Assembly (NCBI GenBank): GCA_003223215.1
Contig: QHYH01000110.1
Coordinates: forward strand, 1-64,000
Length of the DNA stretch: 64,000 bases
Direction of reading: 5' to 3'
Source of the DNA: Acidobacteriota bacterium
Lineage (GTDB): Bacteria; Acidobacteriota; Terriglobia; Acidiferrales; UBA7541
Shown here: positions 1 through 64,000 of the stretch, one piece after another
How positions within the stretch are numbered: the first letter of the stretch is position 1
Layout: every line of letters starts with the position of its first letter
Program-made: the position numbers and the translations under genes
Notes under the pieces: generated by a model
What the model was told of the DNA's origin: nothing
The model's database searches: none
What the model saw: only the letters and a program-made list of their open reading frames with translations

Positions 1-75
1 GAATCAGTAACTTAGCGCAAAATCAAGCACTTATCCGGGTTCAAGGGGGGTCAAAAAATCTAAAAAATCTGGCTT

Positions 76-134
76 CGCAGGTACAATCGCAGGTACAAAT
101 CACAGGTACAAAAGGTACAAATCGCAGGTACAAA
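76..134. repeat. Short direct-repeat cluster, five copies of GGTACAA
   Basis: GGTACAA at 80, 92, 105, 114 and 127, mostly inside TCGCAGGTACAAA units. Confidence 0.8.
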
Positions 135-212
135 CGGGGAGAGAAATGCCTGCTCCGCACGCCTATTTAGAGCCCGCGACACGATACGGGACCCCCGGCC
201 CCGCCGTTATCG

Positions 213-656
213 TTATTTAAGACCAAGTACCATAGAAACCTTCTCCGCGATCTCAGCCCACTCCGACGAATCTAGCAGCAACCCGGCTGCGTATTGCCCA
301 CAACGCCCTCGATCAACATAACGGACTTGCTCACAAAGTGCGAGGGCGCCATCACCTTTGATTTCCAATCGCACCCAATATGGTTGTATGACTTCAAACC
401 GTCTCGTACCGTCCGATTTGAATTCGCTTGTGGTTGGAATCACTACGAGTCCACGATTTTGGGTGTCATTAAAAACCTGATTAGACGATAGGACGATGCA
501 CAGATGCGCTCCCGCTTGTTCGACACCGGGGCGCATTCTCTGCTTCCCATCAGTGACTTCGCCAATATTCTGTGTAGGCAGATTAACCCAATAGATACCA
601 CCCCGCAAATATCTGTCAGGCTTTGCGGGTGGTTTCTTGTTTCTTCCGGTACTCAT
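213..656 (-). CDS. PemK/MazF-like toxin family protein
   Basis: YLRGGIYWVNLP...RPGVEQAGAHLCIVLSSNQVFN...GLVVIPTTSEFK...ALCEQVRYVDRGR is PemK/MazF-like; internal ATG at 656 preferred over the ORF-track start at 812. Confidence 0.75.
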   Translation of the reverse strand: MSTGRNKKPPAKPDRYLRGGIYWVNLPTQNIGEVTDGKQRMRPGVEQAGAHLCIVLSSNQVFNDTQNRGLVVIPTTSEFKSDGTRRFEVIQPYWVRLEIKGDGALALCEQVRYVDRGRCGQYAAGLLLDSSEWAEIAEKVSMVLGLK

Positions 657-913
657 CTTCCGATGCCTTCCGGCACTCGTCGGCAAACAGTGCATTCGCA
701 ACGAACTTCGATAAAAATGAACTGCGGTCCAATCCTTCGAGTTGCGCTCCAGTGCAAGCGCAGACTGGCCCATGCCCGCAGCATCCCAATGCACCCGCCA
801 GATCAATCCCACACTTCATTGCTAACAGGCGCGAGCCAGACAGCCCAGGTCGGCTGCCAAGAAGGGGCCACCAGTGCTGGTTCCTATCCTGTGTAGTACA
901 CTCGTTCGGTTCC

Positions 914-1537
914 ATGTTCTGTCCCCAATGCAAAGCTGAGTATCGCCCCGGTTTCACTCGTTGTTCTGATTGTGAAGTGGACCTGGTTGAGCATCTTGCG
1001 GAATCAAATGATTCCACGGTTTCGTCATCGGGGGCGACGAAGCGAGTTTGGTTGTGTGATGACCAAGAGTCGTGCGTGGATGTGTGCTCAGGGTTGAAGG
1101 CAGCCGGAATTCCGTTCAGAGTGGCTCAACGCAGGAAGCAGGTTTTCTGGCGCGTGGATGAGCACTATGAGGTTTGGGTGCCGGCGGCGTTTTATGACAG
1201 AGCCAAAATAATCGCCGAGAAGGGGTGCTTCGATTTCTCGGACAGCGATGAAGACCAGAGGATTATGGAATTGCCAGACGCGGATACAAGCGCTGTTAAG
1301 CGCGAGGTCAGGGATTGGGGTTGGCGACCAGAAGACGCGACAGTGGAGGTTTGGTCTGGGGGAACGGAGTTGAAGGGCGTAGCCTGGATGGTCGAAGCAT
1401 CGCTACATGAACATGGGATTCGTACTCACGCTGACGTAACTCAAGAAGGATTCCAGAGAATCTTCGTTCGGCCTGAGGATGAGCACGAAGCTCGCGAGAT
1501 TATGCATGAAATTAAGAACGGGACCCCGCCGACGTAG
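914..1537 (+). CDS. Zinc-ribbon protein with DUF2007-like region
   Basis: MFCPQCKAEYRPGFTRCSDCEVDLV zinc ribbon (CPxC...CxDC), then a region resembling DUF2007; start moved to ATG 914. Confidence 0.6.
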   Translation: MFCPQCKAEYRPGFTRCSDCEVDLVEHLAESNDSTVSSSGATKRVWLCDDQESCVDVCSGLKAAGIPFRVAQRRKQVFWRVDEHYEVWVPAAFYDRAKIIAEKGCFDFSDSDEDQRIMELPDADTSAVKREVRDWGWRPEDATVEVWSGGTELKGVAWMVEASLHEHGIRTHADVTQEGFQRIFVRPEDEHEAREIMHEIKNGTPPT

Positions 1538-1757
1538 AGCAGGTTGCTCGATAAGAAGCAGCTTATTCTAATTTGGACCGCGGTCGTAATGAGCGTTTCT
1601 AGATTTGCGTGCCCACAAAGCACCAAGGGAGTAAGCCACCGACGTGTAGAACTTCTCTGTGAAAGTGAGTTGGTCATAGCACCGATCATCGGCTCGGCAT
1701 CCCCAGCCGAAGTAGTGTGACAGTGGACCGGTATCGGCTGCCGAGTATGACCAAGGG

Positions 1758-2117
1758 CTAAAGGTCGGAATCGCAAAGCATCGAACGATGCTCCCAACGA
1801 AGGTAGAGTTTCCATCCGAAGTATGCTCCGACAGCTGCCTGAACTGGAAAGAAAGGTGTGTTCGTCAGTACAACGTGCATGGCGCGCATTAAGGCAGAAT
1901 GCGCCCATGCTTCACTCACGGCACCAACCGTAGTTGTCAGTAGAAATGCTCCTAGAACCACCAGCCACGTTACACCCTCTGTTCCTATGATTTGGTGCAT
2001 CACAAAAAGCAGTACCGTTCTCACAAAGCAGCTGGTGCCTCTTATGTTATTGGCTCTCATTCGCAATGTTTTCAATGCAACGAGTAGCGCCAGTGTAAAG
2101 CTCAAAAAATCCGACAA
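1758..2117 (-). CDS. Hypothetical small membrane protein
   Basis: 119 aa ORF with several hydrophobic segments; no family recognised. Confidence 0.35.
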   Translation of the reverse strand: MSDFLSFTLALLVALKTLRMRANNIRGTSCFVRTVLLFVMHQIIGTEGVTWLVVLGAFLLTTTVGAVSEAWAHSALMRAMHVVLTNTPFFPVQAAVGAYFGWKLYLRWEHRSMLCDSDL

Positions 2118-2199
2118 CTCCCGTTAGTTTCGGAGTGTTCTTCGCCCCTTTGATATTCGGTATGACCGGCTTGTTGTTGCCAGGATACTGGGCCGGGTG

Positions 2200-2335
2200 A
2201 TATTTCACCGGCAAAGAACGCGACTCCGAATCCGGCTTAGAACGCTATCGATCCCAATGGTCTCGACTGCGTCTACTTGAACGAGGGTGAGAACAGCACC
2301 ACCTACTTCGTTCACACCGACCACCTCGGCCGCCG
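2200..2335 (+). pseudogene. Scrambled RHS/YD-repeat core remnants
   Basis: FTGKERDSESGL (frame from 2204), then NAIDPNGLDCVYLNEGENSTTYFVHTDHLGRR (frame from 2241); both are RHS-associated core signatures, in two frames and non-native order. Confidence 0.7.
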
Positions 2336-4400
2336 TTTTCCTTTCCATTCCGCTTTCTGCCTTGGCTGCGTTTCTGGCCTTGGGCGGAAGTGGCGGCAGC
2401 GTCAACACCATGGTGCTCGGCGGACTCGCGCTGGCCTTCTCCCGGTTGATCGACAACTCCGTCATCGTTCTCGAAAACATTTTTCGCCATCTGGAATTGG
2501 GCGAAGCGCCCGAAGCCGCCGCGGAACGCGGCGGCCGGGAAGTGGGGCTCGCCGTCCTGGCCGCCACGCTCACCACCTCGGTCGTATTTTTCCCCGTGGT
2601 ATTTCTCTACGGTGTCAGCCGCTTTCTTTTCGTGGCTCTGGCCCTCGCGGTGGTTCTTTCGCTTTTTGCTTCTTACTTCGTGGCCATGACCGTGGTCCCG
2701 CTTTTCTGCGCGAAATTAATCAAGCAACGCCAGGCCGACGAAGAATTGGGCGATACCTTCACTTGGCGCTGGGACGGCATCGGCCAAATGTTTAATTTCT
2801 ATTTCAAAAAAGTGCTCGAAGAGTATGACCGCACCCTAGCCGCCGCGCTCAGGAGGCCTGCCGCCACCACCGTGGCCCTTGCGGGAATTTCCCTGTTGTC
2901 TCTCGGACTCTATCCTTTTCTTGGCGTCTCCTTCTTCCCGCGCACCGACCCGGGCCAATTCGTCATCAATTTGAAAGCACCCTCAGGAACGCGCGTCGAA
3001 CTGACCGAAGACTACGTCAAGAAAGTGGAACAAATCATCCGCGGTGTCGTCCCTCCGAGCGAATTGCAAATCATCGTCTCGAACATCGGCATCACCACCG
3101 ATTTCTCCGCCATCTATACTCCAAACTCCGCGCCGCACACCGCCTTCGTTCAGGTCAGCCTGAAAGAAAACCACAAAGTCGGCAGCTATGAATACATGCG
3201 CCGGGTCCGCGAGCAGTTGAGCGAGAAACTCCCGCAGCTCAGCACTTACTTTCAATCCGGCGGCTTGGTCGACGCGGTGATCAATCTTGGTCTGCCCGCG
3301 CCAATCGACATTCAGGTCAGCGGCAACAACCTCGACGCGGTCTACAACACCGCTACGAAGCTTGCTCAACCCGTGCGCCAGCTCCAAGACGTAAACGACG
3401 TGCTGATTCCCCAGGACATCGACTACCCGGCCCTCGAACTCGACGTTGACCGGGAGAAAGCGGGCCTCCTCGGTCTTTCGCAGAAGGAAATCGTCGACAA
3501 CGTCGTCACCGCTCTCACTTCGAACGGCATGATCGCGCCGAATTATTGGATCGATCCCAAGAGCGGGAATCCCTATATGCTCACCGTGCAATACCCTGAA
3601 GACGCTGTCAAAACCGTGACGGACCTCAAGCAAATTCCTTTGCGCGGAGTGAAAAGTTCCGAGCCGACCTTTCTCGACACCGTCGTCAAAGTCAAAACCA
3701 TTCCTTCGCCAACCGAAGTCGACCACTATCAATTATTCCGCGTTGTCGACGTCTATGTTTCTCCAAAAAAGGAGGACCTGCGGACGGTCACGAATCAAGT
3801 GGATGACATCATCAAGAAAACGCAGATTCCCGAAGGCGTCCGCGTGAACCTTCGTGGCTCGGTCGAGGCATGCGTTCTTCTTTCCGCAGTTTCGGCGTCG
3901 GCCTCATTTTGTCGGTCGTCCTCGTCTACTTGATTCTCGTCGCGCAATTTGCCTCCTGGGAGGATCCCTTCATCATTCTTCTCGCTATTCCTCCAGGACT
4001 CGCCGGCGTGCTCTTGTTCCTGCTCGCCACCGGCACCACCTTGAACGTCATGTCCTTGATGGGCGTGGTCATGATGGTGGGCATCGTCGTTTCGAACAGC
4101 ATTTTGATCGTCGAATTTGCGCGTCACTTGCACCATGACGGCAAGCCCGTGCAAGAAGCGGTTTCGCTGGCCTCGCGAATGCGTCTTCGCCCCATCTTGA
4201 TGACTTCGCTGGCCACGGTTCTCGGCATGATCCCCATGGCCATCGGCGCCGAGCCCGGCAGCGAACAGTACGCGCCTCTCGCCCGCGCCATCATCGGCGG
4301 CTTATTGGTCTCCGTGGTAATCACGGTCTACCTCGTGCCCGCCGTCTATCTCATCGTGCACGGTAAAGGAGAGCAGCAGGCACAGGGGGTTCCGTCGTGA
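2287..4400 (+). pseudogene. RND (HAE1/AcrB-type) efflux transporter, N-truncated and frameshifted
   Basis: NTMVLGGLALAFSRLIDNSVIVLENIFRHLE, FFPVVFLYGVSRFLFVALALAVVLSLFASY, TTLNVMSLMGVVMMVGIVVSNSILIVEFARHL are RND signatures; ORFs 2287..3933 and 3870..4400 join by a one-base shift near 3868; the N-terminal ~350 aa are absent. Confidence 0.88.
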
Positions 4401-5734
4401 GGCGTCGAACGGTTTGCCTCTCGCTCCTGGTTGCCCTCACCTGCGGCTTGGCAAACGCCCAGGCCCCGGCAGGCTCAGCAAAATCGCAACCCTCTAGCCA
4501 AACCTCAACCTCCCCTACGCCCCTGACCCTGGCCGAGGCCGAAGCGATCGCCCTCAAGAACAATCCGCAGATCACCGTCGGAAGACTGCGTGCGCTTGCT
4601 GCCGAGCAATACGTCCGTGAAACCCGCTCGGCACTCTTGCCCAATGCCTATCTGAGCCTCACCGCTGTGGATGCGAATCCCGGGAGCCGTATCGCCGCCG
4701 GCTTTTTGAATAATCCCATCCTTTTCCCGCGCGCGGCCGGCGGCGCCAGCGTCAACCAACTCGTCACCGACTTCGGCCGCTCGAGTAATCTGCTTTCCAG
4801 TTCTGAATTCAGCGCCAAAGCCGAAGATCAAAATGCGGCGGCCACACGCGCGGACATCCTCTTGGCCGTGGATCAAGCCTTTTACAATTCGCTCGACACG
4901 CAGGCTCTGGTCCACGTTGCCGAAGAAACGGTCGAAGCCCGGCAAACGCTCGTTGATAAGGTGCAGGCTTTGACTTCCGCGAAACTCAAGTCCGAGCTCG
5001 ATCTCAGCTTCTCCAAAGTCGAGTTGGCGCGCTCCAAACTTCTTTTGCTGGAAGCCCGCAACAACTATCAGGCCGCGCTTGCCGGCCTTTCCGCGGTTCT
5101 CGGCTATCCCACGGAGCAGAATTTCCAGCTGGTCGAAGAAACCAGTCCACTCACGCCCCCGGCCAGCGACGTCCAGCCGCTCATTCAGCAAGCTCTCGAG
5201 CAGCGTCCGGAAATCCAAGCATTGCAATTCGAGGTCGCGTCCGCACAAAAATTCGGCAACGCCGAGCACGACCTCTGGCGGCCCTCGGTGAGCGCCCTCG
5301 GCGTCGTTGGCGAAGCTCCCGTGCGTGACGAGCACATTCCCAACTGGTATGGTGCGGTCGGCGTCAATATCAACATCCCGGTCTTCAACGGTTTCCTGTA
5401 CAACGCCCGCGCCAAGGCCGCTGATCTCCAAACCGAGGCTGACCGCCAGCGGCTCCGCGATCTCGAAAACACCACTTCTCGCGACGTCCGAGTCTCCTGG
5501 CAGGACACCAATCGCGCTTACGAACGCCTTTCTGTCACCCAGCAGCTCCGCCAGCAGGCCGACCTTGCTCTAGATCTGGCACAGGCCCGCTACACCCTCG
5601 GCCTCGGCTCCATCGTGGAATTCACCCAGGCCGAGCTCCAAAAAACCGAGGCGGACATCGCGGACACCGATGCGACCTACCAATACCGCTTGACCCAGCT
5701 GGCCCTGGCCTTTACCATTGCGGCGCCGAAGTAG
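4397..5734 (+). CDS. TolC family outer membrane efflux protein
   Basis: Signal peptide; LTLAEAEAIALKNNPQI and repeated outer-membrane-factor organisation; GTG start overlaps the RND stop (GTGA). Confidence 0.9.
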   Translation: MRRRTVCLSLLVALTCGLANAQAPAGSAKSQPSSQTSTSPTPLTLAEAEAIALKNNPQITVGRLRALAAEQYVRETRSALLPNAYLSLTAVDANPGSRIAAGFLNNPILFPRAAGGASVNQLVTDFGRSSNLLSSSEFSAKAEDQNAAATRADILLAVDQAFYNSLDTQALVHVAEETVEARQTLVDKVQALTSAKLKSELDLSFSKVELARSKLLLLEARNNYQAALAGLSAVLGYPTEQNFQLVEETSPLTPPASDVQPLIQQALEQRPEIQALQFEVASAQKFGNAEHDLWRPSVSALGVVGEAPVRDEHIPNWYGAVGVNINIPVFNGFLYNARAKAADLQTEADRQRLRDLENTTSRDVRVSWQDTNRAYERLSVTQQLRQQADLALDLAQARYTLGLGSIVEFTQAELQKTEADIADTDATYQYRLTQLALAFTIAAPK

Positions 5735-5806
5735 GCCTAGGCCCGAGGGCCCGGGAACAAACGCAAGGTTGTTTAGGGAGTTGCGGATGGCTCGGTTTGT
5801 TACAAC

Positions 5807-5944
5807 TGACGCACGGCTGCTTCCGCTCGTTTTGGCGCCCGCCCGTTGTTATTGATCCTCTAACAATCCGTAACTTCTTATGCGTCAATGACTTGCTGTG
5901 AATTGCCCTTCTTTGTTACAGGATATTCACAATCAGTTGACGCA
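5807..5944. promoter_or_regulatory. Three TGACGCA/TGCGTCA heptamers upstream of the porin gene
   Basis: TGACGCA at 5807-5813 and 5938-5944, inverted TGCGTCA at 5881-5887. Confidence 0.35.
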
Positions 5945-6034
5945 ATTGTAAGACGGGCTCTTTACCTTTTGCCGCTGGGTTCTAGGTGCATTATCCCCTA
6001 GCCACTTCGATTCTTGCTCGAAAAGAGAGACGAA

Positions 6035-7828
6035 ATGAAAAAACTAGCAGCATTCGCACTATTCCTGTTCCTTACTACGGGTTTGGCCCTTGCGGATACA
6101 CCGAAGGAGGCCGACGCCAAGGCGGCCAAAACGGCCGAGCCCGCTAAGCCCAAAGCGGCCAAGGAAACGGTGAAATCCGACTCGAGGCTCGCCGCCGAGA
6201 TTGAGGAACTCCGCCAAGCCATTCAGTCACAGCAAGAGCAACTCGAGCTCTTGAAGGGAGAGCTTGCCAAGCGCGACCGCCAGATCGACGAGGCCCGTGA
6301 GGCTGCGGCCGCCGCCAACGCCCGCGCCGCCGAAGCCAACACCAAGGCTGCCGAAGCGGCCAACTCCTCCGCAGAAGTGAAAACCGCAGCGGTCACACTG
6401 CCGACTCCGGTCAGCGACTTGAAGGCCAGCAATGAGGGTCTGAAAACCGCCGTTTCCGCAGAATCGGCGCAAACCCGCGGTGCCGGAGCCGAAACCTCTC
6501 CGCTGCAGTTGCACATCGGCGATGCTTCCATCACGCCAATAGGATTCGCGGACTTCACTGGCGTATGGCGCAGCAGAGATGGGGGAAGCGGAATCGGAAC
6601 AAACTTTGCCGGCATCCCTTACGGTGGCAGCAATGTCTTTCAGACGAACCTGAACGAGTTCCGTTTCAGCATGCAGAACTCGCGCATCGGCTTCCGCGTA
6701 GATGCCGACGTAAAGGGTTCTCATGTGCTTGGTTATATGGAAGCGGACTTCCTCGGCAACAATCCTGGGAACGTCGCCGTGAGCAGTAACAGCAACACTC
6801 TTCGCTCCAGGTTGTACTGGGTTGACCTCCGTAAGGGCGCTTGGGAGGTGCTGGGCGGTCAGACCTGGACTCTGGCGACGCCTAATCGCTCCGGTGTCTC
6901 GCCGCTGCCAGGGGACATCTTCTTCTCTAACAACATGGACGTGAACTATCAGCTCGGAATGGTTTGGGGGCGCATTCCGGAGTTCCGCCTGGCCTACCAT
7001 TTCCCCGAGGATAAGGCCGCCTTTGCTGTCGCGCTCGACTCGCCTGATCAATATATGGGCGGTACGAACGGCTCCGCGGCAATTACCCTCCCGGCGTGCT
7101 GCGCCAATTACGCGGGTGGGCAGCTGGACAATGGGACGACCACTCTGAATCCCCCAAACATCGCCCCAGACGTAATCGCCAAGTTCGTTGTCGATCCCTC
7201 CAAGCGGCTCCACGGCGAGATTGGCGGAATTGTGCGATTCTTTCAGGTCTACAATCAGACCACGGCAACACACTTCTCGAGCACCGGCGGCGGAGGCTTT
7301 GTGAACCTCGACGTGGGAGTAGCCGGCGGCCTACGCTTGCTCACCCACAATTTCTGGAGCGATGGAGGCGGGAGGTACATCTTCGGGCAGGCCCCGGACG
7401 TGATCGCACGCGCCGACGGCAGCTTGTCTCCCGTCCACGTCGGCTCGACGGTGGATGGCTTCGAGTTTACACACCGGAACACCATCCTGTCCGGGTACTA
7501 CGGTTTGGTTTACATTCCACGCAACGTGGCGATCGACGCCAACGGGACGACTCACATCGGCTGGGGCTTTAGCGGGTCTCCTTCGACGCCGTCTGCAACT
7601 TCTTCCGGCCACAATCGCAGCATCCAGGAGGGCACATTTGCGTTTAGTCAGAACTTTTGGAAGGATCCCAGGTACGGTGGTCTGACTTTTATCGGCCAAT
7701 ACTCGTACCTGACACGTAATCCGTGGTCTGTAGCCACCGGGCAACCCAAGAACGCCCACGCAAGTATGGTCTGGGTGGACCTCCGTTATACCCTTCCTGG
7801 CTCTGCACCGACGCTTGGCAAACCCTAG
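6035..7828 (+). CDS. Porin-like outer membrane protein with N-terminal coiled coil
   Basis: Signal peptide MKKLAAFALFLFLTTGLALA; Ala/Glu coiled coil; beta-barrel-like region (RIGFRVDADVKGSHVLGYMEADF, DcaP-like). Confidence 0.75.
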   Translation: MKKLAAFALFLFLTTGLALADTPKEADAKAAKTAEPAKPKAAKETVKSDSRLAAEIEELRQAIQSQQEQLELLKGELAKRDRQIDEAREAAAAANARAAEANTKAAEAANSSAEVKTAAVTLPTPVSDLKASNEGLKTAVSAESAQTRGAGAETSPLQLHIGDASITPIGFADFTGVWRSRDGGSGIGTNFAGIPYGGSNVFQTNLNEFRFSMQNSRIGFRVDADVKGSHVLGYMEADFLGNNPGNVAVSSNSNTLRSRLYWVDLRKGAWEVLGGQTWTLATPNRSGVSPLPGDIFFSNNMDVNYQLGMVWGRIPEFRLAYHFPEDKAAFAVALDSPDQYMGGTNGSAAITLPACCANYAGGQLDNGTTTLNPPNIAPDVIAKFVVDPSKRLHGEIGGIVRFFQVYNQTTATHFSSTGGGGFVNLDVGVAGGLRLLTHNFWSDGGGRYIFGQAPDVIARADGSLSPVHVGSTVDGFEFTHRNTILSGYYGLVYIPRNVAIDANGTTHIGWGFSGSPSTPSATSSGHNRSIQEGTFAFSQNFWKDPRYGGLTFIGQYSYLTRNPWSVATGQPKNAHASMVWVDLRYTLPGSAPTLGKP

Positions 7829-8018
7829 CCATCAGCGGTAGATGGGCCGGCTTAGGCGGTTTATGCTCCCCAGACGAAACAGCAATTTCGCCCCGGGCCG
7901 CTACATCAGGGCAGCTCGGGGCTTCTTGCTTGCCGTCTCGAAGTCGGGACGGAAGCGATGCGTGGGCGACAGTAGGAGTGGGTCGTCCTCGATGGATCGC
8001 ACCATTATTTTGAGCTAA

Positions 8019-8545
8019 TCACTTGGGGGAGAGCTCGGTTCCCGGCCGAAGTTGCTCCGTCCCGCGAGTCAAAACTTCGTCTCCCTCGTCCAAATCACCA
8101 AACTCCTCAATCCAATTACCCGTAGTGACTCCTGTTTTCACGTCCACCCACTCTGCACGGCGGTTGTGGATTCGAACAATAAACGTGCGTTCAAGGTTGC
8201 TCGTCACGGCCGAAACGGGGACAAACAGAGTTGGGTAGGTCCGCCGCACCGGCCACTCCACTTCGCAAAACGTGCCTGGGACCAACTCGGCATGAGGGTC
8301 GGCCACGTCCAATTCCACTGACATCGTTCGCGTCTTGATATCCACTTCATGCGCAATTCTCGCGATCGGTGCATGAAATAACCTTCCGGGGAACGCCGGC
8401 ACGGTGAAATCCACTTGGGTGCCTTCAGGAACTCCCGCCACGTCATTTTCCGGGACGGGCACGACCAAACGATGTCGGCGAAGCGTCTCGATGCGCACGA
8501 TCGGCGTCACAATACCCGCACCCCCCAGCAGGCCAGACCAACGCC
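8019..8545 (-). pseudogene. C-terminal fragment of an RND membrane-fusion (HlyD-family) protein
   Basis: GAGIVTPIVRIETLRRHRLVVPVPE...RIAHEVDIKTRTMSVELDV...PGTFCEVEWPVRR...LFVPVSAV matches the C-terminal half of efflux adaptors; no N-terminal lipoyl/hairpin region upstream. Confidence 0.8.
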
Positions 8546-8581
8546 GTCTACTTCTTCGGATGTCAAGGAGTTAGCTTTAAT

Positions 8582-9472
8582 TTAATCTCTGTTCCTTGGC
8601 ATGCGGCCTTCGACGGCCTTGCGGGTAGCGACTAGCGTCGCGGTCAGAGTTTCACGAGGAATGCTGGTCACAAACGGCTCGATCATCCACTTCAGCACGA
8701 CCGGAATGTCACGCGTCAGTGACACGACTTCGCTTTGCACGTACACGCCGCGGTCGTGCTCTTCCATTCGCCACCACGTTTCCATGCGCCACAGGAAGCC
8801 GCCGTCTTGGCCCGGCGGCTTTTCGCGTTCGTCGCTTTTGCCGGGGTTTTCCACTTCGGCGATGCGCACCGCGGAGCTGCGGCTGTGGGCGCGCTCGGGC
8901 GCGTCGCGGAAATACTCAATCTCGTGCTCAGTGTCCAGGACCACGGTGATCACTTTGTGGCGGCGAAAGCGCAGAAACACACGGAAATGGTCGCCGTTCC
9001 TCGATTCAGTCTTTGACCGTTCGACGTCCGGCGCGTAATAGACGGAATGCTTGTCGTAATCTTCGAGCATCCCAAGCACGTCGCCAAGTTTGGCTTCTGG
9101 GATGAACACGACGCCCACCCAGTGATGAATGATGCCACCCGGACAAGCGATGAGCTTTCCGCCCTCGAGCGTCTCCCGTTTTTTCATCTTGACTTCACCG
9201 CGCTTGAGCCCGGCGTAAGCTTCGGAGCGCTCTGGCGCAGGCAGTTCGTCAATCCACAACAGGTTCGTTCCGCGTTTCAGCTCTTCTTCGTTCCGCGCTT
9301 CCGTGAGTTTCACGTAGCGGTCGAACGCGGCGAGCGTATTCGCATGCAACGGAGCGGGCTCAGGCTCCGCGCCCTGCGCAAAGTCCGACATCGGCGGAGA
9401 CAACATCGCCGCGGCCAGCGCGATCGCAAGGAACGCCACCCATTTGTCGCCTGCGCCTTTCACCTGTCGCAC
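8582..9472 (-). CDS. Secreted conserved hypothetical protein, possibly SRPBCC/START-like
   Basis: 296 aa with signal peptide and lipid-transfer-like pattern; family not certain. Confidence 0.6.
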   Translation of the reverse strand: MRQVKGAGDKWVAFLAIALAAAMLSPPMSDFAQGAEPEPAPLHANTLAAFDRYVKLTEARNEEELKRGTNLLWIDELPAPERSEAYAGLKRGEVKMKKRETLEGGKLIACPGGIIHHWVGVVFIPEAKLGDVLGMLEDYDKHSVYYAPDVERSKTESRNGDHFRVFLRFRRHKVITVVLDTEHEIEYFRDAPERAHSRSSAVRIAEVENPGKSDEREKPPGQDGGFLWRMETWWRMEEHDRGVYVQSEVVSLTRDIPVVLKWMIEPFVTSIPRETLTATLVATRKAVEGRMPRNRD

Positions 9473-9569
9473 CCTCCTGTCATGGTGAACCGGCGGCCCG
9501 CGTCGTAATGCACTGATTTCGCAACATTTTCATCAAGCATTCCCTTGGCGCGACCCTTCAGGATGCATG

Positions 9570-9749
9570 TGAGGCGCCTACCCGGCAACCGGCTATCCCG
9601 GATGGACAGCCGGCATCAGGTTCGCGGGAGCCGGAACGACTGTGTTTTGCGGAGAGCTCAGGAGTGCAGAGGCAAGAGAAAATTGGCGGGTTGGGTAGCT
9701 CGCACACGGTCCCTTTCGGGACCGCTGTCCCCGCGCGGCCCCCAACCCG
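9570..9749. other. Candidate structured non-coding region (nested inverted repeats)
   Basis: CGGGTTGGG (9687-9695)/CCCAACCCG (9741-9749) enclosing CGGTCCC-TTTC-GGGACCG (9707-9724), plus CCGGCTATCC/GGACAGCCGG hairpin at about 9588-9613. Confidence 0.45.
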
Positions 9750-9941
9750 TTCTTGGCACGTTACGCGGGCGCTTTGCATGGCTCAATGGTTCTGCGGAGC
9801 CAGCGTACAGAGTACCAGGGTTATAGTACAAGACGGTCATTTCCGCCTCGCTTCCATTTGCGGTGAGGCTGCTATTCTATTTAGTATCAGCAGCATACAT
9901 GGCCACATCCGATTTGCTGGCTGGCCAAAGACTGGGGAGTA

Positions 9942-10433
9942 CTATCTTCGACCTGAGTCGAAGCCTCGCTGGTTAGCGAACCAACTGGGGACGTACCAAC
10001 GAACGTAAGTGGCGAATCCCAGCAGCAACACGAGCCACCAGAAGACGAGGACGCCGCGCATCCAAGCTTTGTATTGCGTGAGGCGAAGCTTTTCTGGCAA
10101 CAACCGCGTGCCCGCGCAAAGCAGGATGTACAAGCCCGCGAGTTCCGTGATGGTTCCGAGCCCGGCATGCACAGTCGCCAACGCAAAGTAAGGCCTACCG
10201 AGCTTGGCCGGAATCCGAGGAAGCACTTGTGAGCGAAAAGAAGGTGTCATTGCCACCAGGATCACTGCCAGATTGAGAAGCACGATGGCGGATTGGCACC
10301 AGGCGTGTTGCCGAAAACGCTTGCGGCGCGCAAGCCAGGCGCCGATGAGCAATCCGACTCCCATGCCGATTTCCAGCAGGAGAACCACGTCGGCTGCCAG
10401 CGGTGCAGCCGTTCCGAGAAATCCTTCGCTCAA
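9942..10433 (-). CDS. DUF420-like integral membrane protein
   Basis: Four or more TM segments with His-containing motifs, upstream of cupredoxin. Confidence 0.55.
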   Translation of the reverse strand: MSEGFLGTAAPLAADVVLLLEIGMGVGLLIGAWLARRKRFRQHAWCQSAIVLLNLAVILVAMTPSFRSQVLPRIPAKLGRPYFALATVHAGLGTITELAGLYILLCAGTRLLPEKLRLTQYKAWMRGVLVFWWLVLLLGFATYVRWYVPSWFANQRGFDSGRR

Positions 10434-10453
10434 AGTTCAGCCTCGGCCCTGAG

Positions 10454-10816
10454 TCATTCGACGACGACCTTAGCGGTCATCTTCGGATGAATCGAGCAGA
10501 AATACGGATAGGTTCCCGCCTTGGTAAAAGTGAAGGAGAACTTTTCGTCCGTGTCGAGCACTTTGGACTTGAACGCCTTGGGATCATCCGAACTGGCCAC
10601 CGTGTGCGGAATGTCGTCGCGATTTGTCCAGGTCACCGTGGTCCCCACCGCGACGGTCAATGTCGACGGACCGAAACTGAAATTGTCGATCTTCACCTCC
10701 GCGCTTTCCGCTTTTTGCGGTGCGACCGCAGCTGCGTTTCTTGGCGGGGCCGTTAGGGCGCTCGCTCCCAAAACAACCACCGCAAGAAAGACTGCGAAAG
10801 ACACACTTCTCCTCAT
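10454..10816 (-). CDS. Cupredoxin domain protein (plastocyanin/amicyanin-like)
   Basis: Signal peptide; VTWTNRDDIPHTVASSD ... GTYPYFCSIHPKMTAKVVVE copper-binding pattern. Confidence 0.92.
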   Translation of the reverse strand: MRRSVSFAVFLAVVVLGASALTAPPRNAAAVAPQKAESAEVKIDNFSFGPSTLTVAVGTTVTWTNRDDIPHTVASSDDPKAFKSKVLDTDEKFSFTFTKAGTYPYFCSIHPKMTAKVVVE

Positions 10817-10880
10817 GATTTTTCTACTCCTTTTTATTTTGTTGCGAAAAATTCAAGTATGCAGAGTTGGCGGCCGCCGC

Positions 10881-11936
10881 TCACCCGAGCGTCGAATCCA
10901 CAAGCCCAAGCGCTTGTTTTCCCCGGATGAAGTTCACATCGGTAATTCCCAGGACGCTCTTCAACTGCTCGGCCGGCACCTTCATCGGCCCGGGCGAATC
11001 GGCCTTGCCCGGCGCCGGCTGGGGAAAGGCGGTCGAAGCGGCGGTGTGAAAGGTGATATGGCCTTCGACTTTCTGCATGGTCTGGTGAATGTGCCCGTTC
11101 AACACCGTGACCGAGCCAAATTTCTTGAGGTACGACAACGCTTGCGCGCTGTCTTCGGTGCCCCAGCCCCACTCCGGATACACCGACCACAAGGGAATGT
11201 GCGCGAACACGACAATGGGCGTGCTGTACTGCAAAGGCTTCACGTCCTCTTCCAACCACTCGAGTTGCTCTTGGCCGAGCGTTCCGAGCCCGCCGGCTTT
11301 CAGGTTCAGCACATTCACCAACGCGATGAAGTGCACGCCTTTTTTGTCGAAGCTGTACCAGCCAGCTCCCTGGGCGCCTCTTCCAAAGCGCTCCCGGAAC
11401 TGCTTCCCATCGTCGTCCAAAACGTCGTGCTCGCCGGGCACATAGAAAATATCCTTGGGCGTGGCGCTCTTGAGGATTTGCTCGACGGTGTCGAATTCTT
11501 CCGGTTTCGAAAGATGGCTGATGTCTCCGGTGTGCAGAAGGAATTCCGGAGTAACCGCTAGTCCATTGATTTTGTCCACGGCCGCCTTGAGCGTCCCGGC
11601 CACGTCCGGGTTGGCCGCCTTGTTAAAACCCATGTGGCTGTCACTAATCTGCGCGAAGCTCAATTCGCCAGCCGTTTCCTTAAGGTCCATTTCCGCTAGG
11701 CGGCCCAGGCTGTAGGAGCGGAGCACGCCGCCGCGGATCACGCAGAAGGCCCCGGTGCCGGCCCAGGCCATGCACTTCAGAAAGCCCCGCCGATCGACGC
11801 CGTCATGGTTGTGGTCGTACACGAGTTCGTTTTGCGTGTTTCCGGAAAGGGCCTGTTGGGACGTTGTCTTCACGGTTCTCCTCAGCTCTGGACACACGAA
11901 GCCCCAGTGCAGTTTTTCGTCGCCCTTGCCCGCCAA
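10881..11936 (-). CDS. Metallophosphoesterase with Tat-like signal
   Basis: DRRGFLK Tat motif; AQISDSHMGF, LHTGDISH, PGEHD, FAHIPLW, NGHIH motifs; probable GTG start near 11873. Confidence 0.88.
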   Translation of the reverse strand: MAGKGDEKLHWGFVCPELRRTVKTTSQQALSGNTQNELVYDHNHDGVDRRGFLKCMAWAGTGAFCVIRGGVLRSYSLGRLAEMDLKETAGELSFAQISDSHMGFNKAANPDVAGTLKAAVDKINGLAVTPEFLLHTGDISHLSKPEEFDTVEQILKSATPKDIFYVPGEHDVLDDDGKQFRERFGRGAQGAGWYSFDKKGVHFIALVNVLNLKAGGLGTLGQEQLEWLEEDVKPLQYSTPIVVFAHIPLWSVYPEWGWGTEDSAQALSYLKKFGSVTVLNGHIHQTMQKVEGHITFHTAASTAFPQPAPGKADSPGPMKVPAEQLKSVLGITDVNFIRGKQALGLVDSTLG

Positions 11937-12124
11937 TTTTCATGGAGGGCGGCGCGGGTGAGAGAGTCCAGGGAGCCCGCGCCGCGTATGGGACGTGTTT
12001 CGATTGTGCAGACCGCCCGGGGAGGCCCGTTATTCCCGACCGGGCTGCTTACCAACGGATTGCCAGATTCGTCACTCTAAAGGGATTCTAGGGAATAAAA
12101 TCAGTCTAGAGGCGGTTTGTGCCC

Positions 12125-12691
12125 ATGAGTGGGTTCGACCAGGGGAGAGGCTCGGACTTGTTGGACGTGCACGAACGGGCGCGCTTCGAGCAACTCGTTT
12201 TGCCCCACCTCGATGCCGCCTTTAACCTTGCGCGCTGGCTGCTCAGACGCCGCGAGGACTCAGAAGATGTCACGCAGGAAGCCATGCTCCGCGCGTACCG
12301 CTTCTTCCGAGGTTTCCATGGAGGAGACGCACGTGCATGGCTTTTGCAAATTGTGCGCAATACTTGTTATACATGGTTAGAAAAGAACCGACCTGTGGAA
12401 CTGATGAGCGAATTTGACGAGGAATTGCATCCTCAGCCGAGCGTTTCCCCGGAGTCCCTGGCGATCGCGGGAGACAACCGGGAACGCCTGGGCAGGGCGC
12501 TCGAAACGCTGCCGCCGCGCTTCCGCGAGGTGCTGGTGCTCCGGGAACTGGAAGGGTGTTCCTATAAGGAGATTGCCACCATCACGGCGATTCCCATCGG
12601 CACGGTAATGTCCGCGTTGGCGCGCGCCCGCCAGCGGCTGCAGCGCGCCCTTACGCAACCTCCGGTCGAGGAGGCTCGCCGTGAGCTGTGA
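12125..12691 (+). CDS. ECF-type RNA polymerase sigma factor
   Basis: Region 2 (DVTQEAMLRAYRFFRGF) and region 4 (LPPRFREVLVLRELEGCSYKEIATITAIPIGTVMSALARAR). Confidence 0.93.
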   Translation: MSGFDQGRGSDLLDVHERARFEQLVLPHLDAAFNLARWLLRRREDSEDVTQEAMLRAYRFFRGFHGGDARAWLLQIVRNTCYTWLEKNRPVELMSEFDEELHPQPSVSPESLAIAGDNRERLGRALETLPPRFREVLVLRELEGCSYKEIATITAIPIGTVMSALARARQRLQRALTQPPVEEARREL

Positions 12692-13445
12692 TTACACGCA
12701 CACGGCCTTACACGGTTACCTGGATGGCGAGTTGGATGCGTCGCGCTCGGAGGAATTCGAACGTCACCTGGAGGGCTGCCGGGAATGTGCCAAGGCGCTC
12801 GAAACGGAGGAATCGCTGCGTTCTATTCTTCAGCGCAGCGGTCTTTGTGAAAGCGCTCCGCATTCGCTGCGCAAGAAGATCCGGGCGGAATTGGACGCGG
12901 CGACTTCTGTTCCGATCGCGCAGCGGATCCCCCTGTGGAGGTGGGCAGCCGTGGCCGCCTCGATTGTTCTGGTCGCGGCGATCTCTTGGTATGCCTGGCC
13001 GGGATCTGGGTCCGGAACGAGGAACCCTGCTGCTCCGCCCTTCACCGCAGCGGAACTCATCGACGCGCATATCCGCTCGCTGCAGCCCGGGCACCTCACC
13101 GACGTTGCGTCGACCGATCAGCACACCGTGAAACCGTGGTTCAACGGCAAGCTGGACTTCGCGCCGCCGGTGAAAGACTTTGCGGAGGACGGTTTTCCCC
13201 TGGTTGGCGGACGTCTGGACGTTTTGGGCGGCCGAAACGTTGCGGTGCTCATCTATGCGCGGCGAAAGCACTTCATCAATGTTTTTGTGTTGCCCACGAA
13301 AGAGCCGGACACACCGATTCATCCTCCCGGGCTGCGGCAGGGATACCAATGGCTGCACTGGCGTCATCAAGGGATGGAGTACTGCGCCGTATCGGACGTT
13401 TCGGTTGCGGACCTGCACGAGCTCGCGCAGCTCATCTACCAATGA
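12681..13445 (+). CDS. Anti-sigma factor (zf-HC2 domain, membrane anchored)
   Basis: HxxxCxxC: EFERHLEGCRECAKAL; single TM; overlaps the sigma-factor stop. Confidence 0.9.
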   Translation: MSCDYTHTALHGYLDGELDASRSEEFERHLEGCRECAKALETEESLRSILQRSGLCESAPHSLRKKIRAELDAATSVPIAQRIPLWRWAAVAASIVLVAAISWYAWPGSGSGTRNPAAPPFTAAELIDAHIRSLQPGHLTDVASTDQHTVKPWFNGKLDFAPPVKDFAEDGFPLVGGRLDVLGGRNVAVLIYARRKHFINVFVLPTKEPDTPIHPPGLRQGYQWLHWRHQGMEYCAVSDVSVADLHELAQLIYQ

Positions 13446-13451
13446 CGTACT

Positions 13452-13471
13452 CCCCTGGCGTCAGCCGGGGG
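13452..13471. repeat. Hairpin CCCCTGGC-GTCA-GCCGGGGG after the anti-sigma gene
   Basis: 8 bp inverted repeat with 4 nt loop; no U-tract. Confidence 0.4.
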
Positions 13472-13620
13472 CTACTCGGTCAACAGCTCAAAGATCTCCG
13501 CCCATCCCGCGTGGCTTCCGCCTTGCTGCTAAAAACCCTGAAAAAAGCCGATTCCTCGTCGCCTGGCGCACGTCGGCTCCGCCCCTCGGAATGACCAAGC
13601 GGCTGATTTTTCAAAAGGAC

Positions 13621-14013
13621 CTATTGCGGATTCGGCTTGGTCTTTACGTACGCCTTGGGCACTTCTTTCGCGTAAATCAGCCGCAGCGTCACGTTTTTGG
13701 TCTGACCGGAATGCACCGTGATATTTTTCTGCCACTCGGAGAAGACGCCTTTTCCCGAAGCGCGCATGTCGTAATTGTCGGACCGCAGCTTGGTGATCGT
13801 GAAATGGCCGTGGGCATCGGCGTGGACGGCATGCGGAGCATTGCCCCCCGACGATTGGTAGGTTACGGCGGCATGCGGCACTGGCTGGTCATCGGGGCCG
13901 AGCACGACGCCGGCCAGCGTGGCTGTTCCCTTTTTCTGCGGACCGGCTGCCACGCTGCGAGCCGTTACCAGCGCGAGCAAAAGAATCGCCCGAAACAAAA
14001 CGATGCGTCTCAT
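13621..14013 (-). CDS. Secreted carboxypeptidase-regulatory-like domain protein
   Basis: Signal peptide MRRIVLFRAILLLALVTARSVAA; LAGVVLGPDDQPVPHAAVTYQ...GHFTITKLRSDNYDMRASGKG. Confidence 0.8.
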   Translation of the reverse strand: MRRIVLFRAILLLALVTARSVAAGPQKKGTATLAGVVLGPDDQPVPHAAVTYQSSGGNAPHAVHADAHGHFTITKLRSDNYDMRASGKGVFSEWQKNITVHSGQTKNVTLRLIYAKEVPKAYVKTKPNPQ

Positions 14014-14212
14014 TTTTGGAGCCTCTCCTGTCGCTTTCCGGCGAGAGCGCTTCTGAAAGATTCGGCCGCGGGGGCTGGCCTTCTCGCTTCCCTTTGAGTG
14101 TAAATCGTGAGCAGCCGGCAGCTCGTGCTCGGCGAAAAAATGTGCGTTCGGAGCAACCTGCCAGTTCGGACAGGTGGGGCCGCGGCAGGAATTGGGGAGC
14201 GTCTCGCTCGAT

Positions 14213-14641
14213 ATCACGACGTGAAGGTCACCGTGTGCACGTCGTCGATCATCTTTTGCAGTTGATCGTTGGCTTTGTCGCGCTGTGCCTCCGTGTCCTG
14301 GATCTTTTTGCGCAACATTGCGTTTCCTGCTCGTCCAGTTGCTTTGTCTAGCGCTGAACGAGAACCCTTTCTTCGGCGCTGCCGCGCAGGGCTTTCCTGT
14401 TTTCGCGCAGTCGCCCCTGGTCTTTCACGATACCGTCGATGTCTTGCTGCCGGTTTTCCATTTCTTCTTCGAGGTTGGCGACCACGGCCCTTTGCGCGGA
14501 GATTTTCCCGAGCGCCTCGGCCATTTCCCGCGTGCCTTGTTTTGCGAACAGGGCAACCTGCTCGTCGGTGAGGCTCGAGAGCTCATAGGTTGTCGAGAGC
14601 GTGCGCACTTCCTCGCTGGGCAGTGCAGCCCCGCGCTGCAC
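14213..14641 (-). pseudogene. C-terminal remnant of a DUF4139-type coiled-coil protein
   Basis: TYELSSLTDEQVALFAKQGTREMAEALGKISAQRAVVANLEEEMENRQQDIDGIVKDQGRLRENRKALRGSAEERVLVQR*TKQLDEQET, then frameshift to MLRKKIQDTEAQRDKANDQLQKMIDD. Confidence 0.65.
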
Positions 14642-14796
14642 CGAATGGAACTCTGGTGGTTTGCCGGAAGGAATGCCGCAGAACGGTGAGAAGGTTCATA
14701 AGGATAAGACGCCGGGCACTCGGGAATGTTTCGTCTTGTTTCACGCGCGCGGGTCTATGGAATACTTGGATCTCGACGTTCCATCGAGGAGTTCCG

Positions 14797-15060
14797 ATGC
14801 CACGCTACCTTACGCAGCACACCTTGGCCTGCCTCACGCGGCAGGGCGCCGAAGCGCTCGCCAAGCGCATGCGAGCCGGCGGCACGGCGCGTGCTGATCG
14901 CGTGCTTGTCAATATGCTCGAAGGAAAAATGTTTGTAGAGTTTCGCGCGGAATCGCGCGAGGCGCTGGAGCTCTGGCTCAAGACCGAGGGCATGCATTTC
15001 GACTTTCTGGTGCGCATCGAATGGGAAATGCGGGGCGACACACTCGAACTGGCGGAATGA
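14797..15060 (+). CDS. Small conserved hypothetical protein
   Basis: 87 aa from ATG 14797: MPRYLTQHTLACLTRQGAEALAKRM... Confidence 0.55.
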   Translation: MPRYLTQHTLACLTRQGAEALAKRMRAGGTARADRVLVNMLEGKMFVEFRAESREALELWLKTEGMHFDFLVRIEWEMRGDTLELAE

Positions 15061-15396
15061 GTGGGCGAGGCGCCGAGATGACGTCCTCACTCCGAGAACA
15101 CAGCAATCATGCGGATGGAGATTGTGGCGCGAGAACCGCTCGAGGAGGTCGAGAGGAGCTTGGTCGGGCGATAGCCCGCAAAAAGGCCTTATGGCGAGGC
15201 CTATGGCGGTATTCGGCGAGAGCGTCAAGGGCGCAACCAGATGCTGACCCGATTGACCGGAATCGCCCATTGTGCGTCCCAAAAACGGGCACTCCTCTTT
15301 CGTGGCTACTTTTGAGAGGATGGCATAAGACTCGTATTTTCAGTAGCTTGCATAAGGTCGCCGCTTGGTGACTGGCCTGCGATTCTTCCCGGCATT

Positions 15397-16044
15397 ATGG
15401 CTACCGCAACAGCAAGTCTCGAAAGCATGACACGTCCCGGTCTGCTTCTGCTGGCGCAAAGAGGTGACCGCGAATCATTGGGCAAGTTGATCCTGCCCTA
15501 CGCAGCCGGTTTGTATCGAGGGGCGCTGCGCCTGACACGAAACCCTGCCGACGCGGAGGACGTGCGTCAGGAGGCCTTCCTGAAGGTGATCCGCCGACTC
15601 GAGCAGTTTGCGGGCTCTAGATCGCGGGATGCAAAACGAGACGATTTACATGCCTGGGTTTCGCGTATCGGCACGAACGCCTCGATTGATGTCATCCGCA
15701 AGCGGCGCGACGGAAGGCTCTTCTCTTTGGAAGAGCCGACCGGAACACGGGAGGAGACCGTCGGAAGTCGCATTGCCGCCCGCTACGATAATCCCGAAGA
15801 ACGCTTCGCGCGGCGAGAAATAGGTAAGCGCATGGCGGACTCCATCCGGCAACTTGCTCCGGAACTGCGGCACGTATGCCTGCTGCGCGACGTTTTGGAG
15901 TATTCCACGCAGGAAGTGGCACAGCGCCTGGGAGTATCATCGCTGACCGTGCGGCTGCGCCTGTTTCGCGCGCGCCGAAGGCTCAGAGAAAATCTATCTC
16001 TCGGCCCGATTCGCCGTTTCCCCCTTGCGTCCAAAAGCCGTTAA
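15397..16044 (+). CDS. ECF-type RNA polymerase sigma factor
   Basis: NPADAEDVRQEAFLKVIRRL and LAPELRHVCLLRDVLEYSTQEVAQRLGVSSLTVRLRLFRARRRLRE. Confidence 0.9.
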   Translation: MATATASLESMTRPGLLLLAQRGDRESLGKLILPYAAGLYRGALRLTRNPADAEDVRQEAFLKVIRRLEQFAGSRSRDAKRDDLHAWVSRIGTNASIDVIRKRRDGRLFSLEEPTGTREETVGSRIAARYDNPEERFARREIGKRMADSIRQLAPELRHVCLLRDVLEYSTQEVAQRLGVSSLTVRLRLFRARRRLRENLSLGPIRRFPLASKSR

Positions 16045-16135
16045 GGTTTGCAGTTACATCAATGCGAAATAGATAATTTGCACCGACCCGCGTTTCGAGG
16101 CGTAGAATCATGCGATCGCCCACCCTGGCAGGGAT

Positions 16136-16471
16136 ATGGAACACGACCGGCGGCGCACACCCCGTTATACCTTCAACGCCTCGATCGAAATGCGCGAAGG
16201 CGCTTCGCAGGACAAGAGGACCGCGCGTGTGGCCGGACTCAGCCTGAACGGGTGTTACGTCAGCACCGAGAGTCCGTATCCCGAGGGGGCTTTGCTAACG
16301 GTGAAGGTCTTCACGGAGACGGACTTTTATGAGGGTCAAGCCACGGTGATCTACCAACAAGAGAAGCTGGGTATGGGATTGATGTTTACCGAGACCCGGC
16401 CTTATTACCTGATGGTCCTGCGAAAATGGCTGCTCTCGGCGATGATGGCGAAGAAAGAAGCCCTGAGGTAA
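16136..16471 (+). CDS. PilZ domain protein
   Basis: RRRTPRYTFNASIEMRE...GLSLNGCYVSTESPYPEGALLTVKV. Confidence 0.8.
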   Translation: MEHDRRRTPRYTFNASIEMREGASQDKRTARVAGLSLNGCYVSTESPYPEGALLTVKVFTETDFYEGQATVIYQQEKLGMGLMFTETRPYYLMVLRKWLLSAMMAKKEALR

Positions 16472-16596
16472 TCTCGAAAGACGGGTAGTTTCATCGCCGC
16501 AGCAGGTGCATGAGACGCGCGTTGTCCTTTCCGGCGCAGGGATGGGCGGGAAATCTTTCCGTCGAAAGTTCACGACCGAGCAAGGGAACGGTCGGA

Positions 16597-17139
16597 TTAA
16601 TGTGCCGGCCTGTCCGTGACGAGTTCCGGGTGCCGGCGACGGAACGCTTCGGCAATGTGGCAGTTCCAGCAAACGGGCCAGTGGGTGGACAAGGTTTGCT
16701 GAAGATGTTCCAGCGGAATCTCATTCCACTCGAAGCTGTCGCCCTGCTCGTTTACGACGGCGGGAGGATGATCATGCCAATGGATTTCGCCAAACGGCCT
16801 GTGACAGTAAAGGCATCTCCTGCCTTCGTACCAGCGACTGACGATGTTGGAGACCAGGCACGCCTTCGGCGCCTCTTGAATCTGCGACAAACACTCCTGG
16901 CCACAACCCGCCATTCCGGGCCACCGCGAGCATTCGCTCAATTGAAGATGGGCAGTTCCAATGGTCGCCTGGATGGCGGCTTTTGCTGCCGCTACCCGCA
17001 CGGCCGCTGGCCGATGATTTTCCGGGCAGCTGATGATTCTGTTCCCGCGAAACTTGCGGTAAGCGCCAAGAGAGCGGAGAAGCCCAAAAACAACGATGAC
17101 GAGGGCCCCCGCCACGAATAATAGAGTGTAGGGCGTCAT
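16597..17139 (-). CDS. Membrane-anchored Cys-rich protein with two CxxCH motifs
   Basis: N-terminal TM; CLYCH and CWNCH motifs plus further Cys. Confidence 0.6.
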   Translation of the reverse strand: MTPYTLLFVAGALVIVVFGLLRSLGAYRKFRGNRIISCPENHRPAAVRVAAAKAAIQATIGTAHLQLSECSRWPGMAGCGQECLSQIQEAPKACLVSNIVSRWYEGRRCLYCHRPFGEIHWHDHPPAVVNEQGDSFEWNEIPLEHLQQTLSTHWPVCWNCHIAEAFRRRHPELVTDRPAH

Positions 17140-17353
17140 TTCGCCCCCCTTCCTGCCCGAACGCCGGGGTTCCGGTGTGCCTCTACCGAGCGCGAACCAC
17201 CATGAATACCGGGACCCGGTCGCTACAGACCTAAGTACATCTTTTGCCGCACCGCAGCGCAGTGATGGGGGGCATGCCGGCAGGTGATGACGGCACCGGG
17301 CGGCGCTTGCGTTCCTTAGACCTGGGGTCTTGGTGAGTTTGTGGAGCGTTGCG

Positions 17354-17371
17354 CTAGCTTCGCTAAGCTAG
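17354..17371 (-). terminator. Hairpin CTAGCTT-CGCT-AAGCTAG downstream of the PilZ gene
   Basis: Perfect 7 bp stem just after the stop at 17380; no clear U-tract. Confidence 0.35.
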
Positions 17372-17379
17372 AGATGCAC

Positions 17380-17778
17380 TTACTTTTGCGCGCGTAATTT
17401 TGTTGCGGTACGCGCCTCGGGATTTTTCGGCGACCAATCTTCCGGAGGAAAGGCTACCCGCCAGAAAGTGGGGCGGGGCGAATTGAATTCCACACCGACC
17501 TCGGCTCGGCCGCTGCGCACTGGACCGAGAAACGCCACATGGCATTCCTGTTCTTCCTCCGTCATGTTGTGCTTTAGATGGATGATCGCACCGCTGACGA
17601 CGCGCACGTTGAGCAAGATCAGCGCGCCGTGGGCGTTGATGGCGAGCGTCTCGGTCATTTCCTCAAAGTCCTTGCCCTGGGCGTCCTTGCCGCGCACGCG
17701 AATGCCAACTTGCATGAGCACGCGCTGGCTACGGCGCCGCGACAAGGCATGTGTTGGTGTTGTGGAGACCCGAAACAT
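17380..17778 (-). CDS. PilZ domain protein
   Basis: RRRSQRVLMQVGIRVRG...TLAINAHGALILLNVRVVSGAIIHL. Confidence 0.75.
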   Translation of the reverse strand: MFRVSTTPTHALSRRRSQRVLMQVGIRVRGKDAQGKDFEEMTETLAINAHGALILLNVRVVSGAIIHLKHNMTEEEQECHVAFLGPVRSGRAEVGVEFNSPRPTFWRVAFPPEDWSPKNPEARTATKLRAQK

Positions 17779-17871
17779 CGGAACCCTCGCTCTATTTAAC
17801 TATACCTGCGGGAGTTCGACTGTCGAGGGGCATCGCGGAGGGTGGTTTTCAAAGAGGCTACGACTGTTTGG

Positions 17872-19212
17872 CTAACCACGTTCTTCGATGGGGAGGTAAT
17901 TTCGTGTGTCATGGCCGAGATAAATTTGACGCGGGCGCGCGATTTTCTGTTCCGGGTCGAGAAGCATCTCTTCCCATTGCGCAATCCACCCGGATGTTCG
18001 CGGGATGGCAAACAGCACGGGGAACATGGTCATTGGAAAACCCATCGATTGGTAAATCAAGCCCGTGTAGAAGTCCACGTTGGGATAAAGCTTGCGCTTG
18101 ATGAAGTACTCGTCTTCGAGCGCGATGCGCTCGCACTCCAAGGCGATTTCGAGAAGCGGATTCTTGCCCATCAGGTCGAACACCTGATAGGCGATGTGCT
18201 TGATGATGCGCGCGCGGGGGTCGTAATTCTTGTACACGCGATGCCCGAAGCCCATAAGCTTTACTTCCCCGGTCTTGACGCGCTTGATGAACGCAGCAAC
18301 GTTCTGCACCGAACCGATTTCCATCAACATGCGGAGAACTTCTTCGTTCGCCCCGCCATGGAGCGGCCCGTAAAGCGCCGCGATGGCCGCGGCCGTTGCG
18401 GAGTAGGGGTCGACGTGCGAACTGCCCACGCTGCGAATCGTGTTGGCAGAACAGTTCTGCTCGTGATCGGCGTGCAAAATGAAAAGAATATCCAGGGCGC
18501 GCTCCAGCGTGGGATTCGGCCGGTACTTGGCTTCGGAAGTCCGGAACAGCATGTTCAGGAAATTTCCCGGGTAGCTGAGATCGTTGTCGGGGTAGACATA
18601 CGGCATGCCCAGCGTGTGACGGTAGGCAAAAGCAGCAATCGTCGGCATCTTGCCAATCAGGCGGTAGGTCTGCTTCTTGCGCGACTCGGGACTGAAGATG
18701 TCTTTCGCGTCGTTATAGAACGTGGAGAGCGCGGCGATGGTGGAAATAGTCATGCCCATGGGATGGGCGTCGTAGTGAAAGCCATCGAGAAATTTCTTGA
18801 TGCTCTCATGGATGAAGGTGTGATGGGTGATGTGGTAGGTCCAATCTTTCAACTGCGCAGCCGTCGGCAGTTCGCCGTGCAGCAATAAATAAGCCGTTTC
18901 GAGGTAGGTGCTTTTTTCTGCGAGATCTTCGATGGGATAGCCGCGGTAGCGCAGGATACCGGCGTCGCCATCGATATACGTGATTCTGCTGATACAGGAA
19001 GCGGTGTTGTTGAACGCCGGGTCGTAGCTCATCAACCCGAATTCCTTGGGATCGACTTTGATCTGGCGAAGGTCGGCGGCGCGGATGGTGCCGTGCGTGA
19101 CGGGAATTTCGTAGGATTTTCCGGTGCGATTGTCGGTGATGGTAAGCGTTTCGCGGGCGGTGGTGGCGCCGTCCGGTTTTCTCGTCTGCGTAGCGGAAAG
19201 TGGAGAGCTCAT
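17872..19212 (-). CDS. gltA: Citrate synthase
   Basis: GYPIEDLAEKSTYLE, LHADHEQNCSANTIRSVGSSHVDPYSATAAAIAALYGPLHGGANEEVLRML, MGFGHRVYKNYDPRA. Confidence 0.97.
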   Translation of the reverse strand: MSSPLSATQTRKPDGATTARETLTITDNRTGKSYEIPVTHGTIRAADLRQIKVDPKEFGLMSYDPAFNNTASCISRITYIDGDAGILRYRGYPIEDLAEKSTYLETAYLLLHGELPTAAQLKDWTYHITHHTFIHESIKKFLDGFHYDAHPMGMTISTIAALSTFYNDAKDIFSPESRKKQTYRLIGKMPTIAAFAYRHTLGMPYVYPDNDLSYPGNFLNMLFRTSEAKYRPNPTLERALDILFILHADHEQNCSANTIRSVGSSHVDPYSATAAAIAALYGPLHGGANEEVLRMLMEIGSVQNVAAFIKRVKTGEVKLMGFGHRVYKNYDPRARIIKHIAYQVFDLMGKNPLLEIALECERIALEDEYFIKRKLYPNVDFYTGLIYQSMGFPMTMFPVLFAIPRTSGWIAQWEEMLLDPEQKIARPRQIYLGHDTRNYLPIEERG

Positions 19213-19429
19213 TCCAAAGTCCTCGGAGGCAGCGGAGCGGTTGCCTAATCTTCTCTACCACTCTACACCCAAAGCGGGCGGAGCGGAAACCGGACCGCCG
19301 GCCGGGTGGCGAAAGCGGACCAAAAGAGTTGCCCGGAGCCAGAACCGGGGTGCGGAGGGGGCTAGATCTGCCTCTTGACAATAGTCGTTATAACGAGTAT
19401 TATGCACTCGCTGACCTTAGGAGGCCACC

Positions 19430-20128
19430 ATGATTCAGATTCGCAAGAGCGACGAGCGCGGTCACGCCAACCACGGTTGGCTGGACACTCATTTCACTTT
19501 TTCTTTTTCCGATTACTACGACCCAACGCACGTGCACTTTCGCACGCTGCGGGTGATGAACGATGACCGCGTCGCGGGCGGCGGCGGTTTTCCGATGCAT
19601 CCGCACCGCGACATGGAAATCGTCACCTACGTCCTGGAGGGCGCCTTGGAGCACCGTGACAGCATGGGCCACGGCTCGGTGATCAAGCCGGGTGACGTCC
19701 AGTACATGAGCGCGGGCACGGGCGTAACGCACAGCGAATTCAATGCCTCGCAAACCGAGCCGGTGCATCTGTATCAGATCTGGATGTTTCCGGAGAAGCA
19801 GGGGCTAAAGCCGGCTTACGGGCAGAAGAACTTCAGCGCGACCGAGAAGCGCGGAAAGCTGCGGCTGCTGGTTTCTCCGGATGGGCGCGACGGATCGCTA
19901 AAGATCCGGCAGGACAATGAGCTGTATGCCTCGCTGCTCAGAAAGGATGAGACGGTCAGGCATGACTTAAAGCCCGACCGCCATGCGTATGTGCAAGTGG
20001 CGCGCGGCAGTGTCACGCTGAACGGAAACCAGCTAGATGAGGGCGACGGCGCGGCCATCTCGCAGGAGAAAGCGGTCGAACTCACCGGAGTAAAGGATGC
20101 GGAAGTGCTGTTGTTCGATCTTGCCTGA
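19430..20128 (+). CDS. Pirin family protein
   Basis: GWLDTHFTFSFSDYYDP...GGGFPMHPHRDMEIVTYVLEGALEHRDSMG...QYMSAGTGVTHSEFN. Confidence 0.95.
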   Translation: MIQIRKSDERGHANHGWLDTHFTFSFSDYYDPTHVHFRTLRVMNDDRVAGGGGFPMHPHRDMEIVTYVLEGALEHRDSMGHGSVIKPGDVQYMSAGTGVTHSEFNASQTEPVHLYQIWMFPEKQGLKPAYGQKNFSATEKRGKLRLLVSPDGRDGSLKIRQDNELYASLLRKDETVRHDLKPDRHAYVQVARGSVTLNGNQLDEGDGAAISQEKAVELTGVKDAEVLLFDLA

Positions 20129-20148
20129 ACCGGGCCTCAGGAGGAGGG

Positions 20149-20195
20149 AAGCGCGAAGGCCCCTGTTCTCGCGCGGGACTTCGCGCTTTTTCTTT
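20149..20195 (+). terminator. Rho-independent terminator after the pirin gene
   Basis: AAGCGCGAAG ... CTTCGCGCTT followed by TTTCTTT. Confidence 0.8.
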
Positions 20196-20411
20196 AACGT
20201 GAGGCTTCGGTCCTGGCTCTGTTCGAAAGACGGAGTTCATGGGCAGCGCGGCGCCGCGAGATTGTTCGAGCGCAAGGAAGAAACAGACGCAAAACAGGCA
20301 ATACTTCCTGGACGGACCTGGCTTATGCCGTCTTTCCCGGGTTCATACCTTGTTTAGTTAGGACGGGGTCGGCCCGGCCGCACGGAATCGCCCTCAAAAA
20401 GGCGGAGGAAA

Positions 20412-21533
20412 TCACCCGCGAGTGCGCTGGAATTCGCGCATAAAGCTCGCGAGCGCCTCAACCGCTTCGAGGGTCACGGCGTTGTAGAGCGAGATGCGCA
20501 TTCCGCCGACGGAGCGGTGGCCGGGAGTGCCGGCGATGCCGGCGGCGGTGGCTTCTTTGGCAAACTTCTTTTCGATGGGGTCGTCACCGCCGGCGACGCG
20601 AAAGACCACATTCATCCTCGAGCGCGAATCCTTTTCGACCGGGCAGCGATAAAAGCCGCCGCTCGATTCGATGGTGTCATAGAGAAGTTTAGCCTTGGCG
20701 TCGTTGCGCTTTTCGATGGCCGGAACTCCGCCGAGCGATTCCATCCATTCGAGAACCAGGCCGACGATGTAAACCGCAAAAGTGGGCGGCGTGTGATATA
20801 AGGATTTGTCTTTGATGTGCGTACGGTACTGAAGAATTGTTGGAAGATTCTCATGAGCACGCTCGGCAAGATCTTTGCGGATGATGACCACCGTGACGCC
20901 GGCGGCGCCGAGATTTTTCTGCGCGCCGGCGAAGATGAGGCCGAATTTCTTTACGTCAGTGGGAAGCGAAGCAATGTCGGAGGACATGTCGGCGACGAGC
21001 GGTATGTCCCGCGTGTCGGGCATGGCGGTCCATTGCGTGCCTTCGATGGTGTTGTTGGTGCAGAGGTACACGTAGGAAGCGTTAGGCGAGAATTTGCATT
21101 CGCTAGGACGCGGCAGACGCAGGAACCTTTGCGATTCGGTCGAGGCGGCCAGGTTGTATGTAAAACCCTTTTTCAGCTCGCCAATCGCTTTGGCCGTCCA
21201 GGCGCCGGTGTGTAGCACATCCACCGGCTTTCCGGGAAGGCAGAGGTTCATGGGCACCATGGCGAACTGCAGGCTGCCTCCCCCTTGCACGAAGATCACC
21301 TCATAGCTGTCGGGGATGGCCAGGAGTCCGCGCAGCTTCTGGCCGGCGGCGGCGTTGATGCTTTCGTATTCCGGAGAACGGTGACTCATCTCCATGACCG
21401 ACATCCCGCTCCCGCGCCAGTCGAACAGCTCCTCCCGGATGCGTTCGAGGACCGGCAGCGGCAGGGTGGCCGGGCCGGCGTTGAAATTGAAAATGCGTTT
21501 GGTGGTTGGAAGGGAAGCGGTCGGCGAACTCAC
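20412..21533 (-). CDS. serC: Phosphoserine aminotransferase
   Basis: IFNFNAGPATLPLPVLERIREELFDW...GMSVMEMSHRSPEY...FAGAQKNLGAAGVTVVIIRKDL; GTG start at 21533 likely (ORF track extends to 21644). Confidence 0.96.
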   Translation of the reverse strand: MSSPTASLPTTKRIFNFNAGPATLPLPVLERIREELFDWRGSGMSVMEMSHRSPEYESINAAAGQKLRGLLAIPDSYEVIFVQGGGSLQFAMVPMNLCLPGKPVDVLHTGAWTAKAIGELKKGFTYNLAASTESQRFLRLPRPSECKFSPNASYVYLCTNNTIEGTQWTAMPDTRDIPLVADMSSDIASLPTDVKKFGLIFAGAQKNLGAAGVTVVIIRKDLAERAHENLPTILQYRTHIKDKSLYHTPPTFAVYIVGLVLEWMESLGGVPAIEKRNDAKAKLLYDTIESSGGFYRCPVEKDSRSRMNVVFRVAGGDDPIEKKFAKEATAAGIAGTPGHRSVGGMRISLYNAVTLEAVEALASFMREFQRTRG

Positions 21534-21722
21534 GGTGAAAGATCCTCTCGAAATGGGTGAATGCGATAGTGGGGCGATCCGCCCTGCTTTCATAACCCAA
21601 CAGAATAGCAGAAACCCGGGGACCCATTCGATCGGGCAAATCACCCATGGATTCGCGAGAAGTGGCAGGAATCACGACGGGGATACCGTGGAATACGGTA
21701 GTCCGTGAAACGGCGGCGTGCC

Positions 21723-22379
21723 ATGGAACTCGAACCCTACTTGGCGCCACGCGAGTTTATTGATAGCGGCGACTCGGGCGTCCAGGAGTTCGCAGGAAAA
21801 GTCACCTCAGCTGCGGGCGACGACGTGTCGCGCGCTGTGAAGCTCTACTACGCGGTGCGCGACGGGATCCTCTACGACCCCTATTATGGGGGAGAAGCGC
21901 GACGTTATTTCCGGGCGAGCGATTGCCTGCGCGCCAAACGAGGATTCTGCATTCCGAAAGCGGCGCTGCTGGCAGCCGGGGCGCGGTGCCTGGGCATTCC
22001 GGCGCGGGTGGCCTTCGCCGACGTGCGCAATCATCTTTCCACGAAGAAACTGCTCGAGTTAATGGGCGGAGACGTTTTCATTTGGCACAGCTTGACAGAG
22101 TTGTATCTCGAGGGTCGCTGGGTGAAAGCGACGCCGGCGTTCAATCTCAGTTTGTGCCAGCGGTTTGGAGTGCATCCGTTGGAGTTCGATGGGCGGCGCG
22201 ATTCGCTTTTTCATGAGTACGATCAGGCCGGCCGAAAGCACATGGAGTACCTGCGGGAGCGCGGGCATTACGCCGACGTGCCCTACGAGAGTATTCTCGC
22301 GGACTTGCGGAAGGCCTATCCGCGGTGGATGAAGTTGATCAGTGAGAACCAAGACGGAGCGTTTGCGAGCGAGGCGTGA
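21723..22379 (+). CDS. Transglutaminase-like domain protein
   Basis: AKRGFCIPKAALLAAGARCLGIPARVAFADVRNH with HSLTELYLEGRWVKATPAFN. Confidence 0.85.
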   Translation: MELEPYLAPREFIDSGDSGVQEFAGKVTSAAGDDVSRAVKLYYAVRDGILYDPYYGGEARRYFRASDCLRAKRGFCIPKAALLAAGARCLGIPARVAFADVRNHLSTKKLLELMGGDVFIWHSLTELYLEGRWVKATPAFNLSLCQRFGVHPLEFDGRRDSLFHEYDQAGRKHMEYLRERGHYADVPYESILADLRKAYPRWMKLISENQDGAFASEA

Positions 22380-22442
22380 GAACGACCGAGATTCGAAACC
22401 AGCAAGAACGTCGAGAAACGTGGAGCTGATAACCTCGGGCCG

Positions 22443-25037
22443 CTAGGAAATGACGGCGAATTCGACGCGCTTGCGCATGGGATCGATGCGGTCGGCGCGG
22501 ACGCGGACGCGGTCGCCAAGATGCCATTCTAAGGGCCGCGATTTGGCATCGCGGACCGATCGCGAGTCCTTTCCGGTAGGGCCGCTTTGGCCGCGGCGAT
22601 GGGCGGCGGCAGAGTGCCCGCGGGATGACCCGGCGGCCGCGCCGCCTTTGGTGCCAACCAGCGCGATGATCGAGTGGTCGCGCTCGCGGTAGACGCACCG
22701 GGCGTTCGCAGCTTCTTCTAGCGCACTGATGGGCAGCAGTCCTTCCACAAAAACCTCGAAGAGCTCGACGAAGCAGCCGAATTTCTGCACCGAGACAATC
22801 AGGCCCTCGTACTCTTCGCCGAGGTGCTCTTCCATGAACTGCGCGGTCTTCCAATCCATCAACTCGCGCTCGGCCGCATCGGCGCGGCGCTCGGCCTCGG
22901 AGGTTTCCGCGGCGATTTCCTCGAGGCTTGTGTGAGAATACAAGGCCGCTTCCGATCCACGCGGCGGGACGATATGCGCTTTGCGCGAGAGAGTTTCCGA
23001 CCGATGCTCGAGGGCCCACTTCAGGATGCGGTGGACGATGAGGTCCGGGTAGCGGCGGATAGGCGATGTGAAATGGGTGTACTCATCGAAGCCTAGAGCG
23101 AAATGGCCCAGGGAGTCCGCGGCGTAGCGCGCCTGCTTGAGCGAACGCAACATCAGGTAAGACAGGATTCGCTCCTCGGGCTTCCCCACGATTTTGCGAA
23201 TGAGGCGCTGATAATGCTGCGGGGTGATGCGCAGTTCGCCGCCGGGCAGGGCGACGCGCATAGCGCGCTCACGGCCGCGGCCATAGGAATCGGGCCGGCC
23301 CGCCTTCGCCGGCGCAGGTACGCGGCCATGCCGCACGGCAATCTCGCGCTGGCGCAAGTCTTCCACGCCGAGCGAATAGCCGAACGCGCGTGCCAACTCT
23401 TCGAATTCGAGAACCTTGCGGGCATCGGGCTTTTCGTGCACGCGATGCAACGATTCGATGCCGCGCTTAAGGAGATAGCTGGCGACCCCGCGGTTGGCCG
23501 CGAGCATAAATTCTTCAATGAGGCGGTGCGCGATGTTGCGCTCGCTCCGCGTTATGTTGGTCATGCGCTGCTTTTCATCGAATTCGATGACCGGCTCGGG
23601 CAGATCGAAGTCGATGGAGCCGTGTTCATTCCGGCGCGCGTTCAGAAGCAGCGCCAGTTCCTTCATGGCGCGGAAATGATGCGCGAGCTTCGCGTAGCGT
23701 TCGGTCCTTTCAGCGTCGCCTTCACAGACCTTGTTCACGTCCGTGTACGTCATGCGCTCGGCGGAACGGATAATGCCGGGAGTCATCCGCGAAGATTTCT
23801 GGTTGCCCGCCGCGTCGAACTCCATGAGCACGCTCATGACCAGACGGTCCTCGCGAGGCTTCAGCGAACACATGCCATTCGAAAGCGCTTCGGGCAGCAT
23901 GGGCACGGCGCGGTCGGGGAAATAAACCGAGGTGCCGCGCAAGCGCGCTTCCCGGTCGAGAACCGTGCTGGTGCGAACATAATGCGCGACGTCCGCGATG
24001 TGCACTTGAAGATGCCAGCCGTTTGCTCGGCGTTCGACGTAGACGGCGTCATCGAAATCGCGCGCGGTTTCCCCGTCAATCGTTACAATCGGCAGATGGC
24101 GAAAATCTTCGCGGTCCGCGCGTTCGGTCTCGCTGACGGGTTTGGCGCGAAGCTCCGCTTCCTCCATGACTTCGTTCGAGAACAAATGCGGCAAGTGATG
24201 CTTGCGTATGATGATTTCGGTATCTACACCGAGTTCGCCCGGTCGACCGAGAATTTCGATGACACGGCCGCTCGGCGCGGCGCCGCCGCGGGGAAAACGC
24301 GTCAGCTCGACGTTGACCACCGCGCCGTCGAGTTCCGGCATGCGCGGAATGCGGCGGCCGCGGAGGCCGCGTTGATCGAAGCCGCTCGAACCCACTTTCT
24401 TCGCAAGGTCCGGCGTCAGTTCGTGCCCCGGAGGAATGACGACTTCGTGCTGGATGCGGGTGTCGTAGGGGAGAACCACGTTTCCCTGCGCGCCGTAACG
24501 AAACAGACCCACGATCGTGGGGTGCGCGCGGTCCAAGATGCGAACGATGCGGCCCTCGGCACGCTCGGCGCCTGGGACACCGCCCCGCCGCTGGATCTTC
24601 ACCAAAACGTGGTCTCCGTGCATGACGTCTTCGATGGCATTGCGGGGGATGTATACGTCGCCATCTAGCCGGGGCAGGGGCGTATCCAGCACCACGAAGC
24701 CGTAGCCGTCCGGGTGAAGGATCAGACGCCCCGCGAGTTCGTCACGACTGACGGAACCAAGGGAGGAGTCCGAGCGTTTTTGAGCAGGAGGGTTCTTGGC
24801 CCGCTCCCGGGAGTCCGGGACCGGGTCCGGCTTCCGCCCGGGAAGGCCGTAGCGTCCCCCGGGCAGAGCTTCAATAGCCTGACGGTTCTCGAGCTTCGCG
24901 AGCAGCTTGAACAATGGCCGGGTGTCTGGATCCTTGAGGCCCAATCCCTTGGCAATCTCGCTGGCCGAGGCAGGCTCGTTCCTAAGTTGTAGAAAACGCA
25001 ATATGTTATCGGTGCTTAGGCTGAACTTCCTAGGCAT
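22443..25037 (-). CDS. rnr: Ribonuclease R (RNB domain + S1)
   Basis: TIDGETARDFDDAVYVE, YFPDRAVPMLPEALSNGMCSLKPREDRL, Y.HFTSPIRRYPDLIVHR, C-terminal S1-like region. Confidence 0.95.
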   Translation of the reverse strand: MPRKFSLSTDNILRFLQLRNEPASASEIAKGLGLKDPDTRPLFKLLAKLENRQAIEALPGGRYGLPGRKPDPVPDSRERAKNPPAQKRSDSSLGSVSRDELAGRLILHPDGYGFVVLDTPLPRLDGDVYIPRNAIEDVMHGDHVLVKIQRRGGVPGAERAEGRIVRILDRAHPTIVGLFRYGAQGNVVLPYDTRIQHEVVIPPGHELTPDLAKKVGSSGFDQRGLRGRRIPRMPELDGAVVNVELTRFPRGGAAPSGRVIEILGRPGELGVDTEIIIRKHHLPHLFSNEVMEEAELRAKPVSETERADREDFRHLPIVTIDGETARDFDDAVYVERRANGWHLQVHIADVAHYVRTSTVLDREARLRGTSVYFPDRAVPMLPEALSNGMCSLKPREDRLVMSVLMEFDAAGNQKSSRMTPGIIRSAERMTYTDVNKVCEGDAERTERYAKLAHHFRAMKELALLLNARRNEHGSIDFDLPEPVIEFDEKQRMTNITRSERNIAHRLIEEFMLAANRGVASYLLKRGIESLHRVHEKPDARKVLEFEELARAFGYSLGVEDLRQREIAVRHGRVPAPAKAGRPDSYGRGRERAMRVALPGGELRITPQHYQRLIRKIVGKPEERILSYLMLRSLKQARYAADSLGHFALGFDEYTHFTSPIRRYPDLIVHRILKWALEHRSETLSRKAHIVPPRGSEAALYSHTSLEEIAAETSEAERRADAAERELMDWKTAQFMEEHLGEEYEGLIVSVQKFGCFVELFEVFVEGLLPISALEEAANARCVYRERDHSIIALVGTKGGAAAGSSRGHSAAAHRRGQSGPTGKDSRSVRDAKSRPLEWHLGDRVRVRADRIDPMRKRVEFAVIS

Positions 25038-25210
25038 GGGGCATTGGCGCTTTCCTGTTAGAGCGTCTGAGTTTCCACCCCTGATTGTAGATACTTTTTC
25101 GGTCCTGCCGGAACTTTTTTCTTGATTCCGGGATTATATGAATAGGCCAACACACGACCGGCTAGTCGCCCTCCGTCAGACTAGCTGGATTCCCCGAGAG
25201 GGGAAAGAAA

Positions 25211-25245
25211 GGAGGCGGGAAGACCTGGCCCGCCTCCTTTTTCAT
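25211..25245 (-). terminator. Strong terminator hairpin downstream of rtcB
   Basis: GGAGGCGGG-AAGACCTGG-CCCGCCTCC, T-runs on both sides, just past the rtcB stop. Confidence 0.8.
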
Positions 25246-25258
25246 TTTCGATGCCAAA

Positions 25259-26494
25259 TCATCCTTTCACGCACACGACCTGGTGCAAGGTATGCACAAT
25301 TTCCACCAGGTCTTGTTGTGCGGCCATGACCGACTCGATGGGCTTGTAAGCGGCGGGCGTTTCGTCAATGACCTCGGCGTCCTTGCGGCATTCTACGCCT
25401 TCGGTCATGCGCTTGTGGTCCTCCACCGTGAAGCGGCGCTTCGCCTCCGTGCGCGACATGGCGCGGCCCGCGCCGTGGCTGCAACTCATAAAGCTTTCCG
25501 GGTTGCCTTTGCCGCGAACGATGTAAGAGCGGGCTCCCATGCTGCCGGGAATGATACCCATGTCGCCTTCGCGAGCACGGACAGCGCCTTTGCGAGTGAC
25601 CAAAATGTTCTGGTTGTAATGGCGTTCGCGGGCCACATAGTTGTGGTGGCAGTTGATGGCCTTCAACTGGGCAACCAACGGGCGCACCTCACCCGAATTA
25701 CGTACCGCATTGACGATCTGGTCCATCATCAGGTCGCGGTTCGAGCGCGCAAAGTCCTGCGCCCATTCGACGGCCTCGACGTAATCGTCAAAATGCTCGG
25801 TGCCTTCCGAAAAATAGGCGAGATCCTTGTCAGGCAAGTTGCTGAGGAACTTCTGCATGTCCTTGCGAGCCAGCTCGATGAAGTAGCTGCCCATGCGATT
25901 GCCGACGCCCCGCGAACCGCTGTGCAGCATGAACCAGACCATGTCCGCTTCATCGAGACAAATCTCGATGAAGTGGTTGCCGGTTCCCAAGGTGCCCAAA
26001 TGATTCGCGTGGTTTCCGCGATCGAGCTTCGGATGCTTTTCAAGGATGGCATCGTAGCGCGGCTTCAGGCTTTGCCAAGCTTCGGCGTTTGGCGCGGGGA
26101 TGGTCTGCCACGCGCCCACGTCGCCGCGCCCGCCATGATTCGTGCGGCCGTGGGGCACGGCTTTTTCAATGGCGGTGCGGATGCGCTTCAAATTGTCCGG
26201 AAGATCGCGCGCATTCAAGTCGGTCTCGACGGCCATCATGCCGCAGCCGATGTCCACGCCGACCGCAGCGGGAATGATCGCGCCCTTGGTGGGAATAACG
26301 CTTCCTACCGTGGCACCGATACCCCAATGCACGTCAGGCATGGCGGCCACCCACTTGAAAATGAAAGGGAGCTCGGCGACGTTCCGAAGCTGTGCCCGGG
26401 CCTGGTCTTCGAGAGGCACGCCCTTGGTCCACGCCTTGATGGGCACGCCCTTTTCGACTTCGATAAGGTTGTAGCTTTTCTCCTCGTGTGCCAT
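25259..26494 (-). CDS. rtcB: RtcB family RNA ligase
   Basis: VDIGCGM, LGTLGTGNHFIEI, HSGSRGVGN, INCHHNYV, GSMGARSYIV, CSHGAGRAMSR. Confidence 0.96.
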   Translation of the reverse strand: MAHEEKSYNLIEVEKGVPIKAWTKGVPLEDQARAQLRNVAELPFIFKWVAAMPDVHWGIGATVGSVIPTKGAIIPAAVGVDIGCGMMAVETDLNARDLPDNLKRIRTAIEKAVPHGRTNHGGRGDVGAWQTIPAPNAEAWQSLKPRYDAILEKHPKLDRGNHANHLGTLGTGNHFIEICLDEADMVWFMLHSGSRGVGNRMGSYFIELARKDMQKFLSNLPDKDLAYFSEGTEHFDDYVEAVEWAQDFARSNRDLMMDQIVNAVRNSGEVRPLVAQLKAINCHHNYVARERHYNQNILVTRKGAVRAREGDMGIIPGSMGARSYIVRGKGNPESFMSCSHGAGRAMSRTEAKRRFTVEDHKRMTEGVECRKDAEVIDETPAAYKPIESVMAAQQDLVEIVHTLHQVVCVKG

Positions 26495-26510
26495 GGCATT
26501 TCCGGAGAAA

Positions 26511-27398
26511 TCAGTGTGGCACGGCGCTCAAGAACGGATAGTGACTGGCCGCCGCCATGAAGAAAAGCATGGGAAACGACAGCCAGAACGAAGTACGCGC
26601 GGTCAGGTAATTCCAGCGCATCAGCCGCTCGGCTTCCGCGGGCATCGGCGTGCCCTCCTCAGCGCTGGCGCGGCTCCAGGCAATCAGGCGCTTCTGGGCG
26701 CGCCACACCACGCCCCAGGTGTTCAGCAACATAGTCAGCCCGAGCCCACCCCCAACACTGATGGCCAAGTGCGGGTTGGAGACGGCCGGGCCGCCGTTCA
26801 ATGCGAGCGCCAGCCACGATGCCGCAATCACCACAATGGCGACGCCGAGAGAACGCACCCAGGCGCGATCCAGGATTCCCGTGGCCGGCAGTTGCAGCGC
26901 GTAGAGGCACACATACGCCACCATCCACACCAGGAACCACCAGCCAAACCATTTGCCCACGAGCGAAGGGTTTCCGGCATTTCTCGCGTCTGCGCTCAGA
27001 TGAATCGCGTAGTAGCGCAAGCCCACGAGCACGGTCACGAGCGCCGACCAGCGGAACCAGTTCATCGCTCCCGGCATCAACTCGGGATAGATCCTGATGC
27101 GCAGTTGAGGGTCGCACTGCTTCATGGCAGGCGTGAGCACCAAATTGAAGAAATAGAGCAAGCCAATCCAGATAATGCCGAAAATAATGTGCAGCCAGCG
27201 CAACGCGATCATCTCATTCACCTGCGCTCCTGCCGGAAAAGAAAAGTGCGGCTGCCATTGAGGAAAGGTGAGCAAAAGACTGTGCGGAAGCATGAGATAC
27301 CTCGCTACTGCCGTGGCCTGTCTTCGAGAAACACGGTAGCGGATTTTGTCATCAAAGGCCAACCAGACAAAAGGGGACGAACCGAGGGAAACGCCCAC
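26511..27398 (-). CDS. Urate hydroxylase PuuD-like multi-TM protein
   Basis: RWLHIIFGIIWIGLLYFFNLVLTPAM...GAMNWFRWSALVTVLVGLRY; true start probably internal. Confidence 0.6.
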   Translation of the reverse strand: MGVSLGSSPFVWLAFDDKIRYRVSRRQATAVARYLMLPHSLLLTFPQWQPHFSFPAGAQVNEMIALRWLHIIFGIIWIGLLYFFNLVLTPAMKQCDPQLRIRIYPELMPGAMNWFRWSALVTVLVGLRYYAIHLSADARNAGNPSLVGKWFGWWFLVWMVAYVCLYALQLPATGILDRAWVRSLGVAIVVIAASWLALALNGGPAVSNPHLAISVGGGLGLTMLLNTWGVVWRAQKRLIAWSRASAEEGTPMPAEAERLMRWNYLTARTSFWLSFPMLFFMAAASHYPFLSAVPH

Positions 27399-27691
27399 GA
27401 GGGCCCGCTTGGTTGTTTAACTGGTTTTGGCAACGCTTTCGGCGGTTCTGGTCACGGCCAGGTGATGCCCGTCACGGTCTGAGGTGCGACGCGTCACCGC
27501 CCAAGGAGACGGCTCGAGAGGATACTCGAGGCGAAAGTTTGGAGACCACGCTCATGCGGTCGCGAGTCCGGCTTCTCGGTTCAAGGAAGACTCGCGGGAG
27601 CTGGCCATCGCCCGTCCCGAATTCTTCGCGTGCCCCCGGCCGTCCGAGGCCAGCTTACGGAAGCAGTTAACCTCTTCGAGAAAGGCTCGGT

Positions 27692-29020
27692 ATGAACTGG
27701 CGAAGCGAGTATGCAAAAAAGAAGCAGACCGCGGAGCAGGCTCTCGAATCGGTCCGGTCCGGGATGCGGGTTTACATTCAGCCAGGCTGTGCCGAGCCCG
27801 AAACCCTGGTGGAAGCGCTCTTGAAGCGCGGCCCTTTTGTGCGGAACGTCGAGGTCGTTCACCTGCTTACTCTTGGCAACGCCGATTACGTCAAGCCGGA
27901 GATGGAAGGTCATTTCCGTCACAATGCGATCTTCATCGGCGGAAACGTCCGTGAAGCCGTCAACGATGGCCGGGCCGATTACACGCCGGTGTACCTGAGC
28001 GAGGTGGAACCGCTTTTTGAAAGCGGCGCCATGCCGCTAGACGTCGCGCTGATCCAGGTTTCGCCGCCCGATCCGCACGGCTTTTGTGGTTTCGGCGTTG
28101 GTGTGGACACGACGCTGACCGCCGCGAAGTGCGCGAAATACGTGGTGGCTCAGGTCAATGACCAAATGCCCCGGACTTACGGCGACAGCTTCATCCACGT
28201 GAGCAAGATTCAAGCTTTCGTCGAATCTTCCCGCCCGCTTTGTGAATTGCCGAAGCCGGAAATCACGGAAATGCATGTCGCCATTGCCAAAAATGTCTCG
28301 AGCCTTATCGAGGACGGCGCCGTCCTTCAGACAGGCATCGGAGGCATTCCCGATGCGGTTCTGCCTTTCCTGGTGGACCGCAAAGATCTGGGTGTGCACA
28401 CGGAACTGGTCTCCGACAGCGTGATTCCGCTGATTGAAGCCGGCGTGATCACCGGCAACCGCAAGAACTACAAGCCACGCAAGATTATCTTGGGGTTTGT
28501 GCTCGGCTCGAAAGAACTGTTCGATTTCGTCGACAACAATCCCATCTTTGAATTCCACCCCAGCTCCTACACGAACGATCCGGGACTTATCGCGCGCAAT
28601 GACAACATGGTGGCCATCAATTCGGCGCTCGAGATCGATCTGACCGGGCAAGTGTGCTCCGATTCCATCGGCACATACTTTTACAGCGGCATCGGCGGCC
28701 AAGTGGATTTTTTGCGCGGCGCAACGCGTTCCAAGGGAGGCAAGCCCATCATTGCCCTGCCTTCGACAGCCAAAAGCGGCACGATTTCCCGCATCACTCC
28801 GATGCTTTCGCCGGGTGCCGGCGTGGTGACTTCGCGGGGATTGATACGGTACGTCGTCACGGAATACGGAGTTGCCTACCTGCATGGAAAATCCATCCGC
28901 GAGCGCGCCAAGGCGCTTATCGAGATCGCCCATCCGAAGTTTCGCGAGGAGCTGTACGAGTATTGCGAGCAAACCAAATGGTTGAAGCAGCAGGACCTGC
29001 CAGCGCTCGTAGGGAGGTGA
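27692..29020 (+). CDS. Acetyl-CoA hydrolase/transferase family (4-hydroxybutyrate CoA-transferase-like)
   Basis: QPGCAEPETLVEALLKR, GIGGIPDAVL, HTELVSDSVIPLIEAGVITG, GIGGQVDFLRGATRSKGGKPIIALPSTAK, RGLIRYVVTEYGVAYLHGKSIRERA. Confidence 0.95.
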   Translation: MNWRSEYAKKKQTAEQALESVRSGMRVYIQPGCAEPETLVEALLKRGPFVRNVEVVHLLTLGNADYVKPEMEGHFRHNAIFIGGNVREAVNDGRADYTPVYLSEVEPLFESGAMPLDVALIQVSPPDPHGFCGFGVGVDTTLTAAKCAKYVVAQVNDQMPRTYGDSFIHVSKIQAFVESSRPLCELPKPEITEMHVAIAKNVSSLIEDGAVLQTGIGGIPDAVLPFLVDRKDLGVHTELVSDSVIPLIEAGVITGNRKNYKPRKIILGFVLGSKELFDFVDNNPIFEFHPSSYTNDPGLIARNDNMVAINSALEIDLTGQVCSDSIGTYFYSGIGGQVDFLRGATRSKGGKPIIALPSTAKSGTISRITPMLSPGAGVVTSRGLIRYVVTEYGVAYLHGKSIRERAKALIEIAHPKFREELYEYCEQTKWLKQQDLPALVGR

Positions 29021-29367
29021 CGTGGATGGCCGGCTCGGTCCGTAGCGGCGGACTCATTCTTTACAACGGCAACCGTATTCCCGCCGACCTCGGGCCTTTA
29101 CCCGCGCGAATCCTGTGGATTCCAGCGTCCGCCATTGCCGACAAACTGGGATCCGCAAACTCTGCCAACATGGTGTTGTTGGGCGCGCTACTCAAGGCTG
29201 CCTTGATCCGGCCACCACACGGGCCGTGATCCAAAACAAGACGGGCAAGTTCGCTTTGCGAGAGGCCAACGGCAAGGCGCTCGAGCGAGGGCGCAAGTTT
29301 TGCGGAAGAGTTTTTCCGAGCTTCAAGTGGTTTGACCCGCTTGGGCGGCAAGTTCAGAAGGAGAGTT

Positions 29368-29454
29368 TGGTGCCCGAGAGAGGACTCGAACCTCCACGAC
29401 CTTGCGATCACTAGCTCCTGAAGCTAGCGCGTCTGCCAGTTCCGCCACTCGGGC
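29368..29454 (-). tRNA. tRNA-Leu (anticodon CAG), CCA encoded
   Basis: Reverse complement GCCCGAGTGGCGGAACTGGCAGACGCGCTAGCTTCAGGAGCTAG...GGTTCGAGTCCTCTCTCGGGCACCA folds as class II tRNA-Leu. Confidence 0.96.
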
Positions 29455-29573
29455 ACGAGTCAAGAGAGCTGGCTTGATGGGAGCCAACCGCTTGCGAGGC
29501 ATTTTTAATTCTGCGCGCGGGCTTGTCCTTTGTCAACGCGGGCCGAATGCGCTGAATGCGCTTGAAAAACGAG

Positions 29574-29630
29574 GCCGTAATGCAGCTGGCAGGTTCCAAG
29601 CCCTGCATTGAAAGAAGAGTGCCATGAAAA
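29574..29630 (+). repeat. Duplicated leader, copy 1 (GCCGTAATGCxGC...GGTTCCAAGCCC...ATGAAAA)
   Basis: Similar to 30140-30195; both end at an ATGAAAA start. Confidence 0.6.
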
Positions 29631-30114
29631 AACTACTCATGCTGTTGCTGATAGTCGCTGTCATGCCACCAGCGGCTCAAATGAATTTGCTTCCCGAAGC
29701 TCCGGTCCTGAAGGCGGTCAACGAGCTTCCCGATGCTCCAGTTCCGAAGGTGTTCGCTGCACCAAAAGAAAAACACGAACGTGTCGCCGACGCGAAATTC
29801 TGGACGGTCGTCGGTGTGCTCGGTGCCGCGAAGCCGCCGACATGATAACGACTCGGCACATGCTCGATCGCGGGTGGTGGGAGACTAATCCGATTTTCGG
29901 ACGGCATCCTACGAACGCGAGACTCGCGGCGACGAGTGGAGCGTATTTCGGCGCAGAGGTTGCCGGAGCATATCTTCTGAAGCGCTACGGCCAGCACCAC
30001 AAATGGGCGCGCGTATTCTGGATCGCAGAACCCACGTACCAGATCCAAGAACACATTCGGTTCGCGGCTAAGAACGAAAGCATGCCCCAGAATATCCAGA
30101 TCGGTCAGCGATAG
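29624..30114 (+). pseudogene. Small secreted protein gene, frameshifted
   Basis: MKKLLMLLLIVAVMPPAAQ...FWTVVGVLGAAK (frame 29624) continues as ADMITTRHMLDRGWWETNPIFGRHPTNARLAATSGAYFGAEVAGAYLLKRYG in frame 29608 after a one-base shift near 29833. Confidence 0.6.
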
Positions 30115-30139
30115 GCGCAGAGGACGGCGGGTGCTCCCC

Positions 30140-30195
30140 GCCGTAATGCGGCACCGCCGGTTCCAAGCCCGGCAGAAAAGAGGTTCTATGAAAAG
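30140..30195 (+). repeat. Duplicated leader, copy 2, before a 20-codon ORF
   Basis: GCCGTAATGCGGCACCGCCGGTTCCAAGCCCGGCAGAAAAGAGGTTCTATGAAAA; ORF MKSDAQAVVEECRSTNANLG*. Confidence 0.6.
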
Positions 30196-30393
30196 CGATG
30201 CGCAAGCGGTCGTCGAGGAGTGTCGATCGACAAATGCGAATCTAGGGTAGGCGGGGCCGCATCTGTTTTCCCGATAGTTAACCCTAGAAATTTCTATTTG
30301 CGGTGCTATACTCCCCGGCTAGAAACACGCACTACCCTCTTGCCGGCTTTGGAGTCCGGCCGGCATTGTGGGCCGGTCCATCCGGAGGTCGCC

Positions 30394-30681
30394 ATGGAAA
30401 GCACCCTTACACCCCCTGTCTTCTATCTTCTGATTGTCTGGGGAATTGTTACTTCTGTTTTTGTAATACTGCTGATCTGGCGCGGTCTCTTATCCAGCCA
30501 CGAGGATGATCAGATCTTCCTCGACGCGGCGGAAGAACACATGGCTAGGGAACAGCGGGAACTGGTCGCCAAGATCACCACGTTGTCTCGGCCTTTGCTC
30601 ATCACCGGCATCCTGTCGGGCGCGCTTCTGCTGCTTGCCGGCGGGCTGTGGATTTACGAAGGTCTCAGGCAGAATTTCTGA
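30394..30681 (+). CDS. Small membrane protein, two TM segments
   Basis: MESTLTPPVFYLLIVWGIVTSVFVILLIWRG...LLITGILSGALLLLAGGLWIYEG; RBS GGAGG upstream. Confidence 0.65.
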   Translation: MESTLTPPVFYLLIVWGIVTSVFVILLIWRGLLSSHEDDQIFLDAAEEHMAREQRELVAKITTLSRPLLITGILSGALLLLAGGLWIYEGLRQNF

Positions 30682-30715
30682 AGATTCTGCCTGTCTGTGG
30701 CCGTCCGACGGCTTG

Positions 30716-31336
30716 CTAGAATCCGTTTGGCTTGGCAGGTGTCTGTTGGGGTGTGGTGGTGTTCGCGGGCGAGGTCAGCGTTCCACCCGGCGACAGCGAA
30801 GTATGATTGTGAACGATGACCCAGTGGTCGTTCCTTTTCATCAGCACGACTGTTGTTTGCCCTCGCGATTGCACTGGTTGCCCCTCCACGTCCGCTGAGA
30901 AGTCCCATTGGTAACACGCCCAGCCGGTGTTGCCGTTCACCCTGATATAGGTATTGGAACGATCCATGCGTACCCGCTGCATGCGTGCGCGCGACTGCTG
31001 GAAAATAGGGGCGTAATTCGCCCAGCCGATGACCGGTGGCGTCCACCCGCCGCTCACCAGGGAAACGTCATCCGCATACGTGGCGTGCAACTTTTCGACG
31101 TCGCCGATCTGCCAGGCGCCCAGCATCTCCGAGAGCAGGTAGTCAATCTGCTGCTCATCGCCCAGCATGACCGCCTTCGAACTAGCGGATGGCTGGGCCT
31201 GGTCTTTTTTCTTCTTCTTGTCTTTCTGTGCCGCTGCAAGGGAAAGATTCGCGAGCAGCAAGAGCCCTGCCAGCAGGAACATCACCGCGTTCCCTAACCT
31301 CCCACCGCAAGGATTCATCGCGAACTTTTTTTTCAT
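30716..31336 (-). CDS. SnoaL/NTF2-like (DUF4440-type) secreted protein
   Basis: Signal peptide; DEQQIDYLLSEMLGAWQIGDVEKLHATYADDVSLVSG...HWVIVHNHTS. Confidence 0.8.
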   Translation of the reverse strand: MKKKFAMNPCGGRLGNAVMFLLAGLLLLANLSLAAAQKDKKKKKDQAQPSASSKAVMLGDEQQIDYLLSEMLGAWQIGDVEKLHATYADDVSLVSGGWTPPVIGWANYAPIFQQSRARMQRVRMDRSNTYIRVNGNTGWACYQWDFSADVEGQPVQSRGQTTVVLMKRNDHWVIVHNHTSLSPGGTLTSPANTTTPQQTPAKPNGF

Positions 31337-31417
31337 GCGTGTTTGGCCCCTCTCGAGCAAGAGGATAACACGTCCGGTTACAGCCGGGCTGCGCACGGCG
31401 GTGACGTGTTCGGTTGA

Positions 31418-34030
31418 TTACTGCGGCTTATTCGCTCGCGAAGCGCCGAGCAGGTCGACAAACAGCCGATACGCGCCGGGCACTCCGTCGGGCAATTGCC
31501 GGAAGAACGCCAATCCGGTGTAAATGTACGTGCCTTTGCCGTAGTGTGCGTAAACCAACCCGCCGTCGAGGTCCGGCTCGCCGGGATCGTGCATGGCCAG
31601 CAATGCGGTGTATTTGGGGTCGAATTGCGTCCAGAAATACAAGCCGCGCTCTTGCACCCAGCCTTTGAAATCTTCCGGCGTAATCTTGTTCGGCGTATTC
31701 AGCAGGGGATCATTCGGCTTCAGAAATTTCACGGGCGAATTCTCATCGGTGATGCGTGGTAGCTGCCGTGGCGTTGGCGGAGCGCCTTCCTTCGCGGGCG
31801 GCAGCGGCGGCGAAATGAGCGCCGGATACGGCGCGGGCTGCAATTTGTCCCAGACGAAATCACGGTTGTACTGGACCACGAGGGTCCCGCCGTTCGACAC
31901 GTAATCGAGCAGCCGCTGGTTCGCGCCGGGAAGCTCCGGGCGCAATTCGTACGCTCGCACTCCAACCACAATCGCCCGGAAGCGCGACAAATCGCCGAAC
32001 GCCAGATCTTTCGCGTCCAGCATGTCGACCTGAATGCCCAGTTGCCCGAGGGCGTCCGGGATAGGCTCGCCCTCCGCGCTCACGTAGCCAACGCGAAGGT
32101 TGGGCGGCACCACGACGCCGAAGGCATGCACCACGCACTGCGCGGGTTCGCTCCAGAGCTGTGTGGGCAGACTCGGCAACGGCTCGAGCGAAAGGCTGAA
32201 CCTTTCGGCTCTGAGATTTCGCGAGCGATCCGCGGCTCGCTCCACATAGGCGGTGATCTTGTACCGCCCGGCGGCAAGGTTTTGCGGCGGCGCGACGACC
32301 ACGCGCGCGTAGCGGTCGCCGGTCCCGTTGAATTTCAGCGCCACCGGAGCGCTGGCCTTCCATCCTTTGGGAACAACCACTCCAACGCGCGTCTGGCCGG
32401 GTTCGGTCGCATAGGAGTGCACCCGCAGCAGGACGTCAAAGGGTTTTCTCGGTTTGGACAGATTCTGGAGGTCCTGTTTCGGTTCGACGGCCAGCGTGTA
32501 CGGTGGGACGACGACGGGGCTGATGCGGTCCACACGTGTGGAAGTCGAGCGTACGCTGGTCACCGGGGAGAGCACGGTGAAGGCGTAACCGTCCATCACC
32601 ACTTCCTCGCTGGCGGTCAAGAGCGGCGGCGGCTCCGGCAAAAGGGCCACTGCCGGCCCTTCGTTGACGTGCGGTTGCCGGGAATTCGGCTGGACCGTAA
32701 AGCGAATCACGTTCGGTGATTCCTGCTCTTCCTTTGCGACGCTCCATTCCGGCGGAAGCCGCAACGCCGGCTTTTTGAAGTCCCCGGAAACGCCTTCGCG
32801 ATGGCGTGATTCCACGCGCACCGTGAAGGCTTCACCAGGAACGATTTCGCTTCGGTCGGCAACGGCTTCAAGGCGCAGTCCGGCCACCAGTACCAGGGCG
32901 TTTTCCACCTTTTCCCGCTTGCGCTCCGTGCTTCGTGCCAGGGAGAGGAGTGGCTCGGGATTATTCGCCGAGGGGTTTGGCTTCGGAACTTCATTGAGCT
33001 TCTTGCCCGCCTCCACCAGAGAGCTAGCCGCCGCTTTCCAATCCAGGCGTAAAGCGGCGTCGCGTGTTTCTACCAGAGCCGCGTCGACCGCACGCATGAG
33101 CGGATCCACGCCCATATTCCCCTCTTCATAGTCCTCATCGAGCGGACCAAGCGGCTCGGCAAGCATGGCCGGATTCAGCGGTTGTCCGTCTTCGCGTTTG
33201 AGCGCGATAGGGCGGCGCAGAAACGCCGAGCCGAGAAACACGGCAATCCCCTGCGAGCGGTGATTGGCGAAGGCATCAAGCCCGATTTCGCGCCAGGTCT
33301 TTCCGTAAAGAGGCGAGGTGTCATCGAGCGGCAGGAAGTAACCCTGTGGTTTTTCGCCTCGGTCCACATCCAATACCACCACGGGTTTTCGATCGCCCCA
33401 GGGGGTCAAATCTTTTTTTTCTGACGCCGAGACGTGCAACTGGAAAGAAGGATCCGCCGCCAACTGCACCGCTTTCGGTGTCAACAGCCCTGCCGCCTGA
33501 TGGTGCCCGTGTCCCGTGTGCACCCCGCCCCAGCCATTGAGGACTACGTTGGGGCGGAGCGTGCGAATCACCCGGACCATATCCTCAAGGACCTGTTCGC
33601 CCCAGACCTTCTCGGTTTCTTCCGGCGTTTTTGAAAAGCCAAAATCTTTGGCGCGCGTGAAGCACAGCCTCGCGCCATAACCGCGTGTGGCTGCCAGCAG
33701 CTCCTGGGTGCGAATCAGTCCCAATTGGGGCGCCTGTTCGGGGCCAAGATCATTTTGTCCGCCTTCGCCGCGCGTCAACGAGAGCAAGGCGACCTCGGCG
33801 TGCAATCCCCGCGCCAGATAGGCCAGCACCGCGCCTGATTCATCGTCGGGATGCGCGGTGACGTAGAGGATTCGCGTGGTGACCCGCGCGCGCTCGATCG
33901 CTTCCACGGTTTCCGGCAAACCGGGTCCGGTTCCCGGCGCCGGTGGAAATTGCGCGTAGCTGCGCGGGCCAAGCAGGCACAGCGCCATTCCGAACAGCAC
34001 GCCGCGTATCTTTCCTGTTCTCGTGCTCAT
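31418..34030 (-). CDS. PIG-L family deacetylase, large multidomain
   Basis: RILYVTAHPDDESGAVLAYLARGLHAEVALLSLTRGEGGQNDLG and VLNGWGGVHTGHGHHQAAG; long C-terminal extension. Confidence 0.92.
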   Translation of the reverse strand: MSTRTGKIRGVLFGMALCLLGPRSYAQFPPAPGTGPGLPETVEAIERARVTTRILYVTAHPDDESGAVLAYLARGLHAEVALLSLTRGEGGQNDLGPEQAPQLGLIRTQELLAATRGYGARLCFTRAKDFGFSKTPEETEKVWGEQVLEDMVRVIRTLRPNVVLNGWGGVHTGHGHHQAAGLLTPKAVQLAADPSFQLHVSASEKKDLTPWGDRKPVVVLDVDRGEKPQGYFLPLDDTSPLYGKTWREIGLDAFANHRSQGIAVFLGSAFLRRPIALKREDGQPLNPAMLAEPLGPLDEDYEEGNMGVDPLMRAVDAALVETRDAALRLDWKAAASSLVEAGKKLNEVPKPNPSANNPEPLLSLARSTERKREKVENALVLVAGLRLEAVADRSEIVPGEAFTVRVESRHREGVSGDFKKPALRLPPEWSVAKEEQESPNVIRFTVQPNSRQPHVNEGPAVALLPEPPPLLTASEEVVMDGYAFTVLSPVTSVRSTSTRVDRISPVVVPPYTLAVEPKQDLQNLSKPRKPFDVLLRVHSYATEPGQTRVGVVVPKGWKASAPVALKFNGTGDRYARVVVAPPQNLAAGRYKITAYVERAADRSRNLRAERFSLSLEPLPSLPTQLWSEPAQCVVHAFGVVVPPNLRVGYVSAEGEPIPDALGQLGIQVDMLDAKDLAFGDLSRFRAIVVGVRAYELRPELPGANQRLLDYVSNGGTLVVQYNRDFVWDKLQPAPYPALISPPLPPAKEGAPPTPRQLPRITDENSPVKFLKPNDPLLNTPNKITPEDFKGWVQERGLYFWTQFDPKYTALLAMHDPGEPDLDGGLVYAHYGKGTYIYTGLAFFRQLPDGVPGAYRLFVDLLGASRANKPQ

Positions 34031-34088
34031 TGCCGGTTTCGCCTCGATGTTTGCGGTTGGCTTGCATTTCCTTCTGACGCCTCCCGCT

Positions 34089-35468
34089 TCATGGCGATTG
34101 CGAGTCGCCAGTCACCGCCCTTGCGAAGGGCCATTGTTTTTTCTCCCAAGTCCAAATCAGAAACGCCACAACCCCGAGTGCGATCTGCAGGAGCCCCCAC
34201 TTTCGCGCCGGGCCGGTCCGCCAAAAAAGCCAGAACCAGCCGGTCATGCTCAACACCGCGGGCAACGGATAGAGCCACATCTTGAACGGAAACCTCTCCA
34301 AGCTCCAGCGTCGCCGCAGCAGCATCACTCCCACGGCCTGCCCGATAAACTGCACAATCAGCCGAACCGCCAGGATCCCTACGATAGCGGTTTGCAGGCT
34401 CAAAATCACGCTGAAGAGAGACGCCAGGCCCCCCAGAACCAGCAGAGAAACATAAGGAAAGTGTTTGGTCGGGTGCAGCCGGGCAAAGACCGGGAAAAAG
34501 TTGTCGTCCAAGGCCGCCGAGTACGGCACACGCGAAGCTCCCAGCAAAACCGAAAAAATCGAAGCAAGCGCCACCCACAGGATCATTGCCGTCGCAATCT
34601 TTGCCGCTGCGGGCCCGTAAAGCCTCTCGACAAACAGGCTTGCCAAGAACTTAGAGTCCGCGGCTTCACGCCACGGCACGACGCCGAGAATACTCGTCTG
34701 CATCGCCAAATACAGGACTGCAATGCCGGCCACGGAAAGGAAGATTCCTCGAGGAATGTTCTTCTCGGGATTGCGAATCTCTCCTCCGAGATGACAGATA
34801 TTGTAGTAGCCCCAATAGCTGTAGACCGTGCTGATCATTGCCGATCCAAGCCCGGCGAACCACAAACTGGAAAAAGCAAAGGCTCCCTCGGGAAAATCGA
34901 AGGCCAGCTTCGCGTTGAAGTGCCGCAGGCCTCCCCAGATCAGCCAGAGCATCACTCCCACGACGCCGATCCACAGGAAAACGGAAATTTTTCCAATCGT
35001 TCCGATCCTCCGGTACAGCAGAACGATCAGCAAAAGGACCAAGCCGCCGGAAATGGCCTTGGCCTCGAGCGTCGAGAAGGGATAAAGGTACTTCGCGTAA
35101 CTCGCGAATCCGATTGATGCGGAAGCCACGGAAAGAGGTACGTGCAGAAACGTTTGCCACACGAACAAAAACGACATCAGCCGGCCCCACTTCTCCGGGC
35201 CGTAAGCTTCGCGCAGAAACACATAGGTGCCGCCGGCTTTGGGCATCGCCGCTCCCAGCTCCGACCACACAAAACCATCCAGCGCGGCCAGCAGCGCGCC
35301 TCCGAGCCACGCGAGCAGGGCCTGTGGCCCGCCCATCGCGCGGATGACCAGCGAGCTGACCACAAACGGACCGATGCCCACAATCTCGATCATGTTCAGC
35401 GCAACGGCTTCTTTCAGGCCCAATGCGCGCTCGAGCCCGGGGGTTGTCGCTTTTTCCGATGTCGACAT
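34089..35468 (-). CDS. APC family amino acid permease
   Basis: ALNMIEIVGIGPFVVSSLVIRAMGGPQALLAWLGGALLAALDGFVWSELGAAMPKAGGTYVFLREAYGPEKWG. Confidence 0.93.
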   Translation of the reverse strand: MSTSEKATTPGLERALGLKEAVALNMIEIVGIGPFVVSSLVIRAMGGPQALLAWLGGALLAALDGFVWSELGAAMPKAGGTYVFLREAYGPEKWGRLMSFLFVWQTFLHVPLSVASASIGFASYAKYLYPFSTLEAKAISGGLVLLLIVLLYRRIGTIGKISVFLWIGVVGVMLWLIWGGLRHFNAKLAFDFPEGAFAFSSLWFAGLGSAMISTVYSYWGYYNICHLGGEIRNPEKNIPRGIFLSVAGIAVLYLAMQTSILGVVPWREAADSKFLASLFVERLYGPAAAKIATAMILWVALASIFSVLLGASRVPYSAALDDNFFPVFARLHPTKHFPYVSLLVLGGLASLFSVILSLQTAIVGILAVRLIVQFIGQAVGVMLLRRRWSLERFPFKMWLYPLPAVLSMTGWFWLFWRTGPARKWGLLQIALGVVAFLIWTWEKKQWPFARAVTGDSQSP

Positions 35469-35523
35469 CAGCCCGCCGAGGATAGCAAAACCGTTCCCTA
35501 GCGCCTAACGTAGATTCCGCTGC

Positions 35524-36567
35524 TTGCAACTCTCCGGGAAGAGCATAAACTCGTCCTGCGCAGTGCGTGGCCTTGTGCGAAACTTCTTTAGAGTGCAAAT
35601 CACTGTTTCCTTCCTCTCTGCCCGCTTTGCCGCCGTCCTGCTTGTTTTGCCCTTTCCCTTCATCCCGACTCGAGCCCGCCAGCTCACCTTGCCGCCGGAA
35701 ACCTCGGAGATCATCGAAAAAGTCTATTCCTTCGATCTTGAGGGCGCCCGGCAAGCCGCAAGGCAAATGCAAAAAGAGCATCCCGACGATCCGCTTGGTT
35801 ATTTGTTGGAATCGGACGCGCTCTGGTGGCGCTTTTGGTGCACCGCGGCGGAGTTCAAATATGGAATGAGCGATGCCCGCCGCCGCGCGAAACTTCCAGC
35901 CGACCAGCATTACCTCGAATTGGCGGCCACCGCCTCCTCGCTTGCTTCCGCCCAGCTCAAGCAGCAGGAATCCGCGGAGATGCAACTCTACGCGGGCATG
36001 GCGGATGCCGCGGCCGCGCGCCTCTATGCCTTGCGCGGAGAAAACCGCAACACCGCCCGCTTTGGCGTCCGCGCTCGCGATCATTTTCTGCGCGCCAAGA
36101 CTCTCGATCCGGATCTGGCCGACGCCGATTTTGGCGTCGGCCTTTACAACTATTACGTGGACACCTTGAGCGCCATGGCCAGAATCCTTCGCTTCTTCAT
36201 GGGCATCCCGGGGGGCTCGAAACAAGAAGGCATTCGCCTGCTTGAGCAGGCCATCACCCACGGCGTTCTCACCCCCGACATCGCCCGCTTTTATCTCGCC
36301 ATGAATTTGCATCGCTACGATCAGCAGTACGAGCGCGCCTTGACCATCATCAGCCCCTTAGCGGAAAAATATCCCTCGAACCCTCTGTTTCAATTGGCTC
36401 GCGGTGATCTACTGGCCAAGCTCGGCCGAAAACCGCAGGCCAGCGAATGCTACCGGGCCGCCGCCGTTTTGCCGGTCCATGAGCCGGAGTGCCAAGCACG
36501 CATTCAGCAGTTAGCGCGCGCTGCCATCTCCGCCTTGGGCTTGCCCCAGGAACCTGCCGCGCCGTGA
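35524..36567 (+). CDS. TPR-like hypothetical protein
   Basis: Helical repeats (FLRAKTLDPDLADADFGVGLYNYY; YPSNPLFQLARGDLLAKLGRKPQASECYRAA); start uncertain. Confidence 0.65.
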   Translation: MQLSGKSINSSCAVRGLVRNFFRVQITVSFLSARFAAVLLVLPFPFIPTRARQLTLPPETSEIIEKVYSFDLEGARQAARQMQKEHPDDPLGYLLESDALWWRFWCTAAEFKYGMSDARRRAKLPADQHYLELAATASSLASAQLKQQESAEMQLYAGMADAAAARLYALRGENRNTARFGVRARDHFLRAKTLDPDLADADFGVGLYNYYVDTLSAMARILRFFMGIPGGSKQEGIRLLEQAITHGVLTPDIARFYLAMNLHRYDQQYERALTIISPLAEKYPSNPLFQLARGDLLAKLGRKPQASECYRAAAVLPVHEPECQARIQQLARAAISALGLPQEPAAP

Positions 36568-36881
36568 TTCTCGCAGCTGTTCGTCCTTTTGTTGGCTTTG
36601 CCTCCCCTGGCATCTACTGGCATCTCGATTGACCTTCCCCCTCCCTGAATGGTAAGCATGTAGGGTTCGGCAAGCGCAGTGATTTCAGACGGAGCGTCTG
36701 GTCGAGGGAGCAAGGGTACTCGCGAACGATCTTTGGTGAGAGAAATCCAGCTCTGGTCAACGCTTCGCTCGGATTTGGCATCACACCCCCTAATGTAGGT
36801 TGGCATTTCGGCGTTGACGCCGTTTGCCCCGTCAGGTTGTCCCGGTTGTGTTCGGGGACGCAGGAAAACAAAGGAGTGGCA

Positions 36882-38483
36882 ATGAAGCGGTTTTGGACAC
36901 TAATCGCTGTCGTATTGCTGGCGATTTTCGCGGCGGCTGCCTGCAACGATTACGGGAACACCTTTCAGAGCCCGGGTGGCGCCATCATAACTTTCTTGTC
37001 CCCCAAGCAGATTCCCGCATGCCCGGCTCCCTGCACCAACAACTCGGGCTTCACGCTGACGCTCAATGGCGGCGGCTTTGTCGCGAAAACACTCGTCCAG
37101 TGGAACGGCAAGACTTGTCCCCTCGCTTCAAGCTCTGGCGCGACAAACGCTTCCTGTACCACTAACGTCACTCTGGATTCCAACAATAATGTAACCTTGT
37201 TGACGGCCACGATTTCCTCCGCGCTAATCGCTCAGCCCGGGACCGCCGTCGTCAACGCCATTAATCCAGGCTCCAACTATGGAACCGGGACCAACGGCCT
37301 CTCGAATACCATCACCTTTATCATCAACAATCCAGCCAACCTCACTCCGACGATCGCTTCCGTGGCCCCGGCCTGCGCAGTGGTTGGCAGTCCTCTGGCC
37401 ATTACGGTCACGGGCACGAACTTCATGAACGTTCCCGCTTCAAGCGATCCAAACCAGACGCAGTTTTCCACGCTGAACTGGACTCTCGGTTCGTCTCAGC
37501 TCCAATTGACGCCCCATACGGCGACGACGATTACTGCCACTCAGATAACGGCAACGATTCCCGCCACGAGCATTAACGCTTCGGGCACGGCCACCGTCAC
37601 CGTTTCCAATCCGCCTTCGCCGCCTGTTCCGAACATCCCGGGCAGCACTGGCAGCGGCGGCGGCACAAGCGCCCCACCGGCTACCGTGACCGTGCAAACC
37701 ACAGCTTGCCAGGTGGCCGCAAAGGCTCCGGCCAATTCCGTTTCGACGGGCGCTGTCGCGCAAGAAACGCCTGCAGTCAGCCTCGACGGGCGTTACGTGG
37801 CTTATGCTGCCTTCGGCGACGAACACCTCCAAATCTTCCTGCGCGACACCTGCGAAGGAGCTCCGACAAGCTGCCAGCCCCGGATTTCTTTGCTCTCCGC
37901 CAGCACAAGCGGTGACCCGGGCGCCGGGGATAGTCACACGCCTTCCATGAGTTCCGACGGCCGCTACATCGCTTTCAGCTCGGATTCGACCGATCTGGTC
38001 GAGAATGCCCCGCCGGGCCGCCAGATTTATTTGCGTGACACCTGTGCGGGCGCTGCGGACGCCTGCAAGCCTTCCACTATTCTTGTTTCCGCGGACGCTC
38101 GGGGTGGGCTGGTTGGTGCAGAGAATATTTTGCCTTCGGTCAGTTCTTCAGGGCGCTTCGTCGCCTTTCTTGCTGTTACGCCGAGCCACTCCGCGAATCC
38201 GCCTGTGGCGGAAGCGACCGCTGCGGGTGCACCCAACAGCGGTTACCGCCAGGTATTTGTCCGCGACACCTGCCTTGGCGTTTCGAACTGCACACCAAAG
38301 ACCACGCGCATTTCGCTCGAGCCCGGTGATGGCCCCGGGACGGGGGCCCATCCTGCTGGTCCCGCGCTCGGTGGCAAGGGCAGACACGTGGCCATGGCCG
38401 GCGCGAAAGCTTCCACGCTCTTTACGCGTTCGGTCGCCGTGGATGACAGCGTCTTCCTGGCCATCACCAACGATCAGCGGTAG
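36882..38483 (+). CDS. Lipoprotein with IPT/TIG-like and TolB/WD40-like repeats
   Basis: Lipobox-like LLAIFAAAACN; TPTIASVAPACAVVGSPLAITVTGTNF; DGRYVAYAAF / DGRYIAFSSDSTDLV / SGRFVAFLA repeats. Confidence 0.75.
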   Translation: MKRFWTLIAVVLLAIFAAAACNDYGNTFQSPGGAIITFLSPKQIPACPAPCTNNSGFTLTLNGGGFVAKTLVQWNGKTCPLASSSGATNASCTTNVTLDSNNNVTLLTATISSALIAQPGTAVVNAINPGSNYGTGTNGLSNTITFIINNPANLTPTIASVAPACAVVGSPLAITVTGTNFMNVPASSDPNQTQFSTLNWTLGSSQLQLTPHTATTITATQITATIPATSINASGTATVTVSNPPSPPVPNIPGSTGSGGGTSAPPATVTVQTTACQVAAKAPANSVSTGAVAQETPAVSLDGRYVAYAAFGDEHLQIFLRDTCEGAPTSCQPRISLLSASTSGDPGAGDSHTPSMSSDGRYIAFSSDSTDLVENAPPGRQIYLRDTCAGAADACKPSTILVSADARGGLVGAENILPSVSSSGRFVAFLAVTPSHSANPPVAEATAAGAPNSGYRQVFVRDTCLGVSNCTPKTTRISLEPGDGPGTGAHPAGPALGGKGRHVAMAGAKASTLFTRSVAVDDSVFLAITNDQR

Positions 38484-38596
38484 TTTGTGGTTGGTTTCGA
38501 CGGAATTTCCAATGGAAAGTTCCGCCTCGCGGCCTCTTCGCAGGGTTGTCGAATGGCTTTCGTTTAACTCTTTTTTCTTTCCACTGCCGACTTTCC

Positions 38597-39583
38597 TCAG
38601 TAGAAGCGTACCTTGACATCGGGCCTCTTCTCCAAGTGCACCGAATCGATGAACCGCACTTGCCGCTCGTCCAGGGTCAAAATCATCGAACTGGTGCGCA
38701 CACCTTCTCCGAAAAATCGCACCCCCTTCAGCAAATTTCCGTCCGTCACGCCCGTACACGCAAACACCATCTTTCTGCCTGGCGCCAGGTCTTCCGTGTC
38801 ATAAATGCGTTTCGGGTCCTTCACTCCCATTTTCCCAAGCCGCTCCGCGTCTTCGGGCCTGCTAATCACCAGCCGCGCCAGAATCTGTCCATTCAAGCAG
38901 CGTAGTGCCGCCGCCGTCAGCACTCCTTCCGGTGCGCCGCCCGTGCCCATCACCGCGTGCACTCCCGCGCCGACCACCGCCGCGGAAATACCCGCTGAAA
39001 GGTCGCCGTCGCCGATCAGCCGGATACGCGCTCCCGCCGCGCGAATGTCATCAATCAATTTTTCGTGCCGCACGCGGTCCAGCACCACTACCACCAAATC
39101 TTCGACGTCGCGTTCCAGCCGCTTCGCGATCGATTTCAGGTTGTCGGCCACCGGCACGTCCAGATCGATCGCGCCCTTGCAAGCCGGCCCTACGACGATC
39201 TTTTCCATATACAAATCGGGCGCGTGCAGCAATCCGCCGCGCTCGCTGGCGGCGAGCACGGCGATGGCGTTCGGGGCCCCTGTCGCGCACAGGTTCGTGC
39301 CCTCGAGTGGATCCACGGCGATGTCCACTTGCGGAAACAAGGCCTTCGGCGCGTGCGTCGCGAGACCTACTTTTTCGCCGATATACAGCATGGGCGCCTC
39401 ATCGCGCTCGCCCTCGCCGATGACGATGGTCCCGTCGATCTCCACCGAATCCATCGTCTTGCGCATGGCTTCGACCGCCACTTCATCCGCTTTGTGGCGG
39501 TCGCCAAATCCCATCGTGCGTGCCGCCGCGACCGCGGCATTCTCGACCACGCGCAGAAAATCCAGGCTGAGTTGTTCTTCCAT
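38597..39583 (-). CDS. glpX: Class II fructose-1,6-bisphosphatase
   Basis: [83 protein letters not shown]. Confidence 0.96.
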
Positions 39584-39736
39584 AACTTCTTCTCCGCTTT
39601 GCCCGTTCCGGGGTTTACGGTTTTACACGGACTGCCCTTAACCCTTCAGGGCGGCGCATATCATAGGCCAAAGGGCCTCGCGCCGTCGATAAGCCTGGCC
39701 GGGCATGCAGCCCTTCAGGTTCTCGAGCGGTATCAC

Positions 39737-39764
39737 TTGAGGTTCCTTGACCCGCCGCTATAGA
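39737..39764 (+). promoter_or_regulatory. Possible sigma70-type promoter upstream of M14 peptidase
   Basis: TTGAGG-16 nt-TATAGA about 35 bp before the ATG. Confidence 0.4.
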
Positions 39765-39797
39765 ATCCCCGCCGAGATTCTTGCCCTGAGGTGGTCT

Positions 39798-42700
39798 ATG
39801 ATGCGGATCCTGGCTGGTCTTTTGCTTGCGCTGTGTTTGCTTTCTGGTTCCGGCTTTGCTCAGACGCAACCCTGCACGGTAACCGATCACGCTGAATACA
39901 CGAAGAAGATCAAAGAGTTTACAACCGAATCGTTTTTCAGCACCGAACTCGTCGATCATCTTCCGCTGAGCTCCTGCGTTCCCCCGCCTGACGCTTTTCT
40001 TCATCACATCATCGGCGCGCCCGATATTCTTGACTACACCAAAGACATCAACGGCTATTTCCGGCTGGTCGCCAGCCAAAGCCCTCGCGTCAAAGTCTGG
40101 AGCATAGGCACCTCCGAAGAAGGCCGCGAAATGCTCATCGTCGCCGTCTCCAACGAGGCCAATCTCGCCAAGCTCGACCGCTACAAGGAGATCACCGCGC
40201 GTTTAGCCGATCCCCGCGGCCTCAGCGACGCGGAAGCCGAAAAGCTCATTGCCGAGGGCAAGCCGATGTATTGGGCCGACGGCAGCATCCATTCTCCCGA
40301 AACCGGCGCCCCGGAAATGCTGATGGAACTGGCCTATCGCCTCGCCGTCGAAGACACCCCTTTCATCCAAAAAATTCGTAACGACTCCGTCGTCCTGATC
40401 ACCCCTATTGTTGAAGTCGACGGCCGTGACCGCATGGTGGACGTCTACCTCCAGCACAAAAAACATCCCGACCAGCCGCCGTATCCGCTCATCTGGTGGG
40501 GCCACTACGTTTCCCACGACAATAATCGCGACAATCTTGGCGTCACACTGGCGCTCTCCCGCAACATGCTCAAGACCTACCTCGACTTTCACCCCACGAT
40601 CATGCACGACCTTCACGAATCGGTTCCTTACCTGTACATCATGACCGGCACCGGCCCCTACAACGCCTGGCTCGACCCCATCGTCATCAGCGAGTGGCAG
40701 GAAATGGCCTATCACGAGATCGAAGAAATGACCAAGCGCGGCGTCATCGGCGTCTGGACGCATGGCTTCTATGACGGCTGGGCTCCCAATTATCTTCTCT
40801 CCATCGCCAACAACCACAACTCCATCGGCCGCTTTTACGAAACTTTCGGCAACGGCGGCGCCGACACGCGCGTCCGCACGCTTCGTCCTTCCGACACCAG
40901 TCGCGAATGGTATCGCCCCAATCCGCCGCTCGCCAAAGTCAAATGGTCCGCGCGAGACAATATCAACATGCAAGAGAGCGCCATTCTTTTTGGCATGAAC
41001 AACGTGGCCTCCAACGGCCAGAAGTTCCTGAACAACTTCTATCTCAAGAGCAAGCGCGCGGTCGGGAAAGCCCGCGCCGAAGGCCCCGCCGCCTGGGTTT
41101 TTCCCGCTGACGATCCCCGCCCCGCAGAGCAAGCCAGCCTTCTGAATCTCTTCGAGCTTCAGGGCATCGAAGTTCACCGAGCGGAAAAGGAAATCCGCCT
41201 CCCCGCCGCCTCGAGCGGCCACGACCCCGACTCGCGCAAGGAAAAATCCTCCGCCGACGCCAAATCCAGAGAAGAAAAGAAACCCGCCGAAACCGTTATC
41301 CCCGCCGGCAGCTACGTCGTCCGCATGGATCAACCCTATAGCCGCCTCGCCGACATGGTTCTCGACACGCAGTATTACAGCCCGCGCGATCCCCGCTCTT
41401 ACGACGACACCGGCTGGACCCTCGGCGCACTTCGCGGCGTGAAAACGATGCGCATAACCGATGTCTTGATCCTCGCTGCGCCCATGCGCAAAGTCGGCAA
41501 AATCGATCCTCCCGGCGGCGTCGCCGGTCAGGGCAAGGCCTTTCTGATCCGCCACAACACCGACAACACGCTTGCGACGCTGCGGTTCCGCCTCGCGTCG
41601 GTTCCCATGGAAGCTGCCGAAGACTCCTTCGAAGCTGACGGCCTCCAGTTCAATGCGGGCACGTTCATCCTTCGCAACGTCGACCGCGCGCAACTCGAAA
41701 AAGCCGCCTCGGGACTTGGGCTCCACATCCACTCGACCAACGCCGCGCTCAACGTTGCTGCGCACCCCATCTCTGCTCCGCGCGTGGGCATCGTCCACAA
41801 CTGGCAGAATACGCAAAACGACGGCTGGTTCCGCATCGCCTTCGACGAGCTGAAAATTCCCTATACCTACGTCGCCGACACCTGGCTGCGCGAAAACTCG
41901 AATCTCCGCGAAAAATTCGATGTTCTGATTCTTCCCCCTTTGGGCGGCGGTGGCGCAGCTGGTCTTAGCTCGGTCATCCGCGGACTGGCCATGCGCGGCG
42001 GGCCACGACCCTGGCAGAACACCGACGACACTCCCAACTTTGTCGCCCCCGGCCTCGATTCCACCGCGGATATCCGCGGCGGCCTCGGCTATCAGGGTCT
42101 CGCCAATCTCGAGCGCTTTGTCAGTGACGGCGGGCTCTTGCTCGCCGTGCAATCGAGTGCCGCGCTTCCCGTTGCTGGCGGCATGACCGAGATGGTCAAT
42201 GTTTCCGACCCCCGCGCCATGCAAGCGCCCGGCAGCGTCGTCGTCTCGACCATCGACGACAAGAAAAGCCCCATCACTTACGGCTACGACGACAAGCTCT
42301 ACCTGTACTTCCGCCAGGGACCGGTCATCACCGTGGGCGGAATTTTCGGCGGGTTCGGTCCCGAAGAGGGTCCCGGCGCTTCAGCGCGCTCGAGCGGCCG
42401 CGGCTCCCTCAGCGATCCCGACGTGGTTCAGGCGCGTCCCTACATGCCGCCGGAAAAAACGGTCAAGCGCACGCCGCACGAGCAAGAGCTGTACGTCCCC
42501 GAAGACCTGGCGGAATTTGCCCGCTGGGCCATTCCCCCAGCAGACCAGCAGCCTCGCGTCGTCCTCCGTTTTGCCGCGGAAAAAGATCTTCTCGTCAGTG
42601 GCATGATCACCGGCGCCAACGAAATCGCGGAAAAGCCTGCCGTCGTTGACGTCCCTCACGGCAAGGGCCACGTCGTGCTCTTTGCCAACAATCCCATCTG

Positions 42701-42842
42701 GCGCGCGGAAACCACCGGCAGCTACTTCCTGGTCTTCAACGCCATTTTGAACTTCGACCACCTCAGCGCCGGCGCGGCCGCTGCCACACCATCGGCCTCG
42801 GCAACGACGACGGCGGGCGGCGAAGATAACGACCAGAACTGA
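39798..42842 (+). CDS. M14 family zinc carboxypeptidase
   Basis: Signal peptide; IGTSEEGREMLIVAVS, DGSIHSPETGAPEMLMELAYRL, DLHESVPYLYIMTGTGP. Confidence 0.9.
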   Translation: MMRILAGLLLALCLLSGSGFAQTQPCTVTDHAEYTKKIKEFTTESFFSTELVDHLPLSSCVPPPDAFLHHIIGAPDILDYTKDINGYFRLVASQSPRVKVWSIGTSEEGREMLIVAVSNEANLAKLDRYKEITARLADPRGLSDAEAEKLIAEGKPMYWADGSIHSPETGAPEMLMELAYRLAVEDTPFIQKIRNDSVVLITPIVEVDGRDRMVDVYLQHKKHPDQPPYPLIWWGHYVSHDNNRDNLGVTLALSRNMLKTYLDFHPTIMHDLHESVPYLYIMTGTGPYNAWLDPIVISEWQEMAYHEIEEMTKRGVIGVWTHGFYDGWAPNYLLSIANNHNSIGRFYETFGNGGADTRVRTLRPSDTSREWYRPNPPLAKVKWSARDNINMQESAILFGMNNVASNGQKFLNNFYLKSKRAVGKARAEGPAAWVFPADDPRPAEQASLLNLFELQGIEVHRAEKEIRLPAASSGHDPDSRKEKSSADAKSREEKKPAETVIPAGSYVVRMDQPYSRLADMVLDTQYYSPRDPRSYDDTGWTLGALRGVKTMRITDVLILAAPMRKVGKIDPPGGVAGQGKAFLIRHNTDNTLATLRFRLASVPMEAAEDSFEADGLQFNAGTFILRNVDRAQLEKAASGLGLHIHSTNAALNVAAHPISAPRVGIVHNWQNTQNDGWFRIAFDELKIPYTYVADTWLRENSNLREKFDVLILPPLGGGGAAGLSSVIRGLAMRGGPRPWQNTDDTPNFVAPGLDSTADIRGGLGYQGLANLERFVSDGGLLLAVQSSAALPVAGGMTEMVNVSDPRAMQAPGSVVVSTIDDKKSPITYGYDDKLYLYFRQGPVITVGGIFGGFGPEEGPGASARSSGRGSLSDPDVVQARPYMPPEKTVKRTPHEQELYVPEDLAEFARWAIPPADQQPRVVLRFAAEKDLLVSGMITGANEIAEKPAVVDVPHGKGHVVLFANNPIWRAETTGSYFLVFNAILNFDHLSAGAAAATPSASATTTAGGEDNDQN

Positions 42843-42884
42843 GGAGGGCTTGCTTCGCCCCTGCAAATTTTGCACAATTTCCGC

Positions 42885-43508
42885 ATGTTCGACGCGCACC
42901 GCCTGGTACTTTTCTTGGCCGCTGCTTTGCTCCTGGCAATCACGCCAGGCCCGGGCATTTTCTACGTCCTCGCGCGCAGCCTCGCCGGCGGCAAGCGCGA
43001 AGGCATGCTCTCTTCCCTCGGCACCTTCGTCGGCGGGCTCGTCCATGTCTTTGCCGCGGCTCTCGGCCTTTCCGCGATTCTTGCCGCCTCTGCCGTTGCC
43101 TTTCACACCGTCAAATACGCGGGCGCCGCTTATCTCATTTGGCTGGGCATCCGCACGATCCGCACGCGCAACGCGGAAATGACCCTGCAAGCCCCGGGCC
43201 CCTCGAACGGCGCTTTTCGTCAAGGCATCCTTACCGAAGTGTTGAATCCCAAAACCGCGCTGTTCTTTCTTTCCTTCATCCCGCAATTCGTCGCCCCGGC
43301 CCATGGACACGCCTTCTTTCAATTCGCCCTGCTCGGCGCGATCTCCGTCAGCCTCAATACCGCCGCCGACCTCGTGGTCGTGGGGATGGCCGCTCCCCTC
43401 GAGCGCAAGCTGAAGAATAGCATCCGCTTCCGTCGCCGTCAGCGCACCGCCTGCGGACTCGGGATGATCGGCCTCGGCGCCTACCTCGCCCTCGCCGACT
43501 CCAAGTGA
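42885..43508 (+). CDS. LysE/RhtB family translocator
   Basis: LLLAITPGPGIFYVLARSLAGGKREGMLSSLGTFVGGLVHVFAAALGLSAI, LTEVLNPKTALFFLSFIPQFV. Confidence 0.93.
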   Translation: MFDAHRLVLFLAAALLLAITPGPGIFYVLARSLAGGKREGMLSSLGTFVGGLVHVFAAALGLSAILAASAVAFHTVKYAGAAYLIWLGIRTIRTRNAEMTLQAPGPSNGAFRQGILTEVLNPKTALFFLSFIPQFVAPAHGHAFFQFALLGAISVSLNTAADLVVVGMAAPLERKLKNSIRFRRRQRTACGLGMIGLGAYLALADSK

Positions 43509-43589
43509 CTGCTTTCTTTGGAATGGTGGGGCAGGGATTTCTTTCTGTTCTCTTAGGTTTTCTCCGTGGCGGCGGGCTTCGAAATGCTT

Positions 43590-43914
43590 CTACTCCCACC
43601 GTATTGGCTCATAGATGGACCGCAGCCGCCTACCCCTACCCGGATTGACCGACTCAACGAATCCCACTTGCCAGGTGCTCCCGCCAACATCGCGAACGAT
43701 CGCGATCCTGGCTCGCCGTACCGTAGCGTACACAATTGGTAAGGGTGGCCTTTAACCGCTCGAAATCCGCGCGTCTGACATTCAGGCGTTGATTTGCCAC
43801 TGAGCCCGCCAAATGTTACCTCCGGCTCCGTCGCATCGAGTGATCCCCCTCAAACGCGGATTCGCCGGCGAGAAATGCCATCGCCAGTGCGTCGGCAAGC
43901 ACCTGATACGTCAT
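43590..43914 (-). pseudogene. Degenerate reverse transcriptase (retron-like RT family) remnant
   Basis: Minus strand: MTYQVLADALAMAFLAGES...RR*HLAGSVANQRLNVRRADFERLKATLTNCVRYGTASQDRDRSRCWREHLA, shift near 43665, then GFVESVNPGRGRRLRSIYEPIRWE*. Confidence 0.6.
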
Positions 43915-44230
43915 GGTGGAGGGCGGCGGGATGCCCAACGAGTCTGACCTTGCGCGAGCCTGTCTGCGTAGATCGCGGAGCGCCGCTCACGCGACGAGAT
44001 GCTAGTCCTTCACGTCCCCTGGGTCGCCCCAGAGAGGCAGAAACCGAGCCAAAGGCTCGATCCAGGCCGGCTTGGAGCATCCGCCGCCCGATTAAACCAG
44101 CGAGATCCCTGCCGCGGCTTGCATCGCATGGAGCCTGGAGCTAGGAAAGAAATCATCCATGCAATGCCTGGCTACCCTGGCTACCACGCGGTATGACAGT
44201 GCGAGGAGAACTCCTGTATTCTGGTTCGCT

Positions 44231-45790
44231 ATGGCAAAACGACCGCAGCCCCTGGTATTGACCGTGCTCGATGGATGGGGGTACCGCGCGGAGACGAAAG
44301 GAAACGCGATCGCGCTCGCGCGCAAACCGGCTTACGACGAACTGCTTCGCAAATTTCCGAACACGCTGATTCAAACTTCCGGGCCTTTCGTGGGCTTGCC
44401 CGAAGGGCAGATGGGCAACAGCGAAGTGGGGCACATGAACATGGGCGCGGGACGCATTGTGCATATGGACATTACGCGGATCGATCTGATGATCGCCAAC
44501 AAGCAATTCGAGAACGTGTCGCTGTTCCGGCAGGCGATGGAGCGCGGGAGGCAGCGGCAACTGCATTTCCTGGGGTTGCTGAGCGACGGCGGGGTGCACT
44601 CGCACATCCATCATTTATTCGCGCTGCTCGAGATGGCCAAACAGCAAAAAGTCGAGAAAGTGTTTGTGCATTGCTTCATGGACGGGCGCGACACGCCGCC
44701 CAACAGCGGGCGCGATTATGTGCGGCAATTGCAGCAAAAGATGCGCGAGTTGGGTGTGGGGGAGATCGCGACGCTCGGGGGGCGCTATTACGCGATGGAC
44801 CGCGACAACCGCTGGGAGCGCGTGGAAATGGCGTATCGCGCGATGGTGCATGGTGAAGCAGAGACGAAAACCGGCGATCCCGTGGCAGCGCTCGAGCGGA
44901 GCTACGAGCAAGGCGTGACGGATGAATTTGTAAAACCGGTTGTGGTGAGGAAGGGTGACGGAGTGGCTAGTGCTCCCGTCGGGCCGATTCGCAGCGACGA
45001 CGCGGTGATTTTCTACAATTTCCGAGCGGACCGCGCCCGGCAAATGACGCGAGCGCTGGCGGAGCCGGGATTCGATAGGTTTGTCGACGAAAAGCGGCCG
45101 CAGAACCCTTTCTACGTGGGCATGACGCAGTATGAAAAGACTTGGCCGTGGCTGAAGTATGTGCTTGCGCCGGAGAAGCTCGAGCATATCCTGGCGCACG
45201 TGTTCGCGGAATTGCAGTACAAGAATTTGCGCACCGCGGAGACGGAGAAGTACGCGCACGTGACGTATTTTTTCAACGGCGGCGTGGAGAAGCCGTTCGG
45301 CGGAGAAGAACGGATTCTCGTGCCGTCGCCGAAAGTGGCGACGTACGATTTGAAGCCGGAAATGTCCGCGGCAGGGATTACCGAGACGGTAGTGAAAGCG
45401 ATCGACAAAAGCGAGTTTGACGCCATCATCATGAATTACGCGAATGCGGACATGGTGGGGCATTCGGGGAAACTGGAAGCAGCCATTAAAGCGGTGGAAG
45501 CGGTGGACGCCGGGCTCGCGCGGATTTATCAGACCATGAAGCGGCGGGGAGGCGCGTGGATTATTACCGCCGACCACGGGAACGCGGAGACGATGATCGA
45601 TCCGGCAACGGGCGGGCCCCACACCTATCACACGACCAACCCGGTGCCATTTATTTTGGTGAGCGAGCAGGACAAGGTGAAATTGAAGCCGGGCGGGTCG
45701 CTGCGGGACATTGCCCCGACGATGCTCGGAGTGCTCGGGCAGCAGAGGCCGGCGGACATGACCGGCACGGATTTGCGGATGGTTTCCTGA
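44231..45790 (+). CDS. gpmI: 2,3-bisphosphoglycerate-independent phosphoglycerate mutase
   Basis: [72 protein letters not shown]. Confidence 0.97.
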
Positions 45791-45797
45791 CCCGCCC

Positions 45798-46805
45798 ATG
45801 AAGCGAACCACACCTGGCGAGACGAAACTGGTGATTTGCGTGTGGCACCCGTTTACCGAATGGCGGCCGAAGCCGCTCCTGGCGGAAGGCATTCGGAAGC
45901 GCTGGCCGGGGATGCGCGTGGTGCATCTGCCGGATTACGACCAACTGCCACAGGAGTTGCCAGACACGGATATTTTCGTGGGCTACTCGTTGCGCGCGAA
46001 GCAATTGAAGGACGCCAAGAAGCTGAAGTGGCTGCATTCGACCGCCGCGGGAGTGGCGCAACTGATGTATCCCGAGCTGCGCGACTCGGGGATCATGGTG
46101 ACCAACCCGAGCGGCGTATTTTCCGTGCCGATGGCGGAACACACGATGGGGCTGCTGCTGGCCTTGGCGCGAAATTTCCCCGACTCGGTGCGACAACAGG
46201 ACAAAGCCATCTGGTCGCAACAGGAGTTGTGGGACAAGCCGCAGCATCTGGCCGAGGTGAACGGGCAAGCGCTGCTGATTGTGGGCTACGGCTCGATCGG
46301 GCGCGAGCTGGCAAAACGCGCGAAGGCGTTTGAAATGCGGATCTGGGGAGTGACGCGTTCCGGCGAAGGGGACGGCAACTACGCGGAAAAGATTTTTTCG
46401 GCTGCCCAATGGCACGAAGCGCTGCCGGAAGCGGATTACGTGGTGATGGCCGCGCCGGAAACGGCGGAGACCAAACATCTCATCGGAGCGAAGGAGATCG
46501 CGCTGATGAAGCGCGGGACGCGGTTGATTAATGTGGGGCGCGGGTCGCTGCTCGATCAAAAGGAGCTTATCTGCGCGCTCGAAAAGGGAGTACTGGCGGG
46601 TGCGGCCATCGACGTGGCGGAGACCGAGCCGCTGCCGGCCGACAGCCCTTTGTGGAGGGCGCCGAATCTCTTTATTACACCGCACACCAGCGCGTTGAGC
46701 GACCGGCTGTGGAAGCGGCAAGCGGCGCTGCTGGTCGAACTGCTGGAGCGGTGGTTCGACGGAAGGGAAATGTTGAATCGCGTGGATTTGGCGCGGGGAT
46801 ACTAG
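45798..46805 (+). CDS. D-isomer-specific 2-hydroxyacid dehydrogenase
   Basis: ALLIVGYGSIGRELAKRAKAFEMRIWGVTR; MKRGTRLINVGRGSLLDQKELICALEKG; LFITPHTSAL. Confidence 0.93.
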   Translation: MKRTTPGETKLVICVWHPFTEWRPKPLLAEGIRKRWPGMRVVHLPDYDQLPQELPDTDIFVGYSLRAKQLKDAKKLKWLHSTAAGVAQLMYPELRDSGIMVTNPSGVFSVPMAEHTMGLLLALARNFPDSVRQQDKAIWSQQELWDKPQHLAEVNGQALLIVGYGSIGRELAKRAKAFEMRIWGVTRSGEGDGNYAEKIFSAAQWHEALPEADYVVMAAPETAETKHLIGAKEIALMKRGTRLINVGRGSLLDQKELICALEKGVLAGAAIDVAETEPLPADSPLWRAPNLFITPHTSALSDRLWKRQAALLVELLERWFDGREMLNRVDLARGY

Positions 46806-46894
46806 CCGGAAACGCGAAACTCGAAAAACGAAACCGGCATACTAGCAGAGGAGTGCCGAATTTCTACTTTTCCAATTTCGCGTTGCCCAAGCTG

Positions 46895-47992
46895 TCAGTC
46901 GCCGACGCCTGGTTTGCTGGCCTGATAGCCCTCACGGGCGTAAACCTGATATTTCAGCTTCTTGCCTTTCTGGTCTTGGATCGTCAGCGGGCCCCCATCG
47001 GGAGCGACCAGCTCCACTTTTACTTTGTGGAATTTTCCATCCTTGCCACCGCCCGAAGGGGTGAAGGAAAGACTGTACTGGTGGCGTAGAAAAGCGGCAA
47101 CGCTGCGGAAGATGTCGGGGATCTCGCCATCGAATTGCGGGAACCAAGCAAATCCGCCGGTTTCCTGGGCAAAGGTTCGCAGCTGGTTCTCCGCCTGCAG
47201 GTAATCCATGTGCGGACTCATGGATCCCCTGGAATCGAGAAAATTGGTCCAGGTTTTTCCCAAGCCGACACAAAAGATCGGGACGTCACTTCCGCGAAGC
47301 ACCTTCATGGTTTGATCGAGAGTGTGCTTGGAAAAGGTGTCCACGCCGCTCGCGAGCAGAAGGATGGATTTCTTGCCTTTGACGTCTTTGAGCCGCTCGG
47401 TGGTCTCAATCAGCGCATCGAAGACGTTGGATTCGCTGAAACCCGGGAAATAGAGGTGGTAAATGGCGTTGCGGACTTCGTCCTTGTCCTGCGTAAAGTC
47501 CACCTCGATGCGTGTTTTCATATCGAAGGTCTCGAGAGCAACCCAGTCTTTTTGTTGCAGGTTCGGGAAAAGGGCGTCGGCCCAATATCGGGCGTAAGCG
47601 GCGAACCAGCCGTAAGCATTTCCGCTAAACTGCATGAGCACGACCATGGTGATGGGCGCGTCGGTGGGAGCAAAATTGCTAATCGCCTGGGGCACGCCTT
47701 CGTCGAGAACGCGGAAGTTTTCTTTCTTGAGGTTGGGAATGAGATCCCCGTGCTGCGTGGCGGCCACCACGTCGAGGGTCACGACCGGAACATCCACGCT
47801 GATGCTGACACCGGAGGACGGCGCTTGCTGTCCGGGAGCGGGTGTTTCGGGCGCGGTGGGTTTTTGTTGCTGCTGAGAAGGCGGCCCACCCTGCGGGCCG
47901 GTGGGTGCCTGCGCGAGGGCGGGCTGCCCTGAAAGAGGCCCTATCAAAAAAGCCGCTAAAGCCGGGAATAAACGCAAAGCGATTCGTCGCAT
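46895..47992 (-). CDS. VWFA-related domain secreted protein
   Basis: VPVVTLDVVAATQHGDLIPNLKKENFRVLDEGVPQAISNFAPTDAPITMVVLMQFSGN...LLLASGVDTFSKHTLD. Confidence 0.88.
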   Translation of the reverse strand: MRRIALRLFPALAAFLIGPLSGQPALAQAPTGPQGGPPSQQQQKPTAPETPAPGQQAPSSGVSISVDVPVVTLDVVAATQHGDLIPNLKKENFRVLDEGVPQAISNFAPTDAPITMVVLMQFSGNAYGWFAAYARYWADALFPNLQQKDWVALETFDMKTRIEVDFTQDKDEVRNAIYHLYFPGFSESNVFDALIETTERLKDVKGKKSILLLASGVDTFSKHTLDQTMKVLRGSDVPIFCVGLGKTWTNFLDSRGSMSPHMDYLQAENQLRTFAQETGGFAWFPQFDGEIPDIFRSVAAFLRHQYSLSFTPSGGGKDGKFHKVKVELVAPDGGPLTIQDQKGKKLKYQVYAREGYQASKPGVGD

Positions 47993-48197
47993 CTTTCGTA
48001 CCTCGCTGGTTGGGCGAAAAAACAAGAGCCCGCCAAGATTTTTGTTGTCATGCGAACCCGCGGCTGCGGAACGCGGGTTGAGCTTAGGCCACGCTACACC
48101 AATGAGCGGGCCGGGCCCCCATACCCGCATGTTAGTATGAAGCACGCTCGACGTAAAACGTTAGCTGGAAGGTTTCGGGGGAGACCCAGGCCATTTC

Positions 48198-49676
48198 GTG
48201 GAGGAGGGTGGATTGGTGAATGGGAACCGTTTGCTGGGAACTGTCACGGGCTTGGCGGCCCTCATGTTGGCATCGAGTCTTCCCGCCGTTATACAGGGAA
48301 TTCCCCGGTCGGCGCCGGTCGTCGCATCGGCAGTCGCTGACCCTGCGGGGATTCACAGGGATGCACTCCTTTGGCTGGCGGATTTGATCAGGATCAACAC
48401 GTCCAACCCGCCGGGAAGTGAGCAGCTCGCCGCCAAGTACGTGGCCGGAGTGCTTCAAAAGGAAGGCATCAAACCGGAACTTCTGGATTTGGCGCTGGGA
48501 AGAAGCGCGGTGGTGGCCCGCCTGAGGAGTTCGGTGGTGCCGGACCCCTCGAAGGCGCTGCTGCTGGTGGCTCACCTGGATACCGTGCCGGTTGAGAAGT
48601 CACGGTGGACGGTCGATCCGTTCGGCGCGGTGATCAAGGACGGCTACCTGTATGGCCGCGGGGCCATCGACGACAAAGGCATGCTCGCCGCAAATCTGGC
48701 GGTCTTTGTTGGCTTGAAGCGGTCGAATGCGCACATTAACCGCGATGTGATCTTCCTAGCCACGGCGGATGAAGAAGGGGGCGGCGACTCGAGCATGCGG
48801 ATGCTCATTGCAAAATATTGGGACAAGTTTGCCGCTGGCTTTGCCATCAACGAGGGCGGCAACGTTTTCATGAGAAACGGCAAAGTGCAGTACATTGGCG
48901 TGCAAGCGAGCGAGAAAGTGGCGGTGAACGTCGCCGTGGTCGCTCACGGAACATCGGGCCATGCCTCGCAGCCGACCAAAGACAATGCCGTGGTCCATTT
49001 GGCCGCCGCCATTGCAAAGATCGGAACCTATTCCGCGCCGGTGCACTTCACCGCGATTGTGCGCCGATACTTCGAGGGGATTACGCCGCTCGAAGACGAC
49101 GAAATCGCAAAGTGGATCCGTTCGATGGATACCTCGGACCGCGGCGAACACGCGCAACGGGTGGTGTCCGATTCGAGCCCGCTGTGGAATGCGATGATGC
49201 GGGATACCATCGCTCCCACGGTGCTCTCCGCGGGGGTAGCCAACAATGTGATTCCCGCAGAAGCCCGCGCGAATCTGAACGTGCGGCTTCTGCCTGGAGA
49301 TTCCATCGGAACGCTTGTGAATGAGCTAAACAAGCTGGTCAATGATCCGGCGGTGAAGCTGGAAGTGCAGCCGAACCCGGGGCTGGCCGCGCCTCCGTCC
49401 TCATTGGAGTCGGATTTTTACAGCGTGATTTGCCAGGTGGCTTCGCGCGAATTTGCGGGCCCCCCGGCGCTGCCGTTTCAGTCGACGTGGTTAACGGACT
49501 CCGCGCAGTTGCGGCTGCACAACGTCCAGGCTTACGGGCTCGTGCCGTTCCCCTTGGCCGACGAAGACCTGAAGCGCATGCACGGTGATGATGAGCGAAT
49601 TCCCTTGATGGCTTTTGACAAGGGCGTGGACGTGCTGACGAAAATCGTGACGGAGTTTGCGGTTACCCGTTACTGA
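48198..49676 (+). CDS. M20/M25/M40 family metallopeptidase
   Basis: LLLVAHLDTVPVEKSRWTVDPFGAVIKDGYLYGRGAIDDKGMLAANLAVFVGLKR; FLATADEEGGGDSS. Confidence 0.94.
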   Translation: MEEGGLVNGNRLLGTVTGLAALMLASSLPAVIQGIPRSAPVVASAVADPAGIHRDALLWLADLIRINTSNPPGSEQLAAKYVAGVLQKEGIKPELLDLALGRSAVVARLRSSVVPDPSKALLLVAHLDTVPVEKSRWTVDPFGAVIKDGYLYGRGAIDDKGMLAANLAVFVGLKRSNAHINRDVIFLATADEEGGGDSSMRMLIAKYWDKFAAGFAINEGGNVFMRNGKVQYIGVQASEKVAVNVAVVAHGTSGHASQPTKDNAVVHLAAAIAKIGTYSAPVHFTAIVRRYFEGITPLEDDEIAKWIRSMDTSDRGEHAQRVVSDSSPLWNAMMRDTIAPTVLSAGVANNVIPAEARANLNVRLLPGDSIGTLVNELNKLVNDPAVKLEVQPNPGLAAPPSSLESDFYSVICQVASREFAGPPALPFQSTWLTDSAQLRLHNVQAYGLVPFPLADEDLKRMHGDDERIPLMAFDKGVDVLTKIVTEFAVTRY

Positions 49677-49779
49677 AGCAAATGCCGTTCGGAACCATCC
49701 AAAAAGAAAATCAAGAGTGACCAGGCTTTGGTTCAATAATAAAAAGCCGGAAGTGTCGAGGGCATCCTCGAAGGAACCT

Positions 49780-51204
49780 ATGAATTTTCGCCACTCGAAA
49801 ATTGTGTGCACCATCGGGCCGGTCACCTGTTCGCCGCGGATGATTGACCGGCTGTTCGCGGCGGGGATGGACGTGGCAAGGCTGAATTTCTCGCACGGCA
49901 CACACGAAGAGCACGCACAGCACTTCGCGCTGATTCGCGCGGCCTCCGGCAAACACGAAAAGCCGATTGCGATTCTGGCCGACCTTCAGGGACCGAAAAT
50001 CCGCACCGGGGCGCTGGCGGGTGGCGGGCCGGTGATGCTGCGCGCCGGGGAGCGGTTCACCATCACTACCGCCAAAGTTCTCGGCGATTCCACGCGCGTC
50101 AGCACAACCTTCCCGGGCCTGCCCCGGGAAGTTCATCCTGGCGACCGTATTCTCCTTTCGGACGGCCTCATCGAGCTGCGCGTCGAGCAGGTGCGCGAGC
50201 GCCAAGTGATCTGCGAGATTGTGAACGGCGGCGCACTCGGCCAGCATAAGGGCATCAACCTTCCCGGGTTGCAGCTCCGCGTTCCGGCGTTGACGCCGAA
50301 AGACCGCGCGGATCTGCGGTTTGCGCTCAAGCACGGGGCGAATTACATCGCGGTGAGTTTTGTGCGGCGGCCGGAGGACGTGCTGCTGGCGAAGCAATTG
50401 GTCCGCGCCGCAGGAAAAGACACGCCGGTGATCGCCAAACTGGAAAAGCCGCAGGCCATCGAAAACCTGGACGCTATCCTGCGCGCGGCCGACGCGGTGA
50501 TGGTGGCCCGCGGCGACCTTGGCGTGGAAATGAGTCCGGAGCGCGTGCCCGTAGTGCAGAAAACGATCATTTCGAGGGCCAGAGAGCTGCGGCGGCCGGT
50601 GATTACCGCGACCCAAATGCTCGAATCGATGACGGAAAATCCCCGGCCCACGCGCGCGGAAGCTTCCGACGTCGCCAATGCGATTTTCGACGGATCGGAT
50701 GCGGTTATGCTTTCCGCGGAGACGGCCACGGGAAAATATCCGATCGAGGCCGTGAGCATGATGGCGCGCATCATCGAAGAGGCGGAAGGAAGCATCCGGG
50801 AATATCCGCGGCCCGCCCAGCAGGAGCAATTGAAAGTGCCGGGGACCATCGCCGAACTCGTGTGCCACGCTTCGCGTGAATTGTACATGAGGCTGATCGC
50901 GGTGTTCACGCACAGCGGGTTCACGGCGCGGTTGATCTCGCGTTATCGGCCGCTGGTTCCCATTGTCGCCTTCTCGCCTGAACAGGAAACCCGGCGGCGC
51001 TTGGGGCTGATCTGGGGGGTGTATCCAAGAAACATTCAGGATTTGCGCAAGATCGATGGGCTGGCGGCAGTTGCGGAGAAGCGGTTGCTCGAAGAGCGAT
51101 TGGTGCGCAAAGGCGACGTCATTGGCATCGTGGCGGGAACGCCGATGGGAATCCGCGGCACAACGAACTTCGTGAAGTTTCACGTCATCGGCGGGGAAGC
51201 GTGA
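49780..51204 (+). CDS. pyk: Pyruvate kinase
   Basis: KIVCTIGPVTCSPRMIDRLFAAGMDVARLNFSHG; ILADLQGPKIRTG; VMVARGDLGVEMSPERVPVVQKTII; PVITATQMLESM. Confidence 0.97.
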   Translation: MNFRHSKIVCTIGPVTCSPRMIDRLFAAGMDVARLNFSHGTHEEHAQHFALIRAASGKHEKPIAILADLQGPKIRTGALAGGGPVMLRAGERFTITTAKVLGDSTRVSTTFPGLPREVHPGDRILLSDGLIELRVEQVRERQVICEIVNGGALGQHKGINLPGLQLRVPALTPKDRADLRFALKHGANYIAVSFVRRPEDVLLAKQLVRAAGKDTPVIAKLEKPQAIENLDAILRAADAVMVARGDLGVEMSPERVPVVQKTIISRARELRRPVITATQMLESMTENPRPTRAEASDVANAIFDGSDAVMLSAETATGKYPIEAVSMMARIIEEAEGSIREYPRPAQQEQLKVPGTIAELVCHASRELYMRLIAVFTHSGFTARLISRYRPLVPIVAFSPEQETRRRLGLIWGVYPRNIQDLRKIDGLAAVAEKRLLEERLVRKGDVIGIVAGTPMGIRGTTNFVKFHVIGGEA

Positions 51205-51235
51205 AAAGAGCTTTCCGTCGCAAGGCGAAGCACTT

Positions 51236-52030
51236 CTAATTCACCCAGTTGTCGGGGCGCGAGGGCGGGTCTTTGCGGTGCTTGCCCATGTAGATTTGGA
51301 AGCGCCGACGATTGCGGCGGTTTTGCCAATCGGAAACGCTGTTGCGCAAGCTGTAGAGGAAAGATCCACGCCGCAAATAAACGTAGCCCACCAGCAGTCC
51401 GCCGAGATGACACAGATGGCTGACGTTGTCGGCGCCCAACCCAAATGTTCCGAGGAAAGTAAGAATGGTCATGAGGATGACGATGGTGCGCATGCTCATG
51501 GCTACGGGAAACGGGAAAAGATAAACCCGTCGGTCCGGAAAGAGAATGGCGCAAGCGACAAGAATTCCAAAAATGGCCCCGGAAGCGCCGATCGTGGGAG
51601 TAGAGGCGGTCAAGGGGATCCCGTTACCGAGGGCCGCCGGCGCTATTTTGACAATCACGTTGATGAGCCCCGCGCCAACGCCCGTTAGGAAGTAATAACG
51701 CAGAAAGCGGCTTTTTCCCCACGCGACCTCGAGTTCCCGGCCAAACATCCAAAGCATGAACATGTTCATCAGGATGTGCCAGATGCTGTTGACATCGTGG
51801 AGAAACAGGTACGTGAAGGGCTGCCAGATGTGCAACAGGGGAATGACGCCGGCCGGAACAAGGCCAAACCACTTCACCAGCTCTTCATACGCGAACGGCC
51901 CGGCGAAGTGGTAGAGCAGGGCTTCGACGATGAAAACCGCAAAGTTGGCAATCAGAAGGAACTTGATGCCCGGAGTGACGTAGAAGTCGAAGCTGACCCG
52001 ATAGCTCTTGATGCCCGAGCGAGAAGACAT
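51236..52030 (-). CDS. Rhomboid family intramembrane serine protease
   Basis: WQPFTYLFLHDVNSIWHILMNMFMLWMFGRELE; TIGASGAIFGILVA; HLCHLGGLLVGYVYLR. Confidence 0.93.
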   Translation of the reverse strand: MSSRSGIKSYRVSFDFYVTPGIKFLLIANFAVFIVEALLYHFAGPFAYEELVKWFGLVPAGVIPLLHIWQPFTYLFLHDVNSIWHILMNMFMLWMFGRELEVAWGKSRFLRYYFLTGVGAGLINVIVKIAPAALGNGIPLTASTPTIGASGAIFGILVACAILFPDRRVYLFPFPVAMSMRTIVILMTILTFLGTFGLGADNVSHLCHLGGLLVGYVYLRRGSFLYSLRNSVSDWQNRRNRRRFQIYMGKHRKDPPSRPDNWVN

Positions 52031-52083
52031 AGACGAAGTTTACGGCGCCGAGGCATTTCCGTCAAAGAGCGGAACAGCGGAAA

Positions 52084-52131
52084 AGTCGAAAGTCAAAGAG
52101 TCAAAGAATCAAGGAATCAAAGAGTTCGAAA
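52084..52131. repeat. Low-complexity AGTCAAAGA/ATCAAAGA repeats
   Basis: AGTCGAAAGTCAAAGAGTCAAAGAATCAAGGAATCAAAGAGTTCGAAA. Confidence 0.75.
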
Positions 52132-52208
52132 TCGCAGATTGCTCCCGCACGGGTGCACCTTGTCTTTTTCCATAACAGCGCTTGCTCTCTTGGACTTTCG
52201 AACGTCTT

Positions 52209-54434
52209 TCAATCGAGCTTCTTGCGGGCAAAGTAAAAAAGCGAACCCGCAAGAGCCAAAAACATGATCAAACCGAGGAGGTTGCTGGTGGCGAGCGGGC
52301 CGAGAACTTTCGGGCCGAAGGCCAACAGATCGGCCCGCCATGGCAGCCCCAGCACAGCGGTAAGCCAATGGGGCACGTGGTTGGAAATTTCCGGATCCTC
52401 GAGTAAGTTGATGACAATGCCCAGCAAGCCAAACACGCCTCCGGCGGCGATCAATCCGCTTGAATAAAGCGCTCCGGGGCTGGCCTCGCTCTCTTCCTTT
52501 TTCTTTGTTGTGGCCTCGACCAGCACGCGAACCAGTCCGCCCGCGAACATGGTTGCCGTGGTTCCCAGGGAGAGGTAGGCGCCGACGGCAAATGCGAGCG
52601 ATCGTATCCCGAGAATCTCCACAGCAATCACCAGAGCTACGCCCATCAAGACCAGCCGCCAGGGCAATCGCTGGCTGAGGATGCCGTTAATGACCGTAGC
52701 CATCAGGCGGGCCTGGGGAGCCGGCGCTTTATCACTGCCGATTCCCTGAGCCCACTGGAGTTCAATCCGCTGGGAACCCGGATCGTAGAGATACTCGCCA
52801 TCGGGAATTTGGCTGGAACCAAGCGCATTGATCAGAACGTAGTTCTTTCCCAGATGTTCGAAGGTGGCTCTTTCTACTTTCACGCCGGCAGGCAGGGCTT
52901 CGAGATTGACGGGAATCTGGGTGGGAATGTACTTTTCGAGGCCCTTATTCATCAGCCCAAGCGTGATGCCAATGGCGAAGGTGGAAACCGTGACGCCCAC
53001 CAGCAGGCCCCACTGCTGCAGAACGGGCGTGGCGCCAACCAGATAGCCGGTCTTCAAATCTTGCGAGGTCGCGCCCGCAATCGCCGCGGCAATGCACACG
53101 GACCCGCCGATGGTTAGCGCGAGAACGCCATAGCTCGGCGCAGTCCAGCCGGCGAGGAGAAAAATCGCGCAGGTAGCCATGAGCGTGCCGATGCTCATAC
53201 CGCTCACCGGATTGGAGGAATTGCCCAGCAAACCGCTGATGCGCGAGGCCACGGTGACAAAGAGAAATCCAAAGATCACTACAAGAATGCCCGCGAGCAA
53301 ATTCTGGTACCAAGTCGTGTGCGCATCTTGCACGGGAGCAATGGTCAAGAGCACGAACAGCAAGAGGATGATCACCGCGGAGCCGGCAATCACCCAGCTC
53401 ATGGGCATGTCGCGCTCAATGCGGCTGGCTTCATTGCTGGCTGGCGCGTTATTTCCTTCCGCGCGCACATCCTTCAGGCCGGCGCGCAGGGCCGAAATGA
53501 TCGTGGGCATCGTTCGAATCAAGGTAATCAATCCTGCCGCGGCCACGGCTCCCGCGGCCATCGGGCGGATGTACTGGCGCCACATGTCGTCGGGCGTCAT
53601 CTGCGGAATGGGAATCGTGGAGGGATAGATAGGCGTATTTCCCGCGAGTTGTCCGAAGAACTGAATCGCCGGCATCACCAGCAACCAGGAGATCACGCCG
53701 CCCGCAAAAAGAATTCCCGCCACCTTTGGGCCGATGATGTAGCCCACTCCCAGGTATTCCGACGTGATGGTGGCGCGGAAGGAAGCGCCCGGAAACCAGC
53801 GCGGGCGCACTTCCGGCTGGCCGGTCCAGGCCTGCGCCGTGTTCATCAGGAAGGTGTACGCGCCGCCCAGGCCAAGTCCCCAAAAGACGCGTCCGGCAAA
53901 CGAGCCTCCGCGCTCACCGGCCACCAGCACGTCGGCGCAGGCGGTGCCCTCGGGAAAGGTCAGGTTGCCATGCTCTTTGACAATCAGCTGACGGCGCAGC
54001 GGGATCATGAACAAGACGCCGAGCCAGCCTCCCAGCAACGCCAGCGGGAAAATGTGCCAGAACGTGAATTCCGAGCCGAAACCCAGAAAAATCAGCGCCG
54101 GCAGCGTGAACATGACGCCCGCGGCAAGTGATTCTCCTGCGGAACCGGTGGTCTGCACGATGTTGTTTTCGAGGATAGTCGAGCGGCCGAACGCCCGCAG
54201 GATGCTGATCGAGAGCACCGCGATGGGAATCGAGGCGGAAACGGTGAGCCCGGCGCGCAGGCCGACATACACGCTGACCGCCCCAAAAAGCAGGCCAAAC
54301 AGCGCACCGAGGATCACCGCGCGGACGGTGAATTCCCTAGGGCTTTGTTCCGCCGAGATGTAGGTGCGAAATTCTCCCGGCGGCGCGGTGGAACTCCAGG
54401 CTCCCTCGCGGACGGCGGTTTGTTCGCCCACCAA
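52209..54434 (-). CDS. OPT family oligopeptide transporter
   Basis: EFTVRAVILGALFGLLFGAVSVYVGLRAGLTVSASIPIAVLSISILRAFG; NNIVQTTGSAGESLAAGVMFTLPAL; FPEGTACADVLVAGE. Confidence 0.95.
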   Translation of the reverse strand: MVGEQTAVREGAWSSTAPPGEFRTYISAEQSPREFTVRAVILGALFGLLFGAVSVYVGLRAGLTVSASIPIAVLSISILRAFGRSTILENNIVQTTGSAGESLAAGVMFTLPALIFLGFGSEFTFWHIFPLALLGGWLGVLFMIPLRRQLIVKEHGNLTFPEGTACADVLVAGERGGSFAGRVFWGLGLGGAYTFLMNTAQAWTGQPEVRPRWFPGASFRATITSEYLGVGYIIGPKVAGILFAGGVISWLLVMPAIQFFGQLAGNTPIYPSTIPIPQMTPDDMWRQYIRPMAAGAVAAAGLITLIRTMPTIISALRAGLKDVRAEGNNAPASNEASRIERDMPMSWVIAGSAVIILLLFVLLTIAPVQDAHTTWYQNLLAGILVVIFGFLFVTVASRISGLLGNSSNPVSGMSIGTLMATCAIFLLAGWTAPSYGVLALTIGGSVCIAAAIAGATSQDLKTGYLVGATPVLQQWGLLVGVTVSTFAIGITLGLMNKGLEKYIPTQIPVNLEALPAGVKVERATFEHLGKNYVLINALGSSQIPDGEYLYDPGSQRIELQWAQGIGSDKAPAPQARLMATVINGILSQRLPWRLVLMGVALVIAVEILGIRSLAFAVGAYLSLGTTATMFAGGLVRVLVEATTKKKEESEASPGALYSSGLIAAGGVFGLLGIVINLLEDPEISNHVPHWLTAVLGLPWRADLLAFGPKVLGPLATSNLLGLIMFLALAGSLFYFARKKLD

Positions 54435-54760
54435 ATCCTCCTCGTACGCAAGTCCAAATTGGCTGCAACCGTGTCCGGGGATTATGCCTTATCGCCGGAG
54501 AATCGTCGAGGCACGCGAGCCGCTTGAAAGGCCAAGGTCCTTGCGGCCCTTTCGGTTCCTTTCGTTCTATTGACTACTATCTAAGTTCGCAGTACCGTCC
54601 GACACGATATTTTCACTCAGGTCGGTTGCCATAACATGGGACGGGCCCCTTCAATATCGCGGTCGGGCGGGGCCATTCTGCCCGGCATCATCCAGGCTGC
54701 CCTGTTTTGCCCAAATGGTCCCTCTGCGTTCGTTTCCCTATTTCAACACGGAGGTTCATC

Positions 54761-56746
54761 GTGCATTCTAGCCGTCTTACTTCGATAGCGGTCATCTTCG
54801 TAGCTCTTGTAGCGATGTTGTTCTGCGCTCGTATCAGTGAGGGCGACGAATGGCTGCCGGTTAGCCCCCAAGAATTGAAAGTGACCGGCGAGCCGAAGGC
54901 GCCCGGCGCACCAGCGATTATCCTGTATCGGCAGATCGATCGCGACGACAGCGATGCGCGGACGCCCCACGAGTACAACTACGTTCGAACAAAGATCTTG
55001 ACCGAGGAAGGAAGAAAGTACGCCGACGTCGAAATCCCGTTTTTCAAAGAAAATGAGGACGTGGTCAACGTGAGAGCCCGCACGATCCGGCCCGACGGGT
55101 CCATTGTCAATTTTGACGGCAAAGTCTATGAAAAAGAGATTGTTAGAGCTCGCAGCGTCAAATTCCTAGCAAAGACGTTCACCCTTTCCGATGTGCAGCC
55201 CGGCAGCATCATCGAATATCACTACATGATTGATTTCAAGGAGTATTACGTGTTCAATTCGCATTGGACCCTCAGCGAAGAACTTTTCACCAGGGTCGGC
55301 AAATACTCCCTGAAACCGTATGGACGGTTCGCCCTGCAATGGACTTGGCCTAACGGCCTTCCGCAAGGCACATCGCCGCCTGCCGAGCAAAATGACGCCA
55401 GAGGCAATTACGTTCGAATGGAAGCCAGGGATATTCCCGCGTTTCAAGTCGAAGACGATATGCCCCCCGAAAATGCCATGAAGTACATGGTGGATTTTGT
55501 CTATTTTGAGGGCACCCTGGAAAATGACCCCGTGAAGTTCTGGAGGAATCGCGGAAAAAAGCTGTACGACCAGGCCGAGGGCTTCGTCGGAAGACGCAAA
55601 GCGATGGAGCAAGCAGTAAGCGAAATTGTCGCCGCGAGCGATTCCCCGGAAACAAAGCTGCAAAAGATCTATGCTCGTGTTCAGCAGGTCCGCAACACCT
55701 CCTATGAGCGCCAAAAAACCGAGCAGGAGCAGAAGCGCGATAAAGAAAAAGAAATAAGCAACGTGGAAGACTTGTGGAAACGCGGCTACGGGGACGGCAC
55801 GCAGATCACCTGGCTCTTCCTTGCACTTGCGCGCGCCGCGGGGCTCGAAGCCTATCCGGTATGGGTGTCTTCGCGGACCGAGGATTTCTTCAAGCCCAAT
55901 CTGATGCGGGCTTCCGACCTCAATTCCAATGTCGTGCTCGTCAGGCACAGTGGCAAGGACCTCTATTTCGATCCTGGCTCTGCGTACACTCCCTATGGAT
56001 TGTTGCCCTGGGGGGAGACAGACGTACGCGGGCTCAAACTGGACAAAGATGGCGGCGCGTGGGTGACCACGCCGAGTCCGGAGAGTTCTGCTTCCCAAAT
56101 CATCCGCAAAGCCGACTTGAAGCTGGATAGCGACGGGACTCTCGAAGGCATGCTGACCGTGACGTTCACAGGGCTTGAAGCCTCTTTGCGAAGAGTCGAG
56201 GAGCACAATGAAGATGAAGCTCATCATAAGAAACTCTTGGAGGACTACGTGAGGGAGGCGGTTCCCGCAGGCATTGACGTCGAACTTACTAACAAACCGG
56301 ACTGGGCAAGCTCCTCAGGCAGTTTAGTCGCGAAATTCAGTTTGAAAGTACCCGGTTGGGTCTCTGGAGCTGGAAAGCGGGCGCTGTTGCCGGTCGGACT
56401 GTTCAGCGCACCCGAGAAACACATGTATGAGCACGCGACGCGGGTCCACCCGCTCTATTTTCGCTTTATGTATCAGAAGCTGGACGACGTTCAGATTGAC
56501 CTGCCGCTCGGCTGGCAGGTGAGCTCTCTTCCTCAACCAGTGACTCAAGATGCCAAGCTGATTGTTTACAACTCAAAAGCAGACAACAAGAACGGGACAC
56601 TGCACCTGGAAAGGCATCTCACGGTGGAGTTGGCTCTTCTCGAACAAAAATACTACCCGACGCTCCGGAATTTCTATCAGTTGGTGAAAAATGCAGACGA
56701 ACAACAAATTGTTTTGCAGCCGCTTGGTGCTGCGTCAGGGAATTGA
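54761..56746 (+). CDS. DUF3857/transglutaminase-type secreted protein (paralog 1)
   Basis: YNYVRTKILTEEGRKYADVEIPFFKENEDVVNVRARTIRPDGSIVNFDGKVYEKE; GTG start after GGAGG. Confidence 0.85.
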   Translation: MHSSRLTSIAVIFVALVAMLFCARISEGDEWLPVSPQELKVTGEPKAPGAPAIILYRQIDRDDSDARTPHEYNYVRTKILTEEGRKYADVEIPFFKENEDVVNVRARTIRPDGSIVNFDGKVYEKEIVRARSVKFLAKTFTLSDVQPGSIIEYHYMIDFKEYYVFNSHWTLSEELFTRVGKYSLKPYGRFALQWTWPNGLPQGTSPPAEQNDARGNYVRMEARDIPAFQVEDDMPPENAMKYMVDFVYFEGTLENDPVKFWRNRGKKLYDQAEGFVGRRKAMEQAVSEIVAASDSPETKLQKIYARVQQVRNTSYERQKTEQEQKRDKEKEISNVEDLWKRGYGDGTQITWLFLALARAAGLEAYPVWVSSRTEDFFKPNLMRASDLNSNVVLVRHSGKDLYFDPGSAYTPYGLLPWGETDVRGLKLDKDGGAWVTTPSPESSASQIIRKADLKLDSDGTLEGMLTVTFTGLEASLRRVEEHNEDEAHHKKLLEDYVREAVPAGIDVELTNKPDWASSSGSLVAKFSLKVPGWVSGAGKRALLPVGLFSAPEKHMYEHATRVHPLYFRFMYQKLDDVQIDLPLGWQVSSLPQPVTQDAKLIVYNSKADNKNGTLHLERHLTVELALLEQKYYPTLRNFYQLVKNADEQQIVLQPLGAASGN

Positions 56747-58736
56747 TCGGCTAAGACTTGCTTCAGTCTTAGCCGTGCTGACCGTTTCACTGCTCAGCTG
56801 GACCGCGGCTGCCAGGGCCGGCGACGCACCGGCGTGGATGCACGCTTTGGTAAATGTGCCTCTACCGGAGCATGACGAAAAAACTGACGCTGTGCTGCTG
56901 TATTCGGGAAGATTTGTATTGGTTCAGTCCGCCGAGAAAATCAAGATCACGGTTCGCGAGGCGTTTAAGATTCTTCGGCCCAGCGGCCGCGAGTATGGCA
57001 CGCTAGTGGTTCCTTACAATTCCCACCAGAAAATCACGGCGATGCGAGCTTGGTGTATCCCGTCACAAGGCAAGGATTATGAAATCAAAGACAAGGAGGC
57101 CGTCGAGATCTCATTACCTAAAATCGAGGGAAGCGAGCTGATCACGGATGTGAAGGACAGACTCCTTCGCATTCCGGCCGCGGACCCGGGCAACATCGTG
57201 GGGTACGAATACGAAAAAGAAGATCAGCCATTCGTTTTACAAGATATCTGGCGTTTCCAGCAAGAAAGCCCCGTCCGCGAAGCACGGTACAGCCTTCAAC
57301 TTCCCTCCGGTTGGGAATACAAAGTAAAGTGGATGAACTATCCGGAGATAAAGCCCGTCGAATCCGGAAACCAATTTGAGTGGGTTGTGAGTCAAATCAA
57401 AGGCATCCACCATGAAGACAACATGCCGCCTTGGCAAGGTGTAGCCGGACAGATGATTATTTCGTTGGTCCCTCGCGGAGCTTCGGTGCAGAGCCGCGGG
57501 TTTCAAAACTGGAAGGAAATGGGGATTTGGTATCAGGGCTTGACAAGTGGACGTCGCGACGCTTCTCCGGAACTCAAACAAAAGGTGGCTTCGCTCGCTT
57601 CTTCGTCCAGGACTCCCCTTGAAAAAATGAAAGCGCTGGCAAATTTTGCGCAAAGCGATATTCGCTACGTTGCCATCGAATTGGGAATAGGCGGATGGCA
57701 ACCCCATGCTGCTCCGGAAGTCTTTACCCATCATTACGGCGATTGCAAAGACAAGGCAACTCTGATGGGAGCAATGCTGCAGGAAATTGGCGTTGATTCC
57801 TACTACGTCATTATCAATTCCGAGCGCGGTTCGGTTACTCCCGAAACGCCCGCTCATAAAGATGGCTTCGATCACGCCATCATCGCCGTCAAACTGCCCG
57901 ATTCAGTCGTGGACGCTTCTTTGATGGCCACGATCGTTCATCCGAAACTCGGCAGACTCCTGTTCTTCGATCCCACCGACGAATTGACGCCATTCGGTCA
58001 ACTTAACGGCGCCTTGCAGGCAAATTACGGGCTTTTAGTGGGGCCGGACGGCGGCGAGCTGGTCGAACTACCGGTGATGCCACCGGCGATGAACGGCATT
58101 CGGCGCGCTGGCAAGCTCACTTTGGATGCCTTCGGCACGCTTACCGGAGATGTCCAGGAAATTCGCGTAGGCGACCGGGCTTCGTCGCAGCGTTGGGCGC
58201 TGCGCACAGTGAACAAAGACACCGATAAGATCAAGCCGATTGAGACTCTTCTCTCCCATTCGCTCGCGACCTTCGAAATCACCAAGGCGAGCGTGGGCAA
58301 TCTCCAAAGCACGGATCTGCCTTTTGTTTACAATTATTCAGTTACGGCGCGGAATTACGCGAAGCCCGCTGGGAATTTGCTTCTCCTACGGCCGCGATTC
58401 ATCGGCAATAAGTCCAGCGATCTCTTGGAAACCAAAGAGCCCCGCAAATATCCCGTGGAGTTTGATGGGCCGTCGCGTGACACCGACACTTTTGAGATTG
58501 CGCTGCCCCCCGGCTACGAAGTGGATGATTTACCGCCGCCCGTTGACGCGGATTACAGCTTTGCGAGCTATCACAGCAAAACCGAAGTCCACGGCAGCAT
58601 GCTGAAGTATACCCGAACGTTTGAAGTGAAGGAGCTGAGCGTGCCGGTCAGCAAGGTTGAGGATCTGAAAAAGCTTTACCGCATCATCGCTAGCGACGAA
58701 AGAAACGCGGCGGTGCTGAAGCCTACGTCCCATTGA
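56691..58736 (+). CDS. DUF3857/transglutaminase-type secreted protein (paralog 2)
   Basis: FKILRPSGREYGTLVVPYNSHQKITAMRAWCIPSQGKDYEIKDKEAVE; HHYGDCKDKATLMGAMLQEIGVDSYYVIIN. Confidence 0.88.
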   Translation: MQTNNKLFCSRLVLRQGIDRLRLASVLAVLTVSLLSWTAAARAGDAPAWMHALVNVPLPEHDEKTDAVLLYSGRFVLVQSAEKIKITVREAFKILRPSGREYGTLVVPYNSHQKITAMRAWCIPSQGKDYEIKDKEAVEISLPKIEGSELITDVKDRLLRIPAADPGNIVGYEYEKEDQPFVLQDIWRFQQESPVREARYSLQLPSGWEYKVKWMNYPEIKPVESGNQFEWVVSQIKGIHHEDNMPPWQGVAGQMIISLVPRGASVQSRGFQNWKEMGIWYQGLTSGRRDASPELKQKVASLASSSRTPLEKMKALANFAQSDIRYVAIELGIGGWQPHAAPEVFTHHYGDCKDKATLMGAMLQEIGVDSYYVIINSERGSVTPETPAHKDGFDHAIIAVKLPDSVVDASLMATIVHPKLGRLLFFDPTDELTPFGQLNGALQANYGLLVGPDGGELVELPVMPPAMNGIRRAGKLTLDAFGTLTGDVQEIRVGDRASSQRWALRTVNKDTDKIKPIETLLSHSLATFEITKASVGNLQSTDLPFVYNYSVTARNYAKPAGNLLLLRPRFIGNKSSDLLETKEPRKYPVEFDGPSRDTDTFEIALPPGYEVDDLPPPVDADYSFASYHSKTEVHGSMLKYTRTFEVKELSVPVSKVEDLKKLYRIIASDERNAAVLKPTSH

Positions 58737-58779
58737 TTCGCACGTCGCCTTTGCGCTTCATGTCCACCCAAGGCCTTCG

Positions 58780-59277
58780 TCATTCGTGTCGCCATATCCC
58801 TTTGCGGCGTGCTTTGAGGGACCAGACGGCATCGGCGCGGCCAATCAAGAACGCAGCAAAACACAGTATGAAGACCGAATGACTCAGGCTCGCGCCAAAA
58901 TATTGCCAGAACGGCGCGCCCGCACCGGGATAGTCGGAAGAAAAAAGCAACGTGAGCATGAAAACCAGCCCGCCGAAGCTCGCGGCCCGCACCAGAATTC
59001 CGAAAAGGAGCGCGATGCCAATGGCCAGCTCACCGTAGGCCACCAGGAACGCGATCGGTGTGGCGTGCCCGAGCACGAACCCGCGAAGCACCGGCGCCAT
59101 GAGCGGGTAAGCGCCGCCCTCAAGAAAACGGTTGATCCAATACTGGAAGCCGCCGTGAAGCGTGAACTGTGTGCCGAAAACCTTGTACTCGCCAAAGATG
59201 AGGAACAAAGCGCCAACGCCGATACGAAGAACTGCCAGCGCGCGGGAATTCATGTCGGTCGAGGATGGCAGTTCCAC
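58780..59277 (-). CDS. DoxX family membrane protein
   Basis: RIGVGALFLIFGEYKVFGT...VAYGELAIGIALLFGILVRAASFGGLVFMLTLLFSS. Confidence 0.85.
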   Translation of the reverse strand: MELPSSTDMNSRALAVLRIGVGALFLIFGEYKVFGTQFTLHGGFQYWINRFLEGGAYPLMAPVLRGFVLGHATPIAFLVAYGELAIGIALLFGILVRAASFGGLVFMLTLLFSSDYPGAGAPFWQYFGASLSHSVFILCFAAFLIGRADAVWSLKARRKGIWRHE

Positions 59278-59312
59278 CGTATATTCTGCTCCTGCACTGA
59301 CCGGACCGGATC

Positions 59313-59768
59313 TTACCCGAGTTTTGAAAGATGTTCGCGCACGCGATCGCTCAGGATTTTCCCGTCGACCGTCTTTCCTTGCAGCGCCGATTTGGCGGCT
59401 TTTACTACCGCGCCCATTTGCTTCATGGAATTCGCCGCCGTTTCAGCAATCGCTTTGCTGATGGCTGCGTCCATTTCAGCCTCGGTCGCCCCTCGAGGCA
59501 GATAGGATTCGATGATGCCGAGTTCTTTCGTTTCTTTCGCGGCGAGTTCCGGCCGATTGCCCTTGGTGAACTGCTCGATGGATTCCTTGCGCTGTTTAAC
59601 GAGCGTTTGCAGGATCTGAATCGTTTCGGATTCATCGAGCGTTCTTATCTTTTCCACTTCTTTCAGCTTGATGGCCGATTTGATTCCGCGCAGAACGCTC
59701 AGGCGCAGTTCATCTTTGGCGCGCATGGCCTCGACCAGGTCGCTCTGAATTTTCTCAGCAAGGTTCAT
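59313..59768 (-). CDS. GatB/YqeY domain protein
   Basis: DLVEAMRAKDELRLSVLRGIKSAIKLKEVEK...LVKQRKESIEQFTKGNRPELAAKETKELGIIESYLP. Confidence 0.95.
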   Translation of the reverse strand: MNLAEKIQSDLVEAMRAKDELRLSVLRGIKSAIKLKEVEKIRTLDESETIQILQTLVKQRKESIEQFTKGNRPELAAKETKELGIIESYLPRGATEAEMDAAISKAIAETAANSMKQMGAVVKAAKSALQGKTVDGKILSDRVREHLSKLG

Positions 59769-59977
59769 CGCTTGCTCCTTGAGTCAGTTCAATATAACAG
59801 AGACCCAAGGCCTGGCAGAGATACAAGGCATATTCCGGCAGATGGTTGCGTTCTTAGGGTTTGTACCGAATTGACAGAGCCAAAGGGACTCGCTACTTTG
59901 GATTTCTTATGCCGCGTGGCAAATTCATAGCCGTTTTCGAGCGGATACGGGTCGAGCTGCGCTACTGAAGGGGCGGA

Positions 59978-61570
59978 ATGAAAGTCATCGTCGCGGACAA
60001 GATCAGTGAGCGAGGCGTGAAACTGTTGAAGGAGCAGGACGGCTGGACGACCGTCCTGACCACAAAAGAGACGCTCGAAGCGGAAATTACCGATGCCGAT
60101 GCATTGATCGTGCGCAGCGCGACGAAAGTCACCGAGCATCTGCTCGCCAGGGCCCCTAAGCTGCGCGCGGTGGGCCGCGCTGGCGTCGGCGTGGACAATA
60201 TTAATTTGGAAGCAGCCACGAAGCGCGGCGTGCTGGTGATGAGCACGCCCGGCGGAAACTCCGTGAGCGTGGCCGAGCATACCTTCGCTTTGCTTCTGTC
60301 GCTTGCGCGGCAGGTGCCGCGGCTGGACAGAGCTATCCACGAGGGGCGCTGGGAAAAATCCTCCGCAGCGGGAACCGAAGTGCGCGGGAAAACGCTCGGG
60401 CTTGTGGGCCTCGGAAGAATCGGGAGCGAAGTGGCCGTGCGCGCGGAGGCGTTTGATATGCGCGTGCTGGCTTACGACCCATTCATCAGCGAAGCGGCGG
60501 CGCATGAAATATCGGTCGAACTTGTGCCGCTTGACCAGCTGTTGGCGGAGAGCGACTTTGTTTCCCTGCACGCGGCGCTCAGTCCGGCGACGCAGAATCT
60601 CATCAGCGCGGCAAATATCCAGAAAATGAAAAAAGGCGCGCGCATCATTAACACCGCGCGCGGTGAATTGGTGGACGAAAGCGCGCTGGCGGCCGCGTTA
60701 AAAAGCGGCAAGCTTGCCGGCGCGGCGGTGGACGTGTTCTCGGAAGAACCTCCGAAAAACTCTCCTTTGGTCGGACTGCCTTACGTGATTGCCACGCCGC
60801 ACGTGGCGGGTTCGACCGCGGAAGCGCAGGAGGAAGTCGGCACGCAAGTGGCCGTGCAGATCAAGGATTACCTTGCGGAAGGAATTATCCGCAATGCGGT
60901 GAATCTTCCGGCGCTGTCGGCTGATCAATACCGTCGCGTGCGGCCCTATCTGGAGTTGGCGGAGCGGCTCGGGTCGCTGGTTTCGCAAGCAGCGCCTGCA
61001 CGCCCCGCCCGAATTCGCATTCGCTACGCGGGCGAGGTCGCCGAAGTAGGCACGCACTTGCTCCGGAGCGCGGTGCTCTCAGGTGTGCTGAACGCGGTCT
61101 TGGACCAGAAGGTCAACGTGGTGAACGCGTCGGCGATAGCCGCGGCACGCGGCCTAAGCGTTGAGGAAGAAACACGAAGGCGCGAACGCGGCTTCCCGAA
61201 CACCTTGGAAGTCTCGGCGCTGCCGGAAAAGACAGGCTCGGCGTGCGGCTTTACGGCGGAGGGAACGGTTGTGCATGACGGCTCGCCGCGCGTCCTCGCG
61301 ATCGAGGGTATTCCGCTCGAAGCCCAGCTCGAGGGGACAATCCTCTATTTGCGGAACCGCGACGAGCCGGGCGTGATTGGCCAAGTGGGAACGACGCTCG
61401 GAAAGCTTGGAGTGAATATCGCGACGTTTGCCTTGGGTCGGCGCGAAGCCGTCCAGGGAGCAGAAGCTGCTGCGCTCGTGCGCGTGGACGGCGTGGTTTC
61501 CCCATCCATTCTGGAGCCCATCCGCGCGATTCCCGCCATTACCGAGGCCAAGTTGCTCCGGCTGTCCTAG
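59978..61570 (+). CDS. serA: D-3-phosphoglycerate dehydrogenase
   Basis: MKVIVADKISERGVKLLKEQ; GRAGVGVDNINLEAATKRGVLVMSTPGGNSVSVAEHTFALLLSLAR; LGLVGLGRIGSEVA; C-terminal ACT domain. Confidence 0.97.
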   Translation: MKVIVADKISERGVKLLKEQDGWTTVLTTKETLEAEITDADALIVRSATKVTEHLLARAPKLRAVGRAGVGVDNINLEAATKRGVLVMSTPGGNSVSVAEHTFALLLSLARQVPRLDRAIHEGRWEKSSAAGTEVRGKTLGLVGLGRIGSEVAVRAEAFDMRVLAYDPFISEAAAHEISVELVPLDQLLAESDFVSLHAALSPATQNLISAANIQKMKKGARIINTARGELVDESALAAALKSGKLAGAAVDVFSEEPPKNSPLVGLPYVIATPHVAGSTAEAQEEVGTQVAVQIKDYLAEGIIRNAVNLPALSADQYRRVRPYLELAERLGSLVSQAAPARPARIRIRYAGEVAEVGTHLLRSAVLSGVLNAVLDQKVNVVNASAIAAARGLSVEEETRRRERGFPNTLEVSALPEKTGSACGFTAEGTVVHDGSPRVLAIEGIPLEAQLEGTILYLRNRDEPGVIGQVGTTLGKLGVNIATFALGRREAVQGAEAAALVRVDGVVSPSILEPIRAIPAITEAKLLRLS

Positions 61571-61578
61571 GGGAAGAA

Positions 61579-61697
61579 CTAGTACTCTCGAAACGACCCT
61601 CGTCCATCATTCGGAAAAAACGAATTAAACCGATTTGATAAAGAATTTAGAAGAACTTTCCTTGACAGAAATATGAACCTGTCCTAAAAGTATAGCA
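61579..61697 (+). repeat. Promoter/leader direct repeat, copy 1
   Basis: CTAGTACTCTCGAAACGAC...TTAAACCGATTTGATAAAG...TTGACAGAAA...CTGTCCTAAAAG shared with 62588-62716. Confidence 0.85.
61662..61690 (+). promoter_or_regulatory. Putative sigma70-like promoter in repeat copy 1
   Basis: TTGACA-17 nt-TAAAAG. Confidence 0.5.
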
Positions 61698-62344
61698 ACT
61701 ACGCGAACTCGGATTTTGACCTCCGTCACGTCGTCAATGTGAATGCGATCTACGAGCTTCCCTTTGGGCGCGGCAAACTCCTGGCTGGCGGAGCCGGGCG
61801 GGGGCTGGATGCTCTCATCGGCGGCTGGCAGCTATCTGGTATTTTCCGCTGGAACACAGGTTTGCCGGTCAGCGCTCCGATCGACGACGCACGCTGGGCG
61901 ACGAATTTCCAGGTCCAGTCTTGGACGAGCTTGACCAGACCACTAAGCACCTGTGTCACCAAGGGAAACGCTACTACTGCTCCGAAGCTTTTTGGCTGTG
62001 ATCCGACATTTGCTTATCAGAGCTTCCGGAATGCCTATCCGGGAGAAACCGGAATGCGGAATATCTTCCAGCTACCGGGGCAAACCAACCTTGACGCCGG
62101 ACTCAGCAAGTCGTTCAGCTTGCCATGGAGCGAAAAACAGAAATTGCAGCTCCGTTGGGAGGTTTTCAACGTGGCTAATTTCCAGCCGTTGGGTGTGCTC
62201 GACAACAGCCGCAGCGGTTTCGGCATCGCATCTGACCCGTTGGTCCGGAACCTACAACCTGCAAAGAACTTCTCCAATTTCACGGCTATTCAGACAACGG
62301 CCGCTCCACGCTCCATGCAGGTCGGCCTTCGTTATTCCTTCTGA
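61691..62344 (+). pseudogene. C-terminal stub of an Oar-like TonB-dependent receptor
   Basis: SNYANSDFDLRHVVNVNAIYELPFGRGKLL...LQLRWEVFNVANFQPLG...APRSMQVGLRYSF* is a C-terminal barrel end; no plug or N-terminus upstream. Confidence 0.85.
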
Positions 62345-62587
62345 GGACTATTCATTTTTGGCCGCCGGGTGGTAAATGCTTCCCGGCGGCTTTTTTTTCT
62401 CGCAACGATTCGGCTAGAGATGGCGCCGGGGGAATCGAAGGTCTTCAGGTCTTCTGATGGGTTGGCCGGAACGAAAGTGGAAGGGGACGAGAATCATGCT
62501 GGCCCGCCCGCCAGTGTCGCAAGGGGGTGGCGGCTTTTTCCTATCCCATGGTGTCCAGGTGTAATCTCATAGGTCTTAGCGCAGGGC

Positions 62588-62716
62588 CTAGTACTCTCGA
62601 AACGACACTCTCCCGTCATCCGAAAATCCACTTAAACCGATTTGATAAAGGGTCTAGAAGAAAGGTTAAGAAAGGTCCCTTGACAGAAAGCCTCAAACTG
62701 TCCTAAAAGCTAGGAC
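62588..62716 (+). repeat. Promoter/leader direct repeat, copy 2
   Basis: Matches 61579-61697 with scattered differences. Confidence 0.85.
62680..62709 (+). promoter_or_regulatory. Putative sigma70-like promoter in repeat copy 2
   Basis: TTGACA-18 nt-TAAAAG about 170 bp upstream of the TonB receptor ATG. Confidence 0.5.
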
Positions 62717-62881
62717 AACGGTTGCTGTCGAGTAGCGGGGAAGGTTGCCTAAAGTCTATCTACTTTTTGGTTTAGAAGCATGAAGCCTTAGGCCACCTGA
62801 AGGCCACCTGGCCTTTCGGTTTCCCGGCGCCTTCTGCCTGCTCTTGTCCCATTCAGTAAAGGTGCGCGAAAGGAGCAGTCT

Positions 62882-64000
62882 ATGAAGCGGTCATTTCTTA
62901 TTGGCAGTCTCGCGGTGTTGGTCTGCCTGCTACTCTTCCCGGGAACCGGCTGGGGACAGACCGGCGCATCGACCATTCGCGGAAGCGTGAAAGATCAATC
63001 CGGCGCGCTCGTTTCCGGTGCAACGGTGACGCTCACCAATCTAGAGACGAACGCCGTTCGGACTGCAGAAACCACGACGTCGGGGGCATTCGCATTTGAA
63101 CTTGTTCCGGTTGGCGATTACGAAGTAAGAATTGAGGCGAAGGGCTTCCGAAAATCGATTGTCCGCCCAGTGCAGGCTCTCGTGGCAAACGTGACCGATG
63201 TCCCCGTGACACTGGAGATCGGCGAATTGAGCTCGACGGTGACCGTTGAGGCCGCGGAGGCCACGGTTCAGGTAAACACGCAAGATGCGACACTGGGTAA
63301 CAACTTCGTTGCGCAACAAATCACGCAACTTCCCATGGAATCGCGCAACGTCCTCTCGCTCTTGACGCTGCAGGCACAAGTGACCCCGGACGGATACGTG
63401 GCCGGGGGACGCAGCGATCAGTCGAACGTTACGCTGGACGGTGTGGACATTAACGACGCGGAGACCAGCGATGTTAAAGCGCCGGTGCTGCGCTTAAATG
63501 CCGAAGCCATCGAAGAGTTTCGGGTAGTTACGGTGGGATCCAACGCCGACGAAGGGCGGTCGTCCGCGGCGCAAATCAATCTTGTGACGAAGAGCGGCAC
63601 GAATTCGTGGCATGGATCGGCGTTCGAATTCCACCGTAACACGATTTTTACCGCGAACGACTTGTTCAACAAACTTAGCGGTGTGGATCGTCCAAAGCTT
63701 CTCCGCAACGTGTTTGGTGGAACGCTGGGCGGACCAATCGCGAAGAACAAGCTATTTTTCTTTTATAGCTATGAGGCGAGGCGCGACGCGAGTGGTACCT
63801 CGATTACGTCCCTGGTGCCTCTCTCCGTATTGGGGCAAGGTCAGCTCATCGTGAACGCCCAGCGTTGCACCAAGGCGGTTCCACCGGCCACCACGGATAC
63901 ATGCGAGACGCCGCAAACCTTCACACTTACCACTCCTCAACTCGACAATGCCTGGAACGTAGTGCATACAAACCCAATTGCCATTCAGACCCTCAAGGAT
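62882..64000 (+). CDS. TonB-dependent receptor (Oar-like), 3' end beyond the window
   Basis: Read by eye, open from ATG 62882 to the window end: signal peptide, STIRGSVKDQSGALVSGATVTLTNLETN, AGGRSDQSNVTLDGVDINDAE, GTNSWHGSAFEFHRN; absent from the ORF track because no stop lies in the window. Confidence 0.93.
   Translation, partial: MKRSFLIGSLAVLVCLLLFPGTGWGQTGASTIRGSVKDQSGALVSGATVTLTNLETNAVRTAETTTSGAFAFELVPVGDYEVRIEAKGFRKSIVRPVQALVANVTDVPVTLEIGELSSTVTVEAAEATVQVNTQDATLGNNFVAQQITQLPMESRNVLSLLTLQAQVTPDGYVAGGRSDQSNVTLDGVDINDAETSDVKAPVLRLNAEAIEEFRVVTVGSNADEGRSSAAQINLVTKSGTNSWHGSAFEFHRNTIFTANDLFNKLSGVDRPKLLRNVFGGTLGGPIAKNKLFFFYSYEARRDASGTSITSLVPLSVLGQGQLIVNAQRCTKAVPPATTDTCETPQTFTLTTPQLDNAWNVVHTNPIAIQTLKD

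What the first reader, a model, noticed from the sequence alone, without database searches (positions are those of the whole stretch)
61579..62720. Promoter/leader repeat placed on a TonB-receptor C-terminal stub and again before an intact receptor
About 120 bp (CTAGTACTCTCGAAACGAC...AAACCGATTTGATAAAG...TTGACA-N17/18-TAAAAG) is repeated 1 kb apart. After copy 2 comes a normal leader and a TonB receptor ATG (62882). After copy 1 the sequence switches immediately, within the -10/+1 region, into the last ~215 codons of a TonB receptor. This is consistent with an ancestral tandem array of two receptor genes with the same promoter, where a deletion fused the first promoter to its own 3' end. The preserved promoter means an untranslated or truncated barrel transcript might still be made.
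Basis: partly seen in the sequence, partly recalled or inferred. Interest (0 to 1): 0.65.

Follow-up and report, generated by a model that had tools for sequence, protein, structure and literature searches.

The report
Receptor gene deleted down to promoter-tail fusion
In a soil acidobacterium, one of two neighbouring nutrient-receptor genes has lost about 3.3 kb of its start and middle, so its promoter now sits directly on the last 215 codons; a close relative still carries the intact pair, so this is mainly a clean case of ordinary gene decay.

Summary
A promoter block occurs at 61579-61690 and again at 62588-62709. Copy 2 leads to an intact 1273-aa TonB-receptor-like gene (62882-66703, partly beyond the window). 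Copy 1 switches at about 61694-61697, the predicted transcription start, into the last 215 codons of a different receptor (61% aa identity to the neighbour's C-terminus).

The nearest relative found, gp2 acidobacterium MAG AA88 (QHYM01000151.1), has serA, promoter 1, intact receptor 1, promoter 2 and receptor 2 in order. Relative to AA88 the window lacks about 3.34 kb, found nowhere else in the assembly. The joined ends share only 2-4 bp.

A promoter pattern finds 19 sites in 36 congeneric genomes, with no control matches. Eighteen precede a receptor start; window copy 1 is the exception. It marks one, mostly serA-linked, receptor locus, not a wide regulon.

The stub is 93.7% identical to AA88 while syntenic flanks never exceed 87.4%, so receptor 1 was probably exchanged between lineages before or at the deletion. 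Intact copies share a conserved ~170-nt leader that copy 1 lost. The stub is most likely a recent pseudogene.

The parts
59978..61570 (+). serA (D-3-phosphoglycerate dehydrogenase, 530 aa), conserved upstream neighbour of the receptor locus
   Evidence: Pfam 2-Hacid_dh, 2-Hacid_dh_C, PGDH_inter, ACT; adjacent to the promoter/receptor in many congeneric genomes
61579..61690 (+). Promoter block copy 1 (-35 TTGACA 61662-61667, -10-like TAAAAG 61685-61690)
   Evidence: 87% identical to AA88 promoter 1
61694..61698 (+). Deletion junction: promoter-side sequence passes into receptor codons through CAA/CAAC, at the predicted +1
   Evidence: three-way comparison with AA88 promoter 1 (L049 ~6616) and AA88 receptor 1 (L049 ~9957)
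61697..62344 (+). C-terminal stub (215 codons plus stop) of receptor 1, end of the outer-membrane beta-barrel; no stop inside, no start codon at its beginning
   Evidence: PF25183 positions 672-838; 93.7% nt identity to AA88 receptor 1; start candidates
62359..62400 (+). Intrinsic-terminator-like hairpin (GCCGCCGGG...CCCGGCGGC) plus T8 after the stub
   Evidence: sequence, fold -25.5 kcal/mol
62588..62709 (+). Promoter block copy 2, in front of the intact receptor
62710..62881 (+). Conserved ~170-nt leader of the receptor family, ending in GGTGCGCGAAAGGAGCAGTCT before ATG; absent after copy 1
62882..64000 (+). Intact receptor 2, N-terminal part (gene continues to contig position 66703, 1273 aa)

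Best explanation
This is a recent loss-of-function deletion in a tandem pair of TonB-receptor-like genes downstream of serA. The ancestor had two receptors, each with its own copy of the same promoter and leader. Receptor 1 (or its 3' part) was exchanged with an AA88-like lineage at some point. A ~3.3-kb deletion between positions sharing only 2-4 bp then removed the leader, signal peptide, plug region and most of the barrel of receptor 1, joining promoter 1 near its +1 to codon ~1059. What remains is a pseudogene that may still give a ~0.7-kb RNA ending at its terminator, without a usable start at its 5' end. Shown: the intact arrangement in a relative and the missing segment. Inferred: the exchange (from divergence), the mechanism (short-homology, RecA-independent deletion), and lack of a working product. 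Untested: transcription.
For: AA88 keeps serA, P1, intact receptor 1 (about 1272 aa from its conserved ATG), P2 and receptor 2 in order. The missing 3341 bp of AA88 has only 67-82% paralogous matches in the window genome. Eighteen of 19 promoter-pattern sites in the genus are followed by a receptor N-terminus about 155-245 nt on; window copy 1 is the exception. The stub frame is open with dN 0.014 and dS 0.26, versus dS 0.86 for serA and 0.78 for the receptor 2 N-terminus. The highest 645-nt window identity in ~18 kb of synteny not overlapping the stub is 87.4%. A second genome of the genus (G015) has an independently decayed receptor, homologous to receptor 2, in the same slot.
Against: No reads are available, so a chimeric assembly cannot be fully excluded. 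The stub shows no frameshift or stop, which fits either a recent event or residual selection. Only one close relative with the ancestral-type arrangement is known, and it is itself a MAG. The direction of exchange cannot be told.
Confidence: 0.83

Rival explanations
1. Assembly artefact: receptor 1 is intact in the organism and the assembler skipped or collapsed ~3.3 kb.
For: The genome is a 279-contig draft, and tandem paralogues with repeated promoters can confuse assemblers.
Against: The two receptors are only ~65% identical in DNA and the longest exact stretch shared by the promoter copies is about 20 bp. The junction joins a promoter to a coding region with 2-4 bp in common. The missing segment is not found on another contig.
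Confidence: 0.06
2. The stub is a one-step foreign insertion or replacement: a C-terminal receptor fragment from an AA88-like donor was joined beside promoter 1 in the same event that removed the resident gene, rather than by a later deletion.
For: Identity jumps from ~84-87% to 93.7% exactly at the junction and drops again at the stop codon.
Against: Promoter 1, the tandem order and the position are as in AA88, which points to a resident receptor 1; the 5' exchange boundary could simply lie inside the deleted part.
Confidence: 0.07
3. The stub is a retained functional element: an expressed C-terminal fragment, a regulatory RNA, or a silent 3' cassette that donates sequence to expressed receptors by gene conversion.
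For: The promoter and open frame are preserved. The stub alone is unusually similar to AA88. A second truncated receptor occurs in the same slot in G015. One internal ATG (62054) has GGGAG 8 nt upstream and could give a 96-aa fragment.
Against: No start codon at the 5' end and no signal peptide. The stub and its neighbour's C-terminus are only 61% identical, so there was no recent conversion between them. G015's fragment is frameshifted. A recent deletion already explains the open frame.
Confidence: 0.04

Closest known systems
AA88 gp2 acidobacterium receptor tandem (QHYM01000151.1)
   Same: Same gene order, promoters and receptor 1 C-terminus (97% aa over the stub)
   Different: Receptor 1 is intact in AA88; the window lacks ~3.34 kb of it
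Short-homology (RecA-independent) deletion in bacteria (general knowledge)
   Same: Junction with only a few shared bases; the homologous paralogues were not the recombination substrate
   Different: Mechanism not tested; no ancestral sequence of this very strain
Acidobacterial TonB-receptor-like proteins with CarboxypepD_reg and OMP_b-brl_4 domains
   Same: Receptor 2 has both domains; the stub has the C-terminal end of the barrel
   Different: The stub lacks signal peptide, regulatory-like domain, plug region and most of the barrel

Membership tests
TonB-receptor-like protein (CarboxypepD_reg + OMP_b-brl_4): receptor 2 | N-terminal carboxypeptidase-regulatory-like domain and C-terminal outer-membrane barrel | tested here: met
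   PF13620 9.9e-18 and PF25183 1.1e-134
TonB-receptor-like protein (CarboxypepD_reg + OMP_b-brl_4): receptor 2 | Plug domain, or the general TonB_dep_Rec barrel at its curated cut-off | tested here: inconclusive
   No plug match; PF00593 21.6 bits, below the 27 cut-off
TonB-receptor-like protein: stub | Complete coding sequence with start, signal peptide, plug and full barrel | tested here: not met
   Only profile positions 672-838 of 838; no start at its 5' end
Pseudogene by deletion | Intact orthologue in a relative at the same place | tested here: met
   AA88 / L049
Pseudogene by deletion | No functional product | not testable with these tools
   Needs RNA and protein data
Shared promoter regulon of many receptors | Promoter in front of many of the genome's 40 or so receptor-like genes | tested here: not met
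   Strict pattern finds only C141 copy 1 and C9 in the own genome (copy 2 misses the strict form); across the genus mostly one site per genome

The most novel reading that the evidence does not exclude
The serA-linked slot is an exchange site in which receptor genes or their tails are swapped between lineages behind a conserved promoter and leader, and truncated copies such as this stub are donors or by-products of that exchange.
Probability: 0.08. Interest if true: 0.6.

Novelty: new member of a known kind. Interest (0 to 1): 0.3.

Why it matters
It gives a before-and-after pair for receptor loss in a poorly studied soil group, and it exposes a receptor locus next to serA whose promoter and leader are conserved although the receptors themselves are often only about 35% identical. 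That contrast suggests either strong constraint on regulation or replacement of receptors behind a fixed control region. The stub itself is ordinary gene decay.

Tried and rejected
A shared receptor regulon was tested by pattern searches and rejected: only the serA-linked family and a few relatives carry the promoter. A mobile-element origin: no match on plasmids or viral contigs. A relocated receptor 1 elsewhere in the genome: not found. A conserved leader RNA structure: Rfam gives nothing there, the single-sequence fold is no better than shuffles, RNAalifold finds 10 pairs with no compensatory change, and a hand-drawn long-range helix pairs 80% of cells but does not clearly exceed shuffles; so structure is not shown. 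Literature searches found no description of this locus and nothing of direct use on the deletion mechanism.

Full report
Observation. The two promoter blocks are real and specific: both 19-mers occur exactly twice in the window, with none expected in shuffles, and TAGTACTCTCGAAACGAC with up to two mismatches occurs only at these two places in the 8.8-Mb assembly. After copy 2 there is a ~170-nt leader and an intact gene, 62882-66703, of 1273 aa with CarboxypepD_reg and OMP_b-brl_4 domains. After copy 1 the sequence passes at about 61694-61697 into an open frame of 215 codons that matches the last part of the barrel profile and residues ~1059-1273 of the neighbour at 61% identity. With -10 TAAAAG at 61685-61690, the expected start of transcription is about 61697, that is, at the junction itself (inference).

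Ancestral-type state. A scan of genomes returned one very close relative, gp2 acidobacterium MAG AA88 (QHYM01000151.1 = L049 = G032:C475), with serA, promoter 1, an intact receptor 1, promoter 2 and the start of receptor 2. The window aligns to L049 up to 6616 and again from 9958, so ~3.34 kb is missing relative to AA88: leader, N-terminus and most of the barrel. At the joint the two AA88 ends share only CAA or CAAC with the window. The missing segment has no close copy elsewhere in the window genome. This supports a real deletion and speaks against an assembly split, though reads were not available.

Locus context. The pattern AACTT..CTTGAC-N16-20-YTAAAA gives 19 sites in 16 of 36 genomes of the genus and none for the reversed control. 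Every site but window copy 1 is followed by a receptor N-terminus. Where upstream DNA is in view serA usually precedes the first receptor (exceptions: the C9 copy of the window genome and G031), and AA88 and G017 each have two receptors in tandem with one promoter each. So this is one receptor locus with local duplications plus a few dispersed copies, not a regulon. In G015 the same slot holds a different receptor fragment, homologous to receptor 2 at 78-85% identity, with its N-terminus missing, an internal deletion and a frame change. Receptor loss here has thus happened more than once.

Age and exchange. The stub differs from AA88 by 7 non-synonymous and 33 synonymous codons, dN 0.014, dS 0.26. 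Neighbouring genes have dS 0.86 (serA) and 0.78 (receptor 2 N-terminus), and the two genes further upstream are more divergent still. Over ~18 kb of synteny, windows not touching the stub reach at most 87.4% identity against 93.7% for the stub. In the genus only AA88 has a close match; the next is 66%. The simplest reading is that receptor 1 was exchanged between lineages after the species split, and the deletion came later or with it. The lack of stops and the few changes fit a recent event.

Function. The stub has lost the conserved leader with its ribosome-binding site (GGTGCGCGAAAGGAGCAGT before ATG), the signal peptide and the plug region. Its in-frame start codons are internal; the first is a GTG at 61739 without Shine-Dalgarno, and the only one with a fair purine stretch is ATG 62054, which would give 96 residues without a signal peptide. 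A ~0.7-kb transcript ending at the hairpin near 62359-62400 is possible; a working outer-membrane protein is not expected.

Leader. The intact copies share conserved leader blocks even where receptors are ~35% identical. Attempts to show a conserved RNA structure were inconclusive, and Rfam has no family there. It is recorded as a lead only.

Verdict. The result is a well-documented example of a known process, with an interesting side question about receptor exchange behind a fixed promoter and leader.

Noticed in passing
62710-62884; L127-L141: A ~170-nt leader with conserved blocks (GAGTGGYGGGGAAGGTTGCC, CCGGCRCCTTCC, GGTGCGCGAAAGGAGCAGTYYATG) precedes the serA-linked receptors in about 15 congeneric genomes although the receptors are often only ~35% identical; RNA structure not demonstrated.
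   Followed up: partly
L128 4189-6358 (G015:C99): Another decayed receptor directly after serA in a different genome: N-terminus missing, internal deletion and frame change, homologous to window receptor 2 (78-85% aa).
   Followed up: partly
61697-62341 against L049 9959-10603: Identity island of 93.7% to AA88 in a region whose flanks are 73-87% identical; suggests lineage exchange of receptor 1.
   Followed up: partly
window 30116-30172: Rfam match to a type-P5 twister ribozyme (55.9 bits, above the gathering score of 37.6) on the + strand.
   Followed up: no
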